A stretch of DNA of 64,000 nucleotides from assembly GCF_024195295.1 (NCBI RefSeq), contig NZ_JAMFTH010000001.1, positions 124,001 to 188,000 of the forward strand, in the 5' to 3' direction. The notes beneath the pieces are model-generated. The model saw nothing but the letters and a program-made list of their open reading frames with translations. It ran no database searches and was not told where the DNA came from. Shown here one piece after another: positions 1 through 64,000 of the stretch (position 1 is its first letter; every line of letters starts with the position of its first letter). This stretch comes from Gilvimarinus xylanilyticus. GTDB lineage: Bacteria > Pseudomonadota > Gammaproteobacteria > Pseudomonadales > Cellvibrionaceae. The translations under genes and the position numbers were made by a program.

Positions 1-323
1 TGACCGATAAACATATTGCTGTGGCCAATGTATTAATCGATATTGAAGCCGCCCTGCGCGAGCTGCAATTGTGGGAAACTCAGCCACCACCGCCCGAGGC
101 CTTGGCCAGCACGCAGCCCTTTGCGCTCGATACTCTTAGCTTCACCCAGTGGTTGCAGTTTTTGTTTTTGCCGCGCATGCAGCAGATGGTGCATCAGCAA
201 GCCGAGCTGCCCGCCAACTGCCAGATTGCGTCCCTGGCCGAGGAATATTTTCGCGCTCAGGCGGTATCGGGCGAGGCGTTGATTATTCAGTTGCGAAGGA
301 TTGATACACTTTTAAACGGGTAA
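1..323 (+). CDS. yqcC: YqcC family protein (left edge, missing about one base)
   Basis: Small protein of the YqcC (DUF446) family, a short helical protein of unknown biochemical role often found beside tRNA pseudouridine synthase TruC. The reading frame is open to the window edge: positions 3-20 encode T-D-K-H-I-A ahead of the GTG at 21, and positions 1-2 are TG, so an ATG whose A lies just outside the window is the likely start. That gives about 107 residues, normal for the family, against 100 if the GTG at 21 were used. The conserved FxxWLQFxFLPRM core is at residues ~46-58. No truC follows; the next gene is an unrelated lipoprotein. Family assignment is by recognition only. Confidence 0.8.
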   Translation, partial: TDKHIAVANVLIDIEAALRELQLWETQPPPPEALASTQPFALDTLSFTQWLQFLFLPRMQQMVHQQAELPANCQIASLAEEYFRAQAVSGEALIIQLRRIDTLLNG

Positions 324-400
324 AACTCTTGCCTCGTGCCGTACTTTGGCCTAGTTTAAGTGTCGACAAAAATAGGATGTTTACTCACTGGAGCCAAGCC

Positions 401-1069
401 ATGAAAAACTTTTCTCTTGCTTTAGTCTCTGCGGCGGTACTGCTGGCAGGTTGTGCTGCGCCCCCGCCGCCTGTCTCTCACGACGGGTTGCACTTAATCG
501 ACAACCGCGATCTGGATCAGGTATATCTTAAGCCCAATATTGAGCTCGACGCCTATGATGCCGTTAGCCTGAAACCCTGCACCGTGGCCTTCCGCGATAA
601 TTGGCAGCGCAATCAGAATTCCAGTATCTCGGCTGGCCGCACGCGTGTGACCGATGAGGATATGGATGTGATCAAAGGTCGTCTTGCCGAGGCCTGTGAT
701 AAATATTTCCGCCAAGCGCTAGAGAAAGACCCCGCCTATCGCATCGTGGCCGAGGGTGAGCCAAGCGATGGGCGAGTGCTGGATGTGCGCCCCTCCATTA
801 TCGATTTGGATGTCACCGCCCCCGACCTTAACGATGTGGGCATGGTCACCACCTACACCACTGACTCGGGTGAAATGACGCTGTTTTTAGAGGCGTTCGA
901 CGGCGCCACTGGCGAAATTCTGGCGCGCGTGGTAGATCGCAAACGCGATCGAGATGACATGTACCTGGAATGGACCAATCGGGCAACCAATATGCACGAT
1001 GCCAATATGGCCCTGCGCAGCTGGACCAAGGATTTGCGTGAAGGCTTGGATAAAGCGCGCGCCTTGTAA
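401..1069 (+). CDS. DUF3313-like outer-membrane lipoprotein
   Basis: Predicted lipoprotein of 222 residues. The ATG at 401 is chosen because it is preceded by GGAG at 390-393 and begins a type II signal peptide with the lipobox L-A-G-C (Cys18); the frame stays open upstream to 329 but those 24 residues look non-coding. The mature part resembles DUF3313 lipoproteins: an N-terminal strand region with Y-L-K-P, a middle helix, and a hydrophobic 'DVRPSIIDLDVTAP' strand before the C-terminal alpha/beta part. The role is unknown. The upstream yqcC-like gene ends 77 bases before and may be co-transcribed. Confidence 0.7.
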   Translation: MKNFSLALVSAAVLLAGCAAPPPPVSHDGLHLIDNRDLDQVYLKPNIELDAYDAVSLKPCTVAFRDNWQRNQNSSISAGRTRVTDEDMDVIKGRLAEACDKYFRQALEKDPAYRIVAEGEPSDGRVLDVRPSIIDLDVTAPDLNDVGMVTTYTTDSGEMTLFLEAFDGATGEILARVVDRKRDRDDMYLEWTNRATNMHDANMALRSWTKDLREGLDKARAL

Positions 1070-1110
1070 ATCTACCAGTGAAGTTCCCGCGGCGTAGCAA
1101 AGCCGCGGGA

Positions 1111-1458
1111 TTATTCGCTCTTGTGCTGTTCGCGGAACCACTCCCAGGCATTCACCACTGTGCCGTCTTCTAAGGTACATTCACCGGTTTCCCGGTTGTA
1201 CTGGCCGTGAGCCTCGCAATACACGGCGGCCGGGTTGGGCAGGCCCACGTTTTTCTCCAGCGTTTCTCGGTAATAGTCCCAGGCGTCCACCGTCTGGCCG
1301 TCAGCCAGGGTGCATTGCCCCGAATTAAAGTCGTAGCGCCCTTGCTGTTGTTCGCAGTAAACTGCTGCCGGATTGGCCTGGCGCGAGGTGTCCTGGTTGG
1401 GGTGATCACACCCGGCGACCAGCGCGGCAAGCGCAATAATGCCCCAAAGCTTATTCAT
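1111..1458 (-). CDS. Small lipoprotein with two DUF333 repeats
   Basis: Predicted lipoprotein of 115 residues. The N-terminus is a signal peptide with lipobox V-A-G-C (Cys17). The mature part holds two copies of the DUF333 ('hemolysin-like') motif: N-P-A-A-V-Y-C, then G, a second Cys, T-L-x-D-G and an acidic/aromatic W-x-x-x-R tail (residues ~29-67 and ~75-112). Each repeat keeps two Cys that could form a disulfide in the periplasm. The 'hemolysin' label in databases has weak experimental support, so no activity is claimed. It converges with the DUF3313-like gene, 41 bases apart. Confidence 0.75.
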   Translation of the reverse strand: MNKLWGIIALAALVAGCDHPNQDTSRQANPAAVYCEQQQGRYDFNSGQCTLADGQTVDAWDYYRETLEKNVGLPNPAAVYCEAHGQYNRETGECTLEDGTVVNAWEWFREQHKSE

Positions 1459-1508
1459 GCTCGCTCTCCTTTAGTGATCTGAAACTTCGGTATTGAACCA
1501 CTATAGCT

Positions 1509-1777
1509 TAGGGCCTGTTCACACTAATTAGATGCAGCCTGTTGCGACTAAAAATTCGCCAATTAAGGCGCGAGGAGAGTGGTTTGGTCACTCCAAATGA
1601 ACGACGAGCAACGAAGAGTGGCGGATTTTTAGCCGCAACCCGAAGGGCTGGAGCCAGTTTTGTCCCCAGCGTTGTTGCCGATCGCTTATTTGGAACAACC
1701 AAACTTCGCTCACGGCGCCTAGCTGGAAACAAAACTGGCTTCCAGCAGGCGCATTTAATTAGTGTGAACAGGCCCTA
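1509..1777 (+). repeat. 269-bp MITE-like inverted-repeat element, copy 1
   Basis: A 269-bp element bounded by perfect 22-bp terminal inverted repeats (1509-1530 and 1756-1777), each starting TAGGGCCTGTTCAC read inward. The outermost TA may be a target duplication, as for IS630/Tc1-mariner or some IS5-group elements. Internal complementary stretches include a perfect 12-bp pair (1652-1663 with 1729-1740). There is no transposase-sized frame. A second copy of exactly the same length lies in inverse orientation at 18200-18468. A non-autonomous miniature element is the best reading; the parent IS is not in the window. Confidence 0.85.
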
Positions 1778-2992
1778 ATTAACGCGGCCCGATGGTTGGT
1801 CGTAGCGGCGAATGGAGGGCAGCAGGAGCAAGCTGAGAATGGACGATGCCAGCATACACAGGGCAATGGGGGTGATGGAGTGGCTCACAAACACGCTGGC
1901 GACCAGCCCCATGCCCGAGCCCATCACAAACATTGAGACCGTTTGTATCGCCGCCGCGCTGCCGCCCTGGTGGGGCGGGAACATTCCCATAAAGTGAGTC
2001 GCTCCGGCGGGGTTAATAACGCCAACACAGCTGACCATCAGAATAATTAAACTAGCGGCCAAGGACAGATTCAGTGCATCCAAATAAGCCAAGCCGGTAA
2101 AGGCGATGACCAGCAGCGCTTGAAATACTATGACGGCGGCGAACACGTTTAGGGCGCGGTAGCGTTTTAACAGCTGGGTGCTTAAGGAATTGGCACCAAT
2201 CAAACCTACGGCGGCCCCACCAAACAGCACTGAAAAATGGGTCTCGCCAATGCCAAAATAGGTCATGTAGAGGTAAGAGGCGTGGGTAACGTAAATCAGC
2301 AAAATACCCGCCGCGCTGCCCATGCACAGTGCAAAGCGTGCGGCAATGAATTTGCCGTCCTGGCGATGCAATAAAATCTCACCATACTGATGGGCGATAC
2401 GGCTCATGGAAATGGCGCGAGGCGGATGGCGCATGGTCTCGGGTATCAGCGGCACCATAATCGCCAGCAGCACGCAGGCATAACTGACCTGGAAGATGAA
2501 AATCGCCTGCCAGCCAAAGCTGAGTAGCGCTGTGCCGAACAGTGGAGCGATGACCGGGGCGACCATCATCACCATCATTACGGTAGCAAAGCGCGGCCCG
2601 ATCTCATCGGCGGGGTAGGCATCGCGTACCTGGGCCATGGCGGTAATACTGGCAAAGCCGCCGCCGAAAGCCTGCAGGGCTCGCAGCAGGTTAATGGTGC
2701 CCGCCGACTCGCTGCAGGCGATGGCGGCGCTGGCGAGAATAAACAGCAAGGTGCCAATCACGCAAACCCGCTTGCGGCCGATTTGATCCGACAGGGGGCC
2801 GCCCAGCAGTTGCCCGGCGGCAAAACCCACTAAAAACGTACTGACCGAGGTGCTTAGCGTCGCGACCGATACGCCCAGTGCTTGCGCCATCGTGGGCAGA
2901 GCGGGCAGGTAGGCGTCCATCGCCACCGGGCCCAGTGCGACTAAGGCGCCTAAATAAAGTAAAAAGTAGCGGGGTAATTGCAACTGGGTCAT
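1775..2992 (-). CDS. Bcr/CflA-family MFS drug-efflux transporter
   Basis: Inner-membrane proton-driven exporter of the major facilitator superfamily, 405 residues with about 12 membrane segments. The N-terminus has the Bcr/CflA signature (M-D-A-Y-L-P-A-L-P near residue 25) and the loop 2-3 MFS motif G-P-L-S-D-x-x-G-R-K-R (~65-75). Members of this family export chloramphenicol, bicyclomycin, sulfonamides or similar compounds; the substrate here is not predictable. The stop codon TAG at 1775-1777 is the outermost triplet of the adjacent 269-bp repeat, so that element may have trimmed the C-terminal tail. Length is nevertheless normal. Confidence 0.85.
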   Translation of the reverse strand: MTQLQLPRYFLLYLGALVALGPVAMDAYLPALPTMAQALGVSVATLSTSVSTFLVGFAAGQLLGGPLSDQIGRKRVCVIGTLLFILASAAIACSESAGTINLLRALQAFGGGFASITAMAQVRDAYPADEIGPRFATVMMVMMVAPVIAPLFGTALLSFGWQAIFIFQVSYACVLLAIMVPLIPETMRHPPRAISMSRIAHQYGEILLHRQDGKFIAARFALCMGSAAGILLIYVTHASYLYMTYFGIGETHFSVLFGGAAVGLIGANSLSTQLLKRYRALNVFAAVIVFQALLVIAFTGLAYLDALNLSLAASLIILMVSCVGVINPAGATHFMGMFPPHQGGSAAAIQTVSMFVMGSGMGLVASVFVSHSITPIALCMLASSILSLLLLPSIRRYDQPSGRVN

Positions 2993-3122
2993 GGCGGGCC
3001 GAGGGTTTTGGAATTCTAAGCGCCGTTACTATACAGAATATAGCGTCTCGGCGGCACTGAAACTATTTATCCTCCGTCCTAAAAAAGCTTGGCAGATTTT
3101 AATTTTGTAACGTTCGGCAATC

Positions 3123-3145
3123 AAAAAGCGCCCCGAGTCGGGGCG
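3123..3145 (-). terminator. Rho-independent terminator of argS
   Basis: On the minus strand an 8-bp perfect stem (CGCCCCGA / TCGGGGCG, 3129-3145, very short loop) is followed by a run of five Ts (3123-3127). It lies 14 bases past the argS stop codon. Confidence 0.8.
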
Positions 3146-3159
3146 TTGTCGAATTGCAC

Positions 3160-4893
3160 TTACATCTGCTCGGAGACTTCAATGCCCAGCATATCCAGGC
3201 CGGTGGCCAGGGTGCGGGCCACCAGATGACACAGGCGTAAGCGGCTGTCGCGGGTGGCGGGATCAACGTCCGATTTCAGTATGGGGCAGGCTTCATAGAA
3301 ACGCATATACAAGCTGGCGACATCGTACAAATAATTGCACAAGACATGGGGCAGGGCATCGTCGGCCACTTGCGCCAGCACTTCGCCAAACTGTAGCAGT
3401 TTAATGGCCAGGGCTTTTTCCTGCTCTGCGCCGATAATAATATCCGCACTGATGCTCTCGGGGCTAACCCCGGCTTTGCGGAAAATACTTTGCACCCGAG
3501 TGTAAGCATACTGCAAATAGGGGGCGGTGTTGCCTTCAAAGCTGAGCATAGTGTCCCAGTTAAAGACATAATCATTGGTGCGGGTTTTACTTAAATCTGC
3601 GTACTTAACCGCGCCAATACCCACCTTGCGGGCCACCTCATCGGCGTCCGCCAGCTCGGGATTTTTGTCGGTGATGACCGCGCGCGCGCGTTCGACGGCT
3701 TCGTCTAAAAGTGCCGAAAGCTTAACGGTGCCGCCGCTGCGGGTTTTAAAGGGCTTGCCGTCAGAGCCCATCATGGTGCCAAAGGCGTGGTGCTCCAGGC
3801 TGACTTGCTCACTGACAAAGCCGGCCTTGCGCGCCAGGGTAAACACCTGCTGCATATGCAGTGACTGGCGAGCATCAATAAAATACAGAATACGGTCCGC
3901 GTTTAAATCCACCGCCCGGTAGCGCAGGGCTGCCAGGTCGGTGGTAGCGTATAAGAAACCGCCGCCTTTTTTCTGCACAATCACCGGCGAGGGGTTGCCC
4001 TCTTTGTCGGCCAGCTCTTGCAAAAAGACCACCTGGGCACCCTGATCTTCCGAGCACAGTCCCTGCTCTTGCAGCTCGGCGACAATCGGTGCGAGATCAT
4101 TGTTGTAGAAACTCTCGCCGCGCACGTCGGCCTCTGTCAGGCTTACGTTTAGCTTCTGGTAAATCTCGGCGCTGTGCTCCAGCGATACCTGCTTGAACTG
4201 GCGCCAGAGTTTTAGCACCTGCTCATCGCCCGATTGCAATTTCACTACATAGTCCCGTGCCTTGTCGGCAAAGGCCGGGTCGGCGTCAAAGTGGGCTTTG
4301 GCCTGCTGGTAAAAAACTTCCAGATCCGACAGCGCCATGGTGGCGCTTTCGTTCTGGGCCAGCTGTTCTTCCAGCTCGGCAATGAGCATGCCGAACTGAG
4401 TGCCCCAGTCGCCTACATGGTTTTGGCGAACGACAGTGTGCCCCAAGCGCTCGAGAATTCGCACCAGCGCATCGCCGATAATGCTGGAGCGTAAATGCCC
4501 CACGTGCATTTCCTTGGCGAGGTTGGGCGAGGAGTAATCCACCACAATGGTTTGCGGCGTTTCGGCCGGGCGAATGGCCAGAGCGGTATCGCGCTCGGCG
4601 CTGCCGGTTTGCTGGGCTAACCACTGGGGCGCCAGGTGGATATTGATAAAGCCGGGTCCGGCAATCTCAACCTTCTCGGCAATATCGTCCAGCTGCAGCT
4701 CGGTGACAATTTTGCCCGCCAGCTCGCGCGGGTTGGTGCCCATTTTTTTCGCAGCGCCCATGGCGCCATTGGCCTGGTAGTCACCAAAGCCGGCTTTTTT
4801 GGCCGCTGCCACCATAGGTTGGCAGTCGCTTGGGGTGCCCGCAGCGCTCATGGCGGTGCGTACTTTTTCACTGAGGAGTTCGCGGATGTTCAT
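3160..4893 (-). CDS. argS: Arginyl-tRNA synthetase
   Basis: Class I aminoacyl-tRNA synthetase that charges tRNA-Arg in the cytosol; 577 residues, the standard bacterial length. The order is the N-terminal Arg-S additional domain (1-~85), the catalytic Rossmann domain with HIGH-type motif H-V-G-H in '[17 protein letters not shown]' (~residues 122-138), a degenerate KMSK-type loop around 'PFKTRSGG', and the helical DALR anticodon-binding domain at the C-terminus ending in the usual short hydrophobic tail. ATG at 4893 is preferred over an upstream TTG at 4902. It is monocistronic, with its own terminator downstream. Confidence 0.97.
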
Positions 4894-4999
4894 AGGGCCC
4901 AATTCAGTAGTGCAAAAGCGTCGATTGTAGCATGGCAGGAACCGGGACGGGCCGGTTTAACGGCGGGTGCGATATAGACACACCCGCGCTGGGCAGGGT

Positions 5000-6100
5000 T
5001 TAAAACTCGTAGCTAACACCTACGGTGTAGCGGAAGTCATCCTGTTCGGGAATCACCCCGTCGGAATCCGCCTGGGGGTATTTAATCCGATCCCAGTAGG
5101 CACTCATGGTTAAATCCAGCTTGTCGGTTAAGTCGATATACAGGCTGACCACGCCATGGTGCTTGTACTTGCCCGATTCGTTGTTTGTGGCCGTCAACTG
5201 GTAGGTGGCGCTGATGTCCATATAGTCGGTGAGTTCTTGGTCGTAGATGGTGTTTAGGTAGAACGCCCCGGAGTCTACGGTTTGATCCTGTCCTTCAGGG
5301 ACTTCTTCGTAGCGGGTGTACATATAGCCCGGGCCCGCCGAGGTGGTCCAGCTGGTTTGGTCGTTGTCAATTAAGTACACGCCGGCACCCATACCCCCGG
5401 TCCACTGGCTGGAGATGTTTTGCAGTGGCGCGCTGTAAAATTCAAATTGCACTGGTTGCCAGAACCAGCGCTCGGAGCGGCGAATATACCAGCTGCCGGT
5501 GGCGCGGTGTTCGTTGCTGGTTTCCTCGCCTTCATCGTAAAACACATCGGCAATATAGGTCAGGCGAATGCTGGAGCGGGCGGTGCGGCGCAGCAGATTC
5601 ACGTTAGCGTTGAAATCTTCCTGGTCTACATTACCCGTGCGGTAGTTTACCCCCGCGCCGATTTTACCGCTCCAGCGGTCCAGCTCGTGGCGGCTGGTGC
5701 TGGCAATGCGCATCACATCCAAAATTTCAAAAGGGCCTTGTTCTCCCACGTACAATTTGCCGTCGACGGTTTCCAGTTGGCCGGTGTAGAGGTTTTGATT
5801 GTTAAACAAGACGTTTACCGATTTGGTGGTGTGGATCGCCTCGACCGATTCCCAGTCAATGGTCTGGTCGCCCAGCTCGTCGCTGTCAAATTCCAGCGAG
5901 TCTTTTTCCAGCGCGGTAACTTCACCTTTCAGCCACTCGCCCGAGGTCAGTTTGACCCAATCCCAGGGGGCATCGATTTCAATGGTGGCGAGGGTGGGGG
6001 CTGCTTCCTGTGCCATCACGGCAGTGGAGGCTACTGGCGTCAGCGCGCAGGTGATGGTCAGGGCAAGTGCACGGCGGTTGAGCGGGAGGCTAATAGTCAC
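5000..6100 (-). CDS. DUF481 outer-membrane beta-barrel protein (YdiY-like)
   Basis: Predicted outer-membrane barrel of 366 residues. GTG at 6100 is chosen because AAGGAC stands 7 bases upstream and it opens a clean signal peptide (R-R-A-L-A-L-T-I-T..., cleavage near A-V-M-A/Q-E-A). Residues ~45-130 form a small beta domain ('VKLTSGEWLKGEV...') seen ahead of DUF481; residues ~140-366 are alternating aromatic strands typical of the DUF481 barrel, ending Y-E-F with terminal Phe, the usual assembly signal. E. coli YdiY is acid-inducible; the function is otherwise unknown. It stands alone between argS and the fatty-acid genes. Confidence 0.8.
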   Translation of the reverse strand: MTISLPLNRRALALTITCALTPVASTAVMAQEAAPTLATIEIDAPWDWVKLTSGEWLKGEVTALEKDSLEFDSDELGDQTIDWESVEAIHTTKSVNVLFNNQNLYTGQLETVDGKLYVGEQGPFEILDVMRIASTSRHELDRWSGKIGAGVNYRTGNVDQEDFNANVNLLRRTARSSIRLTYIADVFYDEGEETSNEHRATGSWYIRRSERWFWQPVQFEFYSAPLQNISSQWTGGMGAGVYLIDNDQTSWTTSAGPGYMYTRYEEVPEGQDQTVDSGAFYLNTIYDQELTDYMDISATYQLTATNNESGKYKHHGVVSLYIDLTDKLDLTMSAYWDRIKYPQADSDGVIPEQDDFRYTVGVSYEF

Positions 6101-6290
6101 AATAAGGTCCTTGATAAAACGTGTCCAAAGAATGTGAAGCCTGTTGCCAAGGGGGCGGAACACCAGCGAGAACAGGCCAGTCTATTATAAGGTAACCCGA
6201 ATCTAGGCCCAAGGATTCGCGCGCCTATAGGCAGACAGAGAAGGCAAAATCAGACTACACTTTGGCCAAATCCTATAAAGGAGACACCAC

Positions 6291-7061
6291 GTGGATATAC
6301 CCTTTACCCCCTGTGCCCAACTTGAGGTGGCCGCTTCGCGGGGCATCTTGCAGTTACGCTTAAATCGTGCGGCACAAAAAAATGCGCTGTCTTTGGCCAT
6401 GTACCAAAGCCTGACCCAGGCCTTGCTCTTTGCCGCCACCTGCGACGAGGTTCGGGTGGTGCGTATCAGTGGCAGTGATGACAGTTTTACTGCCGGTAAT
6501 GATCTGGCGGACTTTCTTAGTGCTGGCGAGCTCAACGAAGATCACCCGGCAGTGCAGTTTATGCGCGCCGTGCGCGCCTTGCCTCAGCCATTGGTGGCCG
6601 AGGTGAATGGTTTGGCGGTGGGTATTGGCACCACTTTATTACTGCACTGCGATCTTATTTACGCCAGCGAAGACGCCTATTTCCAGCTGCCATTTACCCA
6701 GCTTGGTCTGTGTCCGGAGTTTGCCTCCAGCACCCTGCTGAGTAAACGGGTTGGGCACGCTCGGGCCCGTCAATTACTGTTGTTGGGCGAGCGATTGCCC
6801 GCGCTTGAGGCCGAACAGTGGGGCTTGATTAATGGCGTCTACCCGCTCGAGCGCCTGGGCGAAGAGGTGGATTGGGTGTGTGGCCAGTTGACCAAGCTAC
6901 CGCCTGGCGCTCTGGTGCGAACCAAGGCGCTGCTCAATGAGGTAGAGTCCTGGCCCACAGACCAAGTGATTGGTCGCGAATTACAGGTGTTTTCGCAGTG
7001 CTTGCATGGGCCCGAGGCAAAACAGGTTATCAGTCAGTTAATGAATAAGGAAAAGTCATGA
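6291..7061 (+). CDS. Enoyl-CoA hydratase/isomerase family protein, probable delta3,delta2-enoyl-CoA isomerase
   Basis: Crotonase-fold enzyme, 256 residues, start GTG at 6291 with AAAGGAGA 7 bases upstream. The oxyanion-hole segments are visible (S-F-T-A-G-N-D-L near residue 65 and N-G-L-A-V-G-I-G-T near 105). The active-site loop reads L-G-L-C-P-E-F-A-S-S, with a single Glu placed as in delta3,delta2-enoyl-CoA isomerases (L-G-x-x-P-E-x-x-S-S) rather than the two Glu of hydratases. The next gene overlaps by 4 bases (ATGA) and encodes a 2,4-dienoyl-CoA reductase-like SDR, which supports a joint role in oxidising unsaturated acyl-CoAs. The isomerase call is inference from the loop and neighbour. 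Confidence 0.8.
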   Translation: MDIPFTPCAQLEVAASRGILQLRLNRAAQKNALSLAMYQSLTQALLFAATCDEVRVVRISGSDDSFTAGNDLADFLSAGELNEDHPAVQFMRAVRALPQPLVAEVNGLAVGIGTTLLLHCDLIYASEDAYFQLPFTQLGLCPEFASSTLLSKRVGHARARQLLLLGERLPALEAEQWGLINGVYPLERLGEEVDWVCGQLTKLPPGALVRTKALLNEVESWPTDQVIGRELQVFSQCLHGPEAKQVISQLMNKEKS

Positions 7062-7873
7062 AATTAAACGGAGACTTCGCCGGTAAAACCGTATTGGTAG
7101 TGGGCGGGACCAGTGGCATCTGCCGCGGTATTGCCGAGCGTTTTGCGGGCTTAGGTTGCAGTGTATGCGTTATTAGCCGCTCTCAGGATAAGGTGGATAC
7201 CACGGTTCTTGCTCTAAGTGATATGGGCGCACAGGACACCTGCGGCTTTAGTGTGGATGTGCGCAACGGCGATGCCATGCGTGAGGCGGTGAGTCAGCTG
7301 CACGCGCGATGGGGCGCATTGGATATCGTCGTCTCGGGCGCGGCGGGTAACTTTCCCGCGCTCGCTAGTGGTTTATCCGATAACGGTTTTGGCGCGGTGG
7401 TGGATATTGATCTTAAAGGCACCTTTCATGTGATGAGCGCGGTCTACCCCTATTTGCGCAAACCCGGTGCCTCGGTGATTAACATCTCCGCCCCTCAGGC
7501 TCAGTTGGCCATGGCCGGGCAGGTACATGTCTGCGCCGCCAAAGCCGGCGTGGATCAAATTACCCGTACCCTCAGTATTGAATGGGGTGGCGAGGGTGTC
7601 CGCGTCAACTCGATAATTCCCGGCCCTATCGACGGCACCGAGGGCATGGAGCGTTTGGCCCCCGGGGAAGATATGCGCAAAAAAATCGTGCAAACCGTGC
7701 CTTTAAAGCGCATGGGGCGGGCGCGGGACATTGCCGACTGCTGCGTCTTTTTAAGCTCCGATTTAGCCAGCTTTATCACCGGCGCAGTAATTCCGGTAGA
7801 CGGTGGTTGGAGCCTGGGCGGGGCGGCCAGCATTGGCACCGGCATTGCGCAGATGTTGCAACAGCAGCAATAG
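7058..7873 (+). CDS. SDR oxidoreductase resembling peroxisomal-type 2,4-dienoyl-CoA reductase
   Basis: Short-chain dehydrogenase/reductase of 271 residues, NADPH-type Rossmann glycine motif G-G-T-S-G-I-C-R-G (16-24). The classical Y-x-x-x-K is absent: the sequence before catalytic Lys162 reads Q-V-H-V-C-A-A-K, as in 2,4-dienoyl-CoA reductases of the DECR2 type, which also share A-A-G-N-F (95-99), D-I-D-x-x-G-T-F (116-123) and G-P-I-x-G-T-E-G. Those enzymes reduce 2,4-dienoyl-CoA to trans-3-enoyl-CoA. The product needs a delta3,delta2-isomerase, which the overlapping upstream gene plausibly supplies. Assignment is from sequence memory, strong for the family and moderate for the substrate. Confidence 0.8.
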   Translation: MKLNGDFAGKTVLVVGGTSGICRGIAERFAGLGCSVCVISRSQDKVDTTVLALSDMGAQDTCGFSVDVRNGDAMREAVSQLHARWGALDIVVSGAAGNFPALASGLSDNGFGAVVDIDLKGTFHVMSAVYPYLRKPGASVINISAPQAQLAMAGQVHVCAAKAGVDQITRTLSIEWGGEGVRVNSIIPGPIDGTEGMERLAPGEDMRKKIVQTVPLKRMGRARDIADCCVFLSSDLASFITGAVIPVDGGWSLGGAASIGTGIAQMLQQQQ

Positions 7874-7895
7874 GCGGAGGCACTTTCCGCGCGGT

Positions 7896-8654
7896 TTACG
7901 TCAGGTGTAAGCCGCCATCGCTGACGATAATTTCACCGGTCAAATAGTGGTTCTCGACCAACATGGACGCCAGCTGAGCAATTTCTTCCGGTCTGGCGCC
8001 CCGGCCCATGGGCGCTTTTTCTCGCCACAGGGTTTGCGCCTCTTCCCAGGTTTCGGTCATGGGGGTGTCTACCAGCCCGGGTGCAATCGCATTGACCCGA
8101 ATCGCAGGGGCCAGACTGCGCGCTAATAATTGGGTGGTGTGGTTCAGAGCGGCTTTACTGGCCGCGTAAGGAATCGAGGCGCCTTTGGGCCGCACCCCCG
8201 CATGGGAAGTAATATTGACAATACAGCTGGGGCAGTCGGCGGTAGCGCAGGCACGCAGCGCGCTTTCGGCTGCGCCAATCAACAGCCAGGGCGCAATAAC
8301 ATTCACCTCGTACAGTTCGCGCCACAGTTCGGCCCCCGCGCCTTGCAAATCGGTGTGGGGTACCACCGCATTGATGCCCGCATTATTCACCAGCACATCC
8401 AGCCGGCCGTGCTCGGCGATAACGCTTTCGACTAACCGTTTTATTTGCGCGCCATTGGCCAAATCGGCTTGGTGATAACTTGCCCCCGGATATTGGCTGG
8501 CCAGTGATTCGCCCGCCTGCACAGATAACTTGGAATGAAAAACCACTGTCATGCCATCGCGGGCGAAACGCTCGGCAATGGCTTTGCCGATACCAGAGGT
8601 TGAACCGGTAACCAGAGCGACGCGGGGGGAAGGTGATCTATTGCGGCTGTCCAT
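7896..8654 (-). CDS. SDR family oxidoreductase (FabG-like)
   Basis: Classical short-chain dehydrogenase of 252 residues: cofactor motif T-G-S-T-S-G-I-G (16-23), N-N-A-G (~92-95), catalytic Ser in 'NITSHAG' and Y-A-A-S-K (~163-167), C-terminal 'GEIIVSDGGLHLT'. Related enzymes include 3-oxoacyl-ACP/CoA reductases and sugar or hydroxyacid dehydrogenases; the substrate is not determinable. It converges on the dienoyl-CoA reductase-like gene (22-base gap). A LysR regulator gene lies upstream on the same strand, 105 bases away, and may control it. Confidence 0.85.
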   Translation of the reverse strand: MDSRNRSPSPRVALVTGSTSGIGKAIAERFARDGMTVVFHSKLSVQAGESLASQYPGASYHQADLANGAQIKRLVESVIAEHGRLDVLVNNAGINAVVPHTDLQGAGAELWRELYEVNVIAPWLLIGAAESALRACATADCPSCIVNITSHAGVRPKGASIPYAASKAALNHTTQLLARSLAPAIRVNAIAPGLVDTPMTETWEEAQTLWREKAPMGRGARPEEIAQLASMLVENHYLTGEIIVSDGGLHLT

Positions 8655-8759
8655 GTGTCAATAATCCTTATGGGAGGGCGGCCTTGCTAAGCGTTGGTGC
8701 AAGGCTAGCTGGGGCGCAAAAGGTTGCCATGGTCGTGTTGCTTTGGCAATGGTCTATTG

Positions 8760-9644
8760 TTATGACGCGCTAAACCAGGGCTGCTGCGCGAGGTAGGCCA
8801 TTAACTCGTCGCGAAACACAAGCGCTCGTGCCGACAGCGTTCGCCGGTAGGGCCAAAGTAGAAAGATATTACGAGCCTGGCCGGACCAGTCGGGCAGCAC
8901 CCGTTGTAAGCTACCTTCTGATAACTCTCGGTAGACCATGCTTTGCGGTAACAGGGCAATGCCTGCCCCGGCTTTAACCAGGTTAAGCGTTACATTCATG
9001 TCGTTGCTGATATGTTGATGTTCTTTGCTTATGGTTTTGCTTTGCTGGGTCTTCTGCAGTGTCCAACGGTTAAACAAATGTGCGGCGATGCTGGGGTATG
9101 AAGCGAGCTCTTCCAGGCTGGACGGCACTGGTTGAGGGGCGCTCGGCGACACGACTAATACCGTGGAAATAGCGCCGAGTTTTAGCTGCTTAAGGGACGA
9201 GTTTTGTTGCGGGCCTGAGCGAATGGCAAGGTCGGCTTGCGGGGCGATGGCGTCGTCCTCGGGGTCGCCCAAGGTAATATTCAGAGAAATGCCGGGGTAG
9301 CGCCCGATAAACGCTTGCCAAAAGTCATCCAAAGGGCCGCTACCGAGATTGGTGGGGGCGAGTATACGCAGTTCGCCCTCTAATTGGTTGAGAGATTGAT
9401 CCAGGTGGCGCAGGCGAAGGTCCAGCTCGTGAATATAACCGGCGGTCTCGTCGTAATAGGTCTGTCCTGCACTGGTCAGCGAAAGGCCGCGGTTAGAGCG
9501 GTGGAACAGCTCGGCTCCCAGTTGGTGCTCCAGGTCGCTCACACGTCGTGATACCGTCGCAAGGGTCATATCTAGTGTCTCGGCGGCGCCGGTTAAGCTG
9601 CGCTGTTCGGCGGCCGTGATAAAGACCTTTAGTTGATCAAGCAT
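8760..9644 (-). CDS. LysR family transcriptional regulator
   Basis: DNA-binding regulator of 294 residues. The start ATG at 9644 is chosen because AAGG lies about 7 bases upstream and the product then begins with the normal M-L-D-Q-L-K-V-F of LysR winged helix-turn-helix domains (1-60, 'GAAETLDMTLATVSRRVSDLEHQLGAELF'). The rest is a periplasmic-binding-fold effector domain (~90-290) of the CrgA/DsdC-like PBP2 type. Its likely target is the downstream SDR gene or its own promoter; the inducer is unknown. Confidence 0.88.
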   Translation of the reverse strand: MLDQLKVFITAAEQRSLTGAAETLDMTLATVSRRVSDLEHQLGAELFHRSNRGLSLTSAGQTYYDETAGYIHELDLRLRHLDQSLNQLEGELRILAPTNLGSGPLDDFWQAFIGRYPGISLNITLGDPEDDAIAPQADLAIRSGPQQNSSLKQLKLGAISTVLVVSPSAPQPVPSSLEELASYPSIAAHLFNRWTLQKTQQSKTISKEHQHISNDMNVTLNLVKAGAGIALLPQSMVYRELSEGSLQRVLPDWSGQARNIFLLWPYRRTLSARALVFRDELMAYLAQQPWFSAS

Positions 9645-9755
9645 ACTGGGCCTTTCATATCTGCAAGTCGCGTTATCTAATATAACTATATACGACAAAT
9701 GTGGTTGTTAATATCCTCTGCGACGCCTTAATTAGCTGAGAAAGAGGGTATCTCT

Positions 9756-9986
9756 ATGAAGCACCGCATTATTTTCGCTGTGTTGATGTCGTCGATGTTG
9801 TCGTTTTTTATGTCGGCCTGGGTGACTTACATTAATATGGGACTGCACCGCGAATTTGTGGCCCATTGGTTGTCGGCGTGGATACTGGCCTGGCCTGCGG
9901 CGGGTGTTATTGCCTTTATCGGTGGTCCCGGTGTTCATCGTCTATCCGAGCGATTGGCCCGTGCGCACTCTAAAGCAAACAGCTGA
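9756..9986 (+). CDS. DUF2798 small inner-membrane protein
   Basis: Protein of 76 residues with two predicted membrane helices (~5-25 and ~41-60) and a short charged tail, matching the DUF2798 pattern ('H-R-x-I-F-A-x-L-M-S-x-x-M-S', 'W-x-x-A-W-x-x-A-W-P-x-A'). AAAGAGGG stands at 9741-9748, just upstream. Function unknown. It is divergent from the LysR gene and 54 bases ahead of dbpA. Confidence 0.75.
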   Translation: MKHRIIFAVLMSSMLSFFMSAWVTYINMGLHREFVAHWLSAWILAWPAAGVIAFIGGPGVHRLSERLARAHSKANS

Positions 9987-10040
9987 TACGCGTTGGGTTA
10001 TACTGGCGGCATTCAATTCGCTAACAGAAGTTCTTCTACC

Positions 10041-11435
10041 GTGCCTGATACGCAAACAGCATTTTCCTTTCTGGGTTTACAGCTCGAGCTGCAACAAAAC
10101 TTGAAATCCCTGGGCTACACCGAAATGACGCCCATTCAGGCCGAAAGCCTGCCTGCCATCATTGCCGGGCGGGATGTTATCGGTCAGGGCAAAACGGGGT
10201 CGGGTAAAACCGCCGCCTTTGGCTTGGGGGTACTTAATGCCCTTGAGGTTAAGCGCTTTTGTGTGCAGGCGCTGGTGCTGTGCCCCACGCGCGAGTTAGC
10301 CGATCAGGTGGCAAAAGAAATTCGTCGTCTGGCGCGAGCCATCCACAACATTAAAGTGCTGACGGTGTGCGGTGGTATGCCCTTTGGCCCCCAAATTAAC
10401 TCGTTGGAGCATGGCGCGCACATTGTGGTGGGCACTCCTGGGCGGGTGGAAGAACATATCCGCAAAAATAATCTGGATTTAAGTCAGCTATCGATGTTGG
10501 TTCTGGACGAAGCGGACCGCATGTTGGAAATGGGCTTTGCCGAGGCGCTGGACGCGGTCATTGACGCCGCTCCGCTAAAACGCCAGACGTTACTGTTTAG
10601 TGCGACGTATCCGGCCAAAATTGAGCAGATCGCTAAGCGCGTGATGCAAGAGCCCGTGCTGGTTAAAGTCGAATCCAGCCACGACACCTCGAGTATTCAG
10701 CAGAGTTTTTACGCCGTTACCGACGAGCCATCGCGTGTGCGAGCGGTTCAGCTACTGTTGTTGCAGCACCAACCGGAATCTGCGGTGGTTTTCTGCAACA
10801 CCAAACGCGAAACCCAGCAACTGGCTAACGCCCTTGCTGCACAAGGGTTTAGTGCCCTTGCATTGCACGGCGATTTGGAGCAGCGTGATCGCGACATTAC
10901 CCTGGTGCGCTTTGCCAACAAAAGTGCCACGGTGCTGGTGGCCACCGATGTGGCCGCTCGCGGTTTGGACATCGAAAATTTAGACATGGTGATTAACTAT
11001 CAGCTGGCTCGCGATAGCGAAGTACATGTGCACCGGGTGGGGCGCACCGGGCGCGCGGGCGCGAAAGGTATTGCCTGCAATCTGCACAGTGATAAAGAGC
11101 ACTACAAACTACTGTTGCTGGAAGAAGAGCAGGGGCTTGATGTGTCCAATACCCCATTGCCTAAAATAGACACGGCCAATGCCCAGGCGCCGCAACCGGC
11201 AATGGTGACCCTACAAATCGACGGCGGCAAAAAACAAAAAGTGCGGCCCGGCGATATTTTGGGTTGTTTGACTGGTGATAAAGGCATCGACGGTAAAGCG
11301 GTGGGGAAGATAAACATCGCCGACAATTCATCGTTTGTCGCGGTTAAGCGTACCCAAATGAAAAAGGCACTGGATAAAATTCGTCACGGTAAGTTAAAAG
11401 GACGGCAGTTTCGGGTGCGGGTTATTTCCGCATAA
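10041..11435 (+). CDS. dbpA: ATP-dependent RNA helicase DbpA
   Basis: DEAD-box RNA helicase acting in 50S ribosomal subunit assembly at 23S rRNA helix 92. 464 residues from the GTG at 10041 (E. coli DbpA is 457); the frame also extends to a TTG at 9993 but that adds a non-conserved stretch. Motifs in order: Q-motif 'GYTEMTPIQ', Walker A G-S-G-K-T, P-T-R-E-L, D-E-A-D, S-A-T, then helicase C with A-T-D-V-A-A-R-G-L-D and H-R-V-G-R-T-G-R. The last ~75 residues form the DbpA-type RNA-binding domain ('KKQKVRPGDILGCLTG...KRTQMKKALDKIRHGKLKGRQF'), which distinguishes it from other DEAD-box paralogs. Confidence 0.93.
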   Translation: MPDTQTAFSFLGLQLELQQNLKSLGYTEMTPIQAESLPAIIAGRDVIGQGKTGSGKTAAFGLGVLNALEVKRFCVQALVLCPTRELADQVAKEIRRLARAIHNIKVLTVCGGMPFGPQINSLEHGAHIVVGTPGRVEEHIRKNNLDLSQLSMLVLDEADRMLEMGFAEALDAVIDAAPLKRQTLLFSATYPAKIEQIAKRVMQEPVLVKVESSHDTSSIQQSFYAVTDEPSRVRAVQLLLLQHQPESAVVFCNTKRETQQLANALAAQGFSALALHGDLEQRDRDITLVRFANKSATVLVATDVAARGLDIENLDMVINYQLARDSEVHVHRVGRTGRAGAKGIACNLHSDKEHYKLLLLEEEQGLDVSNTPLPKIDTANAQAPQPAMVTLQIDGGKKQKVRPGDILGCLTGDKGIDGKAVGKINIADNSSFVAVKRTQMKKALDKIRHGKLKGRQFRVRVISA

Positions 11436-11469
11436 AGCAAAACGTGTAGTCTAATCAAAGCCTCACTTT

Positions 11470-12069
11470 TTATTGGCGATAAGGGGCAAAAATCAGGGCG
11501 ATATCGTCCACCAAGTTGTTAATGTGTTCGGCATCGGGCGAGCTTTGGGCAAAGGATCGAGCGCCCATTACCTGAGTTTGCAGCAGCCTTGCCAGGCGCT
11601 CGCAATCCACGGATGCTTTCAGCTCGCCTGTCGCTTTCGCCTGCTCTAGCGCCTGGGCAAAACATTTTTCCACCCCCTGCAGCAGTTGCCTTGATTTACT
11701 GCGCAAGGGGTCAGATTCATCGGTAGATTCCAGTAGCGTTTTAACCACCAGGCAAGCCGGGGTTTCGGTCAGGCTGGTGCGATCATCACCTACCAATAAC
11801 CAACGTAAATACGCTAAAACGCCATCAATCACCCCCGCCTCCTGTTCGATAAAGCGGTTTACGTCAATGGTCATGCGCTGGGCGTAAGCATCAATGGCTG
11901 AATCGAAAAGTTGTTGTTTGTTGCCAAAAGCCGCGTACAGACTGCCCGGGCGCATATCCAGCGCTTTTTCAATATCTTTCAGACTGGTGGCGTAAAAACC
12001 CCGCTGCCAAAACAGATCTACCGCGGCCTGCAGGGCTGTCTCCCGGTCGTATTGCGCGCTTCTGGGCAT
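11470..12069 (-). CDS. TetR/AcrR family transcriptional repressor
   Basis: Regulator of 199 residues. The N-terminal helix-turn-helix covers residues ~10-55 ('ALQAAVDLFWQRGFYATSLKDIEKALDMRPGSLYAAFGNKQQLF'); the remainder is an all-helical ligand domain of the type found in regulators of oxidoreductase and AhpD-like genes. It is transcribed divergently from an AhpD-like gene, and the 130-base spacer contains three copies of a 16-bp near-palindrome, the obvious candidate operator for autoregulation and repression of the neighbour. The inducer is unknown; electrophiles or peroxides would fit the context. Confidence 0.9.
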   Translation of the reverse strand: MPRSAQYDRETALQAAVDLFWQRGFYATSLKDIEKALDMRPGSLYAAFGNKQQLFDSAIDAYAQRMTIDVNRFIEQEAGVIDGVLAYLRWLLVGDDRTSLTETPACLVVKTLLESTDESDPLRSKSRQLLQGVEKCFAQALEQAKATGELKASVDCERLARLLQTQVMGARSFAQSSPDAEHINNLVDDIALIFAPYRQ

Positions 12070-12084
12070 AACATTTCCAATAAT

Positions 12085-12162
12085 TTGAACGATTGCTCAA
12101 TTATATATTGAATGATCACTCAAATACAGGTAGGATCAAATCGAAACTGAATGATCACTCAA
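12085..12162. promoter_or_regulatory. Three TetR-type operator sites
   Basis: Three copies of a 16-bp near-palindrome: TTGAACGATTGCTCAA (12085-12100), TTGAATGATCACTCAA (12108-12123) and CTGAATGATCACTCAA (12147-12162). The outer TTGA...TCAA arms are retained in all. They lie between divergent tetR and ahpD-like starts, so a TetR dimer is expected to bind them. Confidence 0.75.
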
Positions 12163-12199
12163 GTATTTTGAGACTCACCGAAAATTGATAGGAGATGGT

Positions 12200-12748
12200 A
12201 TGACTGATTTTACTTTACACACTCAAGACTCTGCCCCCCAGGAAGCCAAAAACTTATTGCAGGCATCGGAGAAAAGCTTCGGCATGATCCCCAACTTGCA
12301 CGCGGTGATGGCCGAGGCTCCGGGGCTGTTGGAGGGCTACCAGGCACTACACCGACTGGTGTTGGAATCGAGCTTTAACAACGAGGAAAAAACCGTGGTG
12401 TGGCAAACGGTGAACGTCGAGCACGAGTGTCATTATTGTGTGCCCGCCCATACCGGTATCGCTCATTCAATGAAGGTGGATGAATCTATTACCGAGGCTT
12501 TGCGTAATAAAACCGAGTTGCCTGCCAAGTTGGAAGCCCTGCGCGAGTTCACCCTGGAAGTGGTGCGCAACCGCGGCAATATGGATGACGCCAAAGTCAG
12601 TGCCTTTTTAGATGCGGGTTTTACCAAGCGTCAGGTACTGGAAGTGATTTTGGTGGTTTCGCAAAAAGTGATGAGTAACTACGTCAACCACTTGGCCGAG
12701 ACACCCATTGACGAGCCGTTCAAAAAGTTCGAATGGTCGCCCAAGTAA
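12200..12748 (+). CDS. AhpD-like carboxymuconolactone decarboxylase family protein
   Basis: Alkylhydroperoxidase-fold protein of 182 residues. Start ATG at 12200 follows GGAGATGG (12191-12198); an upstream ATG at 12185 is less well placed. The AhpD redox centre is present: E-H-E-C-H-Y-C-V-P-A-H, giving the Cys-x-x-Cys pair and downstream His of peroxidase-type members. Such proteins reduce peroxides or act in thiol relay. Three operator repeats and a divergent TetR gene point to induction by a small molecule or oxidative signal. The physiological substrate is unknown. Confidence 0.85.
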   Translation: MTDFTLHTQDSAPQEAKNLLQASEKSFGMIPNLHAVMAEAPGLLEGYQALHRLVLESSFNNEEKTVVWQTVNVEHECHYCVPAHTGIAHSMKVDESITEALRNKTELPAKLEALREFTLEVVRNRGNMDDAKVSAFLDAGFTKRQVLEVILVVSQKVMSNYVNHLAETPIDEPFKKFEWSPK

Positions 12749-12804
12749 GTGTCTGGTTTCCTTAAGAGATTCCCTATAGGGATAAGCGAATAACCGCGGA
12801 TGGT

Positions 12805-13179
12805 CTATGACCCTTCGCGGTTGTTCTCTGTGGATACGCGGGCTTTTGTCCTGATCCATAAAACCACCTGCCAGCACGCCAATCCCACCAAAATGCCCAG
12901 CGAGTTCGCCGCGATATCCTTGAGCTCAAAACTGCGCCAGGGCAGGGTATACTGGACAATTTCTACCAGGGTAGAAAAACAAAACAGCTGAAAAAACTTC
13001 AGCCAGATTGCCTGCCGGGCAAAAGCGATGCTGACCGATACGCCCGCCACGGCGTAACCGGCAAAGTGCATCAGGACATCATTGTAATCGCCCACGACTT
13101 GCTGGGGTTGTTTGGCGGTACCCATTACCAGGTACAGCGCTAACAGCAGCAGGTATTGGCCGATAAACAGTACTCGCAT
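12805..13179 (-). CDS. VanZ-like membrane protein
   Basis: Small membrane protein of 124 residues with about four helices. The conserved VanZ features are D-K-x-x-H-F-like 'NDVLMHFAGY' (~33-42), 'EIVQYTLPWRSFELKDIAANSLGI' (~79-102, E-x-x-Q and D-x-x-A-N). VanZ homologs occur widely and only a few affect glycopeptide resistance, so resistance is not implied. It ends close to the Usp gene region and is on the same strand. Confidence 0.75.
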   Translation of the reverse strand: MRVLFIGQYLLLLALYLVMGTAKQPQQVVGDYNDVLMHFAGYAVAGVSVSIAFARQAIWLKFFQLFCFSTLVEIVQYTLPWRSFELKDIAANSLGILVGLACWQVVLWIRTKARVSTENNREGS

Positions 13180-13204
13180 TAACGCAACACCTTAACGCAG
13201 CACT

Positions 13205-14059
13205 TTAACGCAACACCAGCATTGAGGTTTTGCAGCGGCAAATCATGGCGGTGGTGGTGCTACCCACAATAAAGTGGCGGATGCGTGAATGACCGTAGGC
13301 GCCCATCACCAGTAAATCGATAGCATTTTCACGTTGGAATTCTTCCAGTGCCGAATCCGGGTCGCCGGCTATAATATGTTCGGCCGCCTCAATCCCCGAC
13401 TGTTGCAGCTGGTTTTTAGCCCAGGCTAACGACTCGCGATTGTCCGCAGTGTCTTTGCCTACCATAACCAAGTGGCACACGCTGTCTTTAAGCAGGGGGC
13501 TCGCGGCAATCATCTCGATGCCTTTGCGAATGGTGGGGCTGCCGTCGTAGGCAATCATCAGTTGTTTCGGTGCGCTAAAGCCCTGCTGCACAATCAAAAT
13601 CGGTTTGTGCATGGTGCGAATAATTTTCTCAATGTGGCTGCCGATATGGCCGTGGGCGCTGGCGCTTTCGGCGCCGCGCTTGCCCACCACGAGCAGGCGG
13701 GTTTCATCGGCCAGATCCACCAGAGTGTCCGTCAGCTCGCCATGGCGCTGGCGGGTTTCGGCCTCGCTGATGCCCGCTTGCTTTACGCGCTCAAGGGCGG
13801 CAGCCAGCATTTGCTTGCCTTGCTCCATGGCCAGCTTGCCGCGTTTTTCATCCAGCTCGGCCAGCTCTTCCAGCAGAGTTTCCTGGGCGCCAAAGCCCAG
13901 GGTGCCGGATAAATTGCGCTCACCCAGGCCGTGTACATAGTCCAACACGTGCAGCAGGTGCAGTGGCGCTTGCAGTTTTTGCGCAGCCCAAACGGCACCG
14001 TCGCAGACGGACTGGGCGTAGTTGGAGTCGTCGATACAGGCAATGACATTGTCGGCCAT
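13205..14059 (-). CDS. Tandem-domain universal stress protein (UspA family)
   Basis: Cytosolic protein of 284 residues made of two Usp domains (1-~150 and ~160-284). The second keeps the ATP-binding signature G-A-Y-G-H-(9 residues)-G-S-T near the C-terminus; the first has a diverged version (V-V-G-K-R-G...). It lies 12 bases downstream of a SulP transporter gene on the same strand, a pairing common in proteobacteria that suggests a bicarbonate/anion-transport or stress operon. The precise role is unknown. Confidence 0.9.
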   Translation of the reverse strand: MADNVIACIDDSNYAQSVCDGAVWAAQKLQAPLHLLHVLDYVHGLGERNLSGTLGFGAQETLLEELAELDEKRGKLAMEQGKQMLAAALERVKQAGISEAETRQRHGELTDTLVDLADETRLLVVGKRGAESASAHGHIGSHIEKIIRTMHKPILIVQQGFSAPKQLMIAYDGSPTIRKGIEMIAASPLLKDSVCHLVMVGKDTADNRESLAWAKNQLQQSGIEAAEHIIAGDPDSALEEFQRENAIDLLVMGAYGHSRIRHFIVGSTTTAMICRCKTSMLVLR

Positions 14060-14071
14060 AATGTTTTCCTT

Positions 14072-15556
14072 TTAGTGACCCATTAACTTTTCAATTTCTT
14101 CGGGCTTATTGTGTACCGCAAATTTGTCCACCAAAGTAGCGCTAGCCTGATTGAGACCAATTAAGTCTACCTCGGCCCCTTCACGGCGCAATTTAATCAC
14201 CACCTTGTCCAATGAGCTGATGGCGGTAATGTCCCAAAAGTGCGCGCGGGATAAATCGATGGTGACACGATCTACCGCCTCTTTGAAGTCAAAACCGCCG
14301 ATAAACTGTTCGGCCGAGGTAAAAAATACTTGCCCCACGACGGTGTAGGTACGATGGCTGCGATCGTCGCTTAGCTCAGAGCCTACATACAAAATTTGCC
14401 CCACTTTGTGAGCAAAGAATAGGGCGCTTAGCAGTACACCCAAGAGCACGCCCAAGGCGAGGTTGTGGGTGGCGACCACTACGGCTACCGTGGCAATCAT
14501 CACCACCGAGGAGCTTTTGGGGTTGGTTTTAAGCGCCGCAACTGAGGTCCAGCTGAATGTGCCGATGGATACCATGATCATCACCGCTACCAGCGCGGCC
14601 ATGGGGATGCGGCCCACCCAGTCGCCTAAAAATACCACCAAAATCAACAAGAAGACGCCCGCGACTAAGGTGGATAACCGAGTGCGGCCCCCGGATTTTA
14701 CGTTGATGACCGATTGGCCAATCATCGCACAACCGGCCATGCCGCCCAGAAAGCCCGCGCCAATATTCGACAAGCCCTGGCCGACACACTCGCGGCTTTT
14801 ATTGCTGGTGGTATCGGTTAAATCGTCCACGATGGTGGCCGTCATCATCGACTCCAACAAACCTACCACGGCGAGGGTGAGGGAGAAGGGAAAGATAATT
14901 TTTAAGGTTTCCAGGTTGAAGGGTACCTCGGGCAGCAAAAACACGGGCAGGCTGTCGGGCAGCTCGCCCATATCGCCCACGGTGCGCACATCAATACCAA
15001 AGTACATCGCCACGGCGGTGATCACCACAATGCACACCAGGGGCGAGGGCACCGCGCGGGTAAGGTAGGGTAGCAAGTAAATGATACCCAGCCCGGCGAT
15101 TAACAGCGCGTACACCGGCAGGGTAAAGTTAGCGCCGGTAATTTCCGGCAGCTGAGCGAGAAAAATTAAAATCGCCAGGGCGTTTACAAAGCCCGTGACC
15201 ACCGAGCGCGACACAAAGCGCATTAAATTTCCCAGCTTTAAAATACCCGCAATAATTTGCAGTACGCCTGTCAGTAACGTGGCTGCCAGCAAATATTCCA
15301 GGCCGTGATCTTTAACCAGGTCCACCATCACCAGTGCCATGGCGCCGGTGGCGGCGGAGATCATGGCCGGGCGACCGCCGGCAAAGGCGCTGATAAACGC
15401 GATACAGAAGGACGCGTACAGACCAACTTTGGGGTCCACCCCGGCAATAATCGAAAAGGCGATTGCCTCGGGAATAAGGGCGAGGGCAACCACGGTGCCG
15501 GAAAGCAGATCGCCACGTACATTGCTCAGCCAATTTTGGCGCAGAGTATCAAGCAT
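14072..15556 (-). CDS. SulP family inorganic anion transporter with STAS domain
   Basis: Inner-membrane transporter of 494 residues. About the first 390 form the SLC26/SulP membrane domain (opening '[25 protein letters not shown]', the first SulP signature; later '[25 protein letters not shown]'). Residues ~400-494 are a cytoplasmic STAS domain ('[26 protein letters not shown]'). Bacterial SulP proteins carry sulfate, bicarbonate (BicA) or dicarboxylates; the short spacing to a Usp gene resembles bicarbonate-type neighbourhoods, but substrate identity is an inference. Confidence 0.9.
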
Positions 15557-15781
15557 AAAACTAATGTCCGTTTTAGAAAAAAGTAGCAGGTATAAGCAGG
15601 CTGCCCGAAAAAGGTTTCAGGCAAATAATGGGTAGGCGAATGCCTGGAAGAAAGGGCGTCCTATGGCGGACTGATTTTGGTTAATTGGGTCATGTGCCGG
15701 AAATCTGGCCTGTTAATGTTGCAAACTTGGGTGCGAAAAGGCCGCAAAGTCTAGCAGACTGAATAAAAAATGCCAGCCCGA

Positions 15782-16408
15782 TCACAACGTCTGATGCGCG
15801 GCCAGCAGATCTTCTGCGGCGTACAAATCCTGGGGGGTATTGATGTTGGTGAACGGGTCGATGGGCTCGCAGGTAAAGTCCACCTGGGTGTGTGGGCGCT
15901 CGGCAATCCAGTGCTGCAGCCAGGGTATTTTGCCACTTTGCAAGGTGTCGGCCAGCTCACTCAGCAGGCTTTTATGCCACAGGGCAAACACTGGCTGCAG
16001 ACGGCCATTGGAGGTGGCGACAATAATTTTGCTTTCCGAGTCGCTGGCTTGTTGCAGCTGGGTGCACATGTCTTTAGGAAAAAACGGCGTGTCGCAGGCA
16101 AAGCTTGCCAGCCATTCGCACTGCGGGCGCTCGCGACACATCCAGTCCATCGCGGCGTGGACCCCGGCCATGGGGCCCGGAAAATCCGCAAACACGTCGG
16201 GTACAACGGTTAGCTTAGTGCGGGCAAAGCGCAGGGCGTTCCCATTGGCGCTTAGTAACAGTGGCTCTACCTGGTCTTGGGCACGCTCGATGCTGCGACT
16301 TAATAGGGTTTGACCCGCCAAAGGCAGCAAGCATTTGTCGCCGCCGCCCATACGACGGGCTAAACCGCCGGCTAAAAGAACACCTGTGGGGCGTGAGGTA
16401 ATAGTCAT
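15782..16408 (-). CDS. mobA: Molybdenum cofactor guanylyltransferase MobA
   Basis: Transfers GMP to molybdopterin-Mo to make the bis-MGD cofactor. 208 residues, family-typical. The nucleotide-binding loop L-A-G-G-L-A-R-R-M-G-G-x-D-K is at residues ~13-26, followed by 'FPGPMAGVHAAM' and 'FACDTPFFP' (the metal-binding D), with the C-terminal 'DPFTNINTPQDLYAAE'. It is alone on the minus strand between the SulP gene and the divergent catalase. No molybdoenzyme gene is visible in the window. Confidence 0.93.
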   Translation of the reverse strand: MTITSRPTGVLLAGGLARRMGGGDKCLLPLAGQTLLSRSIERAQDQVEPLLLSANGNALRFARTKLTVVPDVFADFPGPMAGVHAAMDWMCRERPQCEWLASFACDTPFFPKDMCTQLQQASDSESKIIVATSNGRLQPVFALWHKSLLSELADTLQSGKIPWLQHWIAERPHTQVDFTCEPIDPFTNINTPQDLYAAEDLLAAHQTL

Positions 16409-16670
16409 GCGGCCTCAATTTGAAGAATATTGCGCCAAGTATAAAGGCTCTTATGTTTCGATTGTAGCCTTATTATGGTCAATCTGTCAGACAATTGATT
16501 TTTTTCACAGGCTTGTCTGGATCAAACACTACACTGTTTAAGGATGGATATCGCAGTTGCTTTTTGCTATTGGTCTTATTTTTATAATTAATTTTATTAA
16601 AAGTGCCGGCGCTACTAGTATCAACCATGTGTTCAGTAAAACAACTCCATTAGCCAGAGGGATGCAGTCA

Positions 16671-18134
16671 ATGAGTAAAACCACTTTAACCACGTCGGCC
16701 GGGGCGCCGGTAATCGATGACAACAACAGTATCAGCGCTGGCGAGCGCGGGCCGTTAACCTTTGATAACCACTATTTGTTTGAAAAGCTGGCCCACTTTA
16801 ACCGCGAGCGTATCCCCGAGCGAGTCGTGCACGCCCGCGGCTCCGGCGCTTACGGTACCTTTACTCTGAATAAAAGCTTGAGCGACTACACCATTGCTGA
16901 TTTTTTACAGAACGTGGGTGACAAAACCGAAGTGTTTTTGCGCTTTTCTACCGTGGGTGGGGGGCAGGATTCCAGCGATTACGCCCGTGACCCGCGCGGC
17001 TTTGCGGTGAAGTTCTACACCAGCCAGGGCAATTTTGATGTGGTGGGCAACAACACCCCGGTGTTCTTTTTGAACGATCCGATTAAATTCCCCGATTTTA
17101 TTCACTCGCAAAAGAAGAATCCGCGCACTAACTTGCCGGACCCCCAGGCGATTTTTGAATTTTGGGCCAATCATCCGCAATCGCTGCACCAGATGACTAT
17201 TTTGATGAGCGACCGGGGGATTCCCGCCAGCTACCGTCACATGCACGGCTTTAGCTCGCATACGCTGAGCCTTTGGAACGATAAGGGCGAGCGTTACTGG
17301 GTGAAATGGCACTTCAAGTCCAACCAGGGCATTAAAACCCTGACGGAAAAAGAAACCGAAGGTTTGGCGCCTTTTGGTGCCCAGCAGGATTTGGTGGAGT
17401 CTATCGACAAGGGCGATTTCCCCAGCTGGAGTGTCAAACTGCAAATTATGACCGAAGAGCAGGCTCAGAATTATCACATCAACCCGTTTGATTTGACCAA
17501 AATCTGGCCCCACTCGGATTTTCCGTTAATCGAGATTGGCCAGTTGGAGCTGAACCGCAACGTCGAGAACTATTTTGCCGAGACCGAGCAATCAGCTTTT
17601 GCACCTAGCAACTTGGTGCCGGGTGTGGGCGCCTCGCCGGATAAAATGTTGCAAGCGCGTTTGCTGGCCTATCAGGATGCGCACCGCTACCGGGTGGGGG
17701 TGAACCACAACCAGCTGCCGGTTAACCGTCCGCGCTGTCCGGTGAATCACTACCAGCGCGATGGCGCCATGGCCGGTTGCCCGATGAATGGCGGATCGAG
17801 CGTGCAGGCCAATTGGGTTCAGGGAGGTGGGGCAAACTTTTACCCCAACGACCGGGCCGCCCAGGGCGCGCCGGATGTGAGCAATCACACACCTGAGCCG
17901 CCACTGGCGCTCGCGGGTTCGGCAGCCACACGCTACGATCAGTCGGATGCCGATTACTACTCTCAGGCGGGCGATTTGTACCGCTTGATGAGTGAGGATC
18001 AGAAAAACCAGCTGGTTAACAATATTGCCGGTGGTCTGAGCCAGGCCGACAGCTCGGTGCAGGAGCGTATGGTCGCACTGATCAGCAAATGTGATTCCGA
18101 CTATGGTAGTCGGGTAAAAGCCGCTATCTCCTAG
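16671..18134 (+). CDS. katA: Monofunctional heme catalase
   Basis: Hydrogen-peroxide dismutating catalase of the small-subunit type, 487 residues from ATG 16671, which has AGAGGGA 8 bases upstream; the frame is open to 16557 but the extra residues are not catalase-like. Distal His54 in R-V-V-H-A-R-G, the distal Asn in 'VGNNTPVFF' (N127/N128), and the proximal heme-ligand Tyr in R-L-L-A-Y-Q-D-A-H-R-Y are all present. No secretion signal is seen, so it is cytosolic. A rho-independent terminator follows, and then an inverted MITE-like repeat. Upstream ~260 bases are AT-rich and probably carry the promoter; no confident OxyR site was identified. Confidence 0.95.
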   Translation: MSKTTLTTSAGAPVIDDNNSISAGERGPLTFDNHYLFEKLAHFNRERIPERVVHARGSGAYGTFTLNKSLSDYTIADFLQNVGDKTEVFLRFSTVGGGQDSSDYARDPRGFAVKFYTSQGNFDVVGNNTPVFFLNDPIKFPDFIHSQKKNPRTNLPDPQAIFEFWANHPQSLHQMTILMSDRGIPASYRHMHGFSSHTLSLWNDKGERYWVKWHFKSNQGIKTLTEKETEGLAPFGAQQDLVESIDKGDFPSWSVKLQIMTEEQAQNYHINPFDLTKIWPHSDFPLIEIGQLELNRNVENYFAETEQSAFAPSNLVPGVGASPDKMLQARLLAYQDAHRYRVGVNHNQLPVNRPRCPVNHYQRDGAMAGCPMNGGSSVQANWVQGGGANFYPNDRAAQGAPDVSNHTPEPPLALAGSAATRYDQSDADYYSQAGDLYRLMSEDQKNQLVNNIAGGLSQADSSVQERMVALISKCDSDYGSRVKAAIS

Positions 18135-18156
18135 CCGTTTTTCCAATCCCCAACTT

Positions 18157-18180
18157 GGGCGCCTACGGGCGCCTTTTTTA
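18157..18180 (+). terminator. Rho-independent terminator of the catalase gene
   Basis: GGCGCC (18158-18163), TACG loop, GGCGCC (18168-18173), then six Ts. It starts 23 bases after the catalase stop. Confidence 0.85.
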
Positions 18181-18199
18181 TATCTGTTATTTTGCATGC

Positions 18200-18468
18200 T
18201 AGGGCCTGTTCACGCTAATTAAGTGCGCCTGCTGGAAGCCAGTTTTGTTTCCAGCTAGGCGCCGTGAGCGAAGTTTGGTTATTCCAAATAAGCGATCGGC
18301 AACAACGCTGGGGACAAAACTGGCTCCAGCCCTTCGGGTTGCGGCTAAAAATCCGCCACTCTGCGTTGCTCGTCGTTCATTTGGAATAACCAAACCACTC
18401 TCCTCGCGCCTTGATTGACGAATTTTTAGTCACAACAGGCTGCATTTAATTAGCGTGAACAGGCCCTA
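18200..18468 (-). repeat. 269-bp MITE-like inverted-repeat element, copy 2
   Basis: Same length as the element at 1509-1777 and in inverse orientation. Terminal repeats of 22 bp (18200-18221 and 18447-18468) are perfect with respect to each other and differ from copy 1 by the same compensated A/G change on both ends (CACGC instead of CACAC). The outer TA dinucleotides suggest TA target duplication. It sits between the catalase terminator and the pdxH promoter and interrupts no recognisable gene. Confidence 0.85.
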
Positions 18469-18531
18469 GGAGCCACACAACTTTCTCAGCGCTGAAGCGT
18501 ATAATGCATCTCAGAGATAAGAGGTGTGTTT

Positions 18532-19173
18532 ATGAGTCATATGTACGAAACCAAAAGGCGCGAATACACCCAAGGTGGCTTGCGTCGCGCCGACTTGGCC
18601 AATTCCCCCTATACCCAATTTGAACGCTGGTTTAATCAGGCTGAAGCCGGAGGAGTGAGCGACCCTACGGCGATGGTTCTGGCAACGGTGTCCGCCGATG
18701 GCCAGCCGTCCCAGCGTATTGTGCTGTTAAAGCAATTGGACGAACGCGGCTTTGTGTTTTTTACCAACTACAACAGCCGCAAAGGGCGCGAACTGGCTGG
18801 CAACCTTAACGCGAGCTTGCTGTTTCCCTGGCAGATGTTTGATCGCCAGGTAAAAGTGTGCGGCCGGGTAGAAAAACTTCAGCGCTCGGTCTCCGAAGCC
18901 TACTTTGCCTCGCGTCCGCGCACCAGCCAATTAGCAGCCTGGGCGTCGCCGCAAAGCGACGTGATAGCCTCGCGCGAGCAGCTGCAGGAAAAGTATAACC
19001 AGCTGGAGCAACAGTATGCCGACGGCGATATTCCCACTCCCGAGCACTGGGGCGGCTACCGAGTGGTGCCCGCCGAAGTCGAGTTCTGGCAGGGTGGTGC
19101 CCATCGTCTGCACGATTGTTTCCGTTATCGGTACGAGAACAATCAGTGGTCTATTGATCGAGTGGGGCCCTAA
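18532..19173 (+). CDS. pdxH: Pyridoxamine 5'-phosphate oxidase
   Basis: FMN-dependent oxidase making pyridoxal 5'-phosphate, 213 residues. ATG 18532 is preferred because GAGG is 7 bases upstream; an in-frame GTG at 18526 adds two residues only. Family landmarks: 'R-R-E-Y-T-Q-G-G-L' near the N-terminus, 'QPSQRIVLLKQLDERGFVFFTNYNSRKGREL' (FMN phosphate binding), 'SRPRTSQLAAWASPQS', and the C-terminal 'VEFWQGGAHRLHDCFRY' and 'DRVGP'. Its stop shares a base with the next gene's start (TAATG), so the two are translationally coupled. Confidence 0.95.
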   Translation: MSHMYETKRREYTQGGLRRADLANSPYTQFERWFNQAEAGGVSDPTAMVLATVSADGQPSQRIVLLKQLDERGFVFFTNYNSRKGRELAGNLNASLLFPWQMFDRQVKVCGRVEKLQRSVSEAYFASRPRTSQLAAWASPQSDVIASREQLQEKYNQLEQQYADGDIPTPEHWGGYRVVPAEVEFWQGGAHRLHDCFRYRYENNQWSIDRVGP

Positions 19174-20159
19174 TGCCTTCGCCTAAGTTGATGCGGGCCA
19201 TTGTTCACGAAACTCGCGAAGCGGCGGGTTTAAAGCTCCACCAGTTGCCCGTACCTCAGCCAGGGGCGGAAGAGGTGTTGATTCGCGTAAAGGCCTGTGG
19301 CGTCAACCGGCCCGATGTGTTGCAGCGCCAGGGGCTTTATCCGCCGCCGCCCGGCGCGAGTCACCGGTTGGGGCTTGAGGTGGCCGGTGAGATTGTCGCT
19401 GTGGGGGATAGTGTCCATTCGCTTGAGTTAGGACAGACGGTCTGCGCCCTGGTTAATGGCGGAGGTTACAGCGACTACTGCCTTGCCAGTGCCGGGCAAG
19501 TACTGCCGGTACCGAAGGGTTTATCAATGGTTCAGGCGGCGGCCCTACCCGAAACCTTCTTTACCGTGTGGCACAATGTATTTCAGCGCGGTCAGCTTAA
19601 GGCGGGCGAAATCTTATTGGTGCACGGCGCCGGTAGCGGTATTGGCACTACGGCCATTCAGTTGGCGGTGAACCTGGGCGCGCGGGTAGTGGCGAGCGCC
19701 GGTGGCCCGGAAAAGTGTGATGCCGCGATAACCCTTGGTGCCGAGCGCGCCATTGACTACCACACAGAGGATTTTGTGGCGGTGGTTCGCGAGCTCGGCG
19801 GTGCCGATGTGATTCTGGATATGGTCGGTGGGGATTACATCGCGCGCAACATAAAAGCTGCCAAACCCGACGGCCGCATTGTTAATATCGCCTATTTACA
19901 GAGCAGCAAAGCCGAACTGGATTTTATGCCGGTGATGCTCAAGCGATTAACCTTAACCGGCTCAACGTTACGCGCACAAAGCGCTGAGCGTAAAAAACAA
20001 ATTGCACAACAATTATTGCAAAACGTCTGGCCACTACTAGGCGCCAAGCAAATAGCCCCGGTGATTGCCGCCAGTTTCCCGCTTGAGCGAGCCGATGAGG
20101 CTCATGCGTTAATGGAATCCAATCGTCATATTGGCAAAATTGTTTTAACCACAGAATAA
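19173..20159 (+). CDS. NAD(P)H-quinone oxidoreductase of the PIG3/zeta-crystallin type
   Basis: Zinc-free medium-chain reductase, 328 residues: N-terminal GroES-like domain with 'GVNRPDVLQRQGLYPPPPGASHRLGLEVAGEI' characteristic of the TP53I3/PIG3 family, and the Rossmann motif V-H-G-A-G-S-G-I-G-T-T-A (~152-163). It reduces quinones with NADPH. The start overlaps the pdxH stop, and a CoA-transferase gene follows after 6 bases, so the three form one operon; a metabolic link between them is not obvious. Confidence 0.9.
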   Translation: MPSPKLMRAIVHETREAAGLKLHQLPVPQPGAEEVLIRVKACGVNRPDVLQRQGLYPPPPGASHRLGLEVAGEIVAVGDSVHSLELGQTVCALVNGGGYSDYCLASAGQVLPVPKGLSMVQAAALPETFFTVWHNVFQRGQLKAGEILLVHGAGSGIGTTAIQLAVNLGARVVASAGGPEKCDAAITLGAERAIDYHTEDFVAVVRELGGADVILDMVGGDYIARNIKAAKPDGRIVNIAYLQSSKAELDFMPVMLKRLTLTGSTLRAQSAERKKQIAQQLLQNVWPLLGAKQIAPVIAASFPLERADEAHALMESNRHIGKIVLTTE

Positions 20160-20165
20160 AAAATT

Positions 20166-21365
20166 ATGGATGCGAAAACCAAACCCCTCGCTGGTCTCCG
20201 GGTGATTGAATTTGGTCAGCTGATTGCCGGGCCTTTTGCGGGAAGCCTGCTGGCTTATTTCGGCGCCGAGGTGATTAAGATTGAGCCGCCGGGAAAGGGC
20301 GACCCGATTCGCGGTTGGCGGGCGGTGGAAAACGGCACTTCATTTTGGTGGCGTTCGATTGGGCGCAATAAAAAAAGTGTCACCCTGAACCTCAAAAATC
20401 CGGAAGGCGCCGCTTTGGCCAAACAGCTGTGCGCCGGTGCCGATGCCATTATCGAAAACTTTCGCCCCGGGGTCATGGAATCCTGGGGGCTGGGCCCGGA
20501 TGATCTAAAAGCGGATAACCCCCAGCTGGTGTACGCGCGTATTTCCGGTTACGGCCAAGACGGCCCCTACAGTAACAAACCGGGTTTTGCCTCGGTGTGC
20601 GAAGGCTTTAGCGGCTTTCGTTACGTGAATGGCCACCCGGGCGAGGCGCCGGTCAGGCCCAATTTAAGTATTGGCGATTCTATTGCCGGCTTGCACGCCG
20701 CCTTTGGTGTGGTTATGGCCTTGCTCGGACGCGAGCGCGGGCAGAGTGAGGGCCAGGTGGTGGATGTGGCGCTCTATGAGTCCATGTTCAATTTAATGGA
20801 GGCAGTGGTGCCGGAGTTCTCCGGCGCAGGTATGGTGCGCGAGCCTTCGGGTACCACGGTCACCGGCATTGTACCCACCAACACCTACCGCTGCCGCGAT
20901 GGCAAGTACGTGGTGATTGGCGGTAACGGCGATTCGATTTTTCGCCGCTTGATGGAAGCGTTGGAGCGCCCTGATCTTGCTCGTGATCCGCGTATGGCGG
21001 ATAACGCCGGGCGGGTGGAATGTGAAAACGAGATCGATCAGGTGCTGGCCGACTGGTGCCGTGCGCGTGCCTCTGAGCAGGTTTTGTCGGTATTGGAGCA
21101 GGCCCGTGTGCCCGCCGGCCCCATTTACTCGGTCGCCGATATGTTTGCCGATCCCCATTACCGTGCGCGCCAGATGTTTGAGGCGGTCGAAATAGACGGC
21201 CGCACGTTGGAAATACCCGCTATGCTGCCCAAGCTACGGGGAACGCCGGGTGAAACCCTGTGGCCCGGTGGCAACGTGGGCGACGAGACCTGGCAGGTAC
21301 TGCAGGACACCGTGGGGCTTAGTGCCGAGGCTCTGACGCGGTTGCGAGAGAGAGGGGTTGTTTAG
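20166..21365 (+). CDS. CaiB/BaiF family (class III) CoA-transferase
   Basis: Moves CoA between carboxylic acids. 399 residues, typical length. N-terminal 'LAGLRVIEFGQLIAGPFAGSLLAYFGAEVIKIEPP' is the family hallmark; the catalytic Asp of class III transferases is Asp171 in I-G-D-S-I-A-G-L-H. The C-terminal small domain ('KYVVIGGNGDSIFRRLMEAL') is complete. Substrate acids are not predictable. Last gene of the pdxH operon. Confidence 0.9.
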   Translation: MDAKTKPLAGLRVIEFGQLIAGPFAGSLLAYFGAEVIKIEPPGKGDPIRGWRAVENGTSFWWRSIGRNKKSVTLNLKNPEGAALAKQLCAGADAIIENFRPGVMESWGLGPDDLKADNPQLVYARISGYGQDGPYSNKPGFASVCEGFSGFRYVNGHPGEAPVRPNLSIGDSIAGLHAAFGVVMALLGRERGQSEGQVVDVALYESMFNLMEAVVPEFSGAGMVREPSGTTVTGIVPTNTYRCRDGKYVVIGGNGDSIFRRLMEALERPDLARDPRMADNAGRVECENEIDQVLADWCRARASEQVLSVLEQARVPAGPIYSVADMFADPHYRARQMFEAVEIDGRTLEIPAMLPKLRGTPGETLWPGGNVGDETWQVLQDTVGLSAEALTRLRERGVV

Positions 21366-21434
21366 CCTGAGCGCTCCGCTGAGCTGACAGAGCCCGAAGA
21401 AATTGGGTGAGTGAGAAGAAAATCACAGAAACGC

Positions 21435-21448
21435 TTGACAACGTTGTC
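21435..21448 (+). promoter_or_regulatory. LacI-type operator palindrome overlapping a -35-like TTGACA
   Basis: GACAACGTTGTC (21437-21448) is a perfect 12-bp palindrome whose first bases are part of TTGACA (21435-21440), about 190 bases ahead of the TonB-receptor gene. Palindromes with a central CG and this symmetry are typical LacI/GalR-family operators. No LacI gene is in the window, and a good -10 at 17-bp spacing is not evident. Confidence 0.5.
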
Positions 21449-21637
21449 TGTATGGTAGTAAAAACAGTACCAGATTTTTTATTTTTTTATGAAAATAAAT
21501 ATCACGGTGAGTTGAGAGGCGTTGTGTTTCCTTCAGTTACGAGCTGGTTGTAAAGAGTGTGGATTGATACTGAGCCACGGGGAAGCCATTGTCAGAAAGA
21601 TTCTGAGCAAAAAAAGAAACGGTAAGCCAAGGGGATT

Positions 21638-24600
21638 ATGACTATGCAATTCAGTAGAAAGCTCTTGAGCCTCGCAGTGTGCGCGGCGACCACAGGTATG
21701 GCGGTATCGGGCGTATCGGCGCAAGAGAGCGCCAGTGACGAACAGTTGGTAGAAGAAGTTGTCGTGCGCGGTATGCGTCAGAGTATCGAAAGTGCGCAAG
21801 ACATGAAGCGCTTTGCGGATACGGTTAAAGACGTTATTACAGCTTCAGATATTGGCGCGCTGCCGGATAAGAGTGTGACCGAAGCGCTGCAGCGCGTACC
21901 CGGTGTAACGATTGAACGCTTCGCCTCGTCGGATGACCCAAAACACTACGCCGATGAAGGTACCGGTGTACTGGTACGCGGTTTGGATCGGGTGCGCTCC
22001 GAAGTCAATGGTCGCGATGCCTTCAGTGCAAACCCCTATGGTGGCCTGAATTACGAAGATTTTCCGGCCGAGCTTTTGGGGGCGGTGGAAGTTGTTAAAA
22101 ACCAAACCGCCGATAAAATTTCGGGCGGTATTGCCGGTACCGTAAACCTGATTTCACGCAAGCCATTTGATTCTGACGATCAGATAATTTCCTTTACTGC
22201 CAAGGGTAACTACGGCGATTACCGCGAAGAGTGGACGCCTTCTTTCTCCGCACTGTTTTCGGATTCCTGGGAGACCAGCGCCGGTCGTTTTGGCTTTTTG
22301 ATCTCCGGCGCTTTCTCTGAATACAAAACCCGCGGCGATGGTGTAGGCCTGGGTAATTTCCACTCGCGCAGCGATGAATACTATCGTGGCTCGTGGGATG
22401 AGTGGGGCACCTTGCAAGGCGCGCCGGGTAAAGTAGAAGGTTATTACGATGGTCCCTGTGTACCTAACGCCCTGGGCTGGATGCCCGAGTGTAATGGTGT
22501 GCCCGCTGAGCTGATTACCGCCGAAACGGCCGAAGCGCCACCGGTTGATGGTGACCCTTTGCCGGGCCAGCCCGCTGGCGAAGTGTGGTATGTGCCGGCT
22601 AACTACCATCTCAGTACCGCAGAGAATGACCGCGAGCGTCAGGGTTTAACAGCGTCTTTGCAGTGGGCTAATAACGATGAAACCATCGTTACCACCTTAG
22701 AGCACATCAGCTCTGAAGCTTCCCTGGAGTGGCGCGAGCGGGTTATTGCTTCGGGTGATCGCGGCTTTGTCAGTGGCACGGGTAACGCCGTGGTGTGGAC
22801 GGAAGAAGATGGCCGTCCTATCACCACCACCGAAGATGGCTTTTTAACCTCTGGGGTTGGGGCCAATGCGGATATCAACTTCCCACTGCAGTTCCGCAGT
22901 CGCTGGAATTACAACGAAGATACGGTTGAAGATACCTCGTTTAATGTTGAGTTAAACCCCATTGACCGCCTAAAAGTGGTATTGGATTATCAGCACGTGG
23001 ATTCAACCCAAACCACTCACAACTACAACTTAACCAGTCGGGTGCGTGGCGACCTGACCGCCGAGGTGGCGCCGTTTTTCCTCGATTTGCGCGGCGATAC
23101 GCCAACCATTGAGTACTTAAATTCGCGTGTATCCGACCCCACCATCAATACCGTGTCGGACGCCCCTAACCCGGATCTATACCTGGGTAACGGCATGCAG
23201 CAAGAGGTGCGCTCTGACGCCTCTATGGATGCCTTTAAGGTTGATTTGGAATACGCCTTCGATGGCCCGCTTACCGCCATTAAAGGCGGTGCTTACTACT
23301 CGGATAAAGAGCTGGAAATTGGCGATACCGAGTACTCTAACTGGACGGCGCTGGGTACTCCGTGGGTACAGGGTGATCGCTACAATGCGTCGCCACAACA
23401 ACAGCCAGACCTGTTTGAGCGGGTAAGCTTCGCCGATCACTACAATGGTGAAGTGGTGCAGGGCGAGTACAACAGCTTCCTGTTCCCGCGCATGGATTTG
23501 GTAGAGGATTTTGCCAATACTCTACGCGATGGCTGTGGTGTGTGGAATGCGGTGGGTAATGCCAGTGATGGCAGTGGTCGCTGTGGGGTTCCCTACCAGG
23601 ATATGAACAACCGGGTTGACGGTCCCTTCTCTGTGTATCAGTTGAGCTCGTCTGGCGAAGAGCGTACCGAGGCGTATATTCGCGGCGACTTCGAGTTCGA
23701 CAATATGGCCATGCCACTTAGAGGTAATGTCGGTTTGCGCTATGTAAGCTATCAGCTTGAGTCTACCGGCTTTGAAGTACTGCCGCCGGTGGATAAGCGC
23801 GGCACCGATTCACTGGCCGACGTTATTGCAAACGATCATCCGGATTTGTACGCGCTGGCCGATGGCAGCGCCGAGCAGAGCACGGTACAGGGCACTGACT
23901 ATGACACAGTGCTGCCAAGCTTGAACTTAAGTTTGGGGTTAACCGACGACTTGGTGCTGCGCTTTGCCGCGTCTAAGGCGCTTTACTATCCCAGTCTGCT
24001 GGACAGCCGCAACAGCATGGTGGTGAGCCTGGACTATGAAAATGTGCTGCAAGATCCATCCTCGGGCCGCGATGAAGTCACCAACCCGGTGGTGGGCATT
24101 GACGATATCGAAATTACCGCCGTATCGCGTAATCCCTATCTGGAGCCGGAAGAATCCGTTAATTTGGATTTAACTCTGGAGTGGTACTTTGCTCCGGTGG
24201 GTTCGGTGAGTATGGCCTTGTTCCAGAAAGATCTGGATAACATTATTCGCAATAAGAGCTTTGCCTACGAGCTGGATCACGCCGGTTACACCTATCCGGT
24301 ATCGGCCTACGGCCCGGATAACACCGGCTCGGGCACCATTCGCGGGGCGGAATTCTCTTACCAGCAGTTCTACGACTTTTTACCCGGCGCCTGGAGTGGT
24401 TTAGGTCTGCAGTTCAACTACACCTATATCGACCAGGACGGGCTGGAAGATCCGCTGAACGAAAGCCCCTCGGATTTGATTTTCAACAACGACGGTTCTC
24501 AGGTAACGGATAACCGCAACAGCTTCCGCGTATTCTCGGGCTTGCCGCTACAGGGGTACTCGGATGAAAACCTGAACATTGTCGGTATGTACGAGTATGG

Positions 24601-24883
24601 CGATGTATCCTTGCGGGTGGCCTACAACTGGCGCTCAGAGTATCTGCTGACTCGTCGTGAGTCGGAAGAGTTTGTACCGGCTTACGCTGAACCTGTGGAT
24701 CATCTGGATGCGAGCTTTTACTACACCATCAACGATAATTGGAAAGTGGGTATCGAGGGCAGCAACTTGCTTAACTCGGAAACCAAAACTCAGTACCAGT
24801 TGAACCAAGAGGGTGATAAAACCCAGGCACTTAGCTTTACCACAGATCGTCGCTACGCTCTGAGTGTACGCGCTACCTTCTGA
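21638..24883 (+). CDS. TonB-dependent receptor (Xanthomonas/Caulobacter carbohydrate type)
   Basis: Outer-membrane active transporter of 1081 residues, long for the superfamily but usual for the TIGR01782-type receptors of polysaccharide degraders. Signal peptide to about residue 28 (V-S-A/Q-E-S), TonB-box-like E-E-V-V-V (39-43), plug domain ~50-175 ('ASDIGALPDKSVTEALQRVPGVTIER', 'GTVNLISRKPF'), then a 22-strand barrel ending R-A-T-F with terminal Phe. AAGGGG stands just upstream of the ATG; a second ATG two codons in is also possible. A LacI-like palindrome lies upstream and a strong terminator downstream. The nearby JmjC and halogenase genes are frequent companions of this receptor type. 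The imported ligand is unknown. Confidence 0.92.
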   Translation: MTMQFSRKLLSLAVCAATTGMAVSGVSAQESASDEQLVEEVVVRGMRQSIESAQDMKRFADTVKDVITASDIGALPDKSVTEALQRVPGVTIERFASSDDPKHYADEGTGVLVRGLDRVRSEVNGRDAFSANPYGGLNYEDFPAELLGAVEVVKNQTADKISGGIAGTVNLISRKPFDSDDQIISFTAKGNYGDYREEWTPSFSALFSDSWETSAGRFGFLISGAFSEYKTRGDGVGLGNFHSRSDEYYRGSWDEWGTLQGAPGKVEGYYDGPCVPNALGWMPECNGVPAELITAETAEAPPVDGDPLPGQPAGEVWYVPANYHLSTAENDRERQGLTASLQWANNDETIVTTLEHISSEASLEWRERVIASGDRGFVSGTGNAVVWTEEDGRPITTTEDGFLTSGVGANADINFPLQFRSRWNYNEDTVEDTSFNVELNPIDRLKVVLDYQHVDSTQTTHNYNLTSRVRGDLTAEVAPFFLDLRGDTPTIEYLNSRVSDPTINTVSDAPNPDLYLGNGMQQEVRSDASMDAFKVDLEYAFDGPLTAIKGGAYYSDKELEIGDTEYSNWTALGTPWVQGDRYNASPQQQPDLFERVSFADHYNGEVVQGEYNSFLFPRMDLVEDFANTLRDGCGVWNAVGNASDGSGRCGVPYQDMNNRVDGPFSVYQLSSSGEERTEAYIRGDFEFDNMAMPLRGNVGLRYVSYQLESTGFEVLPPVDKRGTDSLADVIANDHPDLYALADGSAEQSTVQGTDYDTVLPSLNLSLGLTDDLVLRFAASKALYYPSLLDSRNSMVVSLDYENVLQDPSSGRDEVTNPVVGIDDIEITAVSRNPYLEPEESVNLDLTLEWYFAPVGSVSMALFQKDLDNIIRNKSFAYELDHAGYTYPVSAYGPDNTGSGTIRGAEFSYQQFYDFLPGAWSGLGLQFNYTYIDQDGLEDPLNESPSDLIFNNDGSQVTDNRNSFRVFSGLPLQGYSDENLNIVGMYEYGDVSLRVAYNWRSEYLLTRRESEEFVPAYAEPVDHLDASFYYTINDNWKVGIEGSNLLNSETKTQYQLNQEGDKTQALSFTTDRRYALSVRATF

Positions 24884-24908
24884 TAAGTGTGAGCAAGTGA
24901 CGCAAGCG

Positions 24909-24942
24909 AATGCGCGCGATAGCTTCTATCGCGCGCATTTTT
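24909..24942 (+). terminator. Strong rho-independent terminator behind the TonB receptor
   Basis: A perfect 14-bp stem (24909-24922 with 24926-24939, sequence AATGCGCGCGATAG on the left), CTT loop, followed by Ts through 24942. It separates the receptor transcript from the JmjC/halogenase genes or attenuates read-through into them. Confidence 0.85.
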
Positions 24943-24991
24943 CGTTTAACTTGTCACTTTACCTACGCACATGCAGTAAAGCAGTTTCGCT

Positions 24992-26008
24992 ATGCAAAAT
25001 TTTTTAAGCTTTCCCGAGTATCGGGGTGTAAGCCGCGAGCAGTTTTTTAACGACATAGTGCCGCAGCAAAAACCCGTGGTCATTCGCGGTCTTGTGGGCG
25101 ACTGGCCGCTGGTTGAAGCAGCGTTGCAGTCGGATGAATATTTCTGTCGCTATCTTGCGCAGTTTTATCGGGGCGAGCACGTCAATGTAGTGCTCGGCCA
25201 TCCCGCCATTGAGGGGCGTTTTTTCTACAACGATAATCTGGACGGCTTTAATTATATTGAAGGCGGCGAGCGGCTGGATTTGTTCTTGGGGCGGTTGCTG
25301 GAGTTGGCCGGTCGCGACGTAAAACCCTCTGTGGCGGTACAGGGGATGGCGGTGGATAAAATTCTGCCGGGGTTGTCCGCCGCCAATCCGGCTGCTTTAT
25401 TCGCCGAGCCAGTGGCACCCAAGCTGTGGGTGGGTAATAAAGTGTCCGTCTCCGCGCACTATGACGGCTCCGATAACCTGGCCTGCGTCGTGGCCGGTAA
25501 GCGGCGCTTTGTGCTGTTCCCACCCGAGCAAGTGGCCAACTTGTATCCCGGGCCACTGGATTACACGCCCGCCGGTGCACCGGTGAGTTTAGTGTCGCTG
25601 CACGACCCGGATTTTGATCGCTACCCGCGTTACCGCGAGGCCTTAAAAAACGCCTACAGCGCCGTGCTTGAACCCGGCGATGCGATTTTTATTCCCATGC
25701 TTTGGTGGCACCACGTGGATTCGCTGGCCGAGGTTAACGGCTTGATGAATTACTGGTGGAATGGTTCGATCGGTAAGCCGCAACAAAAGCCTACGCCGTT
25801 ACAAAGTTTAAATTTCGCCGCTATGGCGATGCGCGATTTAACCCCCGCGCAGCGCAACGCCTGGCGAGCCATGTTTGATCACTATCTGTTTAAACAAGGG
25901 GAAGACCCTCAGTCTTATATTCCGACCCATAAACAGGGGGTACTGGGGGAAATGTCGCCGGAGTTTGAGCGCCAGGTTAAAGACTGGTTTATCCGCTTGT
26001 TGAAGTGA
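24992..26008 (+). CDS. Cupin_8/JmjC-like Fe(II)/2-oxoglutarate oxygenase-type protein
   Basis: Protein of 338 residues with the cupin_8 (JmjC-like) fold. Metal ligands are visible as H156-Y-D158 in 'SAHYDGSDN' and a second His at 240/241 in 'PMLWWHHVDSL'; K170 in 'VAGKRRFVLFPP' is placed to bind 2-oxoglutarate. Eukaryotic relatives (FIH, JMJD5) hydroxylate protein side chains; the bacterial substrate is unknown. The halogenase gene starts 11 bases downstream, and this trio with a TonB receptor recurs in marine and plant-associated Gram-negatives (established from general genomic knowledge, not checked here). Confidence 0.85.
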   Translation: MQNFLSFPEYRGVSREQFFNDIVPQQKPVVIRGLVGDWPLVEAALQSDEYFCRYLAQFYRGEHVNVVLGHPAIEGRFFYNDNLDGFNYIEGGERLDLFLGRLLELAGRDVKPSVAVQGMAVDKILPGLSAANPAALFAEPVAPKLWVGNKVSVSAHYDGSDNLACVVAGKRRFVLFPPEQVANLYPGPLDYTPAGAPVSLVSLHDPDFDRYPRYREALKNAYSAVLEPGDAIFIPMLWWHHVDSLAEVNGLMNYWWNGSIGKPQQKPTPLQSLNFAAMAMRDLTPAQRNAWRAMFDHYLFKQGEDPQSYIPTHKQGVLGEMSPEFERQVKDWFIRLLK

Positions 26009-26018
26009 GTCGCACAGT

Positions 26019-27530
26019 ATGAAGATAAAAAAAATCGCCATTGTGGGCGGCGGTACCGCCGGTTGGTTAGCGGCTAATTACCTCGGGCTATCCGTGGGCC
26101 GCGACCCAGAGGTGGAGATCTGCCTGATCGAATCCAAGGATGTACCCACCATTGGCGTCGGCGAGGGCACTGTGCCCAATATACGCGCTACTCTGCAGCG
26201 CTTTGGTATCGACGAGCGCGAGTTTATGGCCAAGTGTCAGGCCACCTTTAAGTTGGGTATCAAGTTTGCCAACTGGATGGACGCCGACAAGTACGGGGCG
26301 GATCATTATTACTATCATCCGTTTGTAGCGCCTTTTCCTGTGGGGGTGGATATCAGCCATTATTGGATGCACCACCAACAGCAAATGGCGTTTTCTGAAC
26401 TCTCGGCTATGCATGCGCTGGCCGAGCACAATATAGGCCCCAAGCATCCTTCGTCGTCTCCCTACGATGGGGTGGTGCACTACGCGTATCACTTTGATGC
26501 GGGAAAATTTGCGCAACTGCTCGCCGATAATGCCCTTACTCGCTTTGGCGTTCGGCACAAGTTTGCAACCATCGAACAGGTGGTGATGGGCGATGATGGC
26601 AGTATTGATCGCTTGCAGTTTGCCTCGGGCGGTGAAGAGGCGTTTGATTTTTATATCGACTGCTCGGGCTTTGCCTCGCGTTTACTGGGGCAGGCTTTGC
26701 AAGTGCCGTTTTTAGCGAAAACTGAGCAAATCCCAACGGACACGGCGCTGGCCGTACAGGTGCCGACCGAGCCCAGCGACGAGGTGCAGCCTTACACCAC
26801 CGCTAAAGCCCATAGTGCGGGATGGATTTGGGACATTCCCTTGCCTCACCGGCGCGGCACGGGCTTTGTGTATTCATCGTCGCACATGAGTGAGTCGCAG
26901 GCCGTGGCAGAGTTTTCCCGCTATCTGGGGTTTGATGCCGAAGCGGCGAATTTGCGCAAGGTGCCTATGCAGGCGGGGTATCGGCAATATTTCTGGCATA
27001 AAAACTGCGCCGCGCTGGGATTATCGCAAGGGTTTGTCGAGCCTTTGGAGGCCACCTCCATTATGGTAACGGATTTCTGTGCGGCGTTGCTGGCAGATCA
27101 TTTTCCCCGCGATACCGACGATATGGCGCTTTTATCGCGTCACTGCAACGACTGGGTGGAGTATATCTGGGAGCGCACCATCGATTTCATTCAGTTGCAC
27201 TATTGTATTTCCGATCGTCGGGACTCGGATTTCTGGGTCGATTGTACCGACCGAGCCAAGTTATCGGATGTGCTGGCCGAGCGATTGGCGCTGTGGAAAA
27301 TTGCTTCGCCCAAACGAACCGACTTTTTCAGCACGGTGGATTTATTCAATCAGCAAAGTTATATGTACGTGCTCTACGGCATGTATTTCCCCACCCGTTT
27401 ACCGGCCCTGAACCCGGCAGAAGTTCCGCTGGCAGAGGCGAAAATACGCGAGCACAACGCCTGGTGTGAGAAAGCGGTACAGGCGCTCAGCTCGCATCGC
27501 GCCTGGTTAAATCAGTTGCACAGCCGCTAA
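26019..27530 (+). CDS. Flavin-dependent tryptophan-halogenase family protein
   Basis: FADH2-dependent halogenase-family enzyme of 503 residues. FAD motif G-G-G-T-A-G (10-15), catalytic Lys78 in T-F-K-L-G-I-K-F (equivalent to PrnA Lys79), and the halogenase signature W269-I-W-D-I-P274. The 'GFVEPLEATS' segment carries the conserved active-site Glu. Family members halogenate tryptophan or indoles; relatives encoded next to TonB receptors (such as BrvH) act on free indole poorly and their natural substrates are unknown. A partner flavin reductase is not in the window. Likely co-transcribed with the JmjC-like gene. Confidence 0.88.
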   Translation: MKIKKIAIVGGGTAGWLAANYLGLSVGRDPEVEICLIESKDVPTIGVGEGTVPNIRATLQRFGIDEREFMAKCQATFKLGIKFANWMDADKYGADHYYYHPFVAPFPVGVDISHYWMHHQQQMAFSELSAMHALAEHNIGPKHPSSSPYDGVVHYAYHFDAGKFAQLLADNALTRFGVRHKFATIEQVVMGDDGSIDRLQFASGGEEAFDFYIDCSGFASRLLGQALQVPFLAKTEQIPTDTALAVQVPTEPSDEVQPYTTAKAHSAGWIWDIPLPHRRGTGFVYSSSHMSESQAVAEFSRYLGFDAEAANLRKVPMQAGYRQYFWHKNCAALGLSQGFVEPLEATSIMVTDFCAALLADHFPRDTDDMALLSRHCNDWVEYIWERTIDFIQLHYCISDRRDSDFWVDCTDRAKLSDVLAERLALWKIASPKRTDFFSTVDLFNQQSYMYVLYGMYFPTRLPALNPAEVPLAEAKIREHNAWCEKAVQALSSHRAWLNQLHSR

Positions 27531-27775
27531 TGTTGGCCAGCCTGAATAAGAGGTAAAAGGCGTGGGTGAATCACCAAAAACCTATGAATTGTCGGCGGCG
27601 GTGCTTCGGGGTGAATGGCGGCGATTTTGACGGCGGCAGCGGTGCAATCGCTGAGCTGGTGGAGTTCAGTCGCCGCTGCGGCATTAACCTTACAAACCAT
27701 AATCAATTGCTTGTCGCCCATAGCGTTACCTAAATCGAGGCTCTAAAATAGCGCTTTTTCCCAAGATGAGCCCCT

Positions 27776-28516
27776 ATGCAAATTAGCCCCGGTTTATATC
27801 GACACTACAAAGGCAGTGATTATTTTGTCTATCGCATCGCCACCCACAGCGAGACGCAAGAATCGCTGGTGGTCTATCGCTGCCTGTATGGGGACTTTTC
27901 CTGGTGGGTGCGCCCGCTGGCGATGTTTACCGAAACCGTTGAACGGGAGGGGGAAACTCAGCCTCGGTTTGCCTTTGTCGCGCCCATGAGTGTGGATGAG
28001 GCCGAACGCCGTGCCCGCGGCGCAGCGTCCACCACCCCCGCCTGCGACCAAGATAGCCAGTGGATGAAAGAGGCTATGGCCCTGGCGGATCGCGCCGCCG
28101 AAAACAATGAAGTGCCCGTGGGTGCCGTCGTTGTGCGCGACGGTGTAATGGTGGGGCAGGGCTATAACCGCCCCATTGGCAGCTGCGACCCCACCGCCCA
28201 TGCCGAGATGATGGCGTTGCGAGACGCCGCGCGTCAGCTGGGTAACTACCGTTTGGCGGACTGTACCCTCTATGTCACCCTGGAACCTTGCACCATGTGT
28301 ACCGGCGCCATTGTTCACAGCCGCATCGGGCGTTTGGTGTATGGCACCACCGAGCCCAAGGCCGGGGTAGTGGAAAGCCAGGCGCGCTTATTGGACGCGC
28401 CCTATTTAAATCACAGCCTGACTCTCACCCCGGGGGTGGAACGCGAGGCTTGCCAGCAACAGCTGCAGGCATTTTTTCGCCGTCGCCGCGCGGAAAAGAA
28501 AGCCTTGCGCTCTTAG
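27776..28516 (+). CDS. tadA: tRNA(adenine34) deaminase TadA fused to an N-terminal DUF1653 domain
   Basis: Converts A34 to inosine in tRNA-Arg(ACG). 246 residues, about 90 more than E. coli TadA. Residues 1-~68 are a DUF1653 domain ('GLYRHYKGSDYFVYRIATHSETQESLVVYRCLYGDFSWWVRP...F'), then a ~25-residue linker, then a complete deaminase: alignment to TadA begins at 'SQWMKEAMALADRA' (~94), zinc and catalytic residues H142-A-E144 and P-C172-T-M-C175, and 'NRPIGSCDPTAHAE' matching the TadA substrate loop. The frame is uninterrupted, so a fusion is seen, though an internal start at Met97 cannot be excluded. It overlaps the convergent membrane-protein gene by 4 bases. Confidence 0.9.
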   Translation: MQISPGLYRHYKGSDYFVYRIATHSETQESLVVYRCLYGDFSWWVRPLAMFTETVEREGETQPRFAFVAPMSVDEAERRARGAASTTPACDQDSQWMKEAMALADRAAENNEVPVGAVVVRDGVMVGQGYNRPIGSCDPTAHAEMMALRDAARQLGNYRLADCTLYVTLEPCTMCTGAIVHSRIGRLVYGTTEPKAGVVESQARLLDAPYLNHSLTLTPGVEREACQQQLQAFFRRRRAEKKALRS

Positions 28517-28875
28517 CGCCCGGCTTTTACCGGGTTGCAGTTTTTAATGCTTACCTTGCCCTGTAAAATATTGCCTTTGGAATATTCGTTAAAGTAGCAG
28601 GTGTTGGTGGCCGGATCGTAGTTTTCAATCCACAGGTTGTCTTCTTTCCAGGTGGCGGCTATATGTTGCTGGCCATCGGGCACGGTGACGGTCATCACCC
28701 CGCCGTAGCGTTTGACAAAGACCTGTTCAAAATAAAAATAGTAAGCGCCCCAGCCGATCACAAAAATCATCAGCGCACCCCCTAGAGCGCCGCGCCAAAA
28801 GTTGTGCTTGCCCAATATAACCAGTGTGGCCATGGCGAGAAAGATAACCGCGCCCCAGTACAAGTAGGTAATCAT
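28513..28875 (-). CDS. Conserved hypothetical membrane protein
   Basis: Protein of 120 residues with two N-terminal membrane helices (~2-20 and ~28-48) and a ~70-residue soluble C-terminal part containing two Cys (in 'TNTCYFNEY' and 'SIKNCNPV') that could pair if periplasmic. I do not recognise the family. It is convergent with tadA, overlapping by 4 bases, and has its own ~225-base upstream region with no feature I can name. Confidence 0.6.
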   Translation of the reverse strand: MITYLYWGAVIFLAMATLVILGKHNFWRGALGGALMIFVIGWGAYYFYFEQVFVKRYGGVMTVTVPDGQQHIAATWKEDNLWIENYDPATNTCYFNEYSKGNILQGKVSIKNCNPVKAGR

Positions 28876-29101
28876 AAGCGTTTCCTGTGAGGATAGAGTG
28901 GTTCAGTGTAACAAAGAGCCTATAATTCATTCCCGATGTTTTTTGCGCGAGTCCAAAACGTTCACTTTGCACGGTAATGGCCATAGTCCTTGGCAAAAGT
29001 GCAGGCCTGTCGCGTTCTGCTCACGGCGCTTACTTACATCCATTTGGGCGATACAGTGTTGACGTGTTGGCCGCGCCCTCGGGAATTTGATCAGAGGTCT
29101 C

Positions 29102-30622
29102 TTAAAGAATAGATAAGGGGGCTATTTTTTCTTTTTCCGGGGCGCTTTCATCCGGCGCCTCGTCTTCATCATTCTGCTCAGAGGGAGTGAGGTCGGTGCC
29201 TTCGGCCATCGCCAGGCGTCGCTGTTCTTGCTGCTCGTGCCAGGCAATAATATCCCGGTAGCGCAGAATATTATTCACGTAGTGCACCGGCTCCCAACCG
29301 CGGGCGTAACCGTGGCTTAGGGTTCTGTAATATTTACGCTTAGCCAACAGAGGCAGGTGCTGTTCTACGTCTACCCATATGTCCGGGTTGCCGCCATGGC
29401 GCTGGGTGAGAATACGGGCATCCTCTAAGTGGCTCATCCCCACGTTGTAGGCGGCCAGCGCCAGCAGGGTTCGGTCTGGGTCGGTAATGCGCTGGGGCAG
29501 ACGGTCGTACAGTCTTTTAAAGTAGAGGGCGCCGCCGCGCATGCTCTGTTTAGGGTCCTGGCGATTTTTAATGCCCAGCTCGCGGGCGGTGGTGCGGGTT
29601 AGCATCATTAAACCGCGCACGCCCGTGTGTGAGACTGCGTCCGGGTCCCAGTGAGATTCCTGATAGCTCATAGCGGCCAGTAGCTGCCAATCCAGCCCCA
29701 CCTCGTCGGCCACGGTTTGGATCAGCTCTTGCCACTGGGGCAGGCGGTTATCAATGCGGTGGGTAAACAGTAGGGCGCCGCCGGTGCTGACCGGCGGCGG
29801 GCTGTTAAACAGCTCGTCCACCAGGGCTTTCAGCGAGCCGTCCTTGCGAATTTCCGTTAGGTAGGTCTGCGCTTTTGCAAAAAGTGAGTTGTCTTGCCCC
29901 TGGGCGAAGGCCCAGGCGAGGTTCTCGGGCTCGCCCAAATCAAACGCAACCCGCGCTTTGGGGAAAATATGCGAATTGGTTTGATAGGCATTGGAGTCGA
30001 CCATGGCATAGTCCACCTCGCCCCGGTGCACCATTTCCATCAAATCGATCATTTCCAGGTTTTCTTGTTCGCGCCAGTGCAAATCTGGGTATTCGGCTTT
30101 TAACGCCTGCAAACGTTCGGCGTGGGAGGAGCCCTCAATCACCAACAGCTCTCCCTCCAGCTCCCCCAGGGTTTCGGGCTTTAAGGTGCCCCGGCGATAC
30201 AGCAGCTGTTGGGTAACCTTTAGGTAGGTGGGGCTAAAGCGCACCGTCTGAGCTCGCTGCGGGGTGACCGTAAGGCCAGCGGCGGCCAGATGGGCCTCGC
30301 CATTGGCCACCTGGCGAATCATTTTGTTTAGGCTCTCTTGCTCACGTATCTCAAGCTCAACGCCCAGATAGTCGGCGAAGCCCTGCAGCAGCAAATACTC
30401 GAACCCTGTGCGTCCCTCGGGGCCTTCGTAATAGGTGGTGGGGCCGTTGCGCGAAATCGCCACCAAAGTGCCACTTTCGCGCAGCGCCTCTAGTTCGGTA
30501 GGGGGGCGGCTCGCGGATAACAGCAGGGCGAGCGCCAGCAGCACACTACTAAACAGCAGCCGCTTGGGACGAATACGTCCGGGTAGCCCGCGCCAGTAGT
30601 TGCCTAGTGCTTGTATCTGCAT
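29102..30622 (-). CDS. mltF: Membrane-bound lytic murein transglycosylase F
   Basis: Peptidoglycan lytic transglycosylase, 506 residues. N-terminal membrane anchor (~20-40), a periplasmic solute-binding-type domain SBP_bac_3 (~50-270) that acts as a regulatory domain, and a C-terminal SLT domain (~290-470) with catalytic Glu in Y-Q-E-S-H-W-D and 'GVRGLMMLT', 'NVGMSH' motifs. A charged, Glu-rich tail follows. Two-domain order and length match MltF exactly. Divergent from purL. Confidence 0.93.
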   Translation of the reverse strand: MQIQALGNYWRGLPGRIRPKRLLFSSVLLALALLLSASRPPTELEALRESGTLVAISRNGPTTYYEGPEGRTGFEYLLLQGFADYLGVELEIREQESLNKMIRQVANGEAHLAAAGLTVTPQRAQTVRFSPTYLKVTQQLLYRRGTLKPETLGELEGELLVIEGSSHAERLQALKAEYPDLHWREQENLEMIDLMEMVHRGEVDYAMVDSNAYQTNSHIFPKARVAFDLGEPENLAWAFAQGQDNSLFAKAQTYLTEIRKDGSLKALVDELFNSPPPVSTGGALLFTHRIDNRLPQWQELIQTVADEVGLDWQLLAAMSYQESHWDPDAVSHTGVRGLMMLTRTTARELGIKNRQDPKQSMRGGALYFKRLYDRLPQRITDPDRTLLALAAYNVGMSHLEDARILTQRHGGNPDIWVDVEQHLPLLAKRKYYRTLSHGYARGWEPVHYVNNILRYRDIIAWHEQQEQRRLAMAEGTDLTPSEQNDEDEAPDESAPEKEKIAPLSIL

Positions 30623-30894
30623 TCACTCCGCCTTCCGGTGCTAACCGGATTGAGCAATAGCCCGCTGAGCCGGGGGCGATGCGCCTAAAATTTGCGCGAT
30701 TTTATACGCTTAGAACCGCCTGTGCCAGCTTGACACTGGCGTTTTTCCAATGCGGGGACGGCTTCCGGGCTGAGCGGTGACCTGTATCAATTTTAGTGTT
30801 GCCCCTGAGCCCTGTCCAAATTTACGGTTTTAATCGGTGTTTACTTTTCTGTGGGGATGGGGTGCGTAATTTTTGTACAAACTGCACGAGGCAG

Positions 30895-30923
30895 CTGCCA
30901 ATATTGAGTAATTGCAGTACAAT
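30895..30923 (+). promoter_or_regulatory. Possible sigma-70 promoter of purL in the 404-base mltF-purL spacer
   Basis: CTGCCA (30895-30900), 17-base spacer, TACAAT (30918-30923), ending about 100 bases before the purL start. The rest of 30623-31026 shows no gene and no PurR box I can recognise; the short open frame at 30796-31008 looks non-coding. Confidence 0.4.
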
Positions 30924-31026
30924 GGCGGCCCTTTTTCAGGGCCCGCGATTACCCCTTAAATGGACGGGGTGGCCGCGGGTCTATGTGTTTACACATCAAA
31001 CCCGCTAGTTTGAGGCTCAACCCGCT

Positions 31027-34000
31027 ATGCTGATTTTGCCCGGTGCCCCCGCACTTTCTCCTTTTCGTACGCAAAAGCTACTCGCCAGCCTGCAAGAGGT
31101 TGCCCCCGGGGTGACCGGTGTAGCCGCTGAGTACACCCATTTTATCGACCTGGCGGCGCCACTGTCAGACGACGAACAGGCGGTACTGGGCGCGCTTTTG
31201 ACCTATGGGCCGCGTATGGATGAGGTGTCGCACGAGGGGCGGCTGTTTTTGGTGGTACCGCGTTTTGGCACTATCTCGCCCTGGTCGACCAAGGCCACCG
31301 ATATAGCCCGCAATAGCGGCCTGTTTGAGGTCAAACGCATCGAGCGGGGCATCAGCTACCATGTGCAGGGCGATATTGCCGATGCCGAGCGCGAGGCGGT
31401 AGCGGCGCTGCTGCACGATCGCATGGTGGAGCGGGTGCTGCCCGATCTGGATTTGGCCTCGGCCCTGTTCGACCACGCCGAGCCCGCGCCCCAGACCAGT
31501 GTGGATATTATGGGCGGCGGTCGCGACGCTCTGGCCAAAGCCAATGGCGAGCTGGGCTTGGCGCTGGCGGAAGACGAAATCGACTACCTGGTAGAGAACT
31601 TCCAGAAACTGGGCCGCAACCCGGTGGATGTGGAGCTGATGATGTTCGCTCAGGCCAACTCCGAGCACTGCCGTCATAAAATCTTTAACGCCAGCTGGAC
31701 CCTGGATGGCGAAGAGCAGCCCCGCAGCCTGTTCAAAATGATCAAAAACACCTTTGAGTGTGGCGGCGAACAAGTGATGTCGGCCTACGCCGATAACGCC
31801 GCTGTGGTGGAAGGCCCCGAGGCCGGGCGCTTTTACCAGGACCCGGAAACCGCCGAGTACCGCTACAGCAGCGAAAACGTTAACCTGCTGATGAAAGTGG
31901 AAACCCACAACCACCCCACGGCTATCTCACCCTTTGCCGGCGCGGGCACGGGTGCCGGCGGTGAAATTCGCGACGAGGGCGCGGTGGGGCGCGGCTCTAA
32001 GCCCAAGGTTGGTTTAACCGGTTTTACCGTTTCTAACCTGAATATTCCGTCGTTTATCCAGCCCTGGGAACAGGAGTACGGCAAGCCAGGTCGCATCGTC
32101 AGCGCCCTGGATATTATGCTGGATGGCCCCATCGGCGGCGCGGCCTTTAACAACGAGTTTGGTCGCCCCAACATTTGCGGCTATTTCCGCACCTTTGAAG
32201 AAAACTACGACGGCGAGCGCCGCGGCTACCACAAGCCCATTATGCTGGCCGGTGGTTACGGCAATATTCGCAGCGAACACGTGGACAAGCCGCCCTTTGC
32301 CGCCGGTTGTAAACTGGTGGTGTTGGGTGGCCCGGCCATGCTGATTGGTTTGGGCGGCGGCGCGGCCTCTTCTATGGATTCGGGCAGCTCGTCCGAAGAT
32401 CTGGACTTTGCCTCGGTACAGCGCCAGAACCCCGAAATCGAACGCCGCTGCCAAGAGGTCATCGACCGCTGCTGGCAGCTGGGCAACGACAACCCGATTG
32501 CCTTTATTCACGATGTGGGCGCCGGCGGCCTGTCTAACGCCTTCCCCGAGCTGGTAAAAGACGGCGGTTGTGGCGGCAGTTTTGAGCTGCGCAACGTGCC
32601 CAACGACGAGCCCTCCATGAGCCCCTTGGCGATCTGGTGTAACGAATCGCAAGAGCGCTATGTACTGGCCATTGCGCCTGAGAACCTCGCCCGTTTTGAG
32701 CAAATGTGCGAGCGCGAGCGTGCCCCTTACGCGGTAGTGGGGGAATCCACCAACGAGCAGCACCTGGTGGTTAACGACAAGCACTTCGACGCCAAGCCCG
32801 TGGATTTGCCCATGTCGCTGCTGTTTGGCAAACCGCCCAAAATGCACCGCGAGGCCAGCCGCTACACCCCGGCTTCGGACGAATTTAACACCGCCGACAT
32901 TGACATTAACGAAGCCGCCGAGCGCGTGCTAAAGCACCCCACGGTGGCCAACAAAAGCTTTTTGATCACCATTGGCGACCGCTCGGTGACTGGTATGGTG
33001 GTACGCGATCAGATGGTCGGCCCCTGGCAGATTCCGGTGGCCGACTGCGCCATTACCACCGTCAGCTACGACTCGGTCAAAGGCGAGGCCATGAGCATTG
33101 GCGAGCGCACCCCAAGCGCGCTGCTGGACGCCCCGGCGTCTGGTCGTATGGCCGTGGGCGAGGCATTAACCAACATCGCCTGCGCCCCGATTGCCGATAT
33201 TAAAGATATCAAGCTGTCCGCCAACTGGATGTGCGCCGCTGGCCACAAAGGCGAAGACGAAAAACTCTACCGCACCGTTGAGGCCGTGGGCATGGAACTG
33301 TGCCCGGAACTGGGTATTACCATCCCGGTGGGTAAAGACTCTATGTCCATGCGCACGGCCTGGAGCGAAAACGGCAAAGACAAAGCCGTCACCGCGCCTT
33401 TGTCGCTGGTGATTACCGCGTTTAGTCCGGTTAGCGACGTGCGTCTGTCGGTCACGCCCGAACTTCGCACCGATCAGGGCGAGACCGAGCTGCTGCTGGT
33501 GGATCTGGGCGCGGGCAAGAATCGTCTGGGCGGTTCCATTCTGGCGCAAACCTACAATCAGCTGGGCGACACCCCGGCGGATGTGGATAGCGCCGCACAA
33601 TTAAAAGGCTTTTTTGAGGCCACCCAAAAAGCCCTGGCTGAGGGTTGGATTCTCGCCTATCACGACCGCTCCGACGGTGGCTTGTTCGCCACCCTGGCCG
33701 AGATGAGCTTTGCCGGTCACTGCGGTATCGATGTAGACATTAACGCCCTGGGCGAGTGTCCGCTGACCGCATTGTTTAGCGAAGAGCTGGGCGCCGTGTT
33801 GCAAGTTAAACGCGCCGATGCCGAAAAAGTAAAAGCCCTGTACGCCGATGCCGGCCTAACTGGTCTGGTGTACAGCATCGGTACCCTGAATGAAGACGAC
33901 TGGCTGCGCATCGCGCAAAACGGCGAGCTGGTGTTCGACCAAAGCCGCGTTATTTTGCAAAGCTTGTGGAGCGAAACCAGCTACCAGATGCAGGCGTTGC

Positions 34001-34899
34001 GCGATAACCCAGAGTGCGCTAAACAGGAGTTTGACGGCATTATGGCCGCTAACCCGGGCCTGAGTACCGAGCTGAGCTACGATATCAACGAGGATGTCGC
34101 CGCGCCCTATATCAACAAGGGCGAGCGTCCGCGCATTGCGGTATTGCGTGAGCAGGGTGTTAACGGCCACGTGGAAATGGCAGCGGCGTTTGACCGCGCC
34201 GGGTTTGCCGCCGTGGACGTACATATGAGCGATCTGCTGGCCGGGCGCGTAGGGCTGGAAACCTTTAAAGGCCTAGTGGCCTGCGGTGGCTTTTCTTACG
34301 GTGACGTACTGGGCGCCGGTGAGGGCTGGGCCAAAACCGTGCTGTTTAATCAGCAGGTGCGCGATCAGTTCGAAGGCTTCTTTAACCGCGCCGATACCTT
34401 CAGTCTGGGCGTGTGTAACGGCTGTCAGATGATGTCTAACCTGAAAGACCTGATTCCCGGCGCCGCCCACTGGCCGCGCTTTGTGCGCAACCTGTCCGAG
34501 CAGTTTGAAGCGCGCTTCTCGCTGGTAAAAATCCAGGAGTCGCCCTCGGTGCTGTTTAAAGGTATGGCGGGATCGCATATGCCAGTGGCCGTGGCTCACG
34601 GTGAAGGTCGCGCCGAATTCGCCGACCCCAGCGCTTTAAACAGCTGCGACAGCAGCGGCCTGGTGACCATGCGCTATCTGGATAACAGCCTGCAGGTGAC
34701 CGAGCAGTATCCGGCCAACCCCAATGGCTCACCTTTGGGTATCACCAGCGTCACCAGCGAAGATGGCCGCGCCACCATTATGATGCCTCACCCCGAGCGG
34801 GTATTCCGCGCGGTGACTAACTCCTGGCATCCAGACGATTGGCAAGAGGATGGCGCTTGGATGAGAATTTTCCGCAATGCGCGAGTATTTGTGGATTAA
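31027..34899 (+). CDS. purL: Phosphoribosylformylglycinamidine synthase (FGAR amidotransferase)
   Basis: Fourth step of purine synthesis: FGAR + Gln + ATP to FGAM. 1290 residues, the large single-chain form of gammaproteobacteria. N-terminal domain (~1-150), linker with '[17 protein letters not shown]' (~207-223), two AIRS-type halves ('[14 protein letters not shown]', '[13 protein letters not shown]'), and the C-terminal glutaminase with nucleophile Cys in G-V-C-N-G-C-Q-M and the His/Glu in M-P-H-P-E-R-V-F. Complete, with no anomaly. Confidence 0.97.
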
Positions 34900-34919
34900 T
34901 TGCGGTCTAATACTAAGAA

Positions 34920-34981
34920 GTGAGGACGACCTCACCTCTCTTACACTATCGTTTGGGGACGGCCCCTGATATTGAGAGGTG
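34920..34981 (+). promoter_or_regulatory. Guanidine-II (mini-ykkC) riboswitch
   Basis: Two small hairpins with ACGR tetraloops, the defining form of this class: GTGAGG-ACGA-CCTCAC (34920-34935) and GGGG-ACGG-CCCC (34955-34966). The Shine-Dalgarno segment GAGAGGTG (34974-34981) is fully complementary to CACCTCTC (34933-34940), whose first bases are part of the first hairpin. Ligand-stabilised hairpin 1 would therefore release the ribosome site, giving guanidinium-dependent translation of the exporter starting at 34985. The pairing is read directly; ligand identity follows from the known class and the downstream gene. Confidence 0.92.
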
Positions 34982-34984
34982 TGT

Positions 34985-35302
34985 ATGAGTTGGTTTATTT
35001 TAATTATCGCTGGTTTGTTTGAGATTGGCTGGGCCATTGGTCTTAAGTATACCGATGGCTTCACTAAGCTTTGGCCCACCGTGGGTACAGTGTTGTCTTT
35101 GGTGATCAGCTTTCTCTTGCTGGGTTTGGCGGTCAAAATTTTACCCGTGGGGACGGCTTACGCCATCTGGGTGGGCATTGGCGCCGTAGGTACAGCGGTA
35201 CTGGGCATTGTATTGTTCGGCGAGTCAACGGATGTGCTTAAACTGGTGAGCTTAGGTTTGATTGGTGCCGGAATTGTCGGTCTAAAACTGGCTCACGGCT
35301 AG
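34985..35302 (+). CDS. sugE: SMR family guanidinium exporter (SugE/Gdx type)
   Basis: Four-helix dual-topology exporter of 105 residues. The N-terminus M-S-W-F-I-L-I-I-A-G-L-F-E-I-G-W-A-I-G-L-K-Y has the essential Glu14-equivalent and the Gdx-type W/K-Y pattern rather than the EmrE one; the last helix ends 'GLKLAHG'. ATG 34985 lies 3-4 bases after GAGAGGTG. The guanidine-II riboswitch in front and the protein subtype agree on guanidinium/proton antiport. A terminator follows. Confidence 0.93.
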   Translation: MSWFILIIAGLFEIGWAIGLKYTDGFTKLWPTVGTVLSLVISFLLLGLAVKILPVGTAYAIWVGIGAVGTAVLGIVLFGESTDVLKLVSLGLIGAGIVGLKLAHG

Positions 35303-35334
35303 CCTGCGCACTGCCGGTGGTTGAGGCCAATATG

Positions 35335-35364
35335 AAAAGCGAGTCCCTGTGGCTCGCTTTTTTT
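35335..35364 (+). terminator. Rho-independent terminator of sugE; rest of the 322-base spacer empty
   Basis: AGCGAG...CTCGCT stem, with a further CC/GG pair beyond a bulged T, followed by about eight Ts and preceded by As, so it may also work in reverse. The remaining sequence up to 35624 contains no supported gene. Confidence 0.8.
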
Positions 35365-35624
35365 ATGCCTCGGGGAAACGATTGCGTCCCCTGAGCGCTG
35401 TTGGTACTCTCTAATCAAAGGTTCCTTAGGCGATAGAGGTGCCCTAAATCTGTTTACTGGTCGCTTGTAAAAATGCGCGAACGGAGGTGGGGCCTTGATA
35501 TTTAATAGCCTGTTAAGGGAACGCATGAACTTTGGGCTCGTTCATGCGCTGCGCATTAATCCGATAATTTTGATTGTGGGATTAACAAGGACCCTTCGAT
35601 AATAACAACAGAGCGTTTACGCTT

Positions 35625-36488
35625 ATGATCCGAGTAGGGCGTCTATTATTGGTATTCTTGCTTTGTCCCACCCTGGCATGGGGGGCAGAGTCATATCGCT
35701 ACTGGGACTGGGGGCAGTCGCAGAGGCGGGATGATTACCAATTTATGGTGCTGCAGAAGGCGCTGGAGGCAACTCGCGCCGAGTATGGCGATTTTCAGGT
35801 AGAGCGGGTGCAGCAGCAGTTTAGTACCAGCCGTGCACGCCGCGAAATTAATAGCGGTACGCGGGTTAATGTCCGCTCTGGCCCCTATGTTCCCGCCGAA
35901 AACATCGACGATCCCGCCGAAGTTAATCAGCCGGTGGGGGTGCCTATTTTGTTTAATTTACTGGGGTATCAGCGACTGGTTACACAGCGCGAACGCCTGC
36001 CCGCTTTGACCAAGGTCGAGACTATCGCCGACCTCCAGGCCTATGAGTTGGGGGTCGGGCGCGGCTGGGTGGATGTGGATATCTATCGCCACAATGGATT
36101 TAACGTAAACGACGGCGCCCATGTCACGACCTTGGTGGCTATGCTCGAGTTGGGCCGGTTTGATCTGTTGCCGTCAACCTTAATGGATTATCAAGAAGCG
36201 ATTGCCGCAGCCTCGCAGCCAGAGTTATTAGGGACTGCGCCCGGGTTGGTTCTCCGCTATCCTTTTCCGGTGATGTTTTATGTAGGCAAAAATGACCAAG
36301 CTCGGGCCGCCCGCATTCGCGCCGGATTGGAACGGCTGACTCAAAGCGGGGAGTTGCGCGAGCTTTTTACTCAGTATTTCGAGCCCGAGCTGACTTTTCT
36401 AGCGCAACCAGGCCTGCGCGTTATTGCGCTGGAAAACCCCCACCTTGAGGCGGATGCCCCCGTGTCTGGGGGGCCGTCTATCCCCTAA
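35625..36488 (+). CDS. Periplasmic solute-binding-like protein (SBP_bac_3 type)
   Basis: Exported protein of 287 residues with a signal peptide cleaved near W-G/A-E-S (residue ~21). The body has the layout of family-3 solute-binding proteins: two alpha/beta lobes, 'LTKVETIADLQAYELGVGRGW' as the typical second-lobe entry and 'LELGRFDLLPSTLMDY'. No membrane or ATPase partner genes are adjacent, so it may be an orphan sensor or binding protein rather than a transporter part. The exact family and ligand are unknown. Convergent with the channel gene, 4 bases apart. Confidence 0.65.
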   Translation: MIRVGRLLLVFLLCPTLAWGAESYRYWDWGQSQRRDDYQFMVLQKALEATRAEYGDFQVERVQQQFSTSRARREINSGTRVNVRSGPYVPAENIDDPAEVNQPVGVPILFNLLGYQRLVTQRERLPALTKVETIADLQAYELGVGRGWVDVDIYRHNGFNVNDGAHVTTLVAMLELGRFDLLPSTLMDYQEAIAAASQPELLGTAPGLVLRYPFPVMFYVGKNDQARAARIRAGLERLTQSGELRELFTQYFEPELTFLAQPGLRVIALENPHLEADAPVSGGPSIP

Positions 36489-36492
36489 ATTT

Positions 36493-37380
36493 TTAGGGCT
36501 TAGGCGCAGGAAGCTCGGTCCCGCAGTGCTTGCAGTGGGCGGCATCGGCCTCGTGGCCACTGCGTTTGCAGCCTGGACAATGGCGCCGGTGGCGGTCGCG
36601 CTGCATCTCCTGAGCCAGCTCGGCGGTGAGTATCCCCGTGGGCACGGCGATAATGGAATAGCCGGTTAACATGGCTGCTGCCGAAATAACCTGGCCCAGA
36701 ATAGTTTGCGGCACAATATCGCCGTAACCCACGGTGGTGATGGTTACGATGGTCCAGTAAATACTTTTAGGGATACTGGTAAAGCCGTGGGCCGGACCCT
36801 CCACCATATACATTAGCGAGCCAAAAATAACCGACAGCACCAGCACTGACGAGAAAAACACGAAAATTTTGCGCCGCGCGAGCAGCATGGTGCGCATTAA
36901 CAAATTGGCTTCGCTTAAATAGCGCGCGAGCTTAAGAATACGAAAAACCCGTAGCACTCGCAGCAGCCGGATAATCAGTAAGTTATTGGCTCCGGGGATA
37001 AAAAACGCTAAATAGGACGGCAAAATGGAGAGTAAATCGACAATGCCGTAAAAGCTTTTGACATAAGCCCAGCGCCGCTCGGCACAGTAAATCCGGGTTA
37101 GATACTCGGCGGTAAACAGTAAGGTAAACGTCCACTCCGCAGTGCGCAGCCAGGGTTCGTAATCGCGCACGATCCACTCGACGGACTCAAGCATCAGTAC
37201 CAGTACGCTGATGCAGATGGCCCAAATCAAACAGACGTCAAACAGCTTGCCGCCGGGGCTCTCCCAGCCGAAAATAATGTGGTTGAGTCGGGTGCGCAGG
37301 CTATTGTCCGTTGCATTAGACACGTGGGGCGTGGGCTCTGCAGAGTCTGGGTTGGGGGGCTCGGGCGTCGCCATAGTCAT
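36493..37380 (-). CDS. Voltage-gated-type potassium channel with C-terminal zinc ribbon
   Basis: Six-helix ion channel of 295 residues. S4-like segment with regularly spaced Arg (R138 to K150, 'IIRLLRVLRVFRILK'), pore helix and selectivity filter T216-V-G-Y-G-D221, S6, then a short cytoplasmic tail holding two C-x-x-C pairs (C268/C271 and C283/C286), a zinc-ribbon arrangement. The channel core resembles bacterial Kch/KvAP-type proteins; the zinc ribbon replaces the RCK domain seen in many. Gating ligand unknown. Confidence 0.88.
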   Translation of the reverse strand: MTMATPEPPNPDSAEPTPHVSNATDNSLRTRLNHIIFGWESPGGKLFDVCLIWAICISVLVLMLESVEWIVRDYEPWLRTAEWTFTLLFTAEYLTRIYCAERRWAYVKSFYGIVDLLSILPSYLAFFIPGANNLLIIRLLRVLRVFRILKLARYLSEANLLMRTMLLARRKIFVFFSSVLVLSVIFGSLMYMVEGPAHGFTSIPKSIYWTIVTITTVGYGDIVPQTILGQVISAAAMLTGYSIIAVPTGILTAELAQEMQRDRHRRHCPGCKRSGHEADAAHCKHCGTELPAPKP

Positions 37381-37442
37381 CCTGGTTGCGAGGAGTTATT
37401 CATAAATTGTACGGATAAAACGCGCCGCCGTCATTCCATGCC

Positions 37443-38381
37443 CTATCGTTTATTTTCTTCGGGGATCAGTACCAGGGCGCGGCCGGAAGATAAATGTGCC
37501 TTATCGACACTCTGCAGTTTGTTGTAGCTGATAATGCTGTGCAAGGTTTTCACATAGTCTGCGCCCCGCTCGGAATAGCGGCTTAAGGTTGCGGCGGCGG
37601 TCATGCCATCCAGAGCCTGGCCACGGGCCCGGTATTCGGCGCGCAGAGTGCGAAACTCCCGGTAGGCGTCGTGAGTATTTAAATTAAGCGCGTGGGCGCG
37701 CACCGATTGCAGCGGCGATTCGAATGTGGCGATTTTATAATCACCTTTTTCGCTGCGCTGTTGGTTTGGGGTAATACCCTTGCCAGACCAAGTCCATTGG
37801 CCAAACAAGGCATTGCCCGCAAAAGTAAAGTGTGATGTGCCCCAGCCGCTTTCCTCGGCGGCCTGCGCTAATACAAGCGAAGGCGGCAGCGTGTCTACGC
37901 GCTTGAGTAAGGGCGCGATAGTTGCTGTGAGGGGTTCACCTGGGGCGCGGCTAACTCGGTAGCCTTGTGCCAGTTCGGTCAGCCATTGGCGCTGGGGAAG
38001 GGAAAGCGATTGTGACTGGCGCAAAGCGAACAGTTTGTCACGATCTTGCTGAATCAGCTCGTTACTGCGCAGTACCAATGGCCCCAGCAGACGAAAAAAC
38101 AGCGCCTTTTTGAGAGCCACCGTTATCTTCTGACTGGTTTTTGTACTCCAGCGTTGGGGCACGTCGGCCAAATAAATACGTGGTACCTGGCGTTCACCTT
38201 TACGCCAGGTGTCGCGGGTGTAGCCCAAGGTGGTAAAGAGTTCCACGATGGTTTGGTAGCTGTCCACAATGCGCTGCTCCGCCCTGATTTCACCTCCGGT
38301 TACCGCCTCGAGCGAGGGCGTCGCCAGGCTGACGGGGCAGGCAATAAGCAGACTAAAGAATATGAGTGTCTTGGGTGACAT
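37443..38381 (-). CDS. Bax-like glucosaminidase-domain protein
   Basis: Exported or membrane-anchored protein of 312 residues with a signal sequence (M-S-P-K-T-L-I-F-F-S-L-L-I-A-C...). The C-terminal two thirds match the glucosaminidase (FlgJ/Bax) fold: 'LPPSLVLAQAAEESGWGTSHFTFAGNALFGQWTW' with catalytic-type Glu in A-E-E-S-G-W, and 'YSERGADYVKTLHSIISYN'. The whole arrangement resembles E. coli Bax. Likely peptidoglycan hydrolysis. ATG 38381 is chosen over an upstream in-frame start at 38492 because it opens the signal peptide. Confidence 0.82.
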   Translation of the reverse strand: MSPKTLIFFSLLIACPVSLATPSLEAVTGGEIRAEQRIVDSYQTIVELFTTLGYTRDTWRKGERQVPRIYLADVPQRWSTKTSQKITVALKKALFFRLLGPLVLRSNELIQQDRDKLFALRQSQSLSLPQRQWLTELAQGYRVSRAPGEPLTATIAPLLKRVDTLPPSLVLAQAAEESGWGTSHFTFAGNALFGQWTWSGKGITPNQQRSEKGDYKIATFESPLQSVRAHALNLNTHDAYREFRTLRAEYRARGQALDGMTAAATLSRYSERGADYVKTLHSIISYNKLQSVDKAHLSSGRALVLIPEENKR

Positions 38382-38514
38382 AAGGGTCCATAATGCAGCG
38401 GTCAGCTTACTAAAGTGGGCTGATGTATAAAAACTAGCCCTTATCAGCGACTTTCCCCACAATAATGTACCAACGGTGGGGGAGTCGCTCAAGCCGGAAT
38501 ATCAAGGAGGAAAT

Positions 38515-39219
38515 ATGACCTTACAGCCGATTGCCGATGAGCTGTGGATAATTGATGGTCCCGCGGTGTCATTTTTCGGCATGCCCTATACCACGCGTAC
38601 CACAATCGCACGCTTGCCCAACGGCAGCTTGTGGGTGCATTCCCCGGGCGAGATTAATGATGCCCTGGCCGAGCAACTGGATGCTTTGGGCCAAGTTTGC
38701 TATTTAATTGCACCGAACAAAATACACCATTTATTTATCGAACACTGGCAAAAACGCTACCCTGCTGCCGAGAGTTTTGCGGCGCCGGGACTGCGGGAAA
38801 AGCGTCCCGACTTGACCTTCAGCGGTGACTTGCTGGATACCCCGCATACCTCCTGGGCTCCGACGCTAGATCAATTAATCTTTGTTGGAAGTCCCGTCAT
38901 GCAGGAGGTGGTGTTTTTTCACACACCCAGTCGCACCTTGATTCTGACCGATTTAATTGAGAACTTCGCCCCCGATTACTTTACGGGCGTAAAAGCTTTA
39001 GCGGCGAAGGCTACCGGGATTGTGGCTCCTAATGGGAAGATGCCGCTCGACTGGCGGTTGAGCTTTTGGCGTGGCAAGGATCAGGCTCGGCGTTGTCTGG
39101 CAATGATTTTGGCCTGGCAGCCCGAGCGAATTGTGATTTCTCATGGCGAGTGTGTTTTTGAAAATGCCCAGGATTTTCTGCGACGCTCGTTCGCCTGGCT
39201 TAAGCTTGAAAAATTTTGA
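38515..39219 (+). CDS. DUF4336 domain protein
   Basis: Protein of 234 residues; start ATG 38515 follows an ideal AAGGAGG (38504-38510). 'LWVHSPGEI', 'APNKIHHLFIEHW' and 'IVISHGECVFENA' are the recognisable DUF4336 segments, with His residues arranged somewhat like a degenerate metallo-beta-lactamase fold. Activity is not established. No signal peptide. It diverges from the Bax-like gene. Confidence 0.78.
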   Translation: MTLQPIADELWIIDGPAVSFFGMPYTTRTTIARLPNGSLWVHSPGEINDALAEQLDALGQVCYLIAPNKIHHLFIEHWQKRYPAAESFAAPGLREKRPDLTFSGDLLDTPHTSWAPTLDQLIFVGSPVMQEVVFFHTPSRTLILTDLIENFAPDYFTGVKALAAKATGIVAPNGKMPLDWRLSFWRGKDQARRCLAMILAWQPERIVISHGECVFENAQDFLRRSFAWLKLEKF

Positions 39220-39379
39220 CTTGCGCTTTGTAACTCTTACCAAGTGAGCGGCAAACCCTTTTATTAAGGGTGCTTTTATCTTTCGCTTATGGCGGTAATT
39301 CTCATTATGTTTTTATTCTGAATCACAGTTTGAGTGCCAAATTGTGACGCCCGTCTTACGCTTCATTGCAAGTATTATC

Positions 39380-39397
39380 TTGGCATACAGGTTGCGA
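39380..39397 (+). promoter_or_regulatory. Sigma-54-like -24/-12 promoter
   Basis: TTGGCATACAGGTTGCGA contains GG (39382-39383) and GC (39394-39395) separated by exactly 10 bases, the RpoN spacing and consensus (TGGCA...TTGC). It is about 53 bases ahead of the outer-membrane protein start. No enhancer-binding site was identified. Confidence 0.5.
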
Positions 39398-39447
39398 TAC
39401 TAAACCCAGGTTTGCACGATTTCGTAACTTTGTTAGGAGTAGTACCG

Positions 39448-40035
39448 ATGATTAAACCTGTTGTAACCAGCTTTGTTTTGCTTGCCTCATCGACCGCCGT
39501 TATGGCGCAATCCAACAGCGAAAGCGGTTGGCGGTTCCAGCCAGAATTCTCGGTCGGTGGTGGCTATGGTGTTACTAAGTTAAAAGACGAAGACTTTGAT
39601 GAAGACGAAGCTGCCATGAAAGCCTTTGCGCTGGTGAAGTTTAATGAGTACATCGGCTTGGAAGGCGGTTACATTGACTTCGATGAAGCGAGTAACGAAG
39701 CGCTAAGCTTTGATCCGTCGGGGGCAACCCTGGCGTTGATTCTGGAAGCGCCTATTACCCAGGTTTTTTCGGTTTATGCCAAAGGCGGTCAGCTGTGGTG
39801 GGATGGCGAGGCGAGCCTAAACACCGATGTCGTGGACGCCGACACAGATTTTGATGGCGACGAAACCTTCTGGGGTATTGGTACCAAGTTTCAACTTGCG
39901 GAACACCTAGATCTACGGGTGGAGTATGAACGGTTTAACTTTGAGGTAGAGCAGGACGAAATTAATCTACTGCAACCTCGTGCACTGGATATGGATGTGG
40001 ACTATGCCAGTGTGAATTTGCAATACACATTTTAA
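39448..40035 (+). CDS. Outer-membrane beta-barrel protein (OmpA/OprF N-terminal-like)
   Basis: Small porin-like barrel of 195 residues. ATG 39448 follows AGGAGT; signal peptide ends A-V-M-A/Q-S-N (~20). Acidic, strand-rich mature protein ('FQPEFSVGGGYGVTKLKDEDFDEDE', 'VFSVYAKGGQLWWDGEA', 'HLDLRVEYERFNFEVEQDEINLLQ') ending 'VNLQYTF' with terminal Phe. Likely an 8-stranded barrel. A sigma-54-like promoter precedes it; the EF-hand/PRC-barrel gene starts 82 bases later and may share the transcript. Confidence 0.78.
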   Translation: MIKPVVTSFVLLASSTAVMAQSNSESGWRFQPEFSVGGGYGVTKLKDEDFDEDEAAMKAFALVKFNEYIGLEGGYIDFDEASNEALSFDPSGATLALILEAPITQVFSVYAKGGQLWWDGEASLNTDVVDADTDFDGDETFWGIGTKFQLAEHLDLRVEYERFNFEVEQDEINLLQPRALDMDVDYASVNLQYTF

Positions 40036-40117
40036 ACCACGGATTTATGGGGGACGTTTAAAGGGCAATAGCGTCGGTTTTGTTGCCCTTAACTAAACCA
40101 ACCATGAGGTAAATGTT

Positions 40118-40924
40118 ATGAATACTGTACGCAAAAATTTGGTTGCACGAACTACGGCGGTGGTTATGACGGGTCTGTTGGCTGTCTCGCCCTTGGCGCT
40201 GGCCGAGAGTATGCGCGATTCGCAAAAACCCGAAGCCCACAGCAGTGTTTACGAGTCGGCGGTGAATTTGAAAGCTTTTTCGCAGGTCGATAAAGACACC
40301 AGCGGTCAGGTGGAGTTTGGCGAGCTAGAGCAAGCCTATTCCCAAGATCTTAAGCAGCGTGACTGGGGCTCGGACAAGGTAATGGACCGCTTTGACGACA
40401 ACGCCGATAATGCGCTTAACAGTGAAGAGTACGCGGTGTTTGCCCGCGAACTCTTGCGCAGTGATCGTTTGTCGCAAAACGGCGAGCAGGCGCAGCGCGA
40501 CGGCGCTAATGCGATGGCGGACGCCGAGGCCAATTCCAGTTTACGCCCCGATATGAATCGTGAAGGTCAAGGTTTGGCGGACTATAGCGGTGATCAACGA
40601 AACCAGCCCGCCGACACTCAGACAACCCTGGCGGGTATTGACGCGGCCCAGGCCGAGCGCTTGGAAGGCCGCGACGTGGTAAACCGCAACGGTGACACTC
40701 TGGGTGAGGTGGAAGATGTACTGATTGAAAACAGCCAGATTAAAGATTTGGTTGTCAGTATTGGCGGTATCGCGGGTATCGGTGATAAGGATGTGCTGGT
40801 GGATGCGCGCGAGTTTAGCGTCGAGGGCGATAAGCTGGTGTGGAACACACCCTTGACGGAAGATCAGTTAGATAACTTGCCCGAGTATAGCGATACGGAA
40901 AAATACTCGGTTAATTATCGCTAG
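40118..40924 (+). CDS. Exported EF-hand and PRC-barrel protein
   Basis: Protein of 268 residues with a signal peptide (cleavage near A-L-A/E-S-M, ~30). Two EF-hand-like calcium loops occur at ~58-69 (D-K-D-T-S-G-Q-V-E-F-G-E) and ~92-103 (D-D-N-A-D-N-A-L-N-S-E-E). After a Q/N/D-rich linker (~118-175) comes a PRC-barrel (~178-265: 'ERLEGRDVVNRNGDTLGEVEDVLIENSQIKDLVVSIGG'). PRC-barrels are usually cytoplasmic or associated with photosynthetic reaction centres or RNA metabolism, but exported forms are common in stress-related proteobacterial genes. Function unknown. Confidence 0.8.
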   Translation: MNTVRKNLVARTTAVVMTGLLAVSPLALAESMRDSQKPEAHSSVYESAVNLKAFSQVDKDTSGQVEFGELEQAYSQDLKQRDWGSDKVMDRFDDNADNALNSEEYAVFARELLRSDRLSQNGEQAQRDGANAMADAEANSSLRPDMNREGQGLADYSGDQRNQPADTQTTLAGIDAAQAERLEGRDVVNRNGDTLGEVEDVLIENSQIKDLVVSIGGIAGIGDKDVLVDAREFSVEGDKLVWNTPLTEDQLDNLPEYSDTEKYSVNYR

Positions 40925-41041
40925 AGCTAACCTTTGGTTAGCTTGATATTGTAGGTCGTTAAAAGGCAAGGGTAGTATTTTAACGGCCTACAGCCCTAAA
41001 CTATCGCCTTCAGGGGGACGTCCCTGAGGGCGATGTCTTTT
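40925..41041 (+). terminator. Series of three intergenic hairpins, the last a terminator
   Basis: Three inverted repeats follow the PRC-barrel gene: AGCTAACC/GGTTAGCT (40925-40943), a 14-bp stem with one mismatch (40951-40964 with 40978-40991), and a longer interrupted stem starting ATCGCC and ending GGCGAT (41003-41034) followed by TCTTTT. The last lies between convergent genes and can serve both. Confidence 0.6.
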
Positions 41042-41061
41042 GGGGTTAACGCAGGTGCAAA

Positions 41062-42927
41062 TTAATAAAAATCCTGCGCGTTGCTTTCGCCGCTTAGAAT
41101 ACTCGCCTTCACATCATCCGCATTATTTTCCAGCGTGACCAAACCGATGCCTGACTGATTTAGCAAGCGCGCGTGACTTTGTCCTTCCACACGGCGTTGC
41201 CGCACTTTCATGCGCCGGCGTTTGGTGAATATATTAAGGGGTGAACGGCTGGCATACAGCCAGCGGTTGAGCCGGTCAAACCATGTAAGCAAGGTCTGAG
41301 GAAAGGTGTTCTTAATGCCGCTGGCGGTAATTTGGGTAATCTCGGGGCTGTGCTTTCGACGCCTTAGGGACACATTGTAAACAAAGGAGTAATGGACATC
41401 CCCCGAAAGGATAATAAAGTGCGGTGGCGTTTTGGGGTGAGAGAAAATATTCAGCATCACATTGGCCGCCCCTGGGTGTGCCATCCAGTTTTCGGCATCT
41501 ACCATTAACGCCTTGCCAAAAAAGGTAAAGACTCGCTGTACCACCTCAATTAATTTAACCCCGAATACCGGGCTGGGCGATACCAGAATCACACTGGGGT
41601 GGCCGATGAGTTTTTGCTGCATATCCGTTAATGCCTCCCAGTCCATCAAGCCTGAGGGGCGATTGGGGCTGGATTCGGAGCGCCAGCGCCGGGTGCGGGT
41701 ATCCAGCACCACCACCGGCGGTTCGGTGGGCAGTTCGTAGTGCCAGTGCTCCCACTCAAGCAATCGGTCGATAAGCGCATCCTGATTATGCAGTTCACCG
41801 GCACTAAAGTGGTGGTTGATGTGCTCTGCTAAGGGTTCCAGCGCCTTGGGTTGGTTGCCCCAGCCCTGACACAACCAGTAGCCGATTAACGCATTGCCAA
41901 TAATTCGGCGCGAAAAGGGGTGACCGTAGGCGGTTTCTTCCCAGCCCCGGGTCAGGTTCCAGTCGTCGGTAATATCATGGTCGTCAAAGATCATATAGCT
42001 GGGAATATGCGCCAGCAGTCGTTGCACTTGATCCAGCCCCCGAGCAAATTCAGCAATAATTGTTCGCTCGTTCTGGTAGCGTTCGCGATAGGGCGCTTTG
42101 ACCCCATCGGGGACTCGCTCTGTATCCACCAGCGCCCAGCAACACGGTGACCAGCTCAATAAATACATGGCCAGCACTTCGCTAAAGGTAATCAGGTGGT
42201 TGTCGGCCCCCGCCGAGGTGAAGATGGGTTTTTCGGCACCGCTGAAAAATAGCTCTAAAAGGTCGCGATTGGCTTTGTTGCGTGGCAATAGCTGATCGCG
42301 CTCGTAGTAGTTGTGCTCGCTATGAACCAGCTCGCGCGCGTTATTCACTATGGCTCCGGCGAAGGTCTCGCTCCATAATCCCAGCGCTTCTATCAGTTGG
42401 CCGATGGCTGAAAGCATAGGGCCCGCGACATCGTCGGCGTAAATTTGATCGCCCGTTAACAGCAGCATGGCCGGGCCTTTGTCGCTATGGCGCGCCTGTG
42501 CTAAATGCGAGTCGGCCGAGAGTAATCCGTCTTCGCCCGGGTGGTGGGGTTTACGACACGAACCGTGTAGCAGGCTGTGAATTGTGGGGCGAATGCTAAA
42601 GCCTGGTCGTTCGTCTGTCCCGTAACAAAGGTTTGGTAAATGCGCTTTAAGGGGCGTGCTTGAATCGCCGTCAAAAATAAAGTCGTAACCAATGTAGCAG
42701 TCGGTGGGCAGCGCCTGGGCAACGGGCAGATGTACCAGCTGAATAAAGCAGTGTTTGCCCGCGGGAATTTGCTGTGTTTGGGGCTTATAAGTATGTGGAC
42801 TTTGCCCGGGCGGATACAGGGTTATTTCAATGCTACAGGCGCGGCTGGTACACAGCCAAAAATTTAACTCGGTGGCACTTGTGTGACGCAGCACAGGGCC
42901 CGACAACAGCAGCGGTAATTCGGTCAT
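41062..42927 (-). CDS. PhoD-like alkaline-phosphatase-family protein
   Basis: Metallophosphoesterase-fold protein of 621 residues. ATG 42927 overlaps the upstream stop in ATGA. Metal-binding motifs are visible: 'LLLTGDQIYADDV' (~residue 160), 'MIFDDHDITDDW' (D-D-H-D), 'FIILSGDVHYSF' (G-D-V-H). These are the PhoD core motifs, but there is no Tat or Sec signal, so it is probably cytoplasmic. The nucleotide or phosphodiester substrate is unknown. Operon with a DUF2252 gene. Confidence 0.8.
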   Translation of the reverse strand: MTELPLLLSGPVLRHTSATELNFWLCTSRACSIEITLYPPGQSPHTYKPQTQQIPAGKHCFIQLVHLPVAQALPTDCYIGYDFIFDGDSSTPLKAHLPNLCYGTDERPGFSIRPTIHSLLHGSCRKPHHPGEDGLLSADSHLAQARHSDKGPAMLLLTGDQIYADDVAGPMLSAIGQLIEALGLWSETFAGAIVNNARELVHSEHNYYERDQLLPRNKANRDLLELFFSGAEKPIFTSAGADNHLITFSEVLAMYLLSWSPCCWALVDTERVPDGVKAPYRERYQNERTIIAEFARGLDQVQRLLAHIPSYMIFDDHDITDDWNLTRGWEETAYGHPFSRRIIGNALIGYWLCQGWGNQPKALEPLAEHINHHFSAGELHNQDALIDRLLEWEHWHYELPTEPPVVVLDTRTRRWRSESSPNRPSGLMDWEALTDMQQKLIGHPSVILVSPSPVFGVKLIEVVQRVFTFFGKALMVDAENWMAHPGAANVMLNIFSHPKTPPHFIILSGDVHYSFVYNVSLRRRKHSPEITQITASGIKNTFPQTLLTWFDRLNRWLYASRSPLNIFTKRRRMKVRQRRVEGQSHARLLNQSGIGLVTLENNADDVKASILSGESNAQDFY

Positions 42928-44231
42928 GGGGTTAGCACCTCGGCTAGCCAAAGTCGGTCGGCTTTAATTTGCTGTGCATTCTTATCAGCCGCCAGGCGTA
43001 AATCATCGGCCACCTCGGGCAGTTCGGTACTCAGGCGCCGCTCAAATTCGGTCGAGCGGATATCCCCGCGTGCATGGGCTAGGGCGAGCGCCCGTGCGCA
43101 GTGTTTAACGTAATCCAAAAAATTGTGTTTAACCGAGCCTTTAGCCGTCGCGATTTGCTCTGGATCTAAGTTGTAGCGAGCGTGGTGGCGTGAGCGCACC
43201 AGCCAGTGGGCGTCTTGCCAGACCACTTCGTCCAACACGATATCGGGGCGGCGCGCCATCAGCCGCTGGCAGTTTACGGTTAAGTGGGCGGGGTTAAGCC
43301 GGTTCATTGGCGGCAGGTGATCAAAATAATGCAGTGGCGCCGCCTCTCGTTGGCATTTGACTTCGACGACATGAAACAGTGGCCACTGTGCTTCGCCGGG
43401 GGTATCTGTAGGGCCCACCAGTAAATAATAGCGCGCCATATTCACCGATCCGGTTCCCGCGTCCTGGCGCTGCACTACATCGAGAATCTGGTCATCCACA
43501 TAGGGAGCAAAGGTGTGAATAATGTGCGACACAGTTGCGGCGTCCAAGCGTTTATAACGGCCCGGCCGATTGCGAAACTTTAACGGCACTAAAGTCAAAT
43601 CCACGGCTTTGGCCAGGGAGCTTTTGCGACTAAACTTTTGGCCACCGGTGGATCGCTCGCAAGCTTTTTTATAGGCTTTACGCATCAGCTTAGACCTATT
43701 AAAAGAGTTCACCGCCCGGTAGCGATAGTCCGGTTTTTTGACGCTCTTTTTTAAAGTTTTACGGTAGGTGTGCAAAAAGGCAAGCTGCGCTTTGTGCGCG
43801 TGATCGGTGCTTAGACAATGCTCGCCTTTGGGCTCTTCCAGGGGTGGATAAAGTCCCTCCAGCAAGCCCTGACAATAGTCGCGGCACAGCTCTATGCTCG
43901 CTAAAAATCGCACCAGATCCCACGCCGGGTTGCCGATGCAGGCATCATCAAAATCATTGGGTCCAAAAATAATCTGCTCGCCGTGGGAGCCCTCTTCGGT
44001 AAAAAAGCCAAAATTGGACAGGTGGCAGTCACCCATAATGGTGGTGTGGGGCCAGCTTTGGCATAACTTGGGCAGGGGGATTTCACCACCGGCCAGATCG
44101 GCGTAGAAAAGCTGCGCCGAGCCGCGCATAAAAACAAAGGGGTTAGACAACATTTTATGGTGCTTGTCGATACCCAGCTCGCCGTCTACGCGGATCAACT
44201 CGTCCTTTAGCTGTTGAGTTCTGTTTTTCAC
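42924..44231 (-). CDS. DUF2252 domain protein
   Basis: Protein of 435 residues with the DUF2252 hallmarks, a kinase-like (aminoglycoside-phosphotransferase-type) core: 'TTIMGDCHLSNFGFF' (G-D-x-H-x-x-N catalytic loop-like) and 'FGPNDFDDACIGNPAWDLVRFLASI' (D-F-D metal-binding-like). Function is unproven. Its stop overlaps the start of the PhoD-like gene (ATGA), implying translational coupling and a joint role. Confidence 0.82.
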   Translation of the reverse strand: MKNRTQQLKDELIRVDGELGIDKHHKMLSNPFVFMRGSAQLFYADLAGGEIPLPKLCQSWPHTTIMGDCHLSNFGFFTEEGSHGEQIIFGPNDFDDACIGNPAWDLVRFLASIELCRDYCQGLLEGLYPPLEEPKGEHCLSTDHAHKAQLAFLHTYRKTLKKSVKKPDYRYRAVNSFNRSKLMRKAYKKACERSTGGQKFSRKSSLAKAVDLTLVPLKFRNRPGRYKRLDAATVSHIIHTFAPYVDDQILDVVQRQDAGTGSVNMARYYLLVGPTDTPGEAQWPLFHVVEVKCQREAAPLHYFDHLPPMNRLNPAHLTVNCQRLMARRPDIVLDEVVWQDAHWLVRSRHHARYNLDPEQIATAKGSVKHNFLDYVKHCARALALAHARGDIRSTEFERRLSTELPEVADDLRLAADKNAQQIKADRLWLAEVLTP

Positions 44232-44364
44232 ACAATCACCTCTGGGGCCGTTTTCTTTTACCCGATTCTACACGGATTGCGGTTTTCCCGAAAAAGCGCT
44301 GAGCCTATTATGGGGTTTTTATTAAGTCTTCGTTTTATGCGGCCAGTCGCGCTAAAATCACCCT

Positions 44365-47043
44365 ATGAGTCTCCAATATATCGACAAGTTGTTACAACCC
44401 GCGTCTGTAGCCGTTATCGGCGCATCTAACCGTGCCAATCGGCCGGGCAATGCGGTGATGCGCAATTTGCTGCAGGCGAGCTTTGCCGGGCCGATTATGC
44501 CGGTTAACCCCAAATATTCGGCGGTAAACGGCGTTTTGGCCTACGCCTCTATTGCCGAGCTTCCGGTGGTACCCGATCTGGCGATTGTCTGTACTCGGGG
44601 CGATCGGGTGCCCGATATAATCGAGCAACTGGGTGCGTTTGGCTGTCGCAATGCGATTGTGATTGCCGCGGGCTTAAGTCAGCTTGAAGCGAATGGTGAA
44701 ACGGTAGAGTCCGCCATGTTGGCCGCCGCCAGGCGCTGGCACATGCGCATTCTGGGGCCCAACAGCCTGGGGTTGATGGTGCCTGGCATCGGCCTTAACG
44801 CCAGCTATGCGCACACCTCGGCTCAGCAGGGTAAGTTGGCATTTGTCAGTCAGTCCTCGGCGGTGTGTACGACTATTTTGGACTGGGCCGAAAAACGCAG
44901 CATTGGTTTTTCGCATTTTATCGCCCTGGGCGATGGTGCCGATGTGGACTATGACGAACTGCTGGATTATTTGGGGCGCGACCCCAAAACCAATGCGATT
45001 TTGCTGTACGTCGAGTCTATTCGCAGCGGCCGGTTGTTTATGTCCGCGGCCCGGGCCACTGCCGCCCACAAGCCGATATTGGTGATCAAAACCGGCCACA
45101 CACTTGAAAGCCTGCAGGCGGCCGCCGGCATTGCGGGCGACCAGGTCGGGGCCGATGGCGTTTACGACGCCGCCTTTCGCCGCGCGGGTATGCTGCGGGT
45201 AGGCGAGCTGCGCGAGCTGTTCGCTGCGGTAGAAACCCTGGCCCACGGTAAGCCGATTCACGGCGAGCGCTTAACCGTGCTAACCAACGGCATTGGCCCG
45301 GCGCTGATGGCGGTGGATACGTTAATCGGCAATGGCGGTCGTTTGGAAACCTTAAGTGACGACACCCTGCAGCGCCTGCAAACGGTGGTGCCCGTAGGCG
45401 GGCACAGTGGCAATCCGGTGAACCTGCTGGGCGATGCCTCGCCCGAGCTGTATCAAAAGGCGCTGGAGATTTTACTGGCCGCGCCCGAGGTCGATAATTT
45501 ACTGGTGCTGCACGGCCCCTCGGCGCTGGTATCCGGTGAAACCTATGCCGATAAAGTCATACACACTGTTAAACGCCATTCGGGTCGCACACCCAATGTG
45601 CTGGTGGCCTGGATGGGTGAGGGCGCCTCGGTGGCCGGACGGCAGCGGTTTTCCCGTGCGGGGGTTGCCTCGTTCCGCACCCCGGAAGGGGCAGTGGGGG
45701 CGTTTATGCATATGGTGCAATACCGCCGTAACCAAAAGCTGTTAATGGAAACCCCCGAATCGATTCCGGCGGATATTCCCCACGATATTCTAGCGGCCCG
45801 TAAAATTATTCATACCGCGTTTGAGCGCGGCGAAGGGCAGTTATCTATTGAGGACGATGTGGCCCTGCTGAACGCCTACGGTATTAAAACCCTGCCCACC
45901 TCGACCGCGCAAACGCCGGGTGAAGCGGCGCTGCAGGCATCCAGTATCGGGTTTCCGGTTGCGCTTAAAATTGTCTCGCGCGATATTTTGCATAAATCCG
46001 AAGTCGGTGGCGTGGTGCTTAACCTACACGCTGCGCAAGAGGTACACCAAACCGCCGACAATATGCTCAAGCGGGTCGCCTCCACCTACCCCAATGCCAC
46101 AGTAGCGGGCTTTACCCTGCAGCAAATGGCGCGTCGCGCCGGTGCCTACGAGTTACGCATAACCGTAAAAAACGACCCGGTATTTGGCCCGGTTATTTTA
46201 CTGGGCGAGGGCGGCACCGATTTGGACACCGAGCGCCACAATGTAGTGGCCCTGCCACCGTTAAATATGGCGCTGGCCCGCTACCTGGTTATTCAGGCGC
46301 TGGCCGAGGGGAAAATACGCGATCGCAATTTACAGCGGCCCCTGGATCGTCACGCACTGCAAGTACTGCTGACCCAGGTTAATCAAATTGTGATCGACCA
46401 CCCCGAAATTCAAGAATTGGATATCAACCCGGTGCTGGCCTCGGGCGCCGAGCTAACCGTGTTGGATATCAGCGTTAAGCTGGGCGACCCGGCCGCGCGC
46501 CAACTGGCCATTCGCCCCTACCCCAAAGAATTAGAAGAAGTGGCGATGCTTAAGAATGGCCGCCCGATTACTCTGCGCCCCATTCGCCCCGAAGACGAAA
46601 CCACCCATAAAGAGTTTGACCACTACCTGTCAGGCGATGACCGCTACAACCGGTACTTCTCCGAAATGCCACACCTGGGCCACGAGCAGTTGGCGCGCCA
46701 AACGCAAATTGATTACGACCGCGAAATGGCCTTTATTGCCAGCGCCCGACGCGACGACGGCAGCGAAGAAACCCTGGGCGTAGTACGCGCGCTTATGGAC
46801 CCGGACAATACCGAAGGCGAATTCGCCGTGGTGGTGCGCGCCGACATAAAAGGCCAGGGCCTGGGCAAACGCCTGCTGCAAAAAATGCTGGGCTACTGCC
46901 GCGAGCGCGGCCTGTCCTACTTAACCGGCGAAACCATGCTGCAAAATAACGGCATGGCGGGTTTGGCAAAGTCGGTGGGCTTTACGGTAAAACGCGATAT
47001 GGAAGAGGGCGTGGTGACTATGCGGTATGATTTTAAAAGCTGA
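44365..47043 (+). CDS. patZ: Pat/YfiQ-type protein: ADP-forming acyl-CoA synthetase-like fused to GNAT acetyltransferase
   Basis: 892 residues, close to E. coli PatZ/YfiQ (886). Domain order: CoA-binding Rossmann (~1-130, 'ASVAVIGASNRANRPGNAVMRNL'), succinyl-CoA-ligase-like (~150-300), a further flavodoxin-like part, ATP-grasp (~480-700, 'GEGGTDLDTERHNVVALPPLN'), and C-terminal GNAT (~735-890, 'VRADIKGQGLGKRLLQKML' with the acetyl-CoA-binding Q-G-x-G-K/R). PatZ acetylates and inactivates Acs and other proteins; the ligase part has usually lost catalysis and senses acetyl-CoA. Whether it is active here is not decidable. Confidence 0.88.
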   Translation: MSLQYIDKLLQPASVAVIGASNRANRPGNAVMRNLLQASFAGPIMPVNPKYSAVNGVLAYASIAELPVVPDLAIVCTRGDRVPDIIEQLGAFGCRNAIVIAAGLSQLEANGETVESAMLAAARRWHMRILGPNSLGLMVPGIGLNASYAHTSAQQGKLAFVSQSSAVCTTILDWAEKRSIGFSHFIALGDGADVDYDELLDYLGRDPKTNAILLYVESIRSGRLFMSAARATAAHKPILVIKTGHTLESLQAAAGIAGDQVGADGVYDAAFRRAGMLRVGELRELFAAVETLAHGKPIHGERLTVLTNGIGPALMAVDTLIGNGGRLETLSDDTLQRLQTVVPVGGHSGNPVNLLGDASPELYQKALEILLAAPEVDNLLVLHGPSALVSGETYADKVIHTVKRHSGRTPNVLVAWMGEGASVAGRQRFSRAGVASFRTPEGAVGAFMHMVQYRRNQKLLMETPESIPADIPHDILAARKIIHTAFERGEGQLSIEDDVALLNAYGIKTLPTSTAQTPGEAALQASSIGFPVALKIVSRDILHKSEVGGVVLNLHAAQEVHQTADNMLKRVASTYPNATVAGFTLQQMARRAGAYELRITVKNDPVFGPVILLGEGGTDLDTERHNVVALPPLNMALARYLVIQALAEGKIRDRNLQRPLDRHALQVLLTQVNQIVIDHPEIQELDINPVLASGAELTVLDISVKLGDPAARQLAIRPYPKELEEVAMLKNGRPITLRPIRPEDETTHKEFDHYLSGDDRYNRYFSEMPHLGHEQLARQTQIDYDREMAFIASARRDDGSEETLGVVRALMDPDNTEGEFAVVVRADIKGQGLGKRLLQKMLGYCRERGLSYLTGETMLQNNGMAGLAKSVGFTVKRDMEEGVVTMRYDFKS

Positions 47044-47126
47044 AATAGCGTAAAAAAACAGGGTCAACCCTGATAGCAATATAAAGGTTAAAACCTCTGT
47101 TAATCTTTATTGAATGAAAATTATCT

Positions 47127-47642
47127 ACAGCAAAAAACGCTTACTTGGGTACTGGGTACTGGGTTTTGGGTGGATTTCTCAGCTTCATCCCCGGCGTTGT
47201 CATTGCGGTTATTTACTGGGTAAACCAAAAAGCCGAGTGGCAGCTTGATCCTGTCGGCGAGAGCATCGCCAGCACCTTTAACCTGCAAATAAGATGCTCG
47301 TCCTGAGCATCTTATTTGTCGCCCTGTAAAATTGGCGGAATTTGCGAAATACCTTGATTTCACAGGGCTCACGCTCGCCTTCTGCGGCGTCGGCGCATCC
47401 TGCGCCGCTATTAACCCGGCAATCATAATTGCCGGGTTAATAGTATGCTACCGGTGGGCTGGGCTTTCTGCGCGCTCATACCCATGGCGTTACCGGTATC
47501 GGCAATGGCGTGGTTATCCATCGCGGGCTTCATCTGGGCCTGTAAAACCCACCGTTGGCAGCCGCTGTATTTATCCTTCGGGGCGTGTTTGGCGTTTGGC
47601 TTATTCTGGCCCGCAACCTTTTGGATCATGATGAGCGTGTAG
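47127..47642 (+). pseudogene. Possible decayed small membrane-protein gene carrying two perfect hairpins
   Basis: The 669 bases between the acetyltransferase and the DUF533 gene contain coding-like remnants in one frame: 47142-47291 reads as 'W-V-L-G-G-F-L-S-F-I-P-G-V-V' through 'S-I-A-S-T-F-N-L-Q-I', and 47445-47642 reads as two membrane helices with 'S-I-A-G-F-I-W-A-C-K'. Both resemble parts of a DUF4870-like four-helix protein. Between them lie stops and two perfect palindromes: a 13-bp stem (47287-47317) and a 16-bp stem (47408-47443). No good start codon exists. The alternative is a genuine 65-residue protein at 47445-47642. Confidence 0.35.
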
Positions 47643-47712
47643 CGCGGAACTGCGCCCACCACCGCAGGTCTATATCGGCAGCGTTAGGCGTTGTTAACTT
47701 ACGGAAAACACT

Positions 47713-48435
47713 ATGAATGCTTCTTCTATTTTAAATCAGTTGATGAAACAGGCCGGCGGTAGCTCATCTAGCGGCGGCTCGGGCGGCGTTGATGTCAGTA
47801 AAGTCATGCAGGGTATTTCCTCACAGTTCTCGGGTGGCAAAAGCTCGGGCGGTATCGATTTAAAAAGCCTTTTGGGCGGCGGCGCCCTGGGGATGATGAT
47901 CGGCTCCAAGCGCGGCCGAAAAATGGGCGGCAAAGCCTTAAAATATGGCGCTATTGCCGGAGTGGGTTATCTGGCGTGGAAAGCCTACCAGAACTCACAA
48001 TCGGGTAGCGCCGCTAACCCCGGACAGCCGAGCGCCCAGCAGGGCCAGCCACTGGAAGAACTGCAGGGCCAGGCGCAGGAGCGTCGCGGTCAGGAAATCC
48101 TACAGGCCATGATTATGGCCGCCCGCGTCGACGGCCATATCGATGCCAACGAGCGCGCCATGCTTACCCAGGAAATCGAAGCCCTGGGACCGGATGACGA
48201 ACTCCACGCCTGGATACAACGCCAGTTCGATGCGCCGCTGGATGCCCAGACGCTGGCGCAAACCGCTGACTCGCCCCAGGCTGGGCGTGAGATTTACTTG
48301 GTTAGCGCCATTATTGTCGATGAGCAAAACCCCATGGAGCGCGCCTGGCTGGATCAGTTGGCCGGTGCCTTGGGCTTACCGGCTGAGGTGGTCGGGGAAT
48401 TGGATCGGCAGGTGGAGGAGCAGGTTAGAGGGTAG
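47713..48435 (+). CDS. DUF533 (YebE-like) / TerB-type protein
   Basis: Protein of 240 residues. The N-terminal ~60 are Gly/Ser-rich and low in complexity; a central hydrophobic segment (~53-88, 'LLGGGALGMMIGSKRGRKMGGKALKYGAIAGVGYLAWKAY') is the DUF533 hallmark, followed by a TerB-like all-helical acidic domain (~125-238, 'AARVDGHIDANERAMLTQEIEALG', with D-G-x-I-D-x-x-E-R). E. coli YebE is envelope-stress induced; biochemical role unknown. The repeat-flanked island begins just after it. Confidence 0.82.
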   Translation: MNASSILNQLMKQAGGSSSSGGSGGVDVSKVMQGISSQFSGGKSSGGIDLKSLLGGGALGMMIGSKRGRKMGGKALKYGAIAGVGYLAWKAYQNSQSGSAANPGQPSAQQGQPLEELQGQAQERRGQEILQAMIMAARVDGHIDANERAMLTQEIEALGPDDELHAWIQRQFDAPLDAQTLAQTADSPQAGREIYLVSAIIVDEQNPMERAWLDQLAGALGLPAEVVGELDRQVEEQVRG

Positions 48436-48440
48436 TTTGC

Positions 48441-48630
48441 TTTTTATATGCCCGGGTCGCCGGGCGTTGCGAGGTACTTTTGGTCTTGGCCAAAAGTACC
48501 CAAAAGCCGCGCCCCAACATCTGGCCCTTCGGGTCCCCTCATTCCAATCGATTTTAGCGGGCCGTATCGATAGGCCGTCCGTGGCCTAGCGATACTTGCG
48601 CAAACCTCCTGTTTGCTTACCCCCTAAAAT
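48441..48630 (+). repeat. ~190-bp dispersed repeat, left copy (inverted partner at 51541-51725)
   Basis: Begins TATGCCCGGGTCGCCGGGCG and ends with CCTCCTGTTTGCTTACCCCC. It contains a self-complementary core (GGTACTTTT-GGTCTTGG-CCAAAAGTACC, 48473-48500). The reverse complement of 51541-51725 matches it over nearly the entire length with scattered substitutions. Similar blocks recur between genes in related genomes as far as I recall. It is non-coding. Confidence 0.85.
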
Positions 48631-48741
48631 AGATTTCCATTCGGCTTAGATGTAAACGGGGCAAAAAAGCGGTGCTTCGTAGCAGGTGAAGACTTTTATA
48701 CAGGTATATTTGACCGCCGCGGCCTAAGTCGCACGCATTGC

Positions 48742-48769
48742 CCGCAAAGCAGGCTCGCTTTGCGGTTTT
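48742..48769 (+). terminator. Terminator-like hairpin at the left end of the island
   Basis: CCGCAAAGC (48742-48750), six-base loop, GCTTTGCGG (48757-48765), TTTT. No gene ends immediately before it; it may close the DUF533 transcript or an unrecognised RNA between 48640 and 48740. Confidence 0.6.
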
Positions 48770-48844
48770 AAATAATTATAAAAACGTTTATAGTCAGTCA
48801 CTTAACCAATTGGGAAGGTTAGATAACAAGACAAATGCAAGTGC

Positions 48845-48973
48845 GTTAACGCGCACGCACGCTTTATCCCGCCTTCCTTACGCCTGAAAACGACTTAAAC
48901 TTTAATTAATACAGCTGCTTGCGGCTCTTTCCGAATGCTTTTTCAAGGAATGTTAACGCGCATGCACGCTATA
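48845..48973 (+). repeat. Pair of 22-bp direct repeats upstream of the ATPase gene
   Basis: 48845-48866 and 48952-48973 are the same 22-bp sequence with two differences (GTTAACGCGCACGCACG... and GTTAACGCGCATGCACG...), 107 bases apart. Their cores are GTTAACGCG palindromic-like stretches. They could be regulator sites or leftovers of insertion. The surrounding 48640-49003 is AT-rich and otherwise shows nothing recognisable. Confidence 0.6.
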
Positions 48974-49003
48974 CAAATGTTATGCAAAAAACGAGAGTTA
49001 TTC

Positions 49004-50632
49004 ATGGATTCAGAGATAATTATAAAAAAGGGACTAAAGTTAGGGGAATTGGACGCAGAGGCGGACTCTGATCTATTGGACGCTTGCTTTGTTGATAATG
49101 GCCAGCTGGGAGAGCTTCTCGACGTAGAGTCTCCTTCTTCAGTAATACTGGGGAGAACCGGTGCAGGGAAAAGTGCTCTTCTGTACAAAATTTAAACTGA
49201 AGTTGAACATTCCAGTTTCTTAGATCCGAACGATATTTCCATAAGATTTCTTGAGCATTCGAATATTGTTCTGTTCTTTAATGAGCTTGGCGTTAAACTG
49301 GATTTATTCTATCGAATTTTATGGAGACACATTCTTACAGTTGAGCTTCTAAAGTTACGTTATGGTCTACGAAGCGAGACTGATAATGATAGTTTCTCTC
49401 GCTGGCTAAACGGCCTAGTATCAAAAGATCGGGTTAGGGAGCGAGCCTTAAGTTACTTTGAAGAGTGGGGAGATAAATTTTGGCTAGAGACTGATGAGCA
49501 GCTTAAACAACTCACTACAAAATTTACTGATGACGTTAGGGCCAAACTCGGCGGAAAATATAAGAATATAGAAATATCGCTTGAAGGGGCGAAATCATTA
49601 AATGAAGAAGTGAAGACAGAAATCAAGTCGTTAGCGACTCAGGTGGTTAGTGGAATACAAATACAGCGACTGAACGAAGTTTTAGATCTGCTTGCTGAAA
49701 ATTCCTTCGAAGATAAACAGAAGCGCTATTACATACTGATTGATAAATTAGACGAGGATTGGGCGGAAACTGAAACGCGATGCAGGTTTATTCGCGCTTT
49801 GATCGAAGAAACCAAGAGTTTACGTCGTATACCTCAAGTGAAAATTGTGAGCGCTCTAAGAAGAGACCTTTTAGATTTGGTATTTGATAATACTCGAGAC
49901 TCAGGTTTTCAAGAGGAGAAGTATGAGGCGTACTTGGTTCCGCTGTCATGGTCTAAAGAGGACCTGAAAAAATTACTTTCGTCTCGAGTGGCTGAGGTTT
50001 ATAAGCGGCAGTATACAAAGCAGAGGGTAATGTTTAATGATGTTTTTCCAAGGTCACAAAAAGGCGGTAGCGGAGAATCAGTACATTACATCGTTGAGCG
50101 CACCTTGTTTCGTCCGAGGGATGCCATTCAGTTTGCTAATGAGTGTTTTAGGGTGGCATTTGATAGGCCTCGCATATCATGGAGAGCAATTTTTGCCGCT
50201 GAGGCGACTTATTCCAGCAAGAGATTGAAGTCATTAACCGAAGAGTGGTCTGAGTACTATCCTGCATTGGAGCACACCTTGGAAATGCTGAGAGGATTGA
50301 AGATTCCGTTTACGAGGTCTTCTTTATCTGCCGATAGGCTTTCAGAAATAACAATGGAGCTTCATGAGGCTGATATTAATGACCCGTGTACAAAAATGGC
50401 TCGGCAAATGTATTCTGCAGAATCTAAGTTTAGTGATGCTGATATGGTTTCTCAGATATTAATATGTCTATATCACGTCGGAGTTATCGGTATTAAAATA
50501 AGCACCCTGAATACTTACATTTGGTCTCATATAGATCAGCCCAGAATTAGTAAGAGTGAAGTTAAAAGAGCAAATCAAATCGTAGTTCATAAAATGTTTC
50601 GCCATGCTCTAGAAATTCATGAAGGCGCATAA
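49004..50632 (+). pseudogene. P-loop ATPase of the Sll1717/KAP-like type, interrupted by an in-frame stop
   Basis: One frame runs from ATG 49004 to the stop at 50630-50632 (543 codons) except for a single TAA at 49193-49195. Before it: N-terminal acidic segment and Walker A G50-R-T-G-A-G-K-S57. After it, with no frameshift: 'S-N-I-V-L-F-F-N-E-L-G-V-K-L-D-L-F-Y-R-I-L-W-R-H', and a Walker B-like Y-Y-I-L-I-D-K-L-D-E-D-W. The region matches what I recall of the Sll1717-family ATPases, often accessory-island proteins. A GTG at 49610 could restart a 340-residue product but lacks Walker A. A point mutation (for example GAA or CAA to TAA) or a sequencing error explains it. The gene is much more AT-rich than its neighbours. 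Confidence 0.75.
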
Positions 50633-51350
50633 CAAGTTGCGGTGTGTAACCAATTTTTTTACACTTCAATTGACAACGGGATTGGTTGCCGGTGCAACAA
50701 ATATTGGCAAGTATCCTGAGGGTGAGAAAGCGCTTGCAACACTCTCCAAGTCCGGGTTGTTTTTCCTTAAGTGGCGAGCATATGCCAATTATAAGAAGGA
50801 GCTTAAGGGTATTCGTAATGCCGTTGGCGCGTTGGGTCTTGTATCGGGTGCCTTGCTTCTTATCTTCGGCCCTTCATCCGAACCGTCGATGTATAACGCA
50901 TTGCCGGGCGCATGCATCGTGCTTTGGTTTATGCTGCACTTCGGTGTGAGTTTTCGGAGCAGCGTGCGGGAACAATTTTCGTTTGTAGGTCTGTTCCTAC
51001 TTGGTCCATGGTTAATTCTCCCGTTTCAGTTGCTTGGGCCCAATGATGTTGCATTACTTGAAGCCATGGTTCAACCTCTGGAGAAGTTAGGGATAGTAGT
51101 CAATTCCCCATACGAAGCTGCACTCTTGAGCAGTTTAGTTGGTGGAGCTATGGCGTTATTCATCGCATGTATGACGGTTCTCTTGTTCTCAGCGATGCCG
51201 CTGACGTTGTTGTTTTTATTGGCTGGCACCAGCCGACTTTCGATCGTTGCGTTGAGAGTGAGCGGGAAAACTGCCTACAACGTTGCCATGCTTTACTTCT
51301 TCGTTATTGGTCCAATCTTAGGTTTCCTGGTAAGCAAGGGGCATATCTAG
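50619..51350 (+). CDS. Hypothetical multi-pass membrane protein of the island
   Basis: Protein of 243 residues, not recognised. Its ATG lies inside the last codons of the ATPase gene (14-base overlap), implying coupled translation, though no good ribosome site precedes it and a later start is possible. After a ~60-residue amphipathic N-terminus, hydrophobic segments occur at ~65-84, 94-112, 120-140, 168-202 (probably two) and 218-238, giving about six helices. Pairing of a P-loop ATPase with a membrane partner is reminiscent of defence modules, but that is inference. Confidence 0.65.
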   Translation: MKAHNKLRCVTNFFTLQLTTGLVAGATNIGKYPEGEKALATLSKSGLFFLKWRAYANYKKELKGIRNAVGALGLVSGALLLIFGPSSEPSMYNALPGACIVLWFMLHFGVSFRSSVREQFSFVGLFLLGPWLILPFQLLGPNDVALLEAMVQPLEKLGIVVNSPYEAALLSSLVGGAMALFIACMTVLLFSAMPLTLLFLLAGTSRLSIVALRVSGKTAYNVAMLYFFVIGPILGFLVSKGHI

Positions 51351-51540
51351 GTGTTGCATAACAAAGCGCCGAAGCTTACGTTTGACCCGCTACCCACTTT
51401 TGCTGCCGCAAAAGCTGGCGTCGCATCAAAGAGCTCTGGTTTCACCCATTAGGCAAGTTGTCTTGTAGCCCTACGAAGTATTATTAGTGGATTCAGTCTG
51501 GGGTTTCGCCCATTTACGGCTGAGCCGAGCGGAGGCCGAT

Positions 51541-51725
51541 TTTTGGGGGTAAGCAAACAGGAGGTTTGCGCAAGTATCGTCAGGCCAGGGAGGGCCTGTC
51601 GATACGGCCCCCTAAAATTGGCTGGAGGGAGGGCACCCCGGAGGGGCCAGTTGTTGGGCGAGGTTTTTGGTTACTTTTTGCCGAAAAAGTAACTCGCAAC
51701 GCCCGGCGACACGGGCATATTAAAA
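51541..51725 (-). repeat. ~185-bp dispersed repeat, right copy (inverse of 48441-48630)
   Basis: Reads GGGGGTAAGCAAACAGGAGG on the plus strand at its left end and GCCCGGCGACACGGGCATAT at its right end, the mirror of the left copy. The internal hairpin (GGTTACTTTTTG...AAAAAGTAAC, around 51669-51694) is conserved in position with compensating changes. With the left copy it brackets the AT-rich island. The 425-base gap 51351-51775 holds only this repeat plus a small CTTTTGC/GCAAAAG hairpin near 51400. Confidence 0.85.
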
Positions 51726-51775
51726 GCGAAATAAATATTTCTTCTCTGAACGTAAAAGTTATCCAATTGAAAATC

Positions 51776-53371
51776 CTACCCCTGCAATCCCTTACTCGCC
51801 AAATACTCATCATAAGTCCCGGAAAAATCGATAATTTTATTATCGGTAATCTCCAAAATACGCGTGGCCAGTGACGAGACAAACTCGCGGTCGTGGCTGA
51901 CAAAAATAAGCGTGCCGGGGTAGTTCTCTAGCGCCAGGTTGAGCGACTCAATGGATTCCATATCCAGGTGGTTGGTGGGTTCATCCAGCAGCATGACGTT
52001 GGGCTTTTGCAGGGTTAAGCGGCCGAAGATCATGCGGCCTTGTTCGCCCCCGGAAATTACCTGTACCCGTTTGTTGATGTCGTCGTTGGAAAACAGTAAA
52101 CGACCCAGGGTGCCGCGAATCAGTTGCTCATCGCCGTTAACGGGTTTGAACTGGCTCATCCAGTCGAACAGGGTTTCGTTATTGGCAAATTCGCTGCTGT
52201 GGTCTTGGGCGTAGTAGCCGATGTTGACGTTTTCGGACCATTTTACCGTGCCGGCATCAGGGGTTAGCTCCCCTTGCAGGGTGCGTAGCAGGGTAGTTTT
52301 ACCCGCGCCGTTTTCGCCAATGACGGCAATACGCTCCCCTACCTCGACCATCAGGTCGAAGGGTTTAAACAGCGGGCCTTCGTCGAAGCCTTTGCTCAGG
52401 TTGTGCACTTCCAGCGCCAGGCGGTGCAGTTTCTTTTCTTGCTCAAAGCGAATGTAGGGGTTTACCCGGCTGGAGGGCTTAATGTCTTCCAGCTGAATTT
52501 TGTCTATTTGCTTGGCACGTGAGGTAGCCTGCTTGGCTTTGGAGGCGTTGGCCGAGAAGCGGCTGACAAAGGCCTGCAGTTCGGCAATTTGCTCTTTCTT
52601 TTTGGCGTTGTCGGCGTACTGGCGTTCGCGCACGGCGGTGGCGGCGGTCATGTAGTCGTCATAGTTGCCGGGGTAGAGGCGAATTTCGCCGTAGTCCACG
52701 TCCGCCATGTGGGTGCACACGCTGTTTAGAAAGTGGCGATCGTGCGAGATAATCACCATAGTGCTGTTGCGCTGGTTGAGGGTCTCGCTCAGCCAGTGAA
52801 TGGTGTGAATGTCCAGGTTGTTGGTGGGCTCGTCCAGCAGCAGTACATCCGGGTCAGAAAACAGCGCCTGGGCCAGCAGCACGCGCAGCTTCCAGCCGGG
52901 GGCGATTTCGCTCATGGGGCCGAAGTGCTGCTCGGTGCCAATGCCCAGGCCAATTAACAGCTCACCCGCGCGCGACTCGGCGGTGTAGCCGTCCATTTCG
53001 GCAAATTCGGACTCCAGGTGCGCGACGCGAATGCCGTCTTCTTCGCTCATTTCTGCCTGGCTGTAAATACGGTCGCGCTCTTCTTTAACGGTCCAGAGTT
53101 CGGCGTGACCCATAATCACCGTATCGACGACTGAATATTGCTCAAAGGCAAACTGATCCTGACGCAGCTTACCAATGCGCTCACCCGGGTCCAGCGATAC
53201 ATTGCCCGCGCTGGGCGCCAAATCGCCCCCCAGAATTTTCATAAAGGTGGACTTGCCACAACCGTTGGCGCCAATTAGACCATAGCGGTTGCCATTGCCG
53301 AATTTAACCGAGACGTCTTCAAACAACGGCTTGGCGCCGAACTGCATGGTGATATTGGCGGTAGTGAGCAC
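51776..53371 (-). CDS. ybiT: ABC-F family ATPase YbiT
   Basis: Soluble ribosome-associated ATPase with two ABC domains, 531 residues (E. coli YbiT 530) and near-identical landmarks: N-terminal '[36 protein letters not shown]', first Walker B '[18 protein letters not shown]', the interdomain P-site linker with '[30 protein letters not shown]', second Walker A 'GENGAGKTT', and '[19 protein letters not shown]'. ABC-F proteins act on stalled or initiating ribosomes; YbiT has no drug-resistance role established. No membrane domain. Confidence 0.94.
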
Positions 53372-53546
53372 GGGAGATCCTGTGGTAGAAAGAATAGGTA
53401 GGCGGTTGCTGTAGGACGGTAAAAGCCTGTTCGGCTAAGCAATCGCAAAGGCGCGCGATTGTCCCAGATGTGGGGTAATACATCAACGGTAAATAAATGA
53501 CTAATATGCTACAGGGTGGTATGCCTGTTTGCGGCGTTAATTGGCA

Positions 53547-53675
53547 ATGCTCTGTCTTTTGGCGCTGCCCAACTTTTTGAATAGCAACCCATTCATAGGC
53601 GAAAATACGCTGTTTATCGCGCTGAATATCGGTGTGTTAGGGGCTATTGTTATTCAATTGTATAAAGGCAGATGA
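53547..53675 (+). CDS. Possible 42-residue membrane peptide
   Basis: Short frame from ATG 53547, hydrophobic, with two plausible membrane stretches ('MLCLLALPNFLNS', 'LFIALNIGVLGAIVIQLY') and a basic end. No clear ribosome site. It lies in the 468-base gap between the ybiT start and the xylanase terminator; everything else there is a palindromic repeat and a terminator. May be a remnant of a larger gene. Confidence 0.25.
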   Translation: MLCLLALPNFLNSNPFIGENTLFIALNIGVLGAIVIQLYKGR

Positions 53676-53741
53676 AACATTGCAGCCACAGGCTTTATTG
53701 TAAGGGCGGGTTACCAGCCAATAAATGTTTGCTTTATTTCT

Positions 53742-53772
53742 GCGTCAGACGTCCGACCTCAGACGTCTGACG
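53742..53772. repeat. Palindromic 31-bp intergenic repeat, copy 1
   Basis: GCGTCAGACGTCCGACCTC followed by AGACGTCTGACG, an imperfect palindrome. A nearly identical copy is at 57530-57561. It directly precedes (on the minus strand, follows) the xylanase terminator. Confidence 0.7.
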
Positions 53773-53796
53773 AAAAAAGCCCCGCTATCGCGGGGC
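53773..53796 (-). terminator. Rho-independent terminator of the xylanase gene
   Basis: On the minus strand GCCCCGC-GATA-GCGGGGC (53779-53796) is followed by six Ts (53773-53778), about 44 bases after the xylanase stop. Confidence 0.9.
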
Positions 53797-53839
53797 TCTC
53801 GCGTCGGAAGTCCTTTTCCTTTTTATCGCTAATCCAGTA

Positions 53840-55519
53840 TTACCGATTCAAATACTCCATTAACCACTGCATCGCAGGGCGCTGCTGGCCATTGCTGGTC
53901 ATTAGGCCCGTGCCTTCGCGCCAGGTGGCGCCGACCACATAACCCCACAGGGTAATGCCGGCAACATCCGGGTGGTTGTAAAAGATAGGAAAGTGAGTCT
54001 GCATGTACTCCAGTTGCTGCTGGTCGTTGGACTCTTGAATATCGTACTCGGAAATATACAAAGGCAATCCCAGCGAGGCGATTTGATCCAGCTTGTCTTC
54101 AATTTCCTGAGCGCTCCAGACGCGGGGGTTATACAAACCGTGAGCCTGCAAGCCTATCGCATCGACGTAACCTGAATTAACCGCGGGACGGATCATATCG
54201 ATGATCGCGTCGGTATCCCAGGTCATAAAGTTGTAGTCGTTATAAATCAGAACCGCGTTGGGACAGTGCTCGCGCGCCAAACGGAACGACTCGGTAATCC
54301 AGTCGCTGCCATAGGCATTTTCGGCGTAGTTGGCCGGGGCGTGCGACGGTAAGGCCTCGTTGACCACGTCAATCATTTCGGTGTCGGGGTAGCGTTCGCA
54401 GTAATCGACAATCCATTCCTCAATTTCCGCGCGCTGCTCGGCGGCACTCAGCCCGTCAATCCAGCTCGGGCGCTGACTGCCCCACACGAGTACGTGGGCT
54501 TTAACCGGTATACCGCTGGCGCGTGCGTAATCGTAAATATCGTCCAGCGGCCCCCAGTTGTACTGGTCGCGCGTGCCTTCTACTGAGCCCCACTTGCCTT
54601 CATTTTCGGGGGTAATTTGGTCCCAGTACTGGGTAAAATCCGATCTGACACTGCCGTTGGTGGTGATATTGCCCACGAAGAATTCGGGGAAGTCAGGGTT
54701 ACCTGGATTACCGCTTGAGGAGCTGCTAGAGCTTGACGACGAGCTACCGTCAAACGGATTACCAAAGCCGATAGAGCCGCTGCAGTGCAGCATTTCCGAA
54801 TATGAACCCGCGCCACATTCGCCGTCCCAGGCGCCGGTATTGTCCTCTTGGTCTTCGGCCTGATGGGTCACATTGTTGACCATTACATAATCCACCTGCA
54901 CATCGCGGTCACCCGAGTCATTGGTAAAGGCAACGCGCAGCTCGCCGGTGGCATCCGTGTTGACCGTGTAGTCCAGCATGCCAATGCTGAGCGTCCAGGT
55001 TTCGATGGTTTGGCCGCCTATTTCCAGGCTGACGCTTTCATCGCCCACCACGCCACTCATACGCACGGTAATGCTGTTGCTGCCACTGTCGGTAGAAGAC
55101 GAACTGCTAGAGCTGCTGGGACTGCTTGAGCTAGAGCTGGAACTGGTCGAGCCGCCGCCCTCAACCTCCAGGCTGGTGAGTGTTGGCGTGGCGCTGCCAT
55201 TGGCGCAAAAACCAAAGCTTGTGCTACTGCTGGGGGCAATGTTGGCATTGTGAGGCGCGGGCGAGACACTGTCGCCGCTTAAGTTGCCGTTCCAAAGATT
55301 GGTAATATTGGCGCCATTAAGGCCCAGACCTACTGTCCAGTTGGAAATGTTGGCACTGCCGTTATTGGCGATGCTAACGTCGGCGCAGTAGCCGGATCCC
55401 CATTGGTTAGAGACGCTAATGGTGGCCTCGCCGGAGCCGTCGGTAATGGCGTGAGCTGCGCTCGCGGTCGCCAGCGCCGAGGCGGCAAACAGTAAATTTA
55501 TTCTATTTAGATTTGTCAT
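53840..55519 (-). CDS. Secreted modular GH10 endo-beta-1,4-xylanase (CBM2, CBM60-like)
   Basis: Extracellular xylanase of 559 residues. Order: signal peptide (1-24, A-H-A/I-T-D); CBM2 cellulose/xylan-binding module (~25-122, Cys45 and Cys105 as the typical disulfide, Trp40/61/76 for binding); poly-Ser linker (~124-142); CBM60-like calcium-dependent xylan-binding module (~149-255, C235/C246); second Ser linker (~258-270); GH10 catalytic domain (~277-559). Catalytic acid/base is Glu388 in V-V-N-E-A-L and nucleophile Glu491 in Y-I-S-E-Y-D, 103 residues apart as expected. The usual H-T-L-V-W-H motif reads H-V-L-V-W-G here, a variant of the substrate-binding strand. Poly-Ser linkers are characteristic of Cellvibrionaceae enzymes. 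Confidence 0.95.
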   Translation of the reverse strand: MTNLNRINLLFAASALATASAAHAITDGSGEATISVSNQWGSGYCADVSIANNGSANISNWTVGLGLNGANITNLWNGNLSGDSVSPAPHNANIAPSSSTSFGFCANGSATPTLTSLEVEGGGSTSSSSSSSSPSSSSSSSSTDSGSNSITVRMSGVVGDESVSLEIGGQTIETWTLSIGMLDYTVNTDATGELRVAFTNDSGDRDVQVDYVMVNNVTHQAEDQEDNTGAWDGECGAGSYSEMLHCSGSIGFGNPFDGSSSSSSSSSSSGNPGNPDFPEFFVGNITTNGSVRSDFTQYWDQITPENEGKWGSVEGTRDQYNWGPLDDIYDYARASGIPVKAHVLVWGSQRPSWIDGLSAAEQRAEIEEWIVDYCERYPDTEMIDVVNEALPSHAPANYAENAYGSDWITESFRLAREHCPNAVLIYNDYNFMTWDTDAIIDMIRPAVNSGYVDAIGLQAHGLYNPRVWSAQEIEDKLDQIASLGLPLYISEYDIQESNDQQQLEYMQTHFPIFYNHPDVAGITLWGYVVGATWREGTGLMTSNGQQRPAMQWLMEYLNR

Positions 55520-56028
55520 GGCTAAACTCCTTCAAGAGTAGTGGGCTAAGTTTGCGCTAACTCTTGCCGCGATACCTCCTGCGAGCCCGAGCAAATAAGT
55601 AGAACCACGGACCTGCGTTCGCTCTGAGTTATTAAATGCTTACGGCGGCCGGTTAGCGAACAGCAGGGAAGATTTAAGTGTGGCCGCAACTTATTGTCAA
55701 TTTGAGTTTAAGTGGTTTGAGGGATCTTGTGCCTTGGTTTTTAGGATTGTGTTTTCTGTCACGTTTGCTTTGTTCTAATCGAAATATGTAATGGGTTGCT
55801 ATATTCAGGGAGGAAGTGATAGTCGAGGTCAATGTAAAGGAAGATGCGCTAAGCGACGTTCGATTGTTGTAGGCGAAGTCATTTGTCTGCCAAAATATTT
55901 CGCGGGTATTATTGGCGATCAGCTTTCGCTAGGGCGAAAGCGGCACCGCATACAGACGGGCTAGCCAAAAATCGTATGCAACCGCTTCACCATAATGGTT
56001 TGTATCGTCGGTTTTACCCAGGCACTAG
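55520..56028. other. 509-base spacer, promoter region of the xylanase, no gene seen
   Basis: No coding frame is supported. It should carry the xylanase promoter and regulatory sites on its left side. One small perfect hairpin occurs, GCTTTCGC/GCGAAAGC (55922-55941), without a T-run. AT-rich stretches near 55680-55800 may be promoter DNA, but I cannot identify a specific operator. Confidence 0.5.
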
Positions 56029-56529
56029 TCAGTAAGCGCCTTCCGCGTAGATTAGCTCGTAGCTGTGGCTGTAAATCTCCAGAATATTGCCGAAGGGGTC
56101 TTCCATATAAATCATGCGATAGGGTTTTTCGCCTGGATAATAATAGCGCGGTTCTGCCATACGCTTTTTACCCCCAGCGGCGACTATTCGGTCCGCGAGC
56201 TCTTCCACGTTCGGGTCTTGCACGCAAAAGTGAAACACGCCGGTTTTCCAGTACTCGAAGTTATCCTCCGGGTTGGTCTGGTTTTTAAACTGAAAAAGCT
56301 CTACCCCTATCCGGTCGCCCGTGGATAAGTGCGCGATACGAAAGCTGCCCCAGCCTGCGCCGAAGACATCGGTGCACATTTCGCTAATGGCGCTGTTGTC
56401 TTCGGTGATGTCGGTGGGTTTCATAATCAAATACCAACCCAGGACCTCGGTGTAGAATTTTACGGCTTGCTCTAAATCCGGCACCGAAATGCCGATGTGG
56501 GAAAAATTTCTAGGGTAAACGTTACTCAT
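56029..56529 (-). CDS. VOC (glyoxalase/dioxygenase superfamily) protein
   Basis: Protein of 166 residues with paired beta-alpha-beta modules of the vicinal-oxygen-chelate fold: 'FSHIGISVPDLEQAVKFYTEVLGWYL' at the start (His as metal ligand), 'GVFHFCVQDPNVEELADRIVAAGG', and 'RMIYMEDPFGNILEIYSHSYE' with the final Glu ligand. ATG 56529 follows AGGAGA (8-base spacing). Enzyme type (dioxygenase, lyase, bleomycin-like binding) cannot be told. A LysR gene diverges from it across a 125-base spacer and is the likely regulator. Confidence 0.85.
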   Translation of the reverse strand: MSNVYPRNFSHIGISVPDLEQAVKFYTEVLGWYLIMKPTDITEDNSAISEMCTDVFGAGWGSFRIAHLSTGDRIGVELFQFKNQTNPEDNFEYWKTGVFHFCVQDPNVEELADRIVAAGGKKRMAEPRYYYPGEKPYRMIYMEDPFGNILEIYSHSYELIYAEGAY

Positions 56530-56654
56530 GGGGTGTTCTCCTGTGTTAAGAGCAACTCTGGATTCATAGAGGTGCCCTTGAGTCAAAAACAGGTTACATT
56601 GTGCTAATCATTAGGTAAAATTATTAATATTTCTTAGGGGTATCACTTTTTGTA

Positions 56655-57524
56655 ATGATTAATGCAGTGTGGCTAAATACTTTTTGCACTCTGGTTGAGG
56701 TAGGGCATTTCACCCGCACGGCCGAGCGTCTGCACATGACGCAGTCCGGGGTCAGCCAGCACCTGCGTAAGCTGGAGGATCAGCTGGGCGTTGAGTTAAT
56801 TGTTCGCCAGGGAAAGCAGTTCTCGCTCTCGGGGCCCGGTGAAAGGCTTTATGCCGAGGCCCAGGGTGTGCTTCTTGCGTTGGCGAACCTGGAGCAGAGT
56901 GTGGCTGAAGATCCGGCTTTTGAGGGCAGTGTGCGGATTATGTCGCCGGGCAGTGTGGGGCTAAAGCTCTACCCGAATTTGCTGGCGTTACAATCCCAGC
57001 ACCCCAAGCTTATTATCGATCACCGGTTTGCCCCTAACCCGGACGTAGAAAAGGCGATTGCGGAGTCTCGGGTTGATATTGGGTTGATGACTTCAAAGCC
57101 GACCCTGGCCGAGGTAGAAGGTAAAGCCATTGCTCAGGAATCGCTGTTATTGGTCACTCCGACAAGCATGCAAAAGCCGGATTGGACTAGCTTGATGACG
57201 CTCGGGTTTATCGATCACCCCGACGGGAATCATCACGCCAACTTACTGCTGGGAGCGAATTACCCGGAGTTTCAGCAGGTTAATCTTTTCCCATGCAAGG
57301 GGTTCTCAAACCAGATTGGTTTGATCTTAGAGCCAGTGAGTATGGGGTTGGGTTTTACGGTCTTGCCCGCCTATGCCGTAGAAGCCTTTGATAGGCCCGA
57401 GAAAATTAAGGTACACCATCTTGCTAAACCAGTTAGCGAAACCCTTTATCTTTGCAGTTTTAGAAATCGACCACTGCAGGCGAGAATGAAAACCGTCATA
57501 GCCGAAGCCAAGCGATGGCTTTAA
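56655..57524 (+). CDS. LysR family transcriptional regulator
   Basis: Regulator of 289 residues: winged HTH at ~1-60 ('FCTLVEVGHFTRTAERLHMTQSGVSQHLRKLEDQLGVELIVRQGK'), then a LysR substrate-binding domain (~85-285). Divergent orientation to the VOC gene is the classical LysR arrangement, so activation of that gene is likely. The inducer is unknown. Confidence 0.9.
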   Translation: MINAVWLNTFCTLVEVGHFTRTAERLHMTQSGVSQHLRKLEDQLGVELIVRQGKQFSLSGPGERLYAEAQGVLLALANLEQSVAEDPAFEGSVRIMSPGSVGLKLYPNLLALQSQHPKLIIDHRFAPNPDVEKAIAESRVDIGLMTSKPTLAEVEGKAIAQESLLLVTPTSMQKPDWTSLMTLGFIDHPDGNHHANLLLGANYPEFQQVNLFPCKGFSNQIGLILEPVSMGLGFTVLPAYAVEAFDRPEKIKVHHLAKPVSETLYLCSFRNRPLQARMKTVIAEAKRWL

Positions 57525-57529
57525 GTTTT

Positions 57530-57561
57530 GCGTCAGACGTCCGACCTAAGACATCTGACGC
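57530..57561. repeat. Palindromic 32-bp intergenic repeat, copy 2
   Basis: GCGTCAGACGTCCGACCTA followed by AGACATCTGACGC, matching 53742-53772 except at a few bases. It separates the convergent lysR and urtE genes. T-runs lie upstream and A-runs downstream on each strand, so it is not a standard terminator. Confidence 0.7.
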
Positions 57562-57570
57562 AAAAAGCCA

Positions 57571-58266
57571 TCAGACACTCAAATAACGCTGTACCAGATC
57601 TTCATTCAGCTCTTCCATGGCACCGGTCGCTTCCACCTTACCCCGTTCCATAATATAAAAATGGTCCGCCACTTTGCGGGCGAAAGGCAGCTTTTGCTCC
57701 ACCAGCAATACGGTTAAGCCAAACTCTTCATTCAGGCGGCGGATTACATTGCCGATATCACGCACTACATTAGGCTGAATGCCTTCGGTGGGTTCGTCCA
57801 GAATCAGAAGCTTGGGGTCCAGCACCAAGGCACGGCCAATAGCCAATTGTTGTTGCTGACCTCCGGATAAGTCGCCGCCACGGCGGTGTTTCATCTCTTG
57901 CAGTACCGGAAATAGCTCGTAAATTAAATCCGGTATTTTGCTCGTGCCATCGCCTCGGGCGCCCAGGGAAATTTTTAGGTTTTCTTCCACGGTTAACAGC
58001 GGAAAAATCTCGCGACCCTGGGGCACATAACCAATGCCGGTACGGGCGCGATTTTCGGTAGAGGCTTTACTGACGTCCTTGCCATTAAAAATAATCTGTC
58101 CGTCTTTAATCGGTAGTAAGCCGGTCACGCATTTAAGCAAGGTGGTTTTACCCACCCCATTGCGCCCGATTAAACAGCCACAGCTGCCTTCGGGCAGTTC
58201 CAGATCCAGGTCCCAGAGAATATGACTCTGGCCGTAATACTGGTTGATTGATTGTATGTTTAGCAC
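57571..58266 (-). CDS. urtE: Urea ABC transporter ATP-binding subunit UrtE
   Basis: LivF-type ATPase of 231 residues: Walker A G-R-N-G-V-G-K-T-T, signature L-S-G-G-Q-Q-Q-Q-L, Walker B 'LLILDEPTEG', then the H-loop-equivalent region 'TVLLVEQKLPFARKVADHFYIMERGKV'. Last gene of urtABCDE, with ~150 bases before it containing a tandem heptamer array. Powers uptake of urea with UrtD. Confidence 0.93.
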   Translation of the reverse strand: MLNIQSINQYYGQSHILWDLDLELPEGSCGCLIGRNGVGKTTLLKCVTGLLPIKDGQIIFNGKDVSKASTENRARTGIGYVPQGREIFPLLTVEENLKISLGARGDGTSKIPDLIYELFPVLQEMKHRRGGDLSGGQQQQLAIGRALVLDPKLLILDEPTEGIQPNVVRDIGNVIRRLNEEFGLTVLLVEQKLPFARKVADHFYIMERGKVEATGAMEELNEDLVQRYLSV

Positions 58267-58363
58267 GTTGTTGCTCCGGTTGGAGCGCTGAACGCTTTAC
58301 GCCAAACGCAGAACGCAAAAGATGCGCAGTGTTTGACTACAGGCTTTCAGCGCCTATCATTCT

Positions 58364-58412
58364 GTTCCGCGTTCCGCGTTCCGCGTTCCGCGTTCCGCGT
58401 TCCGCGTTCCGC
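58364..58412 (+). repeat. Seven perfect tandem copies of the heptamer GTTCCGC
   Basis: 49 bases consisting of GTTCCGC repeated seven times without error, in the 150-base urtD-urtE spacer. The unit (GCGGAAC on the coding strand) is a multiple of 7, so it would shift any frame with changes in copy number, but no frame crosses it. Likely to vary between strains by slippage. Confidence 0.95.
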
Positions 58413-58416
58413 ATCA

Positions 58417-59241
58417 CTACTCCCCCAAATAAACCTCAACCACTTTCGGGTCGCTCTGCACCTGATCCATACTGCCTTCGGCCAGTACCGAGCCCTGGTG
58501 CAGTACGGTCACTTTGCGGGCGATGGAGCGGACAAAGGCCATGTCGTGTTCCACCACGATAACCGAGTGCTTACCTGCTAGCGAGGTTAACAGCTCGGCG
58601 GTGCGCTCGGTCTCTTCGCCGGTCATACCGGCGACGGGTTCGTCCACCAGCAGTACGCGGGGGCTTTGCATTAATAGCATGCCGATCTCTAACCACTGTT
58701 TTTGCCCGTGGGATAAATTGCCCGCGCTGTTAAAACGCGACTGGGCAAGGCCAATGGTGTGCAGCACTTCGTCGATGCGGTCGCGCTGCTCGCCGGTTAG
58801 CTCGCGGGTTAAGGTAAACCAGAATTTCTTATTGCCGGCGGTGGCCAGCTCCAGGTTTTCGTACACGCTTAGGGCTTCAAACACTGTGGGTTTTTGAAAC
58901 TTGCGGCCAATGCCGCCCCGGGCGATTTGGTGTTCGGATAGCTCGCGAAGGTTGATTTGCTGGCCGAAGTAAATACTGCCTTCATCGGGTTTGGTTTTGC
59001 CGGTAATCACATCCATCATGGTGGTTTTACCCGCGCCATTGGGGCCGATAATACAGCGCAGTTCACCTTCGTCGATATACAGGTTCAAATTGTTCAGCGC
59101 TTTAAAGCCATCAAAGCTCACCGACACGTCTTCCACGTACAAAATGGGGCCGTGGCTGGTATCCAGCGGGTGACCGAAATTGGGGTCTTTAACGGGCAGC
59201 GCTTTGGTGCTCCAGTTGCGGGCGTGTTTAAACGGGTTCAT
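58417..59241 (-). CDS. urtD: Urea ABC transporter ATP-binding subunit UrtD
   Basis: LivG-type ATPase of 274 residues with Walker A G-P-N-G-A-G-K-T-T, signature L-S-H-G-Q-K-Q-W-L-E-I, Walker B 'VLLVDEPVAGM'. The 'SHGQKQWLEIGMLLMQ' form is specific to UrtD. Starts overlapping the urtC stop by 4 bases (ATGA). Confidence 0.93.
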   Translation of the reverse strand: MNPFKHARNWSTKALPVKDPNFGHPLDTSHGPILYVEDVSVSFDGFKALNNLNLYIDEGELRCIIGPNGAGKTTMMDVITGKTKPDEGSIYFGQQINLRELSEHQIARGGIGRKFQKPTVFEALSVYENLELATAGNKKFWFTLTRELTGEQRDRIDEVLHTIGLAQSRFNSAGNLSHGQKQWLEIGMLLMQSPRVLLVDEPVAGMTGEETERTAELLTSLAGKHSVIVVEHDMAFVRSIARKVTVLHQGSVLAEGSMDQVQSDPKVVEVYLGE

Positions 59242-60353
59242 GGCTGCTCCTCCTGTTTGCTTGTGCTTTTACTTTTTTTGAAGCGACCGATTAAGCCCAC
59301 CAGCCCTTTGGGCAGTACCAAAGTGACCAGCACAAACAGCAGGCCCAAGGGGAACAACCAAGCTTCGGGGTAGAAGGTGGTAAACACGGTTTTGCCGTAG
59401 TTCACACTGAACGCTCCTACAATGGCGCCATACAGGGTTCCGCGCCCGCCGGTGGCAACCCACACAACCAACTCAATGGAGTTAAGCGGCGAGAATTCGC
59501 CCGGGTTAATAATGCCCACTTGCGGCACGTAGAGAGCGCCAGCAATACCGGCCAGTACCGCCGAGAATACAAACAACCACAGCTTGTAAGATTCTACCTG
59601 GTAGCCGGAAAACCGGGTGCGCGATTCGGCGTCGCGAATCGAGACAATGACTTTACCCGCCCGCGAAGTAACGATATAGCGGCAGGCGAGATAAGCAAGC
59701 ATGAGCGCAATACCCGAGGCTAAAAACAAGCCAATACGGGTGGAGTCGGCGGTAATGGAAAAGCCGAGGATATCCTTAAAGTCGGTTAAACCGTTATTGC
59801 CACCAAAGCCCATCTCGTTGCGGAAAAAGGCGAGCATTAAGGCGTAGGTAAGGGCCTGAGTAATAATGGCAAAGTAAACGCCGGTTACGCGCGAGCGAAA
59901 CGCCAGCCAGCCAAATACCCAGGCAAGAATTCCCGGCACGAGGACAATCATTAAGGCGGCAAACCAAAACATATCAAAGCCGTGCCAATACCAGGGCAGC
60001 TCTTGCCAGTTCAGAAACACCATAAAATCCGGCAGTAGCGGATCGCCGTATTTACCCCGGTCGCCAATCTGACGCATTAAGTACATACCCATGGCGTAAC
60101 CGCCCAGGGCAAAGAAAGCGCCGTGGCCCAGCGAAAGAATACCCGCGTAGCCCCAGATTAAATCCAGCGCCAGTGCCAGCAGGGCGTAACACAGGAATTT
60201 ACCCAAAAGGGTGACGGCAAAGGTTGAGACGTGAAAGGGCGAGCTTTCGGGCACCGCCAGATTCAGGATAGGCACCAGAATGCAGGTGAGGGCAATCAGG
60301 CCCAGCACCAGCATGCCGCCTTTATCACTGGTTAATAATCGTTGTGTCAGCAT
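59238..60353 (-). CDS. urtC: Urea ABC transporter permease UrtC
   Basis: LivM-type inner-membrane permease, 371 residues with about nine to ten helices, 'GYAGILSLGHGAFFALGGYAMGMYLM' being the family motif and 'GRGTLYGAIVGAFSVNYGKTVFT' the later one. It forms the channel with UrtB. Overlaps urtD. Confidence 0.93.
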   Translation of the reverse strand: MLTQRLLTSDKGGMLVLGLIALTCILVPILNLAVPESSPFHVSTFAVTLLGKFLCYALLALALDLIWGYAGILSLGHGAFFALGGYAMGMYLMRQIGDRGKYGDPLLPDFMVFLNWQELPWYWHGFDMFWFAALMIVLVPGILAWVFGWLAFRSRVTGVYFAIITQALTYALMLAFFRNEMGFGGNNGLTDFKDILGFSITADSTRIGLFLASGIALMLAYLACRYIVTSRAGKVIVSIRDAESRTRFSGYQVESYKLWLFVFSAVLAGIAGALYVPQVGIINPGEFSPLNSIELVVWVATGGRGTLYGAIVGAFSVNYGKTVFTTFYPEAWLFPLGLLFVLVTLVLPKGLVGLIGRFKKSKSTSKQEEQP

Positions 60354-60382
60354 AATTCAGTTCCAATTCTGTTAGGTAAAAA

Positions 60383-62002
60383 TCAATCTGCAGCGGCCCG
60401 GCCTTTTTGCGGAAAAAGACCTTTGGGCTTTTTCTGAATAAACAGAATCAGCAGTACCAGAATCAGAACCTTGGCCAGCACGGCACCGGCAAAGGGTTCC
60501 ATAAATTTATTAATCACGCCCAGGCTCATGGCGCTGACCAGAGTGCCCCACAAATTACCGACGCCGCCGAATACCACCACCATAAACGAGTCGATGATAT
60601 AGGCCTGGCCCAGGTTGGGGCCTACGTTAGTCAGTTGTGATAAAGCCACCCCGGCAATGCCGGCAACACCCGAACCCAAACCGAAGGTCATGGCATCCAC
60701 CCAGCTGGCGCGCACACCCACGGCGCGGGCCATGGGGCGGTTTTGCGAAACGGCGCGTACCTTTAAACCCAGCGAGGTTTTTTTAAGCACTGCGAGCAGC
60801 GCGAAGAACACCATTAAACCGAACAGCAAAATGTACAGCCGGTTAAAGGTAATCGAAAACGCCGGGTTGATTTGCAGCGAACCGCTCATCCACTCCGGCA
60901 AACTGACAGCCCGGTTTAAGGGCGAGAAAATAGAGCGCGCGGCCTGTTGTAAAATCAAGCTGATACCAAAGGTGGCCAGCAGAGTTTCCAGCGGGCGGCC
61001 GTACAAAAATTGAATCACGCCTCGCTCAATGGCAATGCCCACCAAACCCGACACCACAAAGGCGGCGGGAATAGCCATAAACAAACTGTATTCGATCTGA
61101 TTGGGGAAGGCCTGTTGAATGACCCAGGTGGTGTAGGCGCCAATCATCATCAACTCGCCGTGGGCCATATTAATAACGCCCATTACCCCGAAGGTAATGG
61201 CAAGGCCAATGGCGGACAGCAGCAGAACCGAACCCAGGCTAAGACCGAAAAAGATATTCTCGCCCAAGCGGAACATTTTCAACTTGCTGTCAATGGAGTC
61301 CAGCGAGCGCTGTGCCTCGGCGCGAATGCTCGACTCGCTGTCGTTGTCGGCGACAATTTGCAGCGCACCTCGAACCTCGGGGTAGAGCGAGCCGCGCAAT
61401 TGTTTCGCGGCGTTCAGGCGGGTTTCGTTGTCACTGCTTTCCAGCTGGGCCAGGGCAACGGCGTCGTCCATGGCATCTTGCACATCGCTGCTGCTTTCGT
61501 CGGCTTTGAGTTGTTGCAACAGAGCAATGCTGTCGCCATCAACGCCGTCGGAAATCATCTGCTCTACAGCGCGCAAGCGAACGTCGGCATCGGCTGCGCT
61601 TAAATTCATTTGTGCCAGCAGGGTTTTAATCTGGCTGCGTAATTTGTTGTGAATGGGAATGCGTTTGGTGCGGCCCAGATTATCGGCGTTAACGGCCTCA
61701 CCATTGGCGGCCAGCACATAGGTGTCGGTGCCCGTTTCGATTAACACCTGGCGCGGGTCGCTGCGGGTAGATTCCAGCGAGCCTTCAAGCAGCGCTTTTA
61801 ATACGGTCTGCGCGCGCTCGTGGTTTGTGGCGGCAATAGCTTCCACGGTTTTACCGCGTTTGCTTAAACTGCCCGAGGCGAGTTCATCCACCAGGGTGGG
61901 AAAATCCGGTTCGGCCGGGGACTGTGCATAGGCTGAAGGCAGCGTCAATAAAAATGCGCCGAGGGCTATCCACAGGCACACTGATTTTTTTAAAAGTGCC
62001 AT
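60383..62002 (-). CDS. urtB: Urea ABC transporter permease UrtB with long periplasmic N-terminus
   Basis: LivH-type permease of 539 residues. ATG 62002 opens a signal-like helix ending 'AYAQSP'; then a ~215-residue helical, acidic, HEAT-like region (~30-245: repeated 'LQQLKADESSSDVQDAMDDAVALAQLESSDNETRLNAAKQL') which is probably periplasmic; then the membrane domain from ~250 ('IFFGLSLGSVLLLSAIGLAITFGVMGVINMAHGELMMIGAY'). Such extensions are typical for gammaproteobacterial UrtB. The frame extends to 62080 but the extra residues lack support. Gap to urtC is 29 bases. Confidence 0.9.
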   Translation of the reverse strand: MALLKKSVCLWIALGAFLLTLPSAYAQSPAEPDFPTLVDELASGSLSKRGKTVEAIAATNHERAQTVLKALLEGSLESTRSDPRQVLIETGTDTYVLAANGEAVNADNLGRTKRIPIHNKLRSQIKTLLAQMNLSAADADVRLRAVEQMISDGVDGDSIALLQQLKADESSSDVQDAMDDAVALAQLESSDNETRLNAAKQLRGSLYPEVRGALQIVADNDSESSIRAEAQRSLDSIDSKLKMFRLGENIFFGLSLGSVLLLSAIGLAITFGVMGVINMAHGELMMIGAYTTWVIQQAFPNQIEYSLFMAIPAAFVVSGLVGIAIERGVIQFLYGRPLETLLATFGISLILQQAARSIFSPLNRAVSLPEWMSGSLQINPAFSITFNRLYILLFGLMVFFALLAVLKKTSLGLKVRAVSQNRPMARAVGVRASWVDAMTFGLGSGVAGIAGVALSQLTNVGPNLGQAYIIDSFMVVVFGGVGNLWGTLVSAMSLGVINKFMEPFAGAVLAKVLILVLLILFIQKKPKGLFPQKGRAAAD

Positions 62003-62089
62003 GGTTGTATCACTATCAGGTTTGAGGGGGTGATCAGGGCTCTCGCCCTGAAAGTTGGGGCGGCTAATGCCGCCCCGCACTCAGCAGTA

Positions 62090-63391
62090 TTATTCCGCTG
62101 TAGCGCCTACACACTTTTTGGTTTTGGTGTTGTAGTTACCGCAGTCCAGTTCAACCCAGTCAGACTTCAGGTCTTTAGAACCTTCCAGGTAATCAGACCA
62201 GGCATCGCCCGCTACCAGACCATCGGTTTCCCAAACGGTCAGGAACTGGCCGTCTTCCTGGATTTCACCTAACAACACGGGTTTGGTGATGTGGTGGTTG
62301 GGCAGCATTTTGCTGGTGCCGCCGGTCAGGTTGGGCACTTCAACACCCACAATCGCATCGATAACGGCATCGGAGTCGGTGGTGCCGGCTTTCTCAACCG
62401 CTTTTACCCACATGTTAAAGCCAATGTAGTGTGCTTCCATGGGGTCGTTGGTCACGCGGTCTTCGTTGCCGATGTATTCAAGCCACTGATCGATAAACGC
62501 GTTGTTTTCGTCGGTGTCCACGCTCATAAAGTAGTTCCAAGCCGCCATATGACCCACCAGCGGCTTGGCGTCGATGCCGGACAGCTCTTCTTCACCCACA
62601 CTGAAGGCTACGACAGGAATGTCTTCGGCGGAGATACCCTGATTACCCAGCTCGCGATAGAAAGGCACATTGGCGTCGCCGTTAATGGTAGAAACCACGG
62701 CGGTTTTCTTGCCCGAGCTGCCAAAGCGCTTGATGTCAGACACAATGTTCTGCCAGTCGGAGTGACCGAAAGGCGTGTAGTTGATCATAATGTCTTCTTC
62801 GGCTACGCCCTTAGACTGCAAGTAGGCGGCGAGAATTTTGTTGGTGGTACGTGGGTACACATAGTCGGTACCGGCCAGAACCCAGCGTTTTACTTCCAGC
62901 TCATTCATCAGGTAGTCCACGGCGGGAATGGCTTGCTGGTTGGGCGCCGCACCTGTGTAGAAAACATTGCGCGAGGATTCTTCACCTTCGTACTGCACAG
63001 GGTAGAACAGCAGACCGTTTAATTCTTCCACCACCGGCAGTACGGATTTGCGTGAAACGGAAGTCCAGCAGCCGAAAATCGCATCGACTTCTTCCTGGGC
63101 TAGCAGCTCGCGGGTTTTTTCCGCAAACAGGGGCCAGTTAGAGGCGGGGTCAACCACTACGGGCTCTAACTGTTTGCCCAGCAGGCCGCCTTTTTTGTTT
63201 TGCTCTTCAATCAACATCAGCATGGTGTCTTTCAGGGTGGTTTCTGAAATGGCCATGGTGCCCGACAGCGAATGCAGCACACCGACTTTAATGGTGTCCT
63301 CTTCCTGCGCGCTGGTGGTTAAACTTGAGAGGGCGAGTGTACAGGACGCGCCCAGTACCCCGATGGATTTTAATAATTTTTTAAGCTTCAT
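62090..63391 (-). CDS. urtA: Urea ABC transporter substrate-binding protein UrtA
   Basis: Periplasmic urea-binding protein of 433 residues with a signal peptide (A-L-S-S-L-T-T-S-A/Q-E-E). The family features 'DTIKVGVLHSLSGTMAISET', 'VDAIFGCWTSVSRKSVLPVVEELNGLLFYPVQYEGEE', 'VEKAGTTDSDAVIDAI' are intact. ATG 63391 is preferred over the TTG at 63397 and has GGAG upstream. First gene of urtABCDE; the GntR-type regulator gene lies upstream on the same strand, 105 bases away. Confidence 0.94.
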   Translation of the reverse strand: MKLKKLLKSIGVLGASCTLALSSLTTSAQEEDTIKVGVLHSLSGTMAISETTLKDTMLMLIEEQNKKGGLLGKQLEPVVVDPASNWPLFAEKTRELLAQEEVDAIFGCWTSVSRKSVLPVVEELNGLLFYPVQYEGEESSRNVFYTGAAPNQQAIPAVDYLMNELEVKRWVLAGTDYVYPRTTNKILAAYLQSKGVAEEDIMINYTPFGHSDWQNIVSDIKRFGSSGKKTAVVSTINGDANVPFYRELGNQGISAEDIPVVAFSVGEEELSGIDAKPLVGHMAAWNYFMSVDTDENNAFIDQWLEYIGNEDRVTNDPMEAHYIGFNMWVKAVEKAGTTDSDAVIDAIVGVEVPNLTGGTSKMLPNHHITKPVLLGEIQEDGQFLTVWETDGLVAGDAWSDYLEGSKDLKSDWVELDCGNYNTKTKKCVGATAE

Positions 63392-63496
63392 GTTCAATCT
63401 CCGTTGATGGTAAACATTATGTTGGTTCTTTCCAGAATCTTCCTTGTTAAGGATTTGATAAGTCCTTACATCTTCCCGTTTTTTGTAATGCTCTTT

Positions 63497-64000
63497 TTAC
63501 GTCTGCCGCGCCTGATGCAGCATGTGCAGAGTAATTTTTTGCACTTCAGCTTGGCTTTCTAGTATGTGGGCCTGCAATAAACGCTGGGCCTCAAGGGTGC
63601 GTCGCTTGATAATCGCGCGCAGTATTTTTCCATGCTCTTTATAAGTCGCTTCAATGCGAGGTGCCTGAGTAAAATCAATCCGGCGAATAATGCGCAGTCT
63701 TTCGGTAATGTTGCGGTGCACTTTCGCCATTTCTTCGTTGCCGCAGGCCTCCACCAGCTGGCAATGGAATGCTTCGTCTTGTTCGCGAACGGTCGGCCCG
63801 TGGCTAAGCCTGTCTTTTACCGGCACTAGCCAAAAGTTTTTTAAGCTGTCCAGAGCGGGGCTTTCTTGCTGCTCGCACAGCTTTTTAATCGCTGCCAGCT
63901 CCAGAAAAATTCTCAGTTCATACAGCTGATCAAACTTTTCAAAATCAAACGGTTTTACCTGCCAGCCCGCGCGAAACATCACAGTGACAAATCCATCTCG
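63497..64000 (-). CDS. GntR family regulator, FCD domain, N-terminus outside the window
   Basis: Right-edge partial gene. The frame stays open from 63982 to the last base, reading 'R-D-G-F-V-T-V-M-F-R-A-G-W-Q-V' toward the N-terminus, the typical end of a GntR winged HTH. Visible residues (~167) form the FCD effector domain ('LYELRIFLELAAIKKL', 'DEAFHCQLVEACGNEEMAKVHRNI', 'EHGKILRAIIKRR'). Metal-ligand His residues of FCD are present. Adjacent to urtABCDE, it is a candidate regulator of urea uptake; nitrogen control is also expected but not visible. Confidence 0.88.
   Translation of the reverse strand, partial: RDGFVTVMFRAGWQVKPFDFEKFDQLYELRIFLELAAIKKLCEQQESPALDSLKNFWLVPVKDRLSHGPTVREQDEAFHCQLVEACGNEEMAKVHRNITERLRIIRRIDFTQAPRIEATYKEHGKILRAIIKRRTLEAQRLLQAHILESQAEVQKITLHMLHQARQT

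Follow-up and report, generated by a model that had tools for sequence, protein, structure and literature searches.

The sugE gene in the window, by which we mean the whole 64-kb stretch of DNA that was analysed, is probably controlled by a translational ON guanidine-II riboswitch, in which the linker between two hairpins masks the ribosome site and guanidine-induced kissing of the hairpins frees it. The aptamer, the gene, the complementarity of linker and ribosome site and the recurrence of this complementarity in relatives were established in this analysis; ligand binding, kissing and the translational effect in this organism are expected by analogy with published members of the class. Without guanidinium, the linker start CTCTC would pair with the ribosome site to form a helix, and up to 3 nt of the 3' arm of hairpin P1 could join this mask by branch migration, while a competing ACAC/GUGU pairing further along the linker would offer an alternative mask. 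Once guanidinium occupied the ACGA and ACGG loops, P1 and P2 would join as kissing hairpins and, because the linker must then span both kissed stems, its pairing with the ribosome site would be lost, GAGAGG would be freed and SugE would be made.

The aptamer and the sugE gene

The initial annotation had named a guanidine-II riboswitch and proposed an Rfam search for the Guanidine-II (mini-ykkC) model. This search gave a gathering-level match: RF01068 aligned over its full model (1-48) with positions 34918-34967 of the plus strand at 41.9 bits against a gathering threshold of 32 (E 5.7e-05), which bears out the identity, and it was the sole gathering-level Rfam match in the window. The two ACGR-loop hairpins that had been described before a SugE/Gdx gene are likewise present, as judged from the RF01068 alignment and the letters themselves. 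Hairpin P1 (34920-34935, plus strand; 6 bp) consists of the 5' arm GTGAGG (34920-34925), the loop ACGA (34926-34929), which we take to be the guanidinium-binding loop of the guanidine-II class, and the 3' arm CCTCAC (34930-34935). Hairpin P2 (34955-34966, plus strand; 4 bp) consists of the arms GGGG (34955-34958) and CCCC (34963-34966) around the loop ACGG (34959-34962). The linker between them (34936-34954, plus strand) has 19 nt and falls within the range of 7-40 nt given for the class in PMC7544219.

The gene that follows, sugE/gdx (34985-35302, plus strand), would encode an SMR-family guanidinium exporter of 105 aa, as indicated by its frame, a match to the profile NF008512 (134.5 bits over 126) and an SMR domain (PF00893). 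Its start ATG lies at 34985-34987, and an in-frame GTG at 34979 would yield 107 aa. The aptamer thus precedes a guanidine exporter gene (SugE, NF008512), as in the class, and 34918-34967 appears to be an ordinary guanidine-II riboswitch in front of such a gene. The gene upstream of the riboswitch is purL, by its domains. No convincing promoter was seen in the interval between purL and P1, the consensus scan listing none in the 20 nt before P1, and we infer that sugE is transcribed by read-through from purL. After sugE, the fold and alignments revealed a terminator-like hairpin with a T run (35335-35370, plus strand), which resembles the hairpin after purL in congeners; the consensus scan listed no terminator at 35335-35370.

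The weak additional Rfam matches in the window, at 48559-48622 (minus strand) and 51546-51611 (plus strand), were rejected; they reached 42.5 and 40.1 bits with RF01731 (TwoAYGGAY) against a cut-off of 43 and are instead copies of a dispersed structured repeat, the core of which had 0 occurrences in the reversed control and 17 in the genome, at up to 3 mismatches.

Complementarity of linker and ribosome site in the window and in relatives

The ribosome site GAGAGGTG (34974-34981, plus strand), placed by its complementarity and by GAGAGG 5 nt before the ATG, is fully complementary to CACCTCTC (34933-34940, plus strand), which comprises 3 nt of the P1 3' arm and 5 nt of the linker. These 8 Watson-Crick pairs agree with the initial annotation, which had reported perfect complementarity of the ribosome site to a stretch that includes the 3' arm of hairpin 1. 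At least 8 pairs were reached in 572 of 20000 dinucleotide shuffles of the upstream piece (2.9%), while 8 pairs were reached in 249 of 20000 mononucleotide shuffles; the plus strand of the window offers 21310 places with the same geometry, of which 60 reach 8 pairs. The whole leader is not unusually stable (z -1.25; 19 of 200 shuffles fold as well). Taken alone, the complementarity is mildly unusual and provides weak to moderate evidence; therefore, the case for masking rests on the relatives.

At the level of the genus, RF01068 was matched (E ≤0.001) in 7 of 8 genomes; for the family the figure was 65 of 144, for the order 102 of 390, for the class 27 of 369 and for the phylum 84 of 398, these genome sets overlapping and the larger searches having stricter filters. 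A fixed pattern applied to 350 sources (349 loci and the window; 231 RF01068 loci and at least 119 pattern loci, a sample) retained 172 distinct exporter leaders, once duplicates, chance matches to the pattern and leaders with another gene or start context had been removed. The P1 arm CCYCAC was present in 108 of them. GAGAG stood at the ribosome site in 14 of the 17 leaders whose linker begins with CTCT vs. 12 of the 155 others (Fisher 4e-11, descent ignored); the latter comprised 4 of 30 leaders with CGCTC linkers, 8 of 61 other CCYCAC leaders and 0 of 64 leaders with another P1. One base outward of CTCTC/GAGAG, 10 of 14 leaders formed a pair (A-T, G-C or T-A; permutation P 0.028), and the next three outward positions showed no significant excess of pairing (P 0.73, 0.51 and 0.14). 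At the covarying position, the window has T opposite T.

Permutation of linkers and ribosome sites pointed in the same direction for CTCT and CGCTC leaders taken together, where 0 of 5000 permutations were as good as the observed combination (56 of 5000 after thinning to 23 leaders). For CTCT alone the numbers were 10 of 5000 and, after thinning to 7, 94 of 5000; for CGCTC alone they were 106 of 5000 and, after thinning to 16, 1290 of 5000, at which significance was lost. No own-pair signal was found in the Pseudomonas-type GACGC linkers (2543 of 5000 permutations as good) or in the remaining linkers (3928 of 5000). The CTCT/GAGAG counts and the combined permutations lend comparative support to the masking complementarity that had been read from the window alone, and a pairing able to hide the ribosome site is real and found in relatives too.

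Across the class, when 10 nt of linker were taken together with the final 4 nt of the P1 arm, 0 of 2000 permutations were as good for 158 exporter-labelled leaders and 9 of 2000 for 48 carboxylase-labelled ones, a split that is unreliable because the labels come from frame length and many frames are cut by short flanks. In these two sets, permutations were as good in 597 and 1583 of 2000 cases for pairing of the 5' flank and in 1988 and 1315 of 2000 for the coding-region control. Class-wide pairing of linker and ribosome site therefore seems to lie only slightly above permutation and is a weak signal. A single masking architecture for the whole class was also considered and rejected, as the best-helix classes of 221 distinct leaders (of the 231 loci, 6 had no motif by the rule used and 1 had no start) showed none. 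The Pseudomonas sugE leaders (L237, L239, L252, L256 and others) have the same P1 and a GACGC...GCGTGA linker, which, read by eye, could perhaps pair with the P1 3' arm and represent a different expression platform.

Hairpin P1 and the proposed masking of the ribosome site

The initial annotation had also described masking of the ribosome site as mutually exclusive with ligand binding at hairpin 1. Three of the 8 pairs do take P1 bases (34933-34935 only), but a 5-pair mask that spares P1 is equally stable. In the energy evaluation of the window leader, P1, P2 and 5 linker pairs came to -19.6 kcal/mol and the 8-pair helix, combined with P2 and what remains of P1 (3 pairs), to -18.9 kcal/mol, so a mask that could not coexist with P1 is not what these energies describe; P1 and P2 without a mask gave -15.4 kcal/mol. 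In addition, the best helix leaves P1 whole in 30 of 30 CGCTC relatives, and exclusion by sequence alone is unsupported. Because P1-sparing folds occur in both the window and its relatives, masking would not require P1 to open; the first 5 nt of the linker, CTCTC, appear to be the main anti-ribosome-site element, the wording "mutually exclusive" is overstated, and the overlap with P1 may tune masking. Exclusion more probably arises, as published, from P1-P2 kissing that stretches the linker.

The predicted minimum-energy fold (-25.5 kcal/mol) contains P1 and P2 and pairs the linker bases UACACU (34942-34947, plus strand) with 34978-34983 and 34936-34938 with 34987-34989. This alternative mask, a prediction only, speaks against our preferred reading insofar as it covers the ribosome site with other linker bases. 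The ensemble energy was -27.14 kcal/mol when free and -26.77 with P1 and P2 locked; forcing the 8 pairs while permitting any others gave -25.74. The predicted exposure of the ribosome site hardly altered when only P1 and P2 were locked, but when the linker was kept single-stranded, which roughly imitates P1-P2 kissing, the predicted exposure of 34974, 34975, 34978 and 34979 rose from 0.14-0.19 (P1 and P2 locked) to 0.59-0.75. Positions 34976-34977 were predicted to be open in every state but the forced 8-pair one.

Overlap with P1 in the relatives was compared in 17 CTCT, 30 CGCTC, 22 GACGC and 31 remaining leaders, 8 of the 108 being left out for a P1 of less than 5 bp, and mean overlap energies in the CGCTC and GACGC groups were disregarded because some overlap states had impossible values, with hairpins unable to close. 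In the CTCT leaders, a 2-base overlap was lowest in 11 of 17, by 0.5-0.7 kcal/mol, a one-base overlap tied in 2 and overlap was worse in 4; in the CGCTC leaders it was lowest in 0 of 30, and P1-sparing helices reached up to 12 pairs (L336). TG followed AGG in 9 of the 16 CTCT leaders having AGG vs. 8 of 81 others, an excess of AGGTG that fits either P1 overlap or better pairing with 16S. These results bear on a rival scenario of strand exchange, in which formation of the 8-pair helix would open P1, so that P1 could not coexist with the mask and would itself be the point of decision. Such a scenario would account for 8 perfect pairs of which 3 lie within the P1 arm, and forcing them costs the ensemble only 1.4 kcal/mol, but the P1-sparing fold is just as stable; the overlap that gives most CTCT leaders their best helix gains only 0.5-0.7 kcal/mol and is absent from the CGCTC relatives, and the AGGTG that would extend it also improves the match to the 16S tail. 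We therefore consider strand exchange unlikely. It is more improbable still that the complementarity is incidental and that sugE is controlled otherwise (e.g., by P2 directly shielding the ribosome site) or the switch is defunct, for although shuffles do reach 8 pairs and the class-wide signal is slight and absent in some linker groups, the CTCT/GAGAG association and the varied long linker helices of relatives argue against it.

Masking of the ribosome site by the linker has precedents. Anti-SD elements in the linker or P0, kissing hairpins and translational ON control are described in seven reports (PMC7544219, PMC9094411, PMC9561414, PMC9300104, PMC5486947, PMC7266159 and PMC13064478), so this way of working has already been proposed and partly tested for the class; the mechanism of the initial annotation is the published one with its border moved into P1, and the idea is not new. 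PMC5486947 states that a 14-nt linker must stretch 49 A once the hairpins kiss and that folding of the riboswitch and formation of a putative stem over the ribosome site would rule each other out. For the Pseudomonas aeruginosa riboswitch, a model is credited to Reiss and Strobel 2017, and RelE cleavage was used to test it in PMC9561414; this riboswitch resembles the window in its two ACGR hairpins before an SMR exporter and is translational ON with the SD sequestered without ligand, as we propose here, and its anti-SD mutants are constitutively ON, with ribosome loading near maximum at all ligand levels (PMC9561414). However, the P0 mask proposed there is built from bases of the linker and of the 5' flank (those changed were C7, C8, C32 and C34), whereas in the window the beginning of the linker and the last bases of the P1 arm would form the mask. 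The Escherichia coli sugE/gdx riboswitch shares the gene, two hairpins, an anti-SD in the linker and the loops ACGA/ACGG, according to PMC9300104, PMC9094411 and PMC13064478, but its linker has 13 nt instead of 19 nt and its stems differ.

The window also resembles the sugE leaders of Alishewanella (L246), Psychrosphaera (L312), Reinekea (L327), Paraglaciecola (L279), Haliea (L338), Candidatus Nitrotoga (L265) and Aestuariicella (L263), which have its P1, a linker start CTCTC or CTCTT and a GAGAG ribosome site, with SugE proteins 74-88% identical to its own. They differ from it in the remaining linker and the flanks, and the helix is extended outward by at least one pair in 5 of these 7 leaders (none in L265 and L338). 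The window provides a further natural guanidine-II switch with a readable expression platform, and its relatives, in which the platform varies while the aptamer is near fixed, form a series for relating masking strength or P1 overlap to response.

Probable insertion and possible mobility of the riboswitch-sugE unit

The SugE of the window is 73-89% identical to 11 of the 16 other CTCT-leader SugEs (those among the best 25 matches) and up to 84% identical to SugEs with CGCTC leaders (e.g., L276), but 56-64% identical to six SugEs of congeners, whose leaders differ. In the FastTree phylogeny, 14 of the 17 CTCT proteins, including that of the window, fell within a 21-leaf clade (support 0.88) and all 17 within a 38-leaf clade (support 0.68), both without congeners. 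In 7 of 7 congeners, purL is followed by a terminator-like hairpin and no sugE was found within 1.5 kb downstream of purL; six of the 7 carry a less similar sugE with a different leader elsewhere. In the window, riboswitch and sugE lie between the purL stop and a hairpin similar to that of the congeners (similarity good for L353, moderate for L352, L354, L355 and L358, poor for L356 and L357). The unit from 34900 to about 35306 was thus likely inserted between the purL stop codon and the terminator-like hairpin.

A close relative of the unit in Alishewanella aestuarii B11 (L246, 2-1520) adjoins an integron integrase (TIGR02249, 362.7 bits over 265) and occupies the first cassette-like position beside it; GTTAGGC precedes its P1, and an attC-like stretch follows the unit. 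L309 has similar flanks and also shows an attC-like end; both attC-like ends were called from the attC motif. GTTARRY occurred within 26 nt before P1 in 6 of the 172 leaders, and among their loci, most of which are short, only L246 had a TIGR02249 match. An integron integrase (390.7 bits over 265) is also encoded in the genome of the window, on a different contig. Since no attC-type site was seen by eye, from its motif, after the window sugE, an integron cassette origin of this copy is only possible. Among 72,556 plasmid records, similar DNA appeared as only 1 match, which was weak and partial. PMC7695847 already presents a joint map of integrons, guanidine riboswitches and SMR genes.

Rather tentatively, these units might represent a guanidine-II/sugE module that is mobile and in some hosts takes the form of an integron cassette. 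Its P1 would be constant, and the linker next to it would change fast and be matched anew to the ribosome site; where this match extends into P1, as in some members, branch migration between P1 and the ribosome site would tune the set point. The control, being translational, would work wherever the module has landed, here next to purL without a clear promoter of its own. The likely insertion beside purL, together with close kin in an integron, illustrates how control at the level of translation could let a gene stay regulated after arriving at a new location.

The genome of the window also contains a second guanidine-II copy (L002, 1501-1546), which lies after two DUF1989 proteins and before a biotin-carboxylase-domain protein and has a linker and ribosome site different from those of the window.
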